NCBI GenBank assembly: GCA_025354885.1
Contig: JANXLY010000405.1
Span: forward strand, 1-38,398
Length of the DNA stretch: 38,398 bases
Direction of reading: 5' to 3'
Origin: Acidobacteriota bacterium
Lineage (GTDB): Bacteria > Acidobacteriota > Terriglobia > Bryobacterales > Bryobacteraceae
The translations under genes were made by a program, and so were the position numbers. Shown here piece by piece: positions 1 through 38,398 of this stretch. Below the pieces are notes generated by a model that saw nothing but the letters and a program-made list of their open reading frames with translations, was not told the DNA's origin and made no database searches. Within the stretch, counting starts at the first letter, position 1; the number at the start of each line of letters is the position of its first letter.

Positions 1-234
1 GTCCCCGAACCCCTGGGATTTATCGCTTTCGGGCCGGAATGGTTGGCCCTACACTGGAAAGACTCGAACGGAAGACAGGGCTCCGCAGCGATGCGACCCG
101 AGCGCCGCTTCGAGGGCTGGAATGACAAGGGTCGGCTTCCAGGCCGAGGCCGCCCCAACTCTTAATTCAGACCCGTCGCAGATTAGCTTATTGAAAGCCA
201 AAAATGGTCTTGACAATGGGGTCCACTTTACCGG
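1..234. other. GC-rich noncoding stretch, possible structured RNA (truncated)
   Basis: No convincing coding frame is seen. Bases 1-160 contain several local stems on the plus strand: GGGCC/GGCCC around 33-52, a CGCA-GCGA-TGCG stem with a GNRA tetraloop near 87-98, and TCGGC/GCCGA near 132-147. In addition GGCCGGAA near 34-41 can pair with TTCCAGGCC near 138-146. This density suggests a structured RNA, possibly 6S-like, but I cannot name a family and the left end may be missing. Bases 161-234 are AT-richer and form the downstream flank of the rhodanese gene. Confidence 0.25.
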
Positions 235-600
235 CTATTCCAGATCCACACCGGATTCCTTCAACTCGCGCCAACCTCCGTCCAGGCTGATCGGCTCTTT
301 GTAACCCATCTTGAGGAGGTTGTCGGCGACCAGTGCCGAACGAAAGCCACCACCGCAATAGAGCACGATTTTCGCGCTCTTGTCCGGGATTCGGGTCTCA
401 ATGTCTCGTTCAATAATGCCCTTGCCCAGATGCAGCGCACCCTTCACGTGACCAGCCGCAAATTCGCTCTCCTCACGGACATCTACAAGTACATGCGGCT
501 GTCCTGCTGACAGCAGCTCTTTGTATTGAGTAACGTCTATCTCCGCGACCCGCGTTTTTGCATCATCGATGATCGCTAGAAATCCAGGGTTGTGTTTCAT
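235..600 (-). CDS. Single-domain rhodanese-like sulfurtransferase
   Basis: A 121-residue protein made of one rhodanese domain and probably cytoplasmic, as no signal peptide is seen. Visible hallmarks are VLVDVREESEFAAGHVKGA (about 37-55) and the active-site loop CGGGFRS (Cys82 to Ser88), where the cysteine would carry the persulfide; the domain ends in LDGGWRELKESG. The physiological sulfur acceptor cannot be read from sequence. It is the last gene of the minus-strand operon after murA. An upstream ATG at 618 overlaps the murA stop as ATGA, but the ATG at 600 is preceded by AGGA and matches the normal start of the fold, so I prefer 600. Family assignment is secure; the link to cell-wall metabolism is positional only. 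Confidence 0.88.
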   Translation of the reverse strand: MKHNPGFLAIIDDAKTRVAEIDVTQYKELLSAGQPHVLVDVREESEFAAGHVKGALHLGKGIIERDIETRIPDKSAKIVLYCGGGFRSALVADNLLKMGYKEPISLDGGWRELKESGVDLE

Positions 601-617
601 TGCAGTCCTATCTTCCA

Positions 618-1874
618 TCAGCCAATTCGTTCAATTCGCGCGCCGGCCTGAGCCAGCTTCTCTTCAATTTTCTCGTAACCACGGTCCATGTGATACACAC
701 GGTCGAGGATCGATTCCCCCCGCGCTACCAGCGCCCCAAGCACAAGAGAAGCACTTGCCCTGAGGTCAGAGCACATCACCTGTGCACCTGTAAGCTCGCT
801 TGGCCCTGCGACAATTGCCTGCCGTCCTTCAATGCGGATATTGGCACCCATACGCGCCAGTTCCGGTACATGCATGAATCGATTCTCGAAGATGTTCTCG
901 GTAATAAAGCTGATGCCCGCAGCGCCCGTCATCAACGCCATGAACTGTGCCTGCAAATCGGTGGCAAAGCCAGGATGCTCTTCTGTGGTCATATCGACAC
1001 TTCGCAATCGAGTAACGGGACGCGTCTCGACGGCGGTGGCCGATTCTTCCACCCGGGCTCCCGCCTGCCGCATTTTGCTCAGTAATGAGGCAAAGTGCTC
1101 AGGCACACAACCAGTCACCACGATGTCTGAATTAGTCATCACACCGGCGATCAGCAGAGTGCCGGCCTCAATGCGGTCCGGGATGATTGTGTGCTCAGCT
1201 CCGTGCAGACGCTCGACGCCTTCAATCTGGATCCGTGAGCTTCCAGCGCCGCTGATGTGGGCCCCCATCTTGATCAGCAATTCGGCTAGGTCCACAACTT
1301 CCGGCTCTCTTGCCGCATTTTCGAGCACAGTAGTGCCTTTTGCCAGTGCCGCAGCCATCATCAGGTCTTCGGTTCCCGTGACAGTGATGCGTTCAAAATG
1401 TACGGTGTTGCCACGTAGCCCGTTTGGAGCCGACGCTTCAATGTACCCGTGCTCCTGGTGAACGGTTGCACCCAGATGTTCCAGCCCATTGATGTGCAGA
1501 TTGATGGGCCTGGCACCGATCGAGCATCCGCCCGGTACTGACACCCTCGCCACCCCTGTGCGCGCTGCCAGTGGCCCCAACACGAGCGAAGACGCCCTCA
1601 TTGTCTTCACAATGTCATAAGGCGCTTCAGGTTTGGTGATCCGTGCTGCTTCGATCCGCACCGCACCATCGAGCCGGCGCGTAACGCTGGCACCGTTGTA
1701 CTCCAGCAGCTTCAGCATCGTCGCGATGTCTCGTACCTGCGGCACACGGTGCAGGATGACGGGTTCTTCCGTCAACAGGCAGGCGGCAATCGCCGGCAGG
1801 GATGAGTTCTTTGAGCCGCTGACGGGGATTTCTCCGCTCAGTGGCTGGCGGCCAGTAATTCGAAATTTGTCCAT
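618..1874 (-). CDS. murA: UDP-N-acetylglucosamine 1-carboxyvinyltransferase (MurA)
   Basis: Transfers enolpyruvate from PEP to UDP-GlcNAc, the first committed cytoplasmic step of peptidoglycan synthesis. Counted from MDKFRITG the protein has 418 residues, normal for MurA. Lys22 lies in SGSKNSSLP and Cys117 in VPGGCSIGARP, corresponding to Lys22 and the fosfomycin-target Cys115 of E. coli MurA; a cysteine here predicts fosfomycin sensitivity at the enzyme level. The frame is open 19 codons further upstream to 1931, but that would overlap murQ by 41 bases, and the conserved N-terminus begins at 1874, leaving a 16-base gap to murQ. No clear ribosome binding site is seen. It lies in an operon with murQ and a rhodanese. 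Confidence 0.96.
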   Translation of the reverse strand: MDKFRITGRQPLSGEIPVSGSKNSSLPAIAACLLTEEPVILHRVPQVRDIATMLKLLEYNGASVTRRLDGAVRIEAARITKPEAPYDIVKTMRASSLVLGPLAARTGVARVSVPGGCSIGARPINLHINGLEHLGATVHQEHGYIEASAPNGLRGNTVHFERITVTGTEDLMMAAALAKGTTVLENAAREPEVVDLAELLIKMGAHISGAGSSRIQIEGVERLHGAEHTIIPDRIEAGTLLIAGVMTNSDIVVTGCVPEHFASLLSKMRQAGARVEESATAVETRPVTRLRSVDMTTEEHPGFATDLQAQFMALMTGAAGISFITENIFENRFMHVPELARMGANIRIEGRQAIVAGPSELTGAQVMCSDLRASASLVLGALVARGESILDRVYHMDRGYEKIEEKLAQAGARIERIG

Positions 1875-1890
1875 ACGGGTTTTCTGATTG

Positions 1891-2781
1891 TTAGAGGAGC
1901 GCTTCGGCAACCCGGTTACCCGCCCTTGCAAGGCGAGCCTCGGCTTCCGCGCGACTCAGATTCAAGCGTCCCATGACAATCGCCGTCCGCACAACTCTTC
2001 CTGCATCTTCAAACAACTTTGCGGCGCTTTCCCGTTCCACCCCCACGGCCTCCATGACGATTCGCGTGGCACGATCTACCAGTTTCTCGTTCGTCGGCTG
2101 AACGTTTACCATCAAATTTCCAAACACGTAGCCCAACCGAATCATTGCTCCTGTCGACAGCATGTTCAAAACCAGCTTTGTCGCCGTTCCCGCTTTCATC
2201 CGCGTGGATCCGCTGACCACCTCTGCGCCAGGTAAGACCTCAATCGGAATCTCAACCGCAGCGCTCAACAAGGAATTCGGGGAACAGCTTATTCCCAGCG
2301 TCAGCGCGCCTAGGGAACGCGCCTTCTCCACAGCACCCAGCACATAAGGCGTACGGCCAGAAGCGGCAATACCGCACAAAACGTCTTTCTCTCCAAAACC
2401 CATCGCGAGCAATTCAGCTGCACCCAGTTCGCCCGAGTCCTCAGCCCCTTCTACTGCTTTACGCAATGCCCGATCACCGCCCGCAATGAAGCCCTGCACC
2501 AGTTCCGACGGCACATTGAAGGTGGGCGGGCATTCACTGGCATCGAGTACGCCAAGACGACCGCTTGTACCAGCTCCTGCGTAAAAAAGACGGCCTCCGT
2601 CGCGCATCCTGGCTACAATCGCATCCACTGCCTCTGCAATCCTGGGCAGGGCCGCCTCAACTGCGATTGCCACTTTTTTGTCTTCCTCATTGAGGATGCG
2701 CATCATCTCCAGCGTCGTTACGCTGTCAATTTTCGACGATGCAGGGTTGGCCTGTTCGGTCAACAGGGTTTCGAGCTTCAT
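1891..2781 (-). CDS. murQ: N-acetylmuramic acid 6-phosphate etherase (MurQ)
   Basis: Cleaves the lactyl ether of MurNAc-6-phosphate to GlcNAc-6-phosphate and D-lactate, in recycling of cell-wall sugars. At 296 residues it has the family's usual length. A SIS domain is visible: AGAGTSGRLGVLDASECPPTF (about 68-88) contains the sugar-phosphate loop and Glu83, and EGAEDS contains Glu114, the two catalytic glutamates of E. coli MurQ. VVSGSTRMKAGTATK and the C-terminal NVQPTNEKL segment are also typical. Its start overlaps the stop of the upstream isomerase gene by four bases (ATGA), so the two are probably translationally coupled. No MurNAc kinase (AnmK) or transporter is in view. Confidence 0.96.
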   Translation of the reverse strand: MKLETLLTEQANPASSKIDSVTTLEMMRILNEEDKKVAIAVEAALPRIAEAVDAIVARMRDGGRLFYAGAGTSGRLGVLDASECPPTFNVPSELVQGFIAGGDRALRKAVEGAEDSGELGAAELLAMGFGEKDVLCGIAASGRTPYVLGAVEKARSLGALTLGISCSPNSLLSAAVEIPIEVLPGAEVVSGSTRMKAGTATKLVLNMLSTGAMIRLGYVFGNLMVNVQPTNEKLVDRATRIVMEAVGVERESAAKLFEDAGRVVRTAIVMGRLNLSRAEAEARLARAGNRVAEALL

Positions 2782-3611
2782 GCTACTCCAAGCGATTTCA
2801 TCAATTTGGAACTTGCATCTCTTGCCAGGAAAGCCGCTTCGCCCATTGGCAAATCCTTCAGTCCTCGTCCAAACACTTCAGGGCTCACCGCGTCTTTGTA
2901 TCCGATTTCTTTCAAGGCGCCAAAGAAACCCTTCCAGTTCAAAATTCCTTCGCCCGGCAACAAACGTTCGTTGTCCATAACTTTTTCTGGTGCAATATCC
3001 GCTGCATCGGCCAAGTGAACATGCACAATTGCTTCGCGGCCTGCCTTTACAATGTCCTCCGCTGTTGCTCCCGCATGATGCCAGTGCCAGCTATCAAGCA
3101 TCAATCCGCAGTTTGCTCCGCACTCCCTGGCAAAGGCCACCATCTCGTTCATCTTCCAGATGAATTCATGCGGATAGCGCTTGCGGATGTGAAGCGGCCC
3201 CAGAAATTCAATCCCCAGGCGGACCTGGCTTCGTTCGAGAATGCCGCAAACCTTACGCAATCGCCCCAACATCAATTTGTGCTGTTCCGGCTTCGGCACT
3301 TCGGCTGAAGAAGGAATCCAGGTTCCCATGCGCGGACAACCGATCGCCGCTGCAAAAGCCGCCGCATGGGCCAGACCCGCAAGATCCTTCTCAAAGCTCG
3401 TGTCGTCCTTGCGAATCTCTGTCGGCAGGCTGATCGCTCCGGGCTTTAGCCCGTTCGCAGCTAGAGTCGCCATCACTTGTTCCGGGCTTTCCTTCATTAC
3501 CTGCAAAATAGGGATTTCCACGCCTGAATATCCCGCTTGATGCGCAACCTCAGCGAGTTGTGGCCAGGCCGCGCGTCCGCTGATTGTAACCGGATTCAGG
3601 GTAAGGAGCAT
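2778..3611 (-). CDS. Sugar phosphate isomerase/epimerase-like TIM barrel protein
   Basis: A 277-residue protein of the xylose-isomerase-like TIM-barrel (AP endonuclease 2 / IolE-type) superfamily. Candidate divalent-metal ligands sit where the family has them: Glu135 in GIEFLGP, Asp173 in LDSWHWHHAG, His197/His199 in HVHLADA and Glu245 in SPEVFG. The late segment LLPGEGILNWKGFFGALKEIGY is highly typical of sugar isomerases. The substrate cannot be told from sequence. As first gene of an operon with murQ and murA it may act on an amino sugar or its breakdown product (inference). No Shine-Dalgarno is seen in front of the ATG at 3611, so the message may be leaderless or the start weak. Confidence 0.85.
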   Translation of the reverse strand: MLLTLNPVTISGRAAWPQLAEVAHQAGYSGVEIPILQVMKESPEQVMATLAANGLKPGAISLPTEIRKDDTSFEKDLAGLAHAAAFAAAIGCPRMGTWIPSSAEVPKPEQHKLMLGRLRKVCGILERSQVRLGIEFLGPLHIRKRYPHEFIWKMNEMVAFARECGANCGLMLDSWHWHHAGATAEDIVKAGREAIVHVHLADAADIAPEKVMDNERLLPGEGILNWKGFFGALKEIGYKDAVSPEVFGRGLKDLPMGEAAFLARDASSKLMKSLGVA

Positions 3612-3663
3612 GATAGCGACGAGTTTATCGCGATTCCAGGACTGAAGAGCCCCAAACGCAAAA

Positions 3664-3696
3664 ACCGCCCCTTCGTTGGAGTCGAAGGAGCGGTTG
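3664..3696 (-). terminator. Rho-independent terminator of the A-type Fe-S carrier gene
   Basis: Arms 3664-3676 and 3684-3696 pair over 13 bases with one mismatch around a 7-base loop. Read on the minus strand, the stem is followed by TTTTTGCGTTT. It lies about 80 bases past the stop of the Fe-S carrier gene and before the isomerase gene, so it isolates the carrier from the murQ-murA operon. Confidence 0.85.
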
Positions 3697-3776
3697 CCTA
3701 TTTGCGCTTTATCTCAAAGCTTGGTTTCGTCTAGGAAGAGACCAGAAACACAGGTGCACTGTTACAGCAAAAAAAA

Positions 3777-4100
3777 TTAGGCTTGGAAACTGGAGCCACA
3801 ACCACAGGTCGACTTCACGTTCGGATTGTTAAACTTAAAGCCCGATCCTTCGAGGGACTCTACGTAATCTACCTCTACACCGTCAAGGTATAGCATGCTG
3901 GCCTGATCTACAAAAACCTTCAAGCCGCTGAAATCATAGGTCTTATCGAGCATTCCAGGCGTATTCTCGAAAGCCATGGAATACGAGAAGCCAGAGCAGC
4001 CTCCCCCCACAACGGAAATCCGGAGGCCGGAGGGCTTGGGCTCTTGCGAAGTCAAAATCTCGTGAACTTTTACGGTCGCGCGTTCTGTTAGCTGAATCAT
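3777..4100 (-). CDS. A-type iron-sulfur cluster carrier (HesB/IscA/ErpA family)
   Basis: A 107-residue cytoplasmic A-type carrier that passes Fe-S clusters to apoproteins. The three conserved cluster ligands are present: Cys35 in VVGGGCSGFSY, and Cys99 and Cys101 in the C-terminal CGCGSSF. Length and architecture are those of IscA, SufA and ErpA; the CGCGSSF ending is closest to ErpA, but I cannot separate the subfamilies from one sequence. The frame is open upstream to 4202, but the ATG at 4100 has an AAGGAG box (plus-strand 4108-4113) seven bases away and matches the family N-terminus. It is transcribed alone, divergently from the sigma factor, and ends at the terminator at 3664-3696. It may serve the Fe-S-rich NuoEFG or the AddAB-like proteins encoded nearby (inference). 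Confidence 0.93.
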   Translation of the reverse strand: MIQLTERATVKVHEILTSQEPKPSGLRISVVGGGCSGFSYSMAFENTPGMLDKTYDFSGLKVFVDQASMLYLDGVEVDYVESLEGSGFKFNNPNVKSTCGCGSSFQA

Positions 4101-4243
4101 AGGTCTTCTCCTTACTACTATATTCAATTGGATCATTTTGGTCCAGTAAAAGTTGCAAACAGATTTACGCCGCGATTTTGCTATTGTCTGTGAGTAAGGC
4201 AAATCGTCGAAACGTGCGGGGGGGGAGCCACGTCCATCAGGAC

Positions 4244-4909
4244 ATGAACGGGCTTAGTGAAGTTCTTCCCATTCCGATCATTTCGGTGAAACAGCGCCCT
4301 TTTAAGGCCGTGGATCGTTCTCAAAGTGAAGAAGCGCTACTCGTCGCGCGTGTTCAAAAACGCGACGAACTCGCATTCCGGGAATTGGTCGAGCGCTTTC
4401 AGAACAAAGTCTTCTCGATCATCTACGGCATTCTGCGAAACCGCAATGACGCTGAAGATATTGCCCAACAGGTTTTTACCAAGGTCTATTCCTCGATCGG
4501 CAATTTCGACTCGCGCAGTTCACTCCTCACCTGGATCTACAAGATTACGGTGAACGAATGCTACGACTATCTGCGCAAAAAGAGAGTCCGTAAACTCGTT
4601 TATGAAAGCGACATCTCAGAAGACGATTCCAAGCTGATGGAGAATTCCGAAGTTACCAGTGACAAGCGTGTCCCCACCGACGTTCGACTTGCCCAGCGTG
4701 ATCTGCTGCTCAAAATGCTTGAAAAAATCAGCGAAGAAGACCGGACCTTGATTCTGCTCAAGGAAGTGGAAGGCCATTCTGTTGAGGAATTGGCAAAGCG
4801 CACCGGTATGAACGAAAATACGGTTAAAGTAAAGTTATTCCGTGCACGGCAAAAATTGCTCAAGGCAGCACAAAGACTGCTCAAGCGCCCGGGCACAGCA
4901 ACAGCGTAG
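4244..4909 (+). CDS. RNA polymerase ECF-type sigma-70 family factor
   Basis: An ECF sigma factor of 221 residues that would redirect RNA polymerase to a stress regulon. Region 2 covers about residues 31-113, including AFRELVERFQNKVFSI, NDAEDIAQQVFTKVY and LTWIYKITVNECYDYLRKKR. Region 4 covers about 156-208, with the helix-turn-helix SVEELAKRTGMNENTVKVKL. The 40-residue acidic linker between them is longer than usual. The ATG at 4244 has AGGA only four bases upstream; the frame is open to a TTG at 4178 with a GTG at 4190, so the start is uncertain. A membrane anti-sigma-like gene and a CpxP/Spy-like gene follow, the typical layout of an envelope-stress sigma operon. The regulon is unknown. Confidence 0.9.
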   Translation: MNGLSEVLPIPIISVKQRPFKAVDRSQSEEALLVARVQKRDELAFRELVERFQNKVFSIIYGILRNRNDAEDIAQQVFTKVYSSIGNFDSRSSLLTWIYKITVNECYDYLRKKRVRKLVYESDISEDDSKLMENSEVTSDKRVPTDVRLAQRDLLLKMLEKISEEDRTLILLKEVEGHSVEELAKRTGMNENTVKVKLFRARQKLLKAAQRLLKRPGTATA

Positions 4910-4920
4910 GCTGTTGCTGT
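4895..4920 (+). repeat. Hairpin enclosing the sigma-factor stop codon
   Basis: Bases 4895-4905 pair perfectly with 4910-4920 (11 bp) around the loop GTAG, in which the stop codon TAG (4907-4909) lies. No T-tract follows, so it is not a classical terminator. It could be an mRNA-stabilising structure or an attenuator between sigma factor and anti-sigma gene. Confidence 0.6.
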
Positions 4921-4952
4921 TGTACCTAGAAGTAGTTGTACCTAGAAGTAGT
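4921..4952 (+). repeat. Tandem 16-bp direct repeat
   Basis: TGTACCTAGAAGTAGT occurs twice head to tail at 4921-4936 and 4937-4952, just after the sigma-factor hairpin. It may be replication slippage or a paired protein-binding site. A further GC stem, CGCCGG/CCGGCG, lies at 4971-4988 in the same 205-base intergenic region. Confidence 0.85.
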
Positions 4953-5114
4953 TTTCGTTTTTTCGTTTCCCGCCGGGTGAGGCCGGCGAAACCAGGGCCA
5001 GTTCGAAACACGCGGTCAGGCGAAAACGCCAGTTTGCGGAGAACTCCACGCTAGAGAGTTCCTGACAAGCTGGGCGTCCCGATCACGAATTGAATTTGAG
5101 GGAAGAGGCATAAT

Positions 5115-5636
5115 ATGCAGCCACTAGAAGATGGCTTGGAAGGCTTGATCGAATCGGGAAAGATGCCGGAGGACCACACTCCGGTCGGAGCTTACCTTCG
5201 TTCTAACCCAGCAGCCAAACAAGAAGTTGCTTCCATGATGGATTTATCACGTCAAATCCGCGAAAATTTTGCTCTCAGTTCCGAGGAGCGAGATGCTCTC
5301 GAAGTCGCTCCAGGCTTTTACGCTCGTGTGCTCGCGAGGATCGACGCACAGGCGGCTCCCCCCAGTATCTGGAATTTTTTCCTCGAACCTCTCGGTCGGC
5401 GTCTCGTCTACGCTTCGCTCACTCTGGCCTTGCTTCTGGCCGCCGCCAATGTGTTTGATTCCACTCCTGGGAACGACATCGAAATTGCCGCAACGCAGGC
5501 ACCTGCTAGCGCGATCCCCATTCTGCACGGAACAGTGCTCGCAAGCGATTCAGATTCAATACCAGTCGTCGAATCCACCAGTCAGGACGAGGACCGCGGG
5601 GCGGCTCTCATGCAACTTACGACTTACGAACAGTAA
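5115..5636 (+). CDS. Probable membrane-bound anti-sigma protein, zinc-finger-less
   Basis: A 173-residue single-pass membrane protein. Residues 1-94 are hydrophilic and helical with a LDLSRQIRENF-like amphipathic stretch, about 97-113 (LVYASLTLALLLAAANVF) is a transmembrane segment, and the last 60 residues are Ser/Asp/Thr-rich and would lie outside the membrane. Size, topology and position directly after an ECF sigma factor point to an anti-sigma factor. However, no HxxxCxxC zinc motif is visible, so the call rests on context. A GAGG box seven bases upstream supports the ATG. If it is an anti-sigma factor, the first 90 residues would hold the sigma factor at the inner membrane face. Confidence 0.6.
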   Translation: MQPLEDGLEGLIESGKMPEDHTPVGAYLRSNPAAKQEVASMMDLSRQIRENFALSSEERDALEVAPGFYARVLARIDAQAAPPSIWNFFLEPLGRRLVYASLTLALLLAAANVFDSTPGNDIEIAATQAPASAIPILHGTVLASDSDSIPVVESTSQDEDRGAALMQLTTYEQ

Positions 5637-5651
5637 ACCGGGTGTCAATCA

Positions 5652-6029
5652 ATGTCTGATCGCGCCACCTGGTCTCACCCCAAAGTCATCACAGCCTTGC
5701 TGGCAGTTTTTTTGGCTGGAGCCGCAGCCGGTGCACTTGGCATGAAACTCGTCGCCCGCACGAACTTCAACTCCAGTTCCCGGGCCATGCGGCAGATGGA
5801 TCGCAAAGCCCTCCTCGAATATTTTAATAAGGAACTCAAACTCTCCGATAAGCAACAGGAACAAGTAGAAGCTCTGCTCGATGATCATTTCAAATATCTC
5901 CAGACCCTTGGGGCACAGATGGAAGACGTGAGAATTTACGGCAGAGAAGGGATTTCCAAGTTGCTCGACGCAGAGCAACGAAAGAAATTTGATAGGTTAA
6001 TGCTCGATTGGCAACATGCGCAGAGGTAA
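5652..6029 (+). CDS. CpxP/Spy/ZraP-like periplasmic protein with N-terminal anchor
   Basis: A 125-residue protein with a hydrophobic signal/anchor segment at about 12-31 (VITALLAVFLAGAAAGALGM) and a highly charged all-helical rest. Two LTxxQ-like segments, LSDKQQEQV at about 64-72 and LDAEQRKKFDRL at about 105-116, are the family signature of periplasmic chaperone or heavy-metal-sensing proteins such as CpxP, Spy and ZraP. It follows the putative anti-sigma gene by 15 bases, so it is probably a co-regulated envelope-stress component, either signal sensor or chaperone (inference). No metal-binding histidine cluster is apparent. Confidence 0.65.
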   Translation: MSDRATWSHPKVITALLAVFLAGAAAGALGMKLVARTNFNSSSRAMRQMDRKALLEYFNKELKLSDKQQEQVEALLDDHFKYLQTLGAQMEDVRIYGREGISKLLDAEQRKKFDRLMLDWQHAQR

Positions 6030-6053
6030 GACCTCTTGATGTGAGATTTTTTT
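6022..6053 (+). terminator. Weak terminator-like hairpin after the sigma-factor operon
   Basis: AGAGGT (6022-6027) and ACCTCT (6031-6036) pair around a 3-base loop and overlap the stop codon. A run of seven T follows at 6047-6053, but ten bases separate stem and T-run, so termination may be inefficient and the addAB-like genes may be read through. Confidence 0.3.
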
Positions 6054-6161
6054 GCGGTGGTCTCCAGTCCCGGCCACTGCCTGACGATTAAACCTGTACG
6101 TGGATGATTTTAGGCCTGCCCCGTTTGCATGTCGGCTACTTGCAACCACGCAAAAAAATGC

Positions 6162-6190
6162 TAAAGGCGACATCATGGTTAAAGGCGACA
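6162..6190. repeat. Short direct repeat upstream of the addBA-like operon
   Basis: TAAAGGCGACA occurs at 6162-6172 and again at 6180-6190, an 18-base period on the same strand. It lies 17 bases before the next start codon and could be an operator site or a chance duplication. Confidence 0.5.
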
Positions 6191-6206
6191 ATCGCTGTCA
6201 GGTAGA

Positions 6207-6509
6207 ATGTCAATGTCACTCGCACTGCTACATTCGGCAACCGCTGGCGAACTGCTGGCTGCTGAAATTTGCATTAGTTCCAGGCTCCTTGAAGAAATTC
6301 TCGAAGCTCTTGCTTCCGCTCCCTTTCCTCTCAACCCAGAACTCGAAAACGCCATTGCTTCTGGTACCTCCAAGATCCATTTTCCTCTTTACGAATCGCA
6401 GCTCAGCGCTCTCAGGGACATACTCGTCAGTGCAGGTTTCTCTGCAAGTCTGCTCGAAGTACACAGCATGGCAGCACAAGTGAGCCACGACTTAGAACGA
6501 ACCATCTAA
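6207..6509 (+). CDS. Uncharacterised 100-residue protein
   Basis: I do not recognise this protein. It is 100 residues long, lacks cysteine clusters and membrane segments, and is predicted to be largely helical and Leu/Ala/Ser-rich (LLAAEICISSRLLEEILEAL). The ATG at 6207 is preceded by CAGG at a spacing of 5-6, and the stop lies nine bases before the AddB-like gene, which argues that it is real and cotranscribed with the helicase-nuclease pair. An overlapping plus-frame reading from 6100 to 6483 has no such support. It could be a small partner or regulator of the nuclease complex (positional inference only). Confidence 0.55.
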   Translation: MSMSLALLHSATAGELLAAEICISSRLLEEILEALASAPFPLNPELENAIASGTSKIHFPLYESQLSALRDILVSAGFSASLLEVHSMAAQVSHDLERTI

Positions 6510-6518
6510 ACTGGTCTC

Positions 6519-9083
6519 TTGACCGAGAGCCCTCAAATCAAGATCCTCGCCGGTCCGCCCGCCAGCGGTAAGAGCACTCGTTTGCTCTCAACACTCAAAG
6601 ATGCGCTAAAGCGTCGCAGCTGGTCCATTCGCCTCCTCGTTCCCTCGGCAACTATGGCCGAACACATCCGCAACCAACTCGCCCGTGAGGGCTTTCTGCT
6701 GCGGAAGACAACAGTCACAACTCTTTCTCATTTCATCGACGAGTTCTACCTTGTTGCGCCAGTTCCCGACGCCGCCCGCCTGGAATCCATGATTGTGACC
6801 CTTCTCGAAGCGCATTGCCCCGCTGACTACGAGGCTGTGTCCACGCAGCCAGGCTTCATTCGACACCTTGCTGGAGCGTTTGAGTCTCTATCTCTCGCCG
6901 GCGTGCGGCCGCAACAACTCGAAGGTGCATTACGCAATGTCTATGAACGTACCCTTGCCGCGCTTGCAGACGCCAAGCTCGCCTTGCGAGGGCATCGCCT
7001 TGCAAATTTCAGTGCTGCTCTGCCAAACACCGGGCTCAAAGGCGTTTCAGGCCTGCTTCTCGATGGATTCTTCAGCTTCTCCAATACGGAACTCGACCTC
7101 ATCCATGCACTAGGCAGGCTTGTCCCTGTTCAACTCGCACTTCCAGATGGCCCGCATCTCGCCGGATGGCAAGCACAGATCGAGCGCTTGCCAGAACAGT
7201 TCCGCCAACCCAGGCTTCATACTCTCGTTGCTGCTGATCGCGCTCAGGAAACTCTGCTCATCGCCCAACGGATCCTGACTCTCGCAGAGCAAGGCGTGGA
7301 GCTTCGCCGCATCGGTGTATTGTTGCGCAATCCAGCCGCCTACGCCCCGCTTCTCGAAACTACCTTTGCCCGACTCAGCATTCCTTCGCGTTCCTACCTC
7401 GGACTTCCCTTGACTGCACACCCGGTCACGTCCTTCCATCGCGACTTTCTCGCCGCCGTCGACTCCGATTGGGATAACGGCCTCCTCCTCATCGCAATGC
7501 GCTGGCGCTTCACCGGCCTTGGTGGTACTGCCGCAGGCGATGAACTTGAGCTCAAGGTTAGAGCTGACCTGCCGACCACTGGCCTCGGCTGGTTCCCCCA
7601 ATTACGGCCCTTTGAGCATTGGCCCAAGCTACGTCTTCCGCCGATGGAGGCTGCGGCACAACTTCAGGGCATCGCCTCACTGCTCGAAGTTCCGTTGCAA
7701 TTGAACGAGGATCTGGAGACCGCCTGGGAATGGCATCAGCGGGCCTCGGCAATCGCCTTTCTCCATAAGACTCTTGCTCAGACAGCCCAGACGATGGACT
7801 CCGATACTCCCATATCCTTTTCCGAACTGTGGCGTGCCTCAGAGGCAAATCTCGCCGGACAAACACTCCACGAGCGTGACACGCGGCGTAACGTTGTCCA
7901 CCTTATGGACTTGTTTGAAGGTCGGCAATGGGACCTCGATTACGTATTTGCTCCCGGCATGGCCGAAGGAGAATTTCCGCAACGCTTTTCCCCCGATCCG
8001 CTTCTCACCGAATCGCTCAAAAAGTCCTTCGGCATGAAAACGCTCGAGGACCGCCAGGCCGAAGAACACTTTCTCTACGAGATGCTTTTGACTCGCGCCA
8101 GCAAAGAAATTACACTCACCTGTCCTCGAGTCAACGACAAGGGCGATCCTGTTTTGCCGTCGATGCTTCTGGCATCCAACCAAATACGTTCTGCCCCTTC
8201 CTGTGCCGTCGCCATACCCGCTTCCGCCTTCACAGAATCCACCGGTCAACTTCAACGCAATTACCGCCCGGCTCGCCCCTGGAGTGCAAGCGAATTTGAA
8301 TCCTATCTCGCCTGTCCCTGGAAGCACTTTGCTGCCCGCGGCCTGAATCTTCAGGGACTTCCCGTCTCGCCTGCCGAACGTCTCAATCCGATTCTACTCG
8401 GCACCGTCGCCCACACTGCCATCAAGATCTGGACTCAGGACACTTCCCGCAACATCGAACATATTGGCGAGCGCGAACTGGAACGCGCCTGCCGTCAGGA
8501 ACGTGCAAGCCCGGGATATCACTACGAGCGGGAACGCATCAACCTGCTGCGCAATCTGAGACTCTATGCCCGCAACGCGCCGCCCGTCCCGGCCGGGTGG
8601 CAGGCTTTTCTCGAGCAGCACTTCAGCGTCGAACTCAAAGATGGTCCTACCGTTCGAGGGCAAATCGATCGCTATGATCGCAGCCCCGCGGGCGAAGTCC
8701 ACGCTTATGACTACAAGTATTCAAAGGCAATTGGGCTCGACGAAAAGTACCCCATCCAGGGTGCACTTTATGCAATAGCACTTGGCCAGAATCCTCTGGT
8801 CGAAAGAGTCTCCCGCTTCAGTTTCATCGCCCTGCGCGAAGGAGCTCAACCTTCTGTAGTAGAAGGGGAAGCTCTCAAGAACAGCATCAGGATGGCCGAA
8901 GCCGAGATCCAGCGAATCGTCGGTGATGTCCGCGCCGGTCTTGCGCCTGTCCTTCCGAAAAATCCAGACAATTGCGACTATTGCGACTTCCACGATGCCT
9001 GTCGTATTCGTACCCGAATTGCCGATGAAGAAGCCCCGGTCTTCACTGCCGAGGCGGCAAACGCCGAGGGCTCCGAGGCATGA
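6519..9083 (+). CDS. addB: AddB-like helicase/nuclease subunit with PD-(D/E)XK domain and Fe-S cluster
   Basis: Subunit of an AddAB-type double-strand-break resection enzyme. The N-terminus has a P-loop (AGPPASGKST, 11-20) but no full set of SF1 helicase motifs, as in AddB. The C-terminal RecB-family nuclease shows GTVAH (His632), GQID (Asp717) and YDYKY (Asp731, Lys733), then QGALYAIAL. Four cysteines, Cys599, Cys819, Cys822 and Cys828 (C..CxxCx5C), match the 4Fe-4S staple of AddB. At 854 residues it is shorter than Bacillus AddB (about 1160). The start is a TTG with no strong ribosome site, suggesting coupling to the small gene ending nine bases upstream. The stop overlaps the AddA-like start by four bases (ATGA). 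Confidence 0.85.
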   Translation: MTESPQIKILAGPPASGKSTRLLSTLKDALKRRSWSIRLLVPSATMAEHIRNQLAREGFLLRKTTVTTLSHFIDEFYLVAPVPDAARLESMIVTLLEAHCPADYEAVSTQPGFIRHLAGAFESLSLAGVRPQQLEGALRNVYERTLAALADAKLALRGHRLANFSAALPNTGLKGVSGLLLDGFFSFSNTELDLIHALGRLVPVQLALPDGPHLAGWQAQIERLPEQFRQPRLHTLVAADRAQETLLIAQRILTLAEQGVELRRIGVLLRNPAAYAPLLETTFARLSIPSRSYLGLPLTAHPVTSFHRDFLAAVDSDWDNGLLLIAMRWRFTGLGGTAAGDELELKVRADLPTTGLGWFPQLRPFEHWPKLRLPPMEAAAQLQGIASLLEVPLQLNEDLETAWEWHQRASAIAFLHKTLAQTAQTMDSDTPISFSELWRASEANLAGQTLHERDTRRNVVHLMDLFEGRQWDLDYVFAPGMAEGEFPQRFSPDPLLTESLKKSFGMKTLEDRQAEEHFLYEMLLTRASKEITLTCPRVNDKGDPVLPSMLLASNQIRSAPSCAVAIPASAFTESTGQLQRNYRPARPWSASEFESYLACPWKHFAARGLNLQGLPVSPAERLNPILLGTVAHTAIKIWTQDTSRNIEHIGERELERACRQERASPGYHYERERINLLRNLRLYARNAPPVPAGWQAFLEQHFSVELKDGPTVRGQIDRYDRSPAGEVHAYDYKYSKAIGLDEKYPIQGALYAIALGQNPLVERVSRFSFIALREGAQPSVVEGEALKNSIRMAEAEIQRIVGDVRAGLAPVLPKNPDNCDYCDFHDACRIRTRIADEEAPVFTAEAANAEGSEA

Positions 9084-12000
9084 AACTTACCCCGCAGCAG
9101 CACGCTGCAATTCATCGCATCGGACAGGACGTCTGTGTCATTGCCGGGCCTGGCAGCGGCAAAACCCGTGTGCTCGCCGAACGCTTCTCCTGGCTTGTCA
9201 CCGAGAAAGACATCTCCCCGCGCAATATCCTTGCGCTCACATTTACCGATAAGGCTTCGAGCGAAATCAAGGATCGAGTCGCCAAGACTCTCAGCGTCCG
9301 CGCTCCGCATCTTGCTGCCGAAGTCGAACTCGCCCCCATCTCCACTTTCCACAGTCTTTGCGCGCGCATTCTTAAAGAATTTTCGATCGCTGCAGGGATC
9401 GATCCTGCAACCGAACTGTGGGATGAACGCATCGCTTCTGCCGAACTTCACGCCAGCGCCGAAAGCGTTCTAAACGACGCCGCTCGCAACGAAAAAGCTG
9501 CTTTGCGAAGTCTGTTCACAACCTGGAACACCACCAACCTTGTTCCGGATCTCTGTGGACTCTACCAGAAAATCCTCTCGCTCTCCGATGAGTTTCCCGG
9601 CCCGGGCCAACCCCTCAATCTTCCTGGTTTGTTAGCCGATTTCATCGCCCTCGGTGAAGATGTCTATGGTGCAAAAGCTACAACGCCCATCTCACAGAGC
9701 TTCCATGAAAAGTTTCGCGAACGATTCACAGAATTTCGCCAGCTTGGCTTCGACCCGAGATGGGATCACATCGCCGCAATCGACAGCTTTCCTAAACGTG
9801 GCAACCTTCCCAAGGGCATCAAGGAGCCGGCCAAGCTCTTCTATGATTATTTCCCGCAAATTTCATCCCTGCTCGTTTCGGCTTTGGTCAGCCCTGAGCG
9901 CAATTACCTGATCGAGATCCTGCGTCGTATTGAAGCGGATTTCGAGCAGCGCAAGATCGCTGCAGCCCGCATGGACTTCCACGACCTCGAACACCGCAGC
10001 ATCCGTCTTTTGCGCAGCAATCCGCGTGTTCGAGAAGAACTCCAGCGCCGCTTCGAACACATTCTGATGGATGAGATGCAGGACACCAACCCGATCCAGT
10101 GGAAGCTGCTGGAACTCATCCGCACCCCCGCCAACTTCTTCGCAGTTGGCGACGTCAACCAGAGCATTTACGGTTTTCGCTTTGCCGCTCCCGTCGAGTT
10201 CATCGCCTATCGCGACAGCATTGCTGAATCGGGCGGCGAGATCGATTTCCTCGGAGATAACTTTCGCAGTCGTGCCGAGATCCTCTCTTTTACAGCAACC
10301 GTCTCAAACGGCCTGCATGGAATCGAACCCACTCAACTCCGGGCCGGCCGCAATTTCACAACCCAAAACGCAGCAGTTTCGCTCCATTCCTTTGAGCGGC
10401 ACGAAGATGAGTTTCGCTGGATCGCTGAGGAAGTCTCGGCGCTAAAGGATAATTTTATTGTCGAGCCCAAAGATGGCGCGCCGCTCAGACGCCTTGCACT
10501 CAGCGATATCGCCATTCTCTGCCGCACTTCCTCAAAGGCCGAAGCAATCGCCGCTACTCTTGCTGACCACAACTTCGCTTACACCCTCGGTGGTGGCCGC
10601 AAATTCTACGACACACAAGAAGTCGCTGATCTTATCTGCTACCTCGAAGTCCTCGCAAATCCCACCAACACGATTGCTCTTGCCGCTGTTCTGCGCAGCC
10701 CTCTCGTTGGCCTCAGTGACGATCAACTCCTCGAAAACTACATCGATCCCAATTTCAACAGGCGTCTCGAATCCCAGCGCAAACGACTCGATGCCGTTCC
10801 CCCAGACCGCCTGCTTGTCGAAGTGCTGGACGCTTCCGGTTACGCCAACACACTCAACCCCGGAGCCAGCGCCAACGTCGAAAAATTTCTCCGTATTGTT
10901 CGCGAGCAGTGGCAAATTGGCCCCAGCAACATCCGTGCCTTTGTGGACGAGATGCAGTCTATGCGCCAGGCTGCGCAAGAGAAATCGGCACCGGTCGCAG
11001 ACTCAGGCCAAGCGATACAAATCCTCACAGTGCATGCATCCAAAGGCCTCGAGTTCCCCGTTGTCTTCGTCGCCGGTGCTTACTTCAGCACGCCAGCAAA
11101 CAGGGCCACGCTCAGCTTCGCGCCGCCCAATCGGGTGGGCGTTCGATGGACCAATCCCATCAATGGCAAACCACTACCAGATCGTCCGGCAAGCTTGATC
11201 GCCGCCGAACAGAAGGAAGAAGAGGAAAAGGAACTCCAGCGCCAGCTTTACGTCGCACTGACCAGGGCAGAGCAAAAGCTGTACGTCTCCTGGGCCGGCA
11301 AGCAGAAGCGCGGCTGGCTCAAATATCTCGATGCCCATAAAGATCTAAGCTACCCGGAGGGCGATGAATTGCAATTACTCCAAGCAGGAGAGGCGCAGCC
11401 GCTTCCCTCTTCGCCTCTCCTGCTTCGGCCCCTTCCCCGCCAGCCTCTGATTCTGTCTTCTTCTACTCCAACCGACATCGCGAAGTTTGCAAACTGCCCT
11501 CGCAGGTTTTTTCTGGATCGCCTGGCAAATCTGCAGACCCTTCCTTCTGCGACGACACCTCTTGACTTCACCGATCCCGACGAAGAAGACCCAGCACCGG
11601 GTGCAACTGACCTGGGTACTGCCGTTCACCAGATCCTCGGGAGACAAACGGTTGATGAAGATTTCCCGGAAGCGAGATCTCTTGCGCAAGTGTTTCTCGA
11701 TAGCCCCCTGGCCAAGCGCGCGAATGATGCAAGATGGATCGAGCGCGAATTCGATTTCGTTTATTCGCTCGAAGACCTGGTCCTGCAAGGGCAAATCGAC
11801 CTCTCTTTTGAAGAGGCAAACGGAGAGATCACGATCATCGATTACAAGACCGATCACGTCGCTTCCCATCGCTACGATATGCAATTGGCGTTTTACCGCG
11901 AAGCCATTGCCAAGCTCTACCCCGGCCAATCCATCCGCAGCTATCTGTACTTCCTGCGTACCAATCAGGTAATCGAGGCCACGCTGCCTATCGACCTAAA

Positions 12001-12112
12001 ACTGATCCGCCGCTTCCGCAGCGGCGAAGACTTCTCAACCAGAGAAGGCCCCCAGTGCGAGCGCTGCCCCCACCTGGCTAAAGCCTGCCCAGTTATTTCT
12101 ATTTCTTCCTGA
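9080..12112 (+). CDS. addA: AddA-like UvrD-family helicase with C-terminal RecB nuclease domain
   Basis: A 1010-residue SF1 helicase/exonuclease for recombinational repair. Helicase motifs occur in order: Walker A AGPGSGKTR (22-30), TFTDKASSEI, STFHSLCARIL, Walker B MDEMQD (330-335), GDVNQSIYGFR, DNFRSRAEIL, TVHASKGLEFPVVF and YVALTRAEQKLY. The nuclease domain has GTAVH (His850), GQID (Asp907) and IIDYKTD (Asp921, Lys923). Cys806, Cys993, Cys996 and Cys1003 form a C..CxxCx6C pattern like the Fe-S staple of the partner; Bacillus AddA lacks one, so this is unusual. The gene overlaps its partner by ATGA and ends before a perfect hairpin. A solitary UvrD-like name is possible, but the pair and nuclease domain favour AddA. 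Confidence 0.9.
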   Translation: MKLTPQQHAAIHRIGQDVCVIAGPGSGKTRVLAERFSWLVTEKDISPRNILALTFTDKASSEIKDRVAKTLSVRAPHLAAEVELAPISTFHSLCARILKEFSIAAGIDPATELWDERIASAELHASAESVLNDAARNEKAALRSLFTTWNTTNLVPDLCGLYQKILSLSDEFPGPGQPLNLPGLLADFIALGEDVYGAKATTPISQSFHEKFRERFTEFRQLGFDPRWDHIAAIDSFPKRGNLPKGIKEPAKLFYDYFPQISSLLVSALVSPERNYLIEILRRIEADFEQRKIAAARMDFHDLEHRSIRLLRSNPRVREELQRRFEHILMDEMQDTNPIQWKLLELIRTPANFFAVGDVNQSIYGFRFAAPVEFIAYRDSIAESGGEIDFLGDNFRSRAEILSFTATVSNGLHGIEPTQLRAGRNFTTQNAAVSLHSFERHEDEFRWIAEEVSALKDNFIVEPKDGAPLRRLALSDIAILCRTSSKAEAIAATLADHNFAYTLGGGRKFYDTQEVADLICYLEVLANPTNTIALAAVLRSPLVGLSDDQLLENYIDPNFNRRLESQRKRLDAVPPDRLLVEVLDASGYANTLNPGASANVEKFLRIVREQWQIGPSNIRAFVDEMQSMRQAAQEKSAPVADSGQAIQILTVHASKGLEFPVVFVAGAYFSTPANRATLSFAPPNRVGVRWTNPINGKPLPDRPASLIAAEQKEEEEKELQRQLYVALTRAEQKLYVSWAGKQKRGWLKYLDAHKDLSYPEGDELQLLQAGEAQPLPSSPLLLRPLPRQPLILSSSTPTDIAKFANCPRRFFLDRLANLQTLPSATTPLDFTDPDEEDPAPGATDLGTAVHQILGRQTVDEDFPEARSLAQVFLDSPLAKRANDARWIEREFDFVYSLEDLVLQGQIDLSFEEANGEITIIDYKTDHVASHRYDMQLAFYREAIAKLYPGQSIRSYLYFLRTNQVIEATLPIDLKLIRRFRSGEDFSTREGPQCERCPHLAKACPVISISS

Positions 12113-12298
12113 GCAATGGACAAAATAGCAATGTTGTGACCAGCTAGCACTGTCGTCCCAAGGACGACAGTGCTAGCTGAGTATAAATATTACAATCTGA
12201 AAAATCGCAAAAATCGTTATCTGTGGAGCATCAGAGTGCAAACAACTTATCAATAGCCCTCCGTGCCAACGCAACTGAGACCGTTCCGGTTATTTGGA
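12113..12298. other. Convergent intergenic region with hairpin
   Basis: The stretch between the end of the AddA-like gene and the end of the chaperone gene holds the hairpin at 12141-12179. About 110 AT-richer bases follow, in which I see no gene. Confidence 0.6.
12141..12179. terminator. Perfect 18-bp inverted repeat between convergent operons
   Basis: CAGCTAGCACTGTCGTCC (12141-12158) and its exact complement (12162-12179) surround the 3-base loop CAA. It sits between two convergent operons and could stop transcription from both sides, although no T-tract is present on either strand; an AT-rich stretch follows on the plus side. A REP-type palindrome of a repeat family is the alternative. 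Confidence 0.55.
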
Positions 12299-12799
12299 CT
12301 ACTTCTTCACTGCCACTCGCTTGATCACACGCCGCCCAATTTGTTTTTTCGCACTTAGCTTCACGTCCGTCGCGTCCACCGGCTTCCGCTTGATGAGCGG
12401 CAGCGGAGGAGGATTGAATTGCATGCGCTGAGCCAGGTTCTGTACAAGTTCCCGCACATAAGGCCAAGCCTGAAACACCGGTGTGCTCGCCTCAAAATAA
12501 CGCAACTCTTGCTCATCCGGAGTCTTGCCGGTGAAACGATACTCCAATCGAAACACGATCAAGATATCAAAGATTTTCTTACCCGAATCGCTCAGGCTAA
12601 ACACCTGAGTCTTCACATCCGACCAGAGGGAATCGTCTTTGATTCTAGTCTCGGACACCGATGGCTCGTAGCGTAATTCATACGGCCCAAAATCCTGGTC
12701 TTCCTTATTGATCCGCTCGCATTCGCAGCTCATCAGCAGTACTTCGCTCAACTCGCATCGCAATACTAATGGCTCGTTCAATTTGACAACTTTAGTCAT
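12299..12799 (-). CDS. SecB-like chaperone of a toxin-antitoxin-chaperone (TAC) system
   Basis: A 166-residue SecB-like protein and third gene of the TAC cassette. The strongest match to SecB is residues 111-139: FQAWPYVRELVQNL followed by a Pro/Leu-rich run lies where SecB has its LFPYARE...L.PxNF helix. The beta-strand-rich N-terminal half and Lys/Arg-rich tail also fit. In the characterised M. tuberculosis HigBA-Rv1957 system, such a chaperone binds and protects the antitoxin; the same role is inferred here. It follows the antitoxin by 12 bases, with a GAGGGAG box before its ATG. It is not the housekeeping SecB: the sequence is divergent and the gene context is toxin-antitoxin. Confidence 0.75.
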   Translation of the reverse strand: MTKVVKLNEPLVLRCELSEVLLMSCECERINKEDQDFGPYELRYEPSVSETRIKDDSLWSDVKTQVFSLSDSGKKIFDILIVFRLEYRFTGKTPDEQELRYFEASTPVFQAWPYVRELVQNLAQRMQFNPPPLPLIKRKPVDATDVKLSAKKQIGRRVIKRVAVKK

Positions 12800-12811
12800 T
12801 GCTCTCCCTCA

Positions 12812-13330
12812 TCAACACGTTTCTGCGAAGTCGGGGTTGTAATAAAAAGGCGGCAACGGCTTGTACGAACTTCTTGTATCTTCGCCGTGTGAAAACTGCA
12901 AATACGGCTGGCTCCAAACGAGACGACGATCTGTTTCGTTCATCTCCTTCGCATGCCTTCTCGCGTATTCCGGATCTAGAAACAGCCTCAGCAGTTTGTC
13001 CATTGCCGCGTCTTGAATCTTTCCCAGTTCCCAGCGTTTGATGCTGGCGGATCCGGCTCCAGTCTTCATCGCCAATTCAGACTGGCTCCATCCCATTTCC
13101 CTACGCATGCGCTTGATTTCTTCGCTAGTCAACAAACCGTGCTTCTCGCGAAACTGATCGGCCAGCAGCCGCATGAAGGTCTGGACCTGACCTGCTCCAA
13201 TTGTTTTATAGCCACATTTCGGGCATACCAATGCCGGGCAATTAACGGAAAAGGTTTCCCCCTGGATCTCCCCCTCCAACTCGGCACTTTTCGTTTCCAG
13301 CTCAGCCTTTCGGCACTTGATGCATAGCAT
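12812..13330 (-). CDS. MqsA-type zinc/HTH antitoxin with C-terminal extension
   Basis: A 172-residue antitoxin. The N-terminal zinc module has Cys3, Cys6 (CIKC), Cys36 and Cys39 (CPKCGY), the same spacing as E. coli MqsA (3, 6, 37, 40). An XRE-type helix-turn-helix at about 68-115 (LTSEEIKRMRREMGWSQSEL, then ASIKRWELGK) would bind the operon's operator. After the HTH there is a 40-residue tail, rich in Trp, Tyr, Phe and Pro (WSQPYLQF, PLPPFYYNPDF), that E. coli MqsA lacks; it resembles the chaperone-addiction (ChAD) tails of TAC antitoxins. The ATG is one base after the toxin stop and has an AGGAG box nine bases upstream, so translation is coupled. Confidence 0.85.
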   Translation of the reverse strand: MLCIKCRKAELETKSAELEGEIQGETFSVNCPALVCPKCGYKTIGAGQVQTFMRLLADQFREKHGLLTSEEIKRMRREMGWSQSELAMKTGAGSASIKRWELGKIQDAAMDKLLRLFLDPEYARRHAKEMNETDRRLVWSQPYLQFSHGEDTRSSYKPLPPFYYNPDFAETC

Positions 13331-13331
13331 G

Positions 13332-13745
13332 TTAACTTCTCCTCTTCGGGGCAGACGGCCTGTCCACGTGCAAACTCACGATGGAAAGCCCAGGCCCGTT
13401 CTCGTTAGTCAGATCGACAAATTTCAAATACACTCGCCGCCCAAAGTGATCGGAATCCCAGCAAAATGCAAAGAGCTCTTTTTGTTCGATCCCCTCTTCG
13501 TAGGCTCTGAGGGGAGGATGCGAACCTGCATACTGCTTGCTGCGAATTTCCGCTAAAGCGGCAGCCAATCCAAGCTGAATATCTTCATCTCTAAACAGAT
13601 TCAGTTCTACGAGATCCGTGTAAACCTTATCCGGCCGCAGGAACGAATACTGCCTGTCAGCCACCGCCAATCTGGCGGCCGCCAACTTCCCGCTAATTTC
13701 CTTATCGGTCGGTCTCCACAGCCTCACTAGTGTAGACGGTATCAA
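13332..13745 (-). CDS. MqsR-like mRNA interferase toxin of the TAC system
   Basis: A 137-residue protein resembling MqsR, a RelE/YoeB-fold ribonuclease. The DLVELNLFRDEDIQLGLAAAL segment, the following SKQYAGSHPP (compare DFYKS of MqsR) and RVYLKFVDL (compare QVYLKITV, with the catalytic Tyr-Lys pair) align in order, ending in LSIVSLHVDRP. It is longer than E. coli MqsR (98 residues), chiefly at the N-terminus. Gene order toxin-antitoxin-chaperone, with one base between toxin and antitoxin, supports the call. No ATG exists near the 5' end: the start is TTG at 13745, lying within a palindrome, or GTG at 13727; neither has a ribosome binding site, so a leaderless message is likely. Confidence 0.72.
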   Translation of the reverse strand: MIPSTLVRLWRPTDKEISGKLAAARLAVADRQYSFLRPDKVYTDLVELNLFRDEDIQLGLAAALAEIRSKQYAGSHPPLRAYEEGIEQKELFAFCWDSDHFGRRVYLKFVDLTNENGPGLSIVSLHVDRPSAPKRRS

Positions 13746-13752
13746 ATGATAC
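13739..13752. promoter_or_regulatory. Candidate TAC operator palindrome
   Basis: GTATCA-AA-TGATAC is a perfect 6+6 inverted repeat covering the TTG start of the toxin. A TTGACG box on the minus strand lies 17 bases from TACCGT, a weak promoter fit that would place the palindrome between -35 and -10. An autorepressor site for the MqsA-like antitoxin is the natural reading (inference). Confidence 0.5.
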
Positions 13753-13780
13753 TAGTTTCGTCAATCAAAATTTAATTCTC

Positions 13781-14668
13781 CTACTTCCGCCGAAACTCCT
13801 CCAGCACCCACTTCGGCTCATCCGGCTCAAATTTCAGCGCCATCCCCAGCCCCACTCCCCAGCGGTGCAACCACGAAATTCCATTCGTCCCCACATAGCC
13901 ATCCTTCATCCGGTACGCCTCATCCTTCAACGCCTCTTCCAGCGTCACAAACTGATACCCGCGTCGCCTCAACATCGCCAGCACCTCCCCCATCGCATCG
14001 GCATTCAACTGGTTCGCATGCAACAGCAGCACCTGCGGAAACTCCCGTCCCACCACCTCCACGCTCTTCTTCTCAAAGAACGCAAAGACCTCATCCAGAT
14101 ACCGCACATACTCTTCCCTCACCCGCTTCGGATCCTTCGAAGTTGTATACACACGAGCGAACATCCAATCGGAATTATCAACCGTCACCGGCGCAACCAT
14201 ATAACCCTGCTCCGCGAGAAACCGCGCCAACCCCTGCTTGGTCTCCTCATCCTTCCCCACATGCAAAAACGGATGCCGGAAGTATCGCGACTGACTTCCC
14301 CCGCGAGCCCGCCGAATCGCTGGTTCCGCAAGTAAAATATCGGCCTCGTACTCTGCTAAGGAAACCTTGTTTAGATCGGGATGCGAAAAGGTGTGATTGC
14401 CCAATTCCGCACCTTGCCGGCGCCACATCCCCAGCAATTCCGCCAACCCGCTTTCCCCAAATTCCCGCTCCTGTCTCGGATTCACAAACGCAGCTACTGG
14501 CACTCCCTCAATGGCCCTCATCAACTTCATCGTCATGACTCTCACATCACTGAATTTCCGCACCCCGCCCTCATCCCCGCCGCGCGGCAAATCATCAAAG
14601 CTAATCGCTACTTGGCGTGTCTGGCCCCAAACCATTCCCACGAAAAGCATCGCAATCGCCAGCCTCAA
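13781..14668 (-). CDS. Secreted polysaccharide deacetylase family protein (NodB domain)
   Basis: A 295-residue CE4-type deacetylase that would remove acetyl groups from an extracytoplasmic polysaccharide such as peptidoglycan or chitin-like glycans. A signal peptide spans about 1-15 (MRLAIAMLFVGMVWG). Catalytic motifs are AISFDDLP (Asp25, Asp26), GNHTFSHPDLN (His92, His96), YFRHPF (Arg131, Pro133) and LLLHANQLN. The start is TTG at 14668, overlapping the stop of the ThiS-like gene as TTGA; an internal ATG at 14650 would truncate the signal peptide. The natural substrate is unknown. Confidence 0.88.
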   Translation of the reverse strand: MRLAIAMLFVGMVWGQTRQVAISFDDLPRGGDEGGVRKFSDVRVMTMKLMRAIEGVPVAAFVNPRQEREFGESGLAELLGMWRRQGAELGNHTFSHPDLNKVSLAEYEADILLAEPAIRRARGGSQSRYFRHPFLHVGKDEETKQGLARFLAEQGYMVAPVTVDNSDWMFARVYTTSKDPKRVREEYVRYLDEVFAFFEKKSVEVVGREFPQVLLLHANQLNADAMGEVLAMLRRRGYQFVTLEEALKDEAYRMKDGYVGTNGISWLHRWGVGLGMALKFEPDEPKWVLEEFRRK

Positions 14669-14874
14669 CGTAATCCTCCACCCACGAACATCACTACTTC
14701 CACTTGAGCCCCCTCCTCCACCAAAATCTCATCCCACTCTGCCTTCCTCACTATCGATCGATTCAACTCCACCGCTACCCGCCCTTCATCCACGGCCAAA
14801 AATTGCAACAGCCCCCGCACCATCAAACCTGCCGGAACAGCCTGCTTCACCCCATTGATTTCAACTGTGATCAA
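14665..14874 (-). CDS. ThiS/MoaD-family sulfur carrier-like protein with extended C-terminus
   Basis: A 69-residue ubiquitin-like protein resembling ThiS, the sulfur carrier of thiamine thiazole synthesis: ITVEINGV at the start, EGRVAVELNRSIV in the middle and VEVVMFVGGG near the end. ThiS must end in Gly-Gly to be adenylated by ThiF. Here Leu-Arg follows GGG, so processing would be needed or the protein has another role. The frame is open to 15003 but the domain begins at the TTG at 14874. Neither thiG nor thiF is adjacent; the next gene is a deacetylase overlapping by four bases. It is divergent from the nuo promoter. Confidence 0.75.
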   Translation of the reverse strand: MITVEINGVKQAVPAGLMVRGLLQFLAVDEGRVAVELNRSIVRKAEWDEILVEEGAQVEVVMFVGGGLR

Positions 14875-14906
14875 CTTCTTTGTAACCTTCTTTCCTCGCA
14901 GGCAGT

Positions 14907-14936
14907 TTGACCACCCTCCGAAACGACAAGTATAAT
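14907..14936 (+). promoter_or_regulatory. Sigma70-type promoter of the nuo operon
   Basis: TTGACC (14907-14912), an 18-base spacer and a perfect TATAAT (14931-14936) precede nuoA. Transcription would begin near 14943, giving a leader of about 53 bases. This is the best housekeeping promoter in the window and fits the constitutive expression expected of complex I. Confidence 0.8.
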
Positions 14937-14995
14937 TAAGAGACGGCAAGCTTCCGCGTCTGAATTTGTTCCAAGCCTCTGCCACTCTCTCATCC

Positions 14996-15394
14996 ATGCC
15001 CACAAATTACAGCGAGATGTACTTCCCGGTACTCGTCCAGATCCTGTTCGCGGCTCTTGTCGCTGGCGGGCTCGTTTTTGCCGGTCTCTTCTTCGGCAAA
15101 CGCAGTAGAAATGCCGCCAAGGATTCCCCCTACGAATCCGGAGTCAAGCCCGTGGGCAATGCTCGCGAACGCTTCTCGGTCAAGTTCTACCTTGTCGCAA
15201 TGCTGTTCATCCTCTTCGATATTGAGGCAGTTTTCCTCTACCCTTGGGCCGTCGTCTACCGGGAACTCGGCATGTTCGGCTTTGTCGAAATGTTACTCTT
15301 CATGGTTCTAGTCCTCAGCGGCTTTTATTTCATCTGGAAAAAAGGCGCTCTCGATTGGACCGCCTCGCCACACCGAAAGTCGAAGGACAGCTAA
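14996..15394 (+). CDS. nuoA: NADH-quinone oxidoreductase subunit A (NuoA)
   Basis: A 132-residue membrane subunit of proton-pumping complex I. Three transmembrane helices are visible, at about 10-30, 65-85 and 95-115. The conserved loop DSPYESGVKPVGNARERFSV and the FYLVAMLFILFDIEAVFLYPWA segment identify it. The ATG at 14996 lacks an evident ribosome site; an upstream in-frame start at 14966 is possible but adds a non-conserved stretch. It opens the nuo operon and is followed by nuoC after six bases; the usual nuoB is missing between them. Confidence 0.95.
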   Translation: MPTNYSEMYFPVLVQILFAALVAGGLVFAGLFFGKRSRNAAKDSPYESGVKPVGNARERFSVKFYLVAMLFILFDIEAVFLYPWAVVYRELGMFGFVEMLLFMVLVLSGFYFIWKKGALDWTASPHRKSKDS

Positions 15395-15400
15395 TCCGGA

Positions 15401-15895
15401 ATGATTTCTGAGCTATTGCAGGATGATCCCCTCGTCGCTGCGCTCGTTGAGCGCTTCGGCACTGCCATTGCATCTGGCACTCTCGAACACGAACAGACGA
15501 TTCTCTACATCACTCCAACGAGCATCGTCGCAGTTTGTACCTTCTTGCGCGACGAACACGAATTCAACCGTGCTTCGAGCGTCACCGCTCTCGATTGGTA
15601 CCCTCAAGAGCCCCGCTTCGAAGTCGTCTATTTGCTCCATTCGATCAAGAGCAATATCCGTCTTCGCCTCAAGTGCCGTCTTTCTGGCGAAAACCCTACG
15701 ATTGACTCGGTAACCAGCGTCTGGCCAGGTGCCAACTGGTATGAGCGCGAAGTCCTCGACCTGTTCGGCATTACCTTCACCAATCATCCTGACCCACGAA
15801 GAATCATGATGCCAGACGACTGGGAAGGCCACCCTCTGCGCAAAGACTTCCCCATCCACGGGCACAAATACGACTACGGCGAAACGAACCAATAA
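15401..15895 (+). CDS. nuoC: NADH-quinone oxidoreductase subunit C (NuoC)
   Basis: A 164-residue peripheral-arm subunit of complex I (30-kDa family), separate from NuoD and not fused to it as in E. coli. The diagnostic region is present: ANWYEREVLDLFGITFTNHP followed by RRIMMPDDWEGHPLRKDFP. In the assembled enzyme it sits beside NuoB and NuoD near the quinone site, so the absence of nuoB in front of it is notable. Six bases separate it from nuoA and 12 from nuoD. Confidence 0.95.
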   Translation: MISELLQDDPLVAALVERFGTAIASGTLEHEQTILYITPTSIVAVCTFLRDEHEFNRASSVTALDWYPQEPRFEVVYLLHSIKSNIRLRLKCRLSGENPTIDSVTSVWPGANWYEREVLDLFGITFTNHPDPRRIMMPDDWEGHPLRKDFPIHGHKYDYGETNQ

Positions 15896-15907
15896 GCGAG
15901 TAGCACT

Positions 15908-17134
15908 ATGAGCGAAACGTTAACCCCCACCGCCACCCTCGAACCGGACCCTTCCAGCGAAGTCGGCTCTACTCGCCGCATGACCCTCAACATGGGTCCC
16001 CAACATCCATCCACCCACGGTGTGCTCCGCATCGTGCTCGAACTCGACGGCGAAACTGTCGTCAGGGCCCAGCCCGAAATCGGCTTTCTCCACACCGGCA
16101 TTGAGAAGCAGTGCGAAACCAAAACCTACCAGCAGGTCATTCCGCTTACGGATCGCGTTGATTACCTCGCCAATCTTTCCAACAATCTTTGCTACTGCCT
16201 CGCTGTAGAAAAGTTGCTCGGAATTGAAGTTCCACCCCGCGCCGTCTGGACTCGCGTTCTTCTCACCGAACTCACGCGCATCAATTCTCATCTCGTCTGG
16301 CTCGGTACACACGCCCTGGACTTGGGCGCAATGTCGATGTTCTTTTATTGCACTCGCGACCGTGAAGAACTGCTCAAGATCTTTGAAATGTTTAGTGGCC
16401 AGCGTCTGATGACCAGCTACTTCCGCATCGGTGGTCTCGCCCTCGATCACCCGCGCGGTGGTCTCGCCGCGACAAAGAAGTTTATCGAGATGTTCCCCTC
16501 GAAAATCGACGAGTACGAAACGCTGCTCGACAACAACCCGATCTGGAAGAACCGTACCATTGGCGTAGGCACGGTTCCAGTCGATACCATGCTCGCCATG
16601 GGCGTTACTGGCCCCATGATTCGTGCCGCAGGCATTCCCTGGGACGCCCGAAAAGATGAGCCCTATTCGGGCTACCAGAATTTTGAATTCGACGTACCCA
16701 CGCGCACTGAGAACGATGTCTACGCTCGATACCGCGTGCGGATGGAAGAAATGCGCCAGTCCCTGCGCATCATGGGCCAGGCCCTCGAAGGCATGCCAGA
16801 AGGCCCGGTTCAGGCAGACGCGCCCAAGGTGGTCCTTCCCCAACGCGAAAAAATGAAGACTCAGATGGAAGCCCTGATCTACCATTTTAAGATCGTCACT
16901 GAAGGCGTCCGCGTCCCACCGGGCGAGGTATATCAGGTAATCGAATCCCCACGTGGCGAACTTGGTTATTACGTCGTTTCTGATGGCACTTCCAAGCCCT
17001 TCCGCGTTCATATGCGCACCCCAAGCTTCGGCAACATTCAGGCCCTCGGTGTGATGTGCGAAGGAGGCTTGATCGCCGACACCATCTCCTGCATGGGCTC
17101 GATGGATTTCGTACTCGGAGATACAGACCGTTAA
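15908..17134 (+). CDS. nuoD: NADH-quinone oxidoreductase subunit D (NuoD)
   Basis: The 49-kDa subunit, 408 residues, which forms the quinone-binding cavity with NuoB. Family signatures are visible in order: NMGPQHPSTHGVLR, GFLHTGIEKQCETKTYQQ, LTELTRINSHLVWLG, and the C-terminal GSMDFVLGDTDR. About 18 non-conserved residues precede the domain. A weak GCGAG box is upstream. The nuoE start lies one base beyond its stop. Confidence 0.97.
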   Translation: MSETLTPTATLEPDPSSEVGSTRRMTLNMGPQHPSTHGVLRIVLELDGETVVRAQPEIGFLHTGIEKQCETKTYQQVIPLTDRVDYLANLSNNLCYCLAVEKLLGIEVPPRAVWTRVLLTELTRINSHLVWLGTHALDLGAMSMFFYCTRDREELLKIFEMFSGQRLMTSYFRIGGLALDHPRGGLAATKKFIEMFPSKIDEYETLLDNNPIWKNRTIGVGTVPVDTMLAMGVTGPMIRAAGIPWDARKDEPYSGYQNFEFDVPTRTENDVYARYRVRMEEMRQSLRIMGQALEGMPEGPVQADAPKVVLPQREKMKTQMEALIYHFKIVTEGVRVPPGEVYQVIESPRGELGYYVVSDGTSKPFRVHMRTPSFGNIQALGVMCEGGLIADTISCMGSMDFVLGDTDR

Positions 17135-17135
17135 C

Positions 17136-17618
17136 ATGACATTCACGCCCGCAACCGAAAAAATACTCCAGGATATCTGGTCCCGCTACCCGGAAGGCCG
17201 CAAACGTTCGGCTGTCATTCCGATGCTCATGTACGCCCAGGACGAACTCGGTCAAGTCTCGCAGGAGCTGGTTGCCGAAGTCGCCAAACGCTGTGAAGTT
17301 TCCCCATTGCAGGTTGAAGAAGTTGTTGGCTACTACTCGATGCTCAACAAGCAGCGCATGGGCAAGCACCATGTTCAGATCTGCACCAACATCGCCTGCC
17401 TTCTCACAGGTGGCGAAGAGCTTTGGCACCATGCCACAAAACGCCTCGGCATCGGCCATAAACAAGTTACTGCCGATGGCCTGATTTCTCTCGAAGAAGT
17501 GGAATGCGCCGGTGCCTGTTCGTGGGCCCCCTGTGTCGTCGATGGCTTCGACTACCACCACAAGGTTACGATCGAAAAACTGGATCAACTACTTGACTCC
17601 ATCCAGAAGGTTCAATAG
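17136..17618 (+). CDS. nuoE: NADH-quinone oxidoreductase subunit E (NuoE)
   Basis: The 24-kDa thioredoxin-like subunit, 160 residues, carrying the 2Fe-2S cluster N1a. Ligands are Cys83 and Cys88 (CTNIAC) and Cys124 and Cys128 (CAGAC). The N-terminal helical bundle has the typical YPEGRKRSAVIPMLMYAQDE. With NuoF and NuoG it forms the NADH dehydrogenase module at the tip of the cytoplasmic arm. Confidence 0.96.
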   Translation: MTFTPATEKILQDIWSRYPEGRKRSAVIPMLMYAQDELGQVSQELVAEVAKRCEVSPLQVEEVVGYYSMLNKQRMGKHHVQICTNIACLLTGGEELWHHATKRLGIGHKQVTADGLISLEEVECAGACSWAPCVVDGFDYHHKVTIEKLDQLLDSIQKVQ

Positions 17619-17636
17619 GCAATAAGGAGCATCTCA

Positions 17637-18947
17637 ATGTTCAACGAACCACATCCCGACGAAGTCCGAATCATCAGCAGAAGATTTGGTCGCCCCAATT
17701 CGGCTTCAATCGACACCTATCTCGCCGACGAAGGCTATCAGGCTTTTCTCAAAGCGATTGAGATGACTCCCGAGCAGATCATCGACGAGCTCAAGCTCTC
17801 GAATCTCCGTGGCCGCGGCGGTGCCGGTTTCCCCACAGGCTTGAAGTGGAGCTTCATCCCCCGCGACAATCCAAAACAGAAGTACGTCGTTGTCAATGCC
17901 GATGAATCCGAACCCGGCACCTGCAAAGATCGTTTGCTCATTCAGAACGACCCTCATCAACTCATCGAGGGCTGCCTCATCGCCGCCCGCACTATCGGTT
18001 GCAAGCTCGGATATATCTACATCCGAGGTGAGTATCGCTATCTCATCGACATCATGGATAAGGCCCTCGCTGAGGCCTACGCACATGGCTTCCTCGGCAA
18101 GAACATCAAGGGTAGTGGTCTCGATTTTGATCTCTACACCCACACAGGCGCTGGTGCTTATGAGTGTGGAGAAGAGTCCGCGCTGCTCGAATCCCTCGAA
18201 GGCAAACGTGGCGTTCCCCGCATCCGTCCTCCCTTTCCAGCAGTCAGCGGTCTCTACGCTTCGCCCACAGTTCTCAACAACGTCGAAACCTTCGCCACCG
18301 TCCCAGCGGTCCTGCGCATGGGCGGTCAAGCCTACGCCGACATCGGTACGCCCAAGAACGGCGGTACCCGTATGCTCTGCGTCTCGGGCCACGTCAATCG
18401 GCCCGGTGTCTATGAAGTTCCCCTCGGTTTTTCAATGCAGAAAATGATCTATGAAGTCTGCGGTGGTATTCGCAACGGCAAGAAGTTGAAGGCTGTCATC
18501 CCCGGTGGATCTTCTTCTCCTGTACTCAAAGCGGACGAATGCGACTTCCCCATGGATTACGACAACTACGCGCGCATGAAGACCATGGCCGGTTCTGGCG
18601 GCATGATGGTCATGGACGAAGATACCGACATCGTCAAGGTCGCTCTTCGAACCATGCGCTTCTACGCACACGAATCCTGCGGCTGGTGCATCCCTTGCCG
18701 TGAAGGGACAACCTGGCTCCGTAAAATTCTCACTCGCATGGACGAAGGTACCGGCCGCCGTGCCGACATCGATCTCATCAGTGAACTCGCCAAAAACATG
18801 CTGGGTCGTACCTTCTGCCCGCTTGGCGATGCGGCTGCCATGCCCACCATTGGTTTCGTGGAGAAATTCCGCGAAGAATTTGAAGCCCGTCTGCGCGAGA
18901 ACGTTGTACCTGTCACCTCGCCAGACCAACTGATTGCGATTAGCTAA
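17637..18947 (+). CDS. nuoF: NADH-quinone oxidoreductase subunit F (NuoF)
   Basis: The 51-kDa subunit, 436 residues, which binds NADH and FMN and passes electrons to cluster N3. Visible are the FMN/NADH glycine-rich GRGGAGFPTGLKW, VNADESEPGTCKDR, the GAYECGEESALLESLEGKRG segment, and the N3 ligands in ESCGWCIPCREGT plus the cysteine of RTFCPLGD. A strong AAGGAG box (17624-17629) stands seven bases before the ATG. Only two bases separate its stop from nuoG. Confidence 0.97.
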   Translation: MFNEPHPDEVRIISRRFGRPNSASIDTYLADEGYQAFLKAIEMTPEQIIDELKLSNLRGRGGAGFPTGLKWSFIPRDNPKQKYVVVNADESEPGTCKDRLLIQNDPHQLIEGCLIAARTIGCKLGYIYIRGEYRYLIDIMDKALAEAYAHGFLGKNIKGSGLDFDLYTHTGAGAYECGEESALLESLEGKRGVPRIRPPFPAVSGLYASPTVLNNVETFATVPAVLRMGGQAYADIGTPKNGGTRMLCVSGHVNRPGVYEVPLGFSMQKMIYEVCGGIRNGKKLKAVIPGGSSSPVLKADECDFPMDYDNYARMKTMAGSGGMMVMDEDTDIVKVALRTMRFYAHESCGWCIPCREGTTWLRKILTRMDEGTGRRADIDLISELAKNMLGRTFCPLGDAAAMPTIGFVEKFREEFEARLRENVVPVTSPDQLIAIS

Positions 18948-18949
18948 CT

Positions 18950-21058
18950 ATGTCGACTCCCGCTGCCGCACCCCCAACCACCGTCAACTTCACCGTCGAT
19001 GGCCGCCAGATCTCAGCCCCTCCGGGCACGCTGCTGATTGACGCCTGCAAACGAGCTGGCATCGAAATTCCTGCTTTCTGTTACTACGAAGGCTACTCGC
19101 TGCAGGCCGCCTGCCGCATGTGTCTCGTCGAAGTAGAAAAAATGCCCAAGCTCCAGACGGCCTGCACTCTACCGGTGATGGAAGGCATGATCGTTCGTAG
19201 CGAAACCGAGCAATTGGCCAAAGCCCGTAAGGGCACTCTCGAATTCCTGCTCACCAACCACCCCCTCGATTGCCCGGTCTGCGACAAAGGTGGCGAATGT
19301 GAACTTCAGGACATGGTTTTTCGCTATGGTGCCGGTGAATCCCGCTTCACTGAAACCAAGAATCACGAGCCAGAGCGCCAATGGTCTCCCGTAGTGTTTT
19401 ACGACCCGGCCCGTTGCATCCTCTGCTACCGCTGTGTTCGTGCCTGCAACGAAGGCATGGGCGTTGGCGCGCTAGGCGTTACCAACCGGGGAGTCTTCTC
19501 CGAGATCGCCCCCAACATGGGCGATCATCTCGATTGCGACGAGTGCGGCGCTTGTATCGACATCTGCCCTGTCGGCGCACTTACGTCCAATACTTACCGC
19601 TACAAAACACGTCCCTGGGAAATGCAGCATGTCGGCACCGCCTGTACCCATTGCTCCAATGGCTGCAAGACCACCCTCGGTGTCCGCAACGATGAAATCG
19701 TGCGTGGCAACAACCGCGACCGTTCCGGCATCAACGGAGAGTTCCTCTGCGTCAAAGGCCGCTACGGCTTCGACTTCAACTCTCATGAAGACCGCCTCAC
19801 TTCGCCCATGATTCGCACCAACGGCAAGCTCGAAGCTGTCTCCTGGTCCAGGGCCCTGGGCTTTGTCGCCGAAAAATTCAAGTCCACCCAGGCCGCTGGC
19901 GGCAACTTCGGAGTCATCGCCGACACCCACCTCTCCAACGAAGAACTCTTCTACTTGCAGAAATTCACTCGCACCGGCCTCAAGACATCTAACATCGATC
20001 ACTCGCGCTCGGGCGACTTTGTCACTTTGCTCGATGCCGTCTCCGGTCAACTCGAGAGTCTCGCTACTGCCGATGACCTCTACAAGTCCAAGGCTTCTCT
20101 CGTCATCGGTGCCGACCTTTCACAACAGCATCCCTTCCTCGCCTTTCAGTTGCGCGCCGCTGTCCGCCACTTCAAGTCGAAGATTTACACAGTCACTCCC
20201 GGGCCTGTCCGCGAAGCGAATTACGCAGCTTCTTCCATCACTGCCCCGATGGGTTCAGAATTCGAAGCGCTCCATCAACTCACAGAAAAACTCAAGACCG
20301 AAAAAGAGCTCGTCATCCTCTTCGGCGATTCGATCAAGGGCCAGCGTGTTCGCGACCTCGTCGCCTGGGCCTCTTCGCTCGGCATTCCCGTAAAGTACGT
20401 CTGCCTGGTCGACTATTCCAATTCGCGCGGCGCAATGGATATGGGCGCGATGCCCAACCTGCTTCCGGGTTTTCAACCGGATCCTCATCCTGGCCTTTCT
20501 GAAGCGCAGATGCTCGCCAGCGTGGATCTCGACGTCCTTTGGGTCGTTGGTGCCAATCCGCTCCAGCACAAAACACTTGCCTCGAAAAAAGCTTTCGTCG
20601 TTGTCCACACCATGTTCCTCGACGAAACCGCTTCGCGTGCCGACGTCATCTTCCCTTCCGCTTCGGCTTACGAAAAGAACGGAACGGTCACTAACGTCAC
20701 TGGCCAGGTACAGCGCCTGAAAGCTGCTGTCCGCACCATGGGCACCAAAGCCGATCTCGAAATCCTTGGCCTGATCGCCAAAGAAATGGGATTCGCCGCC
20801 GAAATCGGAGTCTGGTCTCACGACATCGTTTTTAAGGAGATCCACAAATCCGTGCGGGGCTATAATGTTCCTTTGCCAATCCTCATTACGGGCGGCGCGG
20901 CTTCGACTACTCCGGTCAACGGTCGTGTTCCGGTCGAAGTCCTCATAGATGAAATTCGTTCCGCAGGTGATACGCTTTTCACTTCCGGCTCGCTTGGCCG
21001 GCACTCCAAGCTACTCACTAGCGTTCCTGAATTCCCTGGTGCACTCTACAAAAGATGA
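18950..21058 (+). CDS. nuoG: NADH-quinone oxidoreductase subunit G (NuoG)
   Basis: The 75-kDa subunit, 702 residues. The N-terminal 2Fe-2S ferredoxin domain has Cys44, Cys55, Cys58 and Cys72. The His-ligated N5 region (HPLDCPVCDKGGECELQD) and the N4 pair (CILCYRCVRAC, CDECGACIDICPVG) follow. CTHCSNGC plus the cysteine of FLCVKGR is the extra N7 cluster found in only some bacteria. The rest is a molybdopterin-oxidoreductase-like fold. It is shorter than the E. coli subunit (about 900 residues). Its stop overlaps the nuoH start by four bases (ATGA). Confidence 0.96.
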   Translation: MSTPAAAPPTTVNFTVDGRQISAPPGTLLIDACKRAGIEIPAFCYYEGYSLQAACRMCLVEVEKMPKLQTACTLPVMEGMIVRSETEQLAKARKGTLEFLLTNHPLDCPVCDKGGECELQDMVFRYGAGESRFTETKNHEPERQWSPVVFYDPARCILCYRCVRACNEGMGVGALGVTNRGVFSEIAPNMGDHLDCDECGACIDICPVGALTSNTYRYKTRPWEMQHVGTACTHCSNGCKTTLGVRNDEIVRGNNRDRSGINGEFLCVKGRYGFDFNSHEDRLTSPMIRTNGKLEAVSWSRALGFVAEKFKSTQAAGGNFGVIADTHLSNEELFYLQKFTRTGLKTSNIDHSRSGDFVTLLDAVSGQLESLATADDLYKSKASLVIGADLSQQHPFLAFQLRAAVRHFKSKIYTVTPGPVREANYAASSITAPMGSEFEALHQLTEKLKTEKELVILFGDSIKGQRVRDLVAWASSLGIPVKYVCLVDYSNSRGAMDMGAMPNLLPGFQPDPHPGLSEAQMLASVDLDVLWVVGANPLQHKTLASKKAFVVVHTMFLDETASRADVIFPSASAYEKNGTVTNVTGQVQRLKAAVRTMGTKADLEILGLIAKEMGFAAEIGVWSHDIVFKEIHKSVRGYNVPLPILITGGAASTTPVNGRVPVEVLIDEIRSAGDTLFTSGSLGRHSKLLTSVPEFPGALYKR

Positions 21059-22263
21059 ACTTCTTTCTCATCAGCCTAATCAAAACTGGCATCGTCGCTG
21101 GAGCCCTCCTCACGACGCTTGCCTACCTCCAGTGGATTGAACGCAAGGTCCTTGCCCACATCCAGCTCCGCCTCGGACCCTATCGAGTCGGTCCCCACGG
21201 CCTTCTGCAACCTCTAGCCGACGTCATCAAACTTATGACCAAGGAAGGCTTCGTGCCCTCCCACGTCAACCTCTTCTTCTACATCCTTGCTCCCTTCCTC
21301 GCCGTTCTCTGCGCCTTGATATCGATCTGCGTGATTCCCTTCGGGCCGAGCGTCGAAATCTTCGGTATCCGCACAGACCTCGGCCTCGCAGATCTCAACA
21401 TAGGCGTTCTCTTCGTCCTCGCCATCTCAAGCGTCGGAGTCTATGGTGTTGCTCTCGGTGGCTGGGCTTCCAATAACAAATACTCCCTGCTCGGTGGCCT
21501 CCGCAGTTCGGCGCAGATGATCAGCTACGAACTCCCGATGGCCATCGCCCTAGTCACCCCGCTCCTGCTCCTCAACGATCTTTCGCTCCGCACCATCGTG
21601 AATGAACAGGCCGGCTTCTACCTCGGCTTCATCCCGCGCTGGACCATCTTCCAGATGCCCTTCCCACAGGTCTTCAGTTTCCTCATCTTCCTCGTCAGTG
21701 CCTTCGCCGAAACCAACCGCGTACCCTTCGATTTGCCCGAAGCCGAAAACGAACTCGTCGGTGGTTTCCACACCGAATACAGTTCGCTCAACTTCGCCGC
21801 CTTCTTCATGGCCGAATACGCAAACATGATCACCGTCACCTGCATGACGACGGTCCTCTTCCTCGGTGGCTGGCACCCACTCTGGCCTGCCGAATACGGT
21901 AGCGATTTCGTCCCGGTCCTGCTGCTCCTCGCCGGCTCAGGCATGCTGCTGTATCACGGCGTCATGCAGCCGATCAAGGGTCGTCCCTGGGATAAGCTCA
22001 CTCTGCCTGCCGCCGGCCTCATCTTCGGTGCCCTCGCCCTGATATTCCTGGTCCCGGTCCTCAAGCCTGTCCTGATGCCCCTCTTCTGGTTTGTCGCCAA
22101 GACCGGAATGCTCCTCTTCATCTTCATCTGGGTGCGTGGCACCTTGCCCCGCTTCCGCTATGACCAACTCATGAACTTCACCTGGAAGTTCCTATTTCCC
22201 TTTGCCATCGTCAATCTGCTGATCACCGCATTTGCCGTTGCGCTGCAAGGGCCGAAACACTAG
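21055..22263 (+). CDS. nuoH: NADH-quinone oxidoreductase subunit H (NuoH)
   Basis: A 402-residue, eight-helix membrane subunit joining the two arms and lining the quinone channel. Hallmarks are AYLQWIERKVLAHIQLRLGP, YRVGPHGLLQPLADVIKL and AFAETNRVPFDLPEAENELV (the cytoplasmic loop). It is somewhat longer than the E. coli protein (325), with an additional hydrophobic C-terminal region. nuoI normally follows nuoH; here the next gene, four bases on, is nuoJ. Confidence 0.96.
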   Translation: MNFFLISLIKTGIVAGALLTTLAYLQWIERKVLAHIQLRLGPYRVGPHGLLQPLADVIKLMTKEGFVPSHVNLFFYILAPFLAVLCALISICVIPFGPSVEIFGIRTDLGLADLNIGVLFVLAISSVGVYGVALGGWASNNKYSLLGGLRSSAQMISYELPMAIALVTPLLLLNDLSLRTIVNEQAGFYLGFIPRWTIFQMPFPQVFSFLIFLVSAFAETNRVPFDLPEAENELVGGFHTEYSSLNFAAFFMAEYANMITVTCMTTVLFLGGWHPLWPAEYGSDFVPVLLLLAGSGMLLYHGVMQPIKGRPWDKLTLPAAGLIFGALALIFLVPVLKPVLMPLFWFVAKTGMLLFIFIWVRGTLPRFRYDQLMNFTWKFLFPFAIVNLLITAFAVALQGPKH

Positions 22264-22267
22264 CGCC

Positions 22268-22765
22268 ATGGACCTTATCCTCTTCCTCCTCTTCGCCGCA
22301 CTTGCTGTAGCCTGCGCAGTCTCGCTTGTGGTGCAAAAGCACCCGATCGGCAGCGCGCTTTCCCTGATCGGTGTCATGGGTTCGCTCGCCGTTCTCTACC
22401 TTCTGCTCGGTGCTGAATTTATTGCTGCCGTCCAGATGATCGTCTACGCCGGAGCCATCATGGTGCTCTTTGTCTTTGTGATCATGCTGCTCAACGCCGG
22501 CTCAGAGACGTCCACGGGTCTCTCCTGGCCTTCGAAACTCCTCGGCATCCCGCTGCTCACTGTTTTTCTCGGCCTGCTCGCTTACCTGCTCCAGCGCATG
22601 TCCCCTTCCATGGGCTTTGTTACTTTCGGGGCCTTCAACACAGGCGCGAAAGAAATCGGCCAGAGCCTCTTCACTAAATACCTGCTGCCCTTTGAAGTCA
22701 CCAGCGTCCTCGTACTGATCGCCATCCTCGGTGCCATCGTACTGGCCCGCAAGGAGATCGACTAA
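22268..22765 (+). CDS. nuoJ: NADH-quinone oxidoreductase subunit J (NuoJ)
   Basis: A 165-residue membrane subunit with five transmembrane helices. [20 protein letters not shown] is the conserved third helix containing the pi-bulge. The frame opens at 22232 inside nuoH, but the conserved start [13 protein letters not shown] is at 22268, four bases after the nuoH stop. Its stop codon shares one base with the nuoK start (TAATG). Confidence 0.95.
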
Positions 22766-23082
22766 TGCCACAACTCAACGCCGTCCCCATGTCCTGGTAC
22801 CTCATTCTGAGCGCCATACTGTTTACTCTCGGCGTGGCCGGCTTTCTTTTTCGCCGCAACATCATCACGGTCTTCATGTCGATTGAACTCATGCTCAATG
22901 CTGTCAACCTCAGCTTCGTCGCCTTCTCCCATCACCTCCGTCAGGTCGACGGACAAATTTTTACCTTCTTCGTGATGGTTGTTGCCGCAGCCGAAGCCGC
23001 CGTTGGACTCGCCATCATTCTCACGGTCTTCAAAAACCGCAAAACTCTTTCCATCGACGAGGTCAGCTCGCTGAAACACTAA
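22765..23082 (+). CDS. nuoK: NADH-quinone oxidoreductase subunit K (NuoK)
   Basis: A 105-residue, three-helix membrane subunit. The family motif [20 protein letters not shown] carries the membrane glutamate used in proton translocation, and a second glutamate lies in [12 protein letters not shown]. It overlaps nuoJ and nuoL by one base each (TAATG), indicating coupled translation. Confidence 0.96.
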
Positions 23083-24947
23083 TGCCAAACCAACCTGACC
23101 TGAAACTCTGGCTTATCCTTTTCTTCCCGCTTCTCGGCGCGCTGATTAACGGCACTCTTGGCCGCCGCCTCTCCAAGCCCGCCATTTCCACCGTCGCCAT
23201 CGGCTCGGTCGTGCTTTCCTTTCTTTGGGTCTTCCGTGCCCTCGGTGAACTCGGCCAACTCGAAACCGCACACATCGAGCGCTACTGCACCTGGATTTCC
23301 TCAGGCGATCTCAAGATCGGCTTCGATCTATCCATAGACCGCCTCTCCTCCATCATGTTGCTCGTAGTCACTGGGGTCGGCGCATTGATCCACGTTTACG
23401 CCGTCGGCTACATGGACCACGAAGAAGGCTTCTGGCGCTTCTTCTCCTACCTGAATCTTTTCATGTTTTTCATGCTGATTCTCGTACTCGCGCAAAACTT
23501 CCTGCTCCTCTTTGTCGGCTGGGAAGGAGTCGGTCTCTGCTCTTACCTGCTCATCGGTTTCTACTTCGTTGAGAAATACGCAGGAGATGCCGCGAAGAAA
23601 GCATTCGTCGTCAATCGCATTGGTGACTTTGGCTTTTCTCTTGCCATGCTCCTCATGGTGGTTCACTTTGGCACGCTCGACATGACCCAGGTCTTCGCCG
23701 CCATAAAAAAGCTTCCCATTGAGGCCAGCGCTGGCATACTTACTGCCATCGCCCTCCTCCTCCTCGTCGGTGCCGCCGGCAAGTCGGCACAGTTTCCGCT
23801 TTACGTCTGGCTTCCCGATGCCATGGCCGGCCCCACGCCTGTCTCAGCCCTCATCCACGCCGCAACCATGGTCACTGCTGGCGTATACGTCATCGCCCGC
23901 TCCAGTGAGATCTTCCTCCATGCCCCGATTGCAATGGAAGTTGTCGCCATCATCGGCCTGATCACCGCCGTCATGGCCGCCCTCATTGGCACCGCGCAGA
24001 ATGACATCAAGAAGGTCTTCGCCTATTCCACCGTTTCGCAGCTCGGATACATGTTCCTTGCCCTTGGCGTCGGTGCCTTCTCTGCCGGCATCTTCCATGT
24101 CGTGACGCACGCTTTCTTCAAAGCGCTGCTTTTCCTTGGCGCAGGCAGTGTAATCCATGCCCTGCACGGCGAACAGGATCTCAACAACATGGGCGGCCTG
24201 CGCTCGAAGATCCCCATCACTTACTGGACTCTCATGATCGGTGCCGTCGCCATCGCTGGGGTCTGGCCCTTCGCCGGCTTCCACTCGAAAGACGCCATTC
24301 TGCTCGCCGCCTACGCTCACTCCCCCTGGATGTACTGGGTTGGCGTTGCCACTGCCGGCCTCACTGCCTTCTACGTTTTCCGCGCGATCTTCCTCTGCTT
24401 CTTCGGTACATACCGTGGCAAAGCCCACCCGCACGAATCGCCAGCCATTATGTACATGCCGCTCGTGATTCTCGCCCTCCTTAGCATCGCTGGTGGCTAC
24501 CTTCCCGTCATGGATTGGCTCGCTCCCCTCTACCCCGAACACGCCGAGCTCCACGACATCAATCTCATCCTGATCTCTGTTGGCTTCGCTCTTGGTGGTA
24601 TCGCAATTGCCTACTACGTTTACGTCTTGAATCCTGGCTCGGCCGATTCTTATGCCCGCAGCTTTGGTCGCGTCTACCGCGTCATTGCGAACAAATTCTA
24701 CATGGATGAGGCCTACGACGCCGCAATCGTTCACCCCATCGAACATGGCTCCCGCGCAGTCCTTCTTAACGGTGTAGAAGAACTCGTCATCGAAGGCGGA
24801 GTCAATTCCACCGTTGCTGTCACTCGCTGGTTCGGTGGTGCATTCCGCTTGCTGCAGGGTGGCAACATCCGCAGTTACGCAGTCTATATTCTCCTTGGCG
24901 CTGTCATCTTTCTGGGCGTCATGGCTTCGAGTGGAGGTGCACGCTAA
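23082..24947 (+). CDS. nuoL: NADH-quinone oxidoreductase subunit L (NuoL)
   Basis: A 621-residue antiporter-like proton-pumping subunit. Visible are the helix-5 glutamate region (FLLLFVGWEGVGLCSYLLIG), VNRIGDFGF, the TM7 lysine segment GKSAQFPLYVWLPDAMAGPTP, VSALIHAATMVTAGVYVIAR and a long C-terminal lateral helix region. It begins on the TAATG overlap with nuoK and ends the same way into nuoM. Confidence 0.97.
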   Translation: MPNQPDLKLWLILFFPLLGALINGTLGRRLSKPAISTVAIGSVVLSFLWVFRALGELGQLETAHIERYCTWISSGDLKIGFDLSIDRLSSIMLLVVTGVGALIHVYAVGYMDHEEGFWRFFSYLNLFMFFMLILVLAQNFLLLFVGWEGVGLCSYLLIGFYFVEKYAGDAAKKAFVVNRIGDFGFSLAMLLMVVHFGTLDMTQVFAAIKKLPIEASAGILTAIALLLLVGAAGKSAQFPLYVWLPDAMAGPTPVSALIHAATMVTAGVYVIARSSEIFLHAPIAMEVVAIIGLITAVMAALIGTAQNDIKKVFAYSTVSQLGYMFLALGVGAFSAGIFHVVTHAFFKALLFLGAGSVIHALHGEQDLNNMGGLRSKIPITYWTLMIGAVAIAGVWPFAGFHSKDAILLAAYAHSPWMYWVGVATAGLTAFYVFRAIFLCFFGTYRGKAHPHESPAIMYMPLVILALLSIAGGYLPVMDWLAPLYPEHAELHDINLILISVGFALGGIAIAYYVYVLNPGSADSYARSFGRVYRVIANKFYMDEAYDAAIVHPIEHGSRAVLLNGVEELVIEGGVNSTVAVTRWFGGAFRLLQGGNIRSYAVYILLGAVIFLGVMASSGGAR

Positions 24948-26482
24948 TGTATCTTGCACTCGCACTTTTGCTTCCCTTCATCGGCTTCCTCGCTTGCATC
25001 ACGATCTTCCGCCGTAGCCAGCAAACGGCCTTTACGTCCGCGCTCGCCATATCTGGTCTCGCATTTCTTGCTTCGCTCGCGATGATCCCCGAGATCGCCA
25101 AGAACCCCACGCGCATCTCGCAGGCAACCCAACTCAACTGGATCCCTTACCCGCCCATCCATTTTTCGATCGGCGCAGACGGCCTCTCCCTTTGGCTCAT
25201 TGTCGCAACAGCGCTGCTCAGCATGATCGCCATCCTCTCCGCCGCAAAGCGCAGCGGCGATTTCTTCGCCTGGCTCCTCCTACTCGAAAGCGGCATCATC
25301 GGTGTCTTTTGTGCACAGGACCTCTTCCTCTTCTTCGTTTTCTTTGAATTGACCCTGGTCCCAACGCTTTTCCTGATGGGGCAATACGGCAAGGATTCCG
25401 GTCGCGCCACCTCCACCGGAGCAACCGTCAAGTTCTTCATTTACACCTTCGCCGGCTCCGTACTCATGCTCGCCGCGATTGTCTATCTATTCCTCAAGTC
25501 AGGCACCTTCGATTACCAGAACATTCTGCTCCAGATGGCAGCCGGATCTTTCCGGCTCTCCCCGGCAGAACAACTCCCTCTCTTCCTCGCCTTCTTTCTC
25601 GCCTTTGCGGTGAAAACTCCCTTGTTCCCTTTCCACGCCTGGCAGGCGGACGCCTACGCAACAGCCCCTTCCCCGCTCGGCATCGTAATGGCTGGTCTTA
25701 TGGGCAAGCTCGGTTGCTACGGCCTTTTGCGCTTTTGTCTCCCGCTCTTCCCGAACGCGGCCCGCGACTGCGCTTACTGGATCAATTCGCTCGCTATCCT
25801 CGCCATCCTATATGGCGCATTCGTCGCCATCGTGCAGCCCAACATCAAGCGCCTGCTCGCCTTTAGCTCACTCAGCCACTTGGGCTTCATCGTCCTCGGA
25901 ATCTTTTCCTTCCATATCAATGGCCTCGATGGCGCTGCCTACCAGATGGTCTGCCATGCCATTACTACTGGCGCACTTTTCCTTCTTGCAGGCTACCTCG
26001 AAGACCGCAAAGGCTCCACAGACATCGTCGATTTTGGCGGCCTCGCTTCGCGTACTCCCTGGCTTGCTACTACCTTTCTGATTGCCGTCCTCGCCTCTGC
26101 CGGCCTCCCCTCACTCAATAATTTTGTGGGCGAGTTTCTGATCCTGCAGGGCGCAGCTTTCGCCGGTTTCTCTTATGCCGCAGCCGCCGCAGTCGGTGTC
26201 ATCCTTTCTTCTGTTTACCTGCTCTGGATGTACCAGCGCACCTTCCTTGGCGCGAATCATGCCGACGACAATACTCCAGATCTTTCAAGCACAGAAGCGC
26301 TCGCCATCATCCCCCTGGTCATCCTCATGATCTGGATGGGCGTTGGCTCCGGCAGCTTCCTGCCGCTCCAAAATGCGGTCAACACCAAAATCCTTCAGCA
26401 AAGCAAAATGAACGTCGAATTCCGGGTAGCAGCCCCTCCACCAAGTGCAGTTCCCCAGTCGGAGGCCGTCAGTGGAAACTAA
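24947..26482 (+). CDS. nuoM: NADH-quinone oxidoreductase subunit M (NuoM)
   Basis: A 511-residue antiporter-like membrane subunit. The signatures FFVFFELTLVPTLFLMGQYG (with the conserved glutamate), AVKTPLFPFHAWQADAYATA (with the lysine of TM7) and AFSSLSHLGFIVLGIFSF are all present. About 35 extra C-terminal residues extend past the last helix and overlap the nuoN start by 11 bases. Confidence 0.96.
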   Translation: MYLALALLLPFIGFLACITIFRRSQQTAFTSALAISGLAFLASLAMIPEIAKNPTRISQATQLNWIPYPPIHFSIGADGLSLWLIVATALLSMIAILSAAKRSGDFFAWLLLLESGIIGVFCAQDLFLFFVFFELTLVPTLFLMGQYGKDSGRATSTGATVKFFIYTFAGSVLMLAAIVYLFLKSGTFDYQNILLQMAAGSFRLSPAEQLPLFLAFFLAFAVKTPLFPFHAWQADAYATAPSPLGIVMAGLMGKLGCYGLLRFCLPLFPNAARDCAYWINSLAILAILYGAFVAIVQPNIKRLLAFSSLSHLGFIVLGIFSFHINGLDGAAYQMVCHAITTGALFLLAGYLEDRKGSTDIVDFGGLASRTPWLATTFLIAVLASAGLPSLNNFVGEFLILQGAAFAGFSYAAAAAVGVILSSVYLLWMYQRTFLGANHADDNTPDLSSTEALAIIPLVILMIWMGVGSGSFLPLQNAVNTKILQQSKMNVEFRVAAPPPSAVPQSEAVSGN

Positions 26483-27926
26483 CAACCTCCCCGCAGCTCA
26501 GGAACTCCTCCGTTTCCTCCCCGAGATGCTCCTGGCCGTCTTCGCGACGATCATTATGCTCTGGGAATCACGCTACGACGAACATGGCGAGCGCCCCGGC
26601 ATGCCCACCTTTGCCCTCATCGCCCTTGCTCTTGCCGCTCTTGCCAGCCTGATCGCCGGCGCAGACCCGGGCCTTGCCTTCCGCAACATGCTCGTGGTCG
26701 ATTCCTTCGCTACCTTCTTCCGTCTTCTCGTACTCACAGTCGGTGCCCTAACGGTCCTCACGGCCAGCCCTTTTCTGCGCGAGCGCAAAGCCGAGGGCGG
26801 GGAATTCTATTCCCTCCTTCTTTTGTCCCTGCTAGGCCAATCCCTCATGGCCGCATCGAACGAACTGATGATGGTCTTCATCGGCATCGAAATCTCTTCA
26901 ATTTCTTCCTACATCCTTGCCGGCTATCTTCGCGATGATCGCCGCTCGAACGAATCTGCCCTCAAGTACTTCCTCCTCGGTAGCTTTGCCACCGGCTTCC
27001 TTCTCTATGGCATCTCCTGGACTTACGGCCTTACCGGCTCTACCAATCTCAACGAAATCGCTGCCGTCCTCGGCAATCCAGACATCGCCCCGGATGCCGT
27101 CCTCACCGCCGCAGCCGCCGCGTTGATCCTCGCTGGGCTTTGCTTTAAAATCTCGGCCTTTCCCTTCCAGAGCTGGGCTCCCGACGTTTATCAGGGCGCA
27201 CCCACCCCCGTCGGCGCTTTCCTCAGTGCCGCCCCCAAAGCCGCCGCTTTTGCCACTCTTCTCCGCATCTTCTTCACTGCTTTTGAGCCGATGGCAGACC
27301 GCTGGCTTCCGCTCCTTACCATCGTCGCGCTCCTCACCATGATCATCGGCAACTTCGCCGCCCTCTGGCAGACCAACGTCAAACGCATGCTCGGCTACTC
27401 CTCAATCGCCAACGCCGGTTACGTTCTTGTCGCCGTCGCTGCCCACTCTTCGCTCGGCATCAGCGCCGTCCTCTTCTATCTCGTCGCATATTCGATCATG
27501 AACTTCGGTGCTTTCGCCGTACTCTCCCTGCGTGAAGAAACAGAGCTCAACGACTTCAACGGCCTTGCCTCCCGCCAGCCTAGGACTGCCGCACTCATGT
27601 CGGTCTTCATTGCTTCCCTGATCGGTCTGCCCCTCACGGCCGGCTTTTTCGGCAAGTTCTACATCTTCAAGTCCGCTATCGACGCCGAGCTTTATTGGCT
27701 CGCCGCTCTCGGCCTTCTCACCAGCGCTGTCGCCGCCTTCTACTACCTCCGCGTCATCGTCGCAATGTACATGAAGCCCGTCCCCGACAACGCACCCGAC
27801 CTTGCCATCCCAGCGCCCGGCCTCCAGGCAGTCCTCTTCCTGTCCGCCGCTGCAACCCTCGGCTTTGGAATCTTTCCCGGTTGGCTCCTCGACTGGGCCA
27901 CTCGATCCAGTGGTCTCCTCCGCTAA
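26472..27926 (+). CDS. nuoN: NADH-quinone oxidoreductase subunit N (NuoN)
   Basis: A 484-residue antiporter-like subunit and last gene of the nuo series. Recognisable segments are ELMMVFIGIEISSISSYILA, KISAFPFQSWAPDVYQGAPT, VGAFLSAAPKAAAFATLLR and MLGYSSIANAGYVLVAV. I choose the GTG at 26472, since GGAGG (26461-26465) stands six bases before it; a GTG at 26445 would lengthen the overlap with nuoM. Confidence 0.95.
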   Translation: METNNLPAAQELLRFLPEMLLAVFATIIMLWESRYDEHGERPGMPTFALIALALAALASLIAGADPGLAFRNMLVVDSFATFFRLLVLTVGALTVLTASPFLRERKAEGGEFYSLLLLSLLGQSLMAASNELMMVFIGIEISSISSYILAGYLRDDRRSNESALKYFLLGSFATGFLLYGISWTYGLTGSTNLNEIAAVLGNPDIAPDAVLTAAAAALILAGLCFKISAFPFQSWAPDVYQGAPTPVGAFLSAAPKAAAFATLLRIFFTAFEPMADRWLPLLTIVALLTMIIGNFAALWQTNVKRMLGYSSIANAGYVLVAVAAHSSLGISAVLFYLVAYSIMNFGAFAVLSLREETELNDFNGLASRQPRTAALMSVFIASLIGLPLTAGFFGKFYIFKSAIDAELYWLAALGLLTSAVAAFYYLRVIVAMYMKPVPDNAPDLAIPAPGLQAVLFLSAAATLGFGIFPGWLLDWATRSSGLLR

Positions 27927-28461
27927 GATCCGCCCTTCCACGGCGGCCGATCTCCGTGTCATCACCGGTATCTACGGCCACCATGTCCGAACTGGTACTT
28001 CCACTTTCGAACTCGAACCCCCTTCGCTCGATGAGATGATCAATCGCCGCCAGGCAATCCTCGATAAGCGCCTTCCGTTTCTCGTCGCCGAATCCTCAAA
28101 CGGGGAGATCCTCGGCTATGCCTGCGTCAGCCCTTACCGCCCGCGCCCCGCATACCGTTTCTCTGTTGAAAATTCCATCTACATCCACCCCGCTTTCCTC
28201 GGCCAAGGCCACGGCAGACTCCTTCTCTCCAGTCTCATTCAGGAATGTGAGCAACTCGGCCTTCGAGAAATCATCGCTGTCATCGGCGACTCTGCCAATC
28301 TCGCCTCCATGCGCGTCCACGAACAGGCAGGCTTTCTCCCCATCGGTGTCCTCCGCAACGTAGGTCTCAAATTCGACAAATGGCTAGACACTGTCCTCAT
28401 GCAGCGCTCTCTGCAAACCAGGGCAACCAATTTTAAGCCCACAGACACCCCACAATCCTGA
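27910..28461 (+). CDS. GNAT N-acetyltransferase, phosphinothricin/MnaT-like
   Basis: A 183-residue GNAT enzyme transferring acetyl from acetyl-CoA to an amine. The N-terminal pattern IRPSTAADLRVITGIYGHHV and TGTSTFE are typical of the PAT/MnaT (YncA) group, and HPAFLGQGHGRLLLSSL holds the acetyl-CoA-binding QxxGxG motif. The frame is open far upstream inside nuoN, but the domain starts at the GTG at 27910, overlapping nuoN by 17 bases, so it is probably read from the nuo transcript. Substrate unknown; glufosinate-like compounds or methionine derivatives are the family's usual substrates. Confidence 0.85.
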   Translation: MVSSAKIRPSTAADLRVITGIYGHHVRTGTSTFELEPPSLDEMINRRQAILDKRLPFLVAESSNGEILGYACVSPYRPRPAYRFSVENSIYIHPAFLGQGHGRLLLSSLIQECEQLGLREIIAVIGDSANLASMRVHEQAGFLPIGVLRNVGLKFDKWLDTVLMQRSLQTRATNFKPTDTPQS

Positions 28462-28473
28462 TAAATTAGGGTC

Positions 28474-29124
28474 ATGCGATTTGCGTTATTGCTCAGTCTC
28501 GCCGGCAGCCTTATGTTTGCAGTCGGCCCCAACGATAAACCAGCCAAGCCCGAAAAAGGCTTCACCGCTCTGTTTAACGGCAAAGATCTAACCGGCTGGA
28601 CCAAGGCCAAGGAGAACGAAGAGTCCTTCTCGGTCAAAGACGGGGCCATTGTCGCCAACGGCAAGCATTGCCACCTCTATTACTCCGGCCCCTTCAAAGG
28701 AAAACAGCCCAACTTTAAGAATTTCGAAGTCCGCCTCGACGTCATGACCAAACCCGTTTCCAACGGCGGCTTCTACTTCCACACCAAATACCAGGAAACC
28801 GAATTTCCCAAGATTGGCTTCGAAGTTCAGGTCAATAACACCCACGGCGACTGGAAAAAGACCGCCGGCCTTTACAACGTTCAGGACAACAAAGAACCTT
28901 TTGCGGACAACGTCTGGTTCGCCATGACGATCATTGTCGAAGGCAACCATGTCACGACCTTCGTTGATGGCAAGAAGGTCACCGACTGGACTCAGCCCGC
29001 AGGTTGGGAAGGCCCCAAGGGCAACCCTGGCCGCAAGATCGACTCGGGTACCTTCGCGATCCAGGCTCACGACCCAGGCTCCACAACGATGTACAAAAAC
29101 ATCCGTGTCAAGCCCCTCAAATAG
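28474..29124 (+). CDS. Secreted DUF1080 (3-keto-disaccharide hydrolase-like) protein
   Basis: A 216-residue protein with a signal peptide (about 1-17, LLLSLAGSLMFAVG) and one DUF1080 beta-sandwich domain, related to concanavalin-like folds. Typical motifs are GFTALFNGKDLTGW, NFEVRLDVMTKPVSNGGFYF, ADNVWFAMTIIVEG and IAIQAHDPGSTTMYKNIRVK (seen here as FAIQAHDPGS). The family is abundant in Acidobacteriota and Planctomycetota and is linked to 3-keto-glycoside breakdown. An AGGG box is close to the ATG. It lies 12 bases after the acetyltransferase and ends at the terminator at 29147-29173. Confidence 0.88.
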   Translation: MRFALLLSLAGSLMFAVGPNDKPAKPEKGFTALFNGKDLTGWTKAKENEESFSVKDGAIVANGKHCHLYYSGPFKGKQPNFKNFEVRLDVMTKPVSNGGFYFHTKYQETEFPKIGFEVQVNNTHGDWKKTAGLYNVQDNKEPFADNVWFAMTIIVEGNHVTTFVDGKKVTDWTQPAGWEGPKGNPGRKIDSGTFAIQAHDPGSTTMYKNIRVKPLK

Positions 29125-29146
29125 TCCACTTCAACAACTCCAACAA

Positions 29147-29173
29147 AAACGGCAGCCGCAAAGGCTGCCGTTT
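29147..29173. terminator. Bidirectional Rho-independent terminator
   Basis: AAACGGCAGCC (29147-29157) and GGCTGCCGTTT (29163-29173) form an 11-bp perfect stem with loop GCAAA. T-rich tails follow on both strands (TTTCTTAATT on plus; TTTTTGTT on minus). It separates the convergent DUF1080 gene and the small gene at 29199. Confidence 0.92.
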
Positions 29174-29198
29174 CTTAATTCAACTCGACTCGCATCCC

Positions 29199-29435
29199 TT
29201 ACCCCAAGACATCAATCGTCTTCGACGCCATCTCGTTCGCCGTCTCCACCAGCTTCAAATTCACCCCCGCCGCCAGCTTCGCTTCCATCAGCGCAACCAT
29301 CTCCGCACTCAAATCCACAACATCCGACCCTTCGCCAGCCGTGCTAGCCGCACCAGCAGAAAGCCGCTTGGCCACAGCCGCCAGCTTCTCCTGCGCCTTC
29401 TCCAGTCCCGCCAAGCCAATCGATTGCACTTCCAT
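29199..29435 (-). CDS. Small protein resembling the C-terminal FlgEFG domain
   Basis: A 78-residue protein. The segment VDLSAEMVALMEAKLAAGVN followed by LKLVETANEMASKTIDVLG matches the C-terminal coiled domain of flagellar rod and hook proteins (FlgC, FlgE, FlgF, FlgG: VnLaeEMvnmi..q.ay..N.kvi.ta.eM...l). The globular parts and the N-terminal FlgB/C-type domain are missing and no flagellar gene is near. It may be a remnant or a small helical protein that has reused this motif. A convincing Shine-Dalgarno is not seen. It is the last gene of the minus-strand group with the HAD and Lon-domain genes. Confidence 0.6.
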   Translation of the reverse strand: MEVQSIGLAGLEKAQEKLAAVAKRLSAGAASTAGEGSDVVDLSAEMVALMEAKLAAGVNLKLVETANEMASKTIDVLG

Positions 29436-29466
29436 AGTCTTCGTATCGGAGAGCTCTTGAATCTCT

Positions 29467-30168
29467 TTAGAAAAATTTACTTAAATCAGCAAAATTTTCG
29501 ACGATATGTAGTTTCCCCGGCCCTGCACCCCTCAATTGCGTGTTCTCAAGCGACCACGTCCGCTCATGCGGCACAAATACCGCATTCAACCCCGCCTCCA
29601 GCGCCGGATTGATATCGCTCTTCGGCGAGTTCCCGATCATCCAGGTAATTTCCGGCTGTAATCGAAATCGGCTCACCAGCTCCCGGTACGCCGCTACATC
29701 CTTCTCCCTCACAATTTCAAATTCCCGAAAAAACTGCCCCACCGGACTCCGGTCAATCTTCAACCGCTGCTCTTCCGGATGCCCTTTCGTAAACAGAATG
29801 AGGTCATGATTCCGTTCCAGCAGGTAGGCCAGCGTTTCCTCCACTCCCTCCATCATCTCGATCGGCTGATGGAAAATCCGGTCTGCAAACCCCATGATCT
29901 TCTCAACGTCTCCCTGTGCAATATCGCGCTCCACAAGATGCCGGTAACACTCCACCATGTTCCGCGCAAAATTCTTCGCCCCATACCCGTTCACCTTGAT
30001 GTTGGCAATCTCGATCTCGTCAAAAATCGACCGGGTCTCTTCCGCCGTCAGCTTCGAATGAGAAAGAAACACAAGAAATTCATCCCACGCCTGCTCAAAG
30101 TACACGTTGTTCTCCCACAACGTGTCGTCGGCATCAATGATCAGCGTCTGGGGATCATCACGCCGCAT
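29467..30168 (-). CDS. HAD-superfamily hydrolase
   Basis: A 233-residue cytosolic HAD phosphatase-like enzyme. Motif I is IDADDTLWEN (nucleophile Asp and acid/base Asp), motif II lies in LILFTKG, and motif III/IV in EITWMIGNSPKSDINPALEAG with the lysine and the acidic metal ligand. An alpha-helical C1-type cap lies between motif I and II, as in phosphoglycolate phosphatase-like members. The substrate cannot be assigned. Its ATG overlaps the stop of the Lon-domain gene as ATGA. Confidence 0.85.
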   Translation of the reverse strand: MRRDDPQTLIIDADDTLWENNVYFEQAWDEFLVFLSHSKLTAEETRSIFDEIEIANIKVNGYGAKNFARNMVECYRHLVERDIAQGDVEKIMGFADRIFHQPIEMMEGVEETLAYLLERNHDLILFTKGHPEEQRLKIDRSPVGQFFREFEIVREKDVAAYRELVSRFRLQPEITWMIGNSPKSDINPALEAGLNAVFVPHERTWSLENTQLRGAGPGKLHIVENFADLSKFF

Positions 30169-30809
30169 CAGCTCTCCATCACCTCACCCGCATGCTTCGC
30201 ATGGCCATTCATTGGTGCAACTCTCCGCACATGCCGTGTCAGCTTCTCCCGCTCGTGATAACCCGGCAAATAACCAGCCAGCGTCTCCATACGTTCCCGT
30301 TCACTTTTCATGGAAAGCAGGTTCTGTCGGAACTCCAGATCCGGCACCACCTGCGCCACCAGAAAACTCAAGTCCGGCCGCGTGTCCTCCGGCATCTCCT
30401 GCACCATTCCGCCATGCTCCATCACCATCAACTTCACCCACGCACTCAACACCCGCTGCCTCACCAGATCACTCGCCTGTTCACTATCCTCATCCCCAAA
30501 CACAGCCACCGAGGCCTGTAGATAATTCTTTTCTTCATCGATCAGAATAATCTCAAAACGCCGTCGTCCCCGCACCAGTACATCCATCCGTCCATCCGGA
30601 TAGCGCTTCAATACCTTATCGATCACTGCCGTACAGCCAATATTGGCCATCCCTTTTTCACTGGCCAGCACCACACCAAACTCCGCCTCGTCCCGCATCA
30701 CATCACCAATCATTTCCTTATATCGCTCCTCAAAAATATGGAGCGGCAATTCTGCATCGGGGAATAACACCACCCCTAACGGAAAAAGGGGCAGTTGATC
30801 TTGAGCCAT
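30168..30809 (-). CDS. Lon N-terminal substrate-binding domain protein
   Basis: A 213-residue stand-alone Lon N-domain protein (PUA-like), lacking the AAA+ and protease domains of Lon. The opening LPLFPLGVVLFPDAELPLHIFEERY and the following IGCTAVIDKVL are the family signature, and the second half is helical. Such proteins occur widely; their function is unclear, perhaps substrate binding or an adaptor role. The ATG is 20 bases from the divergent SDR gene with no ribosome binding site at proper spacing, so the message may be leaderless. Confidence 0.87.
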   Translation of the reverse strand: MAQDQLPLFPLGVVLFPDAELPLHIFEERYKEMIGDVMRDEAEFGVVLASEKGMANIGCTAVIDKVLKRYPDGRMDVLVRGRRRFEIILIDEEKNYLQASVAVFGDEDSEQASDLVRQRVLSAWVKLMVMEHGGMVQEMPEDTRPDLSFLVAQVVPDLEFRQNLLSMKSERERMETLAGYLPGYHEREKLTRHVRRVAPMNGHAKHAGEVMES

Positions 30810-30829
30810 AAGTACTATTATTGATCCTT
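30810..30829. promoter_or_regulatory. Very short divergent promoter region
   Basis: Only 20 bases separate the starts of the divergent Lon-domain and SDR genes. TACTAT (30813-30818) and TATTAT (30816-30821) could serve as -10 boxes for the plus strand and ATAATA for the minus strand; transcription would then begin at or near the start codons, which fits leaderless messages. Confidence 0.3.
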
Positions 30830-31609
30830 GTGCGCATCTCTGGCTCTAAAACTCTTCTCTCCGGTGCTTCCACCGGCATCGGTGCATCCCTCGCCCGCCT
30901 CCTCCATTCCCAAGGTGCCAGGCTCGTACTCGTCTCCCGAACCACACACACTTACGATCTCTCGGGTGCTCTCTGGATTTCAGCCGACCTCACACAGCCC
31001 GATCAGCGCACCGCCGCCTTCGCTCAAGCCATCGAACATTTAGGAGGCATCGATATCCTCATTAACAATGCCGGCGTCGGCGCCTATGCTCCTACCGTCC
31101 ACATCGACGACGCAACCTGGACACACCTCTACGAGCTCAACCTCAACGCACCCATCCATCTCACCCGCCTCGCGCTTCCGCAGATGCTCGCACAGCGCCA
31201 CGGCTCCATCGTCAATATCTCGTCCATTGCCGGCCTCGTTCCGCTCCCCTGGTTCACGCTCTACTCCACAACCAAGGCCGCTCTCCTCAGCTTCACTCAC
31301 GGGCTCCGCATGGAACTGGATCAAAGTGGCGTCACTACCACCGCCGTCTGTCCTGGCTATGTAAAGACCCCCTTTCAGGCAAACGTCATCATTGGCAAGC
31401 CACCCCAACTCCTCCAGCGCACCAAACGTTTTGCGATTAGTCCCGAGATTTGCGCCGCCGACATCCTGCGCGGCATCGAACAAAACAAACGCACCGTGAT
31501 TACTCCTTTCAGCGGCCATTTCCTAAATGCCCTATATTTCTTCTTCCCAAAGCTGATCGACAGGCAATTTGCTCGATACAATCGCAATTTAGAGAAAGCG
31601 TCGAATTGA
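30830..31609 (+). CDS. Short-chain dehydrogenase/reductase (SDR)
   Basis: A classical SDR of about 259 residues using NAD(P)H. Seen are the cofactor loop SGASTGIG (TGxxxGIG type), the NNAG motif in DILINNAGVGAY, the catalytic Ser in IVNISSIAGL and the YSTTK (YxxxK) pair. The C-terminal FFFPKLIDRQFARY is basic and hydrophobic and may associate with membrane lipids. The frame opens with TTG at 30821, but the GTG at 30830 better fits the family N-terminus. It overlaps the aroK start by four bases (TTGA). Substrate unknown. Confidence 0.86.
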   Translation: MRISGSKTLLSGASTGIGASLARLLHSQGARLVLVSRTTHTYDLSGALWISADLTQPDQRTAAFAQAIEHLGGIDILINNAGVGAYAPTVHIDDATWTHLYELNLNAPIHLTRLALPQMLAQRHGSIVNISSIAGLVPLPWFTLYSTTKAALLSFTHGLRMELDQSGVTTTAVCPGYVKTPFQANVIIGKPPQLLQRTKRFAISPEICAADILRGIEQNKRTVITPFSGHFLNALYFFFPKLIDRQFARYNRNLEKASN

Positions 31610-32136
31610 TCTTCAAGCTAAAGCGATCCCCCGGAATCTATCTCGTCGGTTTTATGGGCTGTGGCAAATCCACCGTCGGCGCTAAACTCGCTGACGAAAT
31701 CGGCTGGCGCTTCCTCGACCTCGATCAGTCCATTGAAGACCAGCAGCAAAAGTCCATCGCCAGTATCTTCGAAACTCAGGGCGAGCCCGCCTTTCGCCAA
31801 ATCGAATCCGACGCCCTCAACTCCGTCATCAAAGAAACTTATCGTGGCCGCGCCACGGTCACTTCGCTTGGCGGTGGAGCATTCCCCTGGCCCGGCAATC
31901 GCGAACGCCTCGAAGACGCCGGTGTCACTATCTGGCTGGATGTGCCCTTCGCGCTGATTGAGAAACGCATCGCCAATCAGGACCACCGCCCTCTTGCCCG
32001 CAATCCTCAAAAATTCCGCGAGCTCTTCGACAAACGCCGTTCCTTTTACGCCCTGGCCGATTACACAATTCCCTTCAATACCGACAATGCCCAAGACGCC
32101 GTCCAAGCCATCCTCGCGCTCGGCCTCCTCGACTGA
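31606..32136 (+). CDS. aroK: Shikimate kinase (AroK)
   Basis: Phosphorylates shikimate at the 3-hydroxyl in chorismate synthesis. From the TTG at 31606 the protein has 176 residues, normal for the family. Motifs are Walker A GFMGCGKST (15-23), FLDLDQSIE (Asp38/Asp40, shikimate and Mg binding), QGEPAFRQIE (Arg64) and SLGGGAF (Gly89-91). The lid and adenine loop are in DHRPLA and FDKRRSFYALAD. A frame open upstream to 31450 lies inside the SDR gene and is not needed. The TTG overlaps the SDR stop as TTGA. Confidence 0.93.
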   Translation: MIFKLKRSPGIYLVGFMGCGKSTVGAKLADEIGWRFLDLDQSIEDQQQKSIASIFETQGEPAFRQIESDALNSVIKETYRGRATVTSLGGGAFPWPGNRERLEDAGVTIWLDVPFALIEKRIANQDHRPLARNPQKFRELFDKRRSFYALADYTIPFNTDNAQDAVQAILALGLLD

Positions 32137-33424
32137 GTCTCAGCTCCGTCGAGAAGCCACTGCCATTTTCCGCGCCGCACTCGCAGCGGCAGACCCCTAT
32201 CAAGCCACCCTCGCCCATCTAAAGCCACTTCCAAAATCGACAAAGAATCTCTACGTCATCGGTGCTGGTAAAGCAGCTTCCAGCATGGCCCGCGCCGTCG
32301 AGAAATTCTACGGCAAACAAATCCATTCCGGCATCATCGTCACCAAACAGGGACACGCCCTGCCCCTCAAACACATAAAATGTCTCGAAGCTTCGCACCC
32401 CGTCCCAGACGAAGCCGGCGTCGATGCTGCCCGCCAGATCGCCCAGCTCTGTCTCAACGCGGGCAAAGACGATTTCATCCTCTGTCTGATCTCTGGTGGC
32501 GCATCCGCGCTCCTCCCCTTTCCGGCCCAACCTATCACCCTCGAAGAGAAGCAGCGCACAACCAAACTCCTCCTCGCCTGCGGCGCAACCATCCACGAAC
32601 TCAACTGCGTCCGCAAACATCTCAGCGCTCTCAAAGGTGGTCAGCTCGCTCACCTCTCCTTCCCCGCCAGGCTCGAAACACTTATCCTCTCGGACGTCAT
32701 TGGAGATCCTCTCGACGTCATCGGCTCCGGCCCCACTGTTCCAGATACATCCACCTTCGCCGATGCCTGGCAAATCCTCCACAAACATCGTCTCATTGCG
32801 AAGCTTCCCGCCAGTGTCCGCCACCATCTCGAACAAGGCGTCAACCACGCCATTCCCGAGACTCCCAAGCCTGGGGATCGAATCTTCTCCAAACTAATAA
32901 ACATCCTCATCGGCTCCAACCGCCTCTCCCTCCACGCCGCCCAGTCAAAGGCCAAAGAGCTCGGCTACAAGCCAATCCTCCTCTCTACTTCGCTCGATGG
33001 AGAAGCCAGCGAAGCCGCCAAAACCTTTGCCGCGATTGCTCGAGAAATCCATGCCTCCGGCAACCCTGCCAAAGCTCCTGTCGCCATCCTCGCCGGAGGA
33101 GAAACCACGGTCAATCTGGCTGCGCACCACGGCCTCGGCGGGCGCAATCAGGAAATGGCCCTCGCCGCCGCTATCGGCATCGAAACTTTACCCTCAACCC
33201 TCTTCCTTGCCGCCGGCACCGACGGCACCGATGGCCCTACAGACGCCGCCGGGGCATTCGCAACAGGCACAACCCTCGCCAGGGCAAATAAGATCGACTT
33301 CGACGCCCGCGACTTCCTCACCCGCAACGACTCCTACCATTTCTTCAAGCCCCTCAACGACCTGCTCATCACCGGCCCCACCGGCACCAACGTAATGGAT
33401 CTTTACTTGCTACTCATCCGCTGA
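32087..33424 (+). CDS. Glycerate 2-kinase (MOFRL family)
   Basis: A roughly 445-residue MOFRL-type glycerate kinase, which converts glycerate to 2-phosphoglycerate in serine or glyoxylate-derived carbon use. The N-terminal part has NLYVIGAGKAASSMA and the LCLISGGASALL glycine-rich loop; ELNCVRKHLSALKGGQLA is highly conserved. The MOFRL domain carries AILAGGETTVNL, GLGGRNQEMAL and AAGTDGTDGPTDAAGA. The ATG at 32087 overlaps aroK by 50 bases; no GTG, TTG or ATG lies between it and the conserved domain. It ends the SDR-aroK-kinase operon. Confidence 0.9.
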   Translation: MPKTPSKPSSRSASSTESQLRREATAIFRAALAAADPYQATLAHLKPLPKSTKNLYVIGAGKAASSMARAVEKFYGKQIHSGIIVTKQGHALPLKHIKCLEASHPVPDEAGVDAARQIAQLCLNAGKDDFILCLISGGASALLPFPAQPITLEEKQRTTKLLLACGATIHELNCVRKHLSALKGGQLAHLSFPARLETLILSDVIGDPLDVIGSGPTVPDTSTFADAWQILHKHRLIAKLPASVRHHLEQGVNHAIPETPKPGDRIFSKLINILIGSNRLSLHAAQSKAKELGYKPILLSTSLDGEASEAAKTFAAIAREIHASGNPAKAPVAILAGGETTVNLAAHHGLGGRNQEMALAAAIGIETLPSTLFLAAGTDGTDGPTDAAGAFATGTTLARANKIDFDARDFLTRNDSYHFFKPLNDLLITGPTGTNVMDLYLLLIR

Positions 33425-33522
33425 TCCAACCGCCGCCAGCCCACATCTCACCCTTCCCTCAACCGTCCTCCTTCGCTGAACCGCTTGCAGCGTGGTAACA
33501 CATTTGTTACCTTAATCCAAGA
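33425..33522. other. Intergenic region before the broken toxin-antitoxin locus
   Basis: The stretch of 98 bases after the glycerate kinase contains the palindrome at 33494-33511. I see no gene in it and no terminator. Confidence 0.6.
33494..33511. promoter_or_regulatory. Candidate operator palindrome of the broken toxin-antitoxin locus
   Basis: GGTAACA (33494-33500) and TGTTACC (33505-33511) are perfect inverted repeats around CATT. They end 11 bases before the remnant toxin ATG, the place where a HigA-type antitoxin would bind to repress its own operon. Confidence 0.5.
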
Positions 33523-33742
33523 ATGGTCGAAGGCCGTGGCTACATCGACGGCCACGGTAAAAAAAACACTCCTCCGAGTGGTTTGTCGGGCTCGATTCGG
33601 CATCTGCCGCCAAGGCCGCGATCGCATTGGCGCGAATGCAGAAGGGGAATTTCTCAAAGGTCGAAGGCGTTGGGTCCGGCGTCTTCGGCAGCAACAGGAT
33701 ATTGCGGCGGCGAAGGAATTCTGGAAAGACTACAAGCGGTGA
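33523..33742 (+). pseudogene. RelE/ParE-type (Gp49 family) toxin remnant, frameshifted and deleted
   Basis: Three frames together reconstruct one addiction-module killer protein. The N-terminus MVEGRGYIDGHGKK is read from 33523. After a run of eight A (33559-33566) the homology continues in another frame as EWFVGLDSASAAKAAIALAR followed by MQKGNFSKVEGVGSGVF. The usual next 30 or so residues are absent and the end, QQQDIAAAKEFWKDYKR, appears in the third frame, stopping at 33742. This is a decayed toxin with a homopolymer indel and an internal deletion, not three genes. The intact HigA-like antitoxin follows about 500 bases downstream instead of within a few bases. Confidence 0.8.
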
Positions 33743-33839
33743 ATCAACATGGCGGCCCCCCTGGGCCGGCACAGAGGGGGATGAAAAAAGGGTTGAAATG
33801 TGAGCAAGCTAGAGAAGCCGCTTAGCCAAGAAGGCCGTT

Positions 33840-33907
33840 GTCATTCTGCCGCCCGAAGAGTGCGGGCGTGAATCTGGCCAGGATGTGTTTCAGAACAGAG
33901 GAATGAC
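33840..33907. repeat. REP/MITE-like element with 7-bp inverted ends
   Basis: GTCATTC (33840-33846) and GAATGAC (33901-33907) bracket 54 bases that include the stem CGCCCG/CGGGCG near 33850-33868. The GTCATTCTG beginning resembles intergenic palindromic repeats common in Acidobacteriota. It lies in the insertion that separates the broken toxin from its antitoxin. Confidence 0.4.
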
Positions 33908-33921
33908 GCTCCTGCCGCAAG

Positions 33922-34206
33922 GTGGGAAGCCCGAGAAGGAAAGTTGGTTTTTTTCGAAGCATCCGCGCTGGCGGCAGGAGGCGAGATTACTTTGATCTTC
34001 TCAACCCGGACCGGGCAGCACGGAGACTGACTTCGCGGCTACAGAAGATCGGCTTCGAAGTCACATTGACTAGAATCCGTCCGGCGCTTCCTGTCGCCGA
34101 AGCGCCTTGGAGCAGCGGCCCTGAAGAGCCCATACAACGCAAACGGGGAAGGCCGAAAATATACCTGCGGTCGGAAGACCTAAAGTCAATGGCCTCAGGC
34201 GTTTAA
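33922..34206 (+). CDS. Small unrecognised protein, possible transposase C-terminal fragment
   Basis: A 94-residue reading frame starting at GTG 33922. The middle, YFDLLNPDRAARRLTSRLQK followed by IGFEVTLTRI, has the look of the C-terminal tail of some IS transposases, and KRGRPKIYL is a short AT-hook-like basic run; I cannot name an IS family. There is no full transposase and no clear ribosome binding site, so it may be an insertion remnant. It lies between the broken toxin and the antitoxin and thus probably belongs to the material that split the locus. Confidence 0.35.
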   Translation: MGSPRRKVGFFRSIRAGGRRRDYFDLLNPDRAARRLTSRLQKIGFEVTLTRIRPALPVAEAPWSSGPEEPIQRKRGRPKIYLRSEDLKSMASGV

Positions 34207-34246
34207 GTATTTTTGTTTTTCGAAGGAATGAAGAGGAGACTCAGTA

Positions 34247-34564
34247 ATGCCACTTACCCACGACTTCAAGGAAACCATCCGTGCGCACGCCCAGCGCGAC
34301 CCGGATTTCCGGCAAGCCCTTTTGTGCGAAGCCGTAGAGTGCGTCCTGAACGGAGACCTTGAAACCGGCAAGTCCGTCCTGCGAGACTACGTCAACGCGA
34401 CGCTAGGGTTTCAGGACCTGGAAAAGCGTACACAGATTCCAGCCAAGAGTCTGATGCGCATGCTCGGGCCTAAAGGGAGCCCGTCCGCAGCCAATCTTTC
34501 CAGCATCCTCACCGCCCTACAGAAGACTGAAGGCGTGTACTTTGAACTTTCTCTGCGACGCTAG
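34247..34564 (+). CDS. HigA-like addiction-module antidote protein (antitoxin)
   Basis: A 105-residue antitoxin of the type paired with RelE/ParE (Gp49) toxins. Sequence features are the N-terminal LTHDFKETIRAHAQRDPDFR, the linker GDLETGKSVLRDYVNATLG and a Cro/C1-type helix-turn-helix at about 58-90 (LEKRTQIPAKSLMRMLGPKG). An AGAGGAG box lies about ten bases upstream of the ATG, and the frame is intact. Its cognate toxin is the remnant at 33523-33742, so this is an orphan antitoxin; it could still act as a repressor at the palindrome at 33494-33511. Its stop TAG shares the G that starts the GTGA at the edge of the following RNA-like element. Confidence 0.85.
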   Translation: MPLTHDFKETIRAHAQRDPDFRQALLCEAVECVLNGDLETGKSVLRDYVNATLGFQDLEKRTQIPAKSLMRMLGPKGSPSAANLSSILTALQKTEGVYFELSLRR

Positions 34565-34840
34565 TGAAAAACTGCCTTTAGTACCACGCGCCGGGTCTAA
34601 TCCCCCCGCCTGTCAGGCGGGCTGCTTTCAGCCACAGTGCTCCGGAGGGATCTGAGGCTGCGGATCGGCGAAATAAGTCTGGGACGTTTTTCAAGTCCGT
34701 GGTCGCAGGGTGCGAACTCGGCATTGGAACGCGTTGCGACTGCCAACGTCCGGACGAGCCACTTTGCGGCTTTAGCCGCGCCCTGCGACTTTCAGTCGCC
34801 GGCCAACCCCACCGTCTTCAGGCGGTGGTTGTTTAGTTCT
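34564..34840 (+). ncRNA. HEARO / IscB omega-RNA-like element without ORF
   Basis: A noncoding, stem-rich stretch. Perfect stems are CCCGCC/GGCGGG (34605-34621), GGCTG/CAGCC (34620-34633), GCGGC-TTTA-GCCGC (34766-34779), GCGAC-TTTCA-GTCGC (34785-34799), CCACCG/CGGTGG (34809-34828), and a long-range CGCAGGG/CCCTGCG (34704-34710 with 34781-34787). The GTCTAAT...CAGCCACAGTGCTCCGGAG core and the TTTAG tail resemble, from memory, HEARO RNAs (the omega-RNA of IscB, in IS200/IS605-type elements). It begins at GTGA (34564-34567), a known HEARO insertion site. No IscB or HNH nuclease is encoded, so it would be an orphan. Family identity needs a covariance-model search. Confidence 0.5.
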
Positions 34841-35276
34841 TGGTTAAATGCGGCATTGAAAGAATGATCGCTATGGCCGCAATTAGTTGGTCAGTTCTTA
34901 AAGCATTTCAGACTCATTGCTCTGGACCCGGATACGTTGTTTCAATCTTCTACCCAAGCGCTTCGCTGCGACACACTTGGCTTCGCTAATGCCAGGCCGC
35001 CCCAAAGCAGAAATATCAAAAGTAAGCGAAACTAGCTGACTAGGTGGGCCAAATGCGAGTATCGAAGTGGGCCACGCAGGGCTAGCGAACACAGATGTAA
35101 GCCAGCGGAGAAATACTGCGCCATTGGATGTCCCTGCAGTCTGCATCTGGCTAGGCGTATACTCCCACGGCTATGAAAGGTGATGATCCATTACGGCATA
35201 GCCTACGAACGTCGTCTTTTGTACCGATAGATGGTCACTGAAACACCAATTAGAAAGTCACGTGTGAGCAGACAAC
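34841..35276. other. Region without recognisable genes
   Basis: Several short frames occur on both strands but none has a ribosome binding site, plausible homology or supporting context. It is AT-richer and unlike the coding style upstream, consistent with foreign or decayed sequence in front of the nuclease genes. Confidence 0.5.
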
Positions 35277-36533
35277 ATGAAATTCATCCACGCCGCCGAT
35301 ATTCATTTAGATAGTCCCCTTGTAGGCCTTACTGCCTATCCCGATGCACCCGCCGATGCGTTTCGCATGGCGACCCGCTCCGCATTAGAAAATCTTGTTA
35401 GCGAAGCTATCACGGAAAAAGTAGACTTCGTCATTATTGCCGGGGACCTGTATGACGGCAACTGGAAAGACTTCAATACAGGAATATTCTTCGCCCGGCA
35501 GATGGGCCGCTTAAGGGCAGCGCAAATAGAAGTGTTCTTGGTTCTGGGCAATCATGATGCTGAGAGTGAGATGACGAAGAAACTGGTGCTCCCGGACAAC
35601 GTCCATAAATTCCCATCGAACAAAGCAGAGACGTTCAAAATCCCAGCACTTCGTGTCGCACTGCATGGTCGAAGTTTCAAAGAAGCCGCGACCGAGGAAA
35701 ATCTCGCCAGCACCTATCCTGAGCCTATAATCGGCTGGTTGAATATCGGAGTGCTCCATACTGCACTTGAAGGCAACGCCGCCCATGCAAACTATTCACC
35801 TTGTTCTGTCGCCGAACTGCACGGTAAGGGATACCAGTATTGGGCTCTCGGGCATGTACACGAGTATCAGGTTTGGAGAGGACAATCTGTCATTGCCTTT
35901 CCGGGGAATCTTCAAGGACGACACATTCGCGAAGTAGGACCGAGAGGCGCATTGCTCGTCAGTGCGGTTGATACCGAGATTCAATCGGTCGAACGGCTTC
36001 ACGTTGACGTGCTGCGTTGGCACGTACTTCGCGTCGACGTTTCTACGGTTCATACCCTGGTCGATGTCGTCCGGTTCATTGGGCGTCACTTAGAGACATT
36101 GGTATCGGACAGCGAACCGGACAGACCACTGGCGGTTCGAATAATTCTCACTGGAGCGACACATGCCCATGGTCAACTTTTTGGACTGGAATCCCAACTG
36201 CGAGTTGAGGTATTGTCGCAAGCTGCAACCTTGGGAACTGATCGAGTCTGGGTGGAGAAAATCCAGCTAGAAACAGAGCCTCTAAATTCGCCGAGCCAAA
36301 TCTCCGCACGATCTGACGCTCTCGCTGACCTCCAATCATTCTTGTTGGAAGCCGAATCTGACCCGTTGTTCGTCCAAAGCCTACAAGAGGATTTCATGGC
36401 CTTGGCTGCAAGGGTCCCATTCGAATTGATCAGTGCAGTCCCGCAGCTTGAAGCCATTCGATCAGGACAACTTCGCGAGATAATCCGAGCTACCGTTCCG
36501 TCCTTGGTGGCGCACGTGGCGAAAGTAGATTGA
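35277..36533 (+). CDS. DNA repair exonuclease, SbcD/Mre11-like (YhaO type)
   Basis: A 418-residue metallophosphoesterase-type nuclease. The phosphoesterase motifs occur in order: Asp8 and His10 in HAADIHLDSP, GDLYDG, GNHDAE, VLHTAL and ALGHVHEYQ, forming a two-metal centre. A C-terminal half without recognisable catalytic motifs probably binds the partner ATPase. Similarity to Bacillus YhaO is suggested by the gene order with a YhaN-like ATPase three bases downstream. The ATG has no strong Shine-Dalgarno. Codon use is less C-biased than in the genes to the left. It may act in double-strand-break repair or in phage defence; only the nuclease family is secure. Confidence 0.88.
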   Translation: MKFIHAADIHLDSPLVGLTAYPDAPADAFRMATRSALENLVSEAITEKVDFVIIAGDLYDGNWKDFNTGIFFARQMGRLRAAQIEVFLVLGNHDAESEMTKKLVLPDNVHKFPSNKAETFKIPALRVALHGRSFKEAATEENLASTYPEPIIGWLNIGVLHTALEGNAAHANYSPCSVAELHGKGYQYWALGHVHEYQVWRGQSVIAFPGNLQGRHIREVGPRGALLVSAVDTEIQSVERLHVDVLRWHVLRVDVSTVHTLVDVVRFIGRHLETLVSDSEPDRPLAVRIILTGATHAHGQLFGLESQLRVEVLSQAATLGTDRVWVEKIQLETEPLNSPSQISARSDALADLQSFLLEAESDPLFVQSLQEDFMALAARVPFELISAVPQLEAIRSGQLREIIRATVPSLVAHVAKVD

Positions 36534-36536
36534 ACT

Positions 36537-38398
36537 ATGCGATTCGCTCGTTTTGAACTAATTCGCTACGGCAAATTCACGGACCGCTCCCTTGAGTTCC
36601 CAAAGACAGCGCATGACTTCCATCTGATTGTCGGCCCAAATGAGGCCGGCAAATCCACCGTTCGTGCAGCCCTCGTTGATCTTCTGTATTCCATTCCAAA
36701 GAAAACACCCCACGCCTTTCTACACGCGATGCCCGATTTGCGTCTGGGCGCGACGATTGAACATGAGGGTAGTGTTCTGGAGTTTGCTCGCATTAAGGCC
36801 AATAAGCAAACGATTCAAGATCGATCAGGCAAACCACTGCCCGATGGAGCCCTGAGCCCTTACCTTGGCGCAAATGATAGGGACTTTTTTACGCAGATGT
36901 TTAGCCTCGACCACGAGCGGCTCGTCGAAGGCGGGCTTAGTATTCTTTCGGCCTCCAACGATCTGGGTCAAATTCTCTTCCAGTCGGCCGCTGGGGTGAG
37001 TAAGCTTGGAGAAATTCGAAAAGCGTTGGCAGAAGAAGCTGACAGACTGTGGAGCAAACGCAAGTCGAATGATCGACTCTATTACATTGCAGCCGAAAAA
37101 CTTCAGCAAGCTACATCTGCCCTAAAGGAAGCCACGATGAAGGCCAGGGATTGGGCTGCAACCCAAACTTCCGTGAACGATTCAGAAGAAGCTCTGGGCA
37201 AGGCGAAAGACCAATACACAGGGACAAGAACAAGGCGAAATGTCCTAGAGCGTGTTCGCCGGCTTGCTCCACATCTGAATTCCCTTGATGAGTGCAATAC
37301 CGCTATTGCTAAGTTCGATTCGGATGTTGAAATGCCTGACACTGCTGCAAAAGACTTCCTCGAAGCGCAAAAGGAAACCGGCTCAGCGCAAGTTGACATT
37401 GATCACCAGAGCAGCCTGATTATTGATATGCGGAATACTTTGGATCGCGAAGTTGTAGACGAGAAAGTCCTCCAGTTCCGTTTAGAGATCGAACGCCTGA
37501 ATGAGAAGAGGATCCAATATCAGAAGCACGAAGAAGATCTTGGCAAGCGGCAGGCTGAGATCGACGCCCACCTGCAAGTCGCCTTCAAATTGGCAGCCCA
37601 GCTAGATTGGGAATCGCAGCCAGAAGAAACGCTCAGGGGTCGCATTCCTTCGCTACCCGCTCGAAGTGTTCTCAGCGGGCTAATACACTCAACTGATGCA
37701 CTTCAACAGAATGTTGAATCAGCAACACAGGCGGAGAGGCGTAAGCAATCGGAGATCGCAGATGCCAAGCTTAGACTTGAAAAACTGTCTGTCTCTGATG
37801 TACCCGCCAGCCTCCAATCTGCACTGAGCCGAGCACAGAAATTGGGCGATATCAGTTTACAAGCCCAAAAGCGTGAACAACTCGTTCGGAGCCGTACGCT
37901 GTCTTTCAATAGGGCTGTTGAAGCACTAGGGAAAGAAAGGCGAACCGTCCAAGTCTTGCGCTCAATGTCCATTCCCGCTCCTGAAATCATAGATAGATTT
38001 GTTCAGGATCAACTCGGAGATGATGCAGTGTCCGCCACTCAATTTGCGCAGAGCCAGTTGTTCGGAACGCGTCTGCGGGAAGCCAGGCTAGAGGCGACTC
38101 AATATCAAAAGTTACACCAACCGGTCACGCGAGACGAAGTACTTGGCGCACGCAAGTCGAGGCAGGACGCTTGGGAAACTATTAAAAGCAATCCTGCGGA
38201 TCTGCCCAATCGAGCTGCCTTTTATCAGCAATTGGTCAAATCCGCCGACGACCTGGCCGACCGCAGTCAGGAGAGCGCTCAAGAGGCGAGCGAGTTGCTT
38301 TCGAAGCTTGGGCAAGTCGAGCGATCGGAGTCTGACTTGAAATCGGCGGACCTAGCAAAAGCGAACTTGGACAAACGAATAAAGAGCCGCTTGGATCG
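36537..38398 (+). CDS. AAA-type ATPase, SbcC/Rad50-like (YhaN type), partial
   Basis: The first 620 residues of a long ATPase that continues beyond the window. The N-terminal FELIRYGKFTDRSLEFP and Walker A GPNEAGKST (33-41) are typical of YhaN/SbcC proteins, followed by FFTQMFSLDHERLVEGG, also typical. From about residue 170 the protein is a charged, heptad-like coiled coil (LRLEKLSVSD, QKREQLVRSR), as in Rad50 arms; the Walker B half would be beyond the window. It lies three bases after the SbcD-like gene and would form its complex. No frameshift is seen. Codon use matches the preceding gene and differs from the nuo region. Confidence 0.85.
   Translation, partial: MRFARFELIRYGKFTDRSLEFPKTAHDFHLIVGPNEAGKSTVRAALVDLLYSIPKKTPHAFLHAMPDLRLGATIEHEGSVLEFARIKANKQTIQDRSGKPLPDGALSPYLGANDRDFFTQMFSLDHERLVEGGLSILSASNDLGQILFQSAAGVSKLGEIRKALAEEADRLWSKRKSNDRLYYIAAEKLQQATSALKEATMKARDWAATQTSVNDSEEALGKAKDQYTGTRTRRNVLERVRRLAPHLNSLDECNTAIAKFDSDVEMPDTAAKDFLEAQKETGSAQVDIDHQSSLIIDMRNTLDREVVDEKVLQFRLEIERLNEKRIQYQKHEEDLGKRQAEIDAHLQVAFKLAAQLDWESQPEETLRGRIPSLPARSVLSGLIHSTDALQQNVESATQAERRKQSEIADAKLRLEKLSVSDVPASLQSALSRAQKLGDISLQAQKREQLVRSRTLSFNRAVEALGKERRTVQVLRSMSIPAPEIIDRFVQDQLGDDAVSATQFAQSQLFGTRLREARLEATQYQKLHQPVTRDEVLGARKSRQDAWETIKSNPADLPNRAAFYQQLVKSADDLADRSQESAQEASELLSKLGQVERSESDLKSADLAKANLDKRIKSRLD

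Follow-up and report, generated by a model that had tools for sequence, protein, structure and literature searches.

Three closely spaced minus-strand genes of an acidobacterium raise the question of whether they make up a toxin-antitoxin-chaperone (TAC) operon, and of which class. They lie in a stretch of 38,398 nucleotides (contig JANXLY010000405.1 of assembly GCA_025354885.1), which is referred to as the window throughout. A preliminary description of this DNA had proposed an MqsRA-type TAC, and this reading has held: the antitoxin belongs to the MqsA family, the chaperone has the SecB fold and the best fold match of the toxin is MqsR. The module is very likely a type II toxin-antitoxin-chaperone operon of the MqsRA class (MqsRAC). 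It is supported by the gene order, the antitoxin family, the chaperone fold, the likely toxin fold, a conserved operator and a conserved triple of genes. Two of the features by which a TAC is recognised were found here, namely a SecB-like gene in one operon with a type II toxin-antitoxin (TA) pair and an antitoxin extended C-terminally past its family core.

Gene order, start codon and putative operator

The toxin gene comes first in the tandem, followed by the genes for the MqsA-type antitoxin and the SecB-like chaperone (Table 1). A gap of 1 base (13331) separates toxin and antitoxin, and 12 bases (12800-12811) separate antitoxin and chaperone, so that the tight packing described before was confirmed, whereas the toxin start given there was revised. 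At its full extent the toxin ORF runs over 13332-13745 on the minus strand, with 137 codons from a TTG at 13745. Because this TTG falls inside the perfect palindrome 13752-13739, the GTG at 13727 is most likely the start. In the copy of a congener (L057) a GTG also lies 11 nt downstream of the identical palindrome, as in the window.

Table 1. Features of the module and its flanks in the window.
Feature	Position	Strand	Remarks
Toxin gene, MqsR-like	13332..13727	-	131 codons from GTG 13727; fold match to E. coli MqsR; homologues beside MqsA-type antitoxins
Antitoxin gene, MqsA family	12812..13330	-	172 codons; Cys4 zinc domain, HTH and C-terminal tail of ~55 residues; TIGR03830, PF15731
SecB-like chaperone gene	12299..12799	-	166 codons; Rv1957 homology, SecB fold
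Palindrome GTATCA-TT-TGATAC (GTATCATTTGATAC)	13739..13752		perfect; putative MqsA operator
Possible promoter TTGACG-17-TACCGT	13736..13764	-	read by eye; overlaps operator
Hairpin, 19 pairs, 3-nt loop	12140..12180		possible transcription terminator; between chaperone gene and convergent helicase gene

The palindrome, GTATCA-WW-TGATAC in its general form, has one site in the 6.6-Mb genome, and its chance expectation in the window is 0.01 at up to 1 mismatch. It was found upstream of the toxin gene in all five loci of the toxin branch that were found. As the site is kept across two antitoxin architectures, described below, it is probably the sequence that the MqsA core binds in this branch.

A sigma-70 consensus scan reported neither promoter nor terminator, and the promoter is for this reason labelled as read by eye. 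The hairpin beyond the chaperone gene folds with -36.3 kcal/mol (z -11.6), has no T run and is unique in the genome. Its reading as a REP-type repeat was discarded, since the exact matches were its own two half-sites only and the near matches were about as many as in the control. GC3 of the three module genes is 0.58-0.62 against 0.61-0.69 for the neighbours, and this overlap with the low end of the neighbours makes composition uninformative on recent transfer.

The toxin

The toxin gave no match to Pfam up to an E-value of 10, nor to NCBIfam, PADLOC or the PDB sequences, and plain searches of plasmid, phage and viral-contig records also returned no match. A search of the window's genome with the MqsR model PF15723 found none, and the control genomes gave no match either. 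The toxin branch is too diverged for present family models to recognise.

When the moderate AlphaFold model of the toxin (pLDDT 63.5, built from 3 sequences) was compared by VIA-align, the top row was E. coli MqsR (3hi2_D; Z 6.8, rmsd 3.2, 88 of 91 residues aligned), which counts as support short of proof because a fold match with a Z under 8 may arise by chance. The next row stood at Z 4.7, and BrnT and RelE-like rows appeared at Z about 4. Foldseek with the same model returned no significant match. The preliminary description had called the 137-residue product MqsR-like and had staked this on an MqsR or RelE fold; the claim survives with E. coli MqsR as the best fold match, though on a model of this confidence and with plain sequence searches blank.

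A profile of five toxins gave a weak, collinear alignment with three MqsR sequences through YLK and SFK/SLH motifs (hhalign probability 34%, with E 4e-4 for a single comparison); the three are those of L015 and L018 and an approximate E. coli MqsR sequence. The YLKF and S-x-H motifs are invariant across the toxin branch. The toxicity of E. coli MqsR requires K56, Q68, Y81 and K96. In the weak profile alignment, Y81 corresponds to the invariant Tyr100 of the toxin, within the YLKF motif, and the K96 position corresponds to the invariant His120. Y81 is the only one of the four that is clearly kept, K56 and Q68 being without confident alignment. The toxin is probably a divergent MqsR, and it is likely to act as an RNase of the MqsR type.

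A sample of 396 genomes from the phylum contained the toxin in one other genome, and a wider genome collection adds a further locus, L011. In both of these (L011 and L012/L002) the partner of the toxin is an MqsA fused to Panacea (PF15731 + PF13274), and no SecB gene adjoins the pair.

The toxin could instead belong to another branch of the RelE superfamily (BECR), or have another fold altogether, under an MqsA-type antitoxin, and the module would then be a TAC whose toxin is not an MqsR. The missing Pfam, NCBIfam and PDB sequence matches and the BrnT and RelE-like rows of the fold list would fit this, as would the MqsA-type antitoxins of the phylum, which often stand behind small DUF4258-like genes instead, including that of one TAC with SecB (L036). 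We consider this unlikely, since MqsR exceeds the next row by 2 Z units and covers 88 of 91 residues, the profile alignment with MqsR is collinear through its motifs, and the published pairing of MqsR with MqsA-Panacea (PMC10440598) mirrors L011 and L012. A divergent MqsR is thus the preferred reading of the toxin.

Antitoxin and chaperone

By its sequence the antitoxin clearly falls in the MqsA family, with scores above cut-off for TIGR03830 (93.9 bits, cut-off 61.8, E 6.1e-27) and PF15731 (38.9 bits, cut-off 30, 1.2e-9), in agreement with the earlier reading of an MqsA-like antitoxin with a Cys4 zinc domain and an HTH. Its N-terminal zinc domain contains two C-x2-C pairs. Of its 172 residues the PF15731 match takes in none beyond residue 117, and the tail past this MqsA core holds nine aromatic residues and is a putative chaperone-addiction region. 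Three classical acidobacterial MqsA proteins of 132-133 aa (L015-L017) have no adjoining SecB gene. Nor does L018, which has an MqsA of 158 residues, so that a tail by itself does not prove a need for a chaperone. The antitoxin probably needs the SecB-like chaperone to fold.

The chaperone is clearly SecB-like by sequence and modelled fold, and is closest to Rv1957, the TAC chaperone of M. tuberculosis. It reached Rv1957 at 5.8e-5 with phmmer, and profiles of its acidobacterial relatives did so at 1.2e-10 and 3.1e-12. Its AlphaFold model (pLDDT 73.0) gave Z 15.1 against Rv1957 (5mtw; rmsd 2.3, 133 residues aligned) and 12.8 against E. coli SecB; rows that are not SecB-like start at Z 5. The SecB-like character claimed earlier for the 166-residue protein, for which a structural match to SecB had been named as decisive, was thus upheld. 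The chaperone has no match to the Pfam SecB model PF02556, which likewise misses the majority of acidobacterial TAC chaperones; 33 TAC chaperones have been reported to lie outside PF02556 (PMC4257090).

Viral relatives of the chaperone were not confirmed in a first scan and were found after the alignment had been re-ordered. Two IMG/VR viral contigs (L074 1746-3586 and L075 66-1890) encode a protein of ~220 residues ending in AA, a SecB-like protein and a protein of ~235 residues with no Pfam match. Their SecB-like protein matches the CmdC model weakly, and these three-gene sets are possibly a hitherto undescribed TAC.

The SecB-like protein might also serve general export in a host without a canonical SecB, with the TA pair working without it. 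Such a role is quite improbable here, even though a PF02556 search at E 0.001 detects no SecB in the genome, TAC chaperones have been considered for a dual role that includes export, and outside the proteobacteria most genomes with a TA-associated SecB have no solitary SecB (PMC4257090). The PF02556 search is weak evidence because it misses the window's own chaperone as well. Moreover, the chaperone is co-operonic with a tailed MqsA in the window and in L066 and absent beside the Panacea-type partners, and in most of the congeners searched no relative of it was detectable. The chaperone is therefore best read as the third component of the MqsRAC operon.

Relatives, proposed mechanism and published systems

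The survey of neighbouring genomes took in 41 close relatives. A congener (G400) carries a toxin of 65% identity behind the same palindrome, but at another site, which is close to a GH113-type gene. Neither antitoxin nor chaperone was found when the G400 genome was searched with both proteins; the contig ends inside the toxin gene. The conserved triple that had been sought in neighbouring genomes was recovered in diverged but complete form from a second genus within the family (G413, locus L066), as the toxin, an MqsA of 185 residues and a SecB-like protein of 180 residues. The locus is more than a chance arrangement, given the congener toxin, the L066 triple and the two other Acidobacteriota with the toxin and an MqsA-type antitoxin.

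In the window the module lies between a polysaccharide deacetylase gene and a UvrD/PD-(D/E)XK helicase gene. In the same interval of the congener G397 (L061 3417-4147) a MazE/AbrB-type antitoxin gene (PF04014) stands with an ORF whose product can be read as a PIN-domain toxin. As another TA-like pair occupies it there, the interval apparently accommodates differing TA modules and is possibly a hot spot of TA exchange. That the operon is what remains of a mobile TA module after decay or loss of function is hardly credible, for the patchy distribution and the G397 pair which might suggest it are set against three intact frames, tight spacing, a perfect operator and conserved toxin residues retained in the G400 copy.

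Other SecB-associated TA sets were observed in the phylum. L036 (G307:C4, about 804559-807942) is an acidobacterial TAC of a DUF4258 protein, a 227-residue MqsA-type antitoxin and a SecB-like protein (PF02556, 5.7e-12). HigBA-like pairs with a SecB-like third gene (L005, L006, L008, L009, L010, L065, L067 and L068) are spread through the Acidobacteriota, and most of their chaperones are missed by the Pfam SecB model. In L007 (G047:C6) a HicAB-like pair is followed by a SecB-like gene, possibly as a HicAB-type TAC.

For the MqsRAC operon of the window the following mechanism may be proposed. The first gene would encode an MqsR-like RNase that stops growth by cutting RNA, and the zinc domain of the MqsA-type antitoxin would bind and neutralise it. 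The HTH of the antitoxin would bind the GTATCA-WW-TGATAC operator and repress the operon. The antitoxin tail would be unstable alone and would recruit the SecB-like chaperone, which shields and folds it. If the chaperone were titrated away, for example by a phage capsid or another unfolded protein, the antitoxin would be degraded and the toxin freed. A role of the module in phage defence is plausible and is argued by analogy, as no phage or plasmid record carries the toxin.

A part in phage defence, with the chaperone as sensor, is now emerging for TAC systems. MqsRA has been listed among the TAC families, and the Vcho-TAC of V. cholerae RC385 was shown to work (Bordes 2016, PMC5105189). The MqsRAC of E. 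coli blocks phage T2 (Vassallo 2022, PMC9519451); the toxicity of its MqsR is relieved only when both MqsA and MqsC are present, and extra MqsC inhibits the defence (PMC9519451). The preliminary description had presented an MqsRA-type TAC as a combination far less studied than the HigBA-type TACs, which is overstated, since these two have been tested experimentally (PMC5105189, PMC9519451). Vcho-TAC and the E. coli MqsRAC being already described, the operon of the window is a divergent addition to the published MqsRA-type TACs. By description, E. coli C496_10 MqsRAC and Vcho-TAC are likewise single operons that encode an MqsR-type toxin, a tailed MqsA-type antitoxin and a SecB-like chaperone, and the tail of Vcho-MqsA holds a putative ChAD at 136-176 (PMC5105189). 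In contrast to both, the toxin of the window is missed by MqsR family models and the host phylum is Acidobacteriota. No TAC model of PADLOC matches the module.

HigB1-HigA1-Rv1957 of M. tuberculosis resembles the module in the chaperone fold and in the SecB-like gene that comes after the gene of a C-terminally tailed antitoxin, whereas its toxin and antitoxin are of the HigBA family and those of the window of MqsRA. CmdTAC of E. coli ECOR22 also pairs a SecB-like chaperone with an antitoxin. There the chaperone controls the antitoxin and senses the phage capsid, the trigger being the capsid protein that pulls the chaperone away (PMC11618068). Unlike the window, CmdTAC has an ADP-ribosyltransferase toxin and an unrelated antitoxin.

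In B. fungorum an MqsA-Panacea protein neutralises MqsR through its zinc domain, and Panacea has been proposed as a sensor (PMC10440598). This MqsR:PanA system (MqsA zinc domain-HTH-Panacea) has the same architecture as the toxin partners in L011 and L012, but where PanA carries Panacea the window has a short tail and a SecB-like chaperone. What appears to be new here is an unrecognised toxin branch, overlooked by present family models, and the exchange of antitoxin tails, a putative chaperone-addiction tail in one case and Panacea in the other, while toxin and operator are conserved; this exchange is apparently without published description. A further reading, which we hold only tentatively, is that this branch forms a distinct RNase family, in which an invariant His replaces MqsR Lys96, and that its antitoxin retains the MqsA core and operator but exchanges its sensing tail, SecB-dependent or Panacea by lineage. 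If this were true, Panacea and ChAD/SecB could stand in for each other as trigger modules of a single toxin. With its one operator and either a tail plus chaperone or a Panacea-tailed antitoxin, the toxin branch provides a natural comparison, and a branch that occurs with either tail gives a direct handle on the sensor proposal made for Panacea (PMC10440598).
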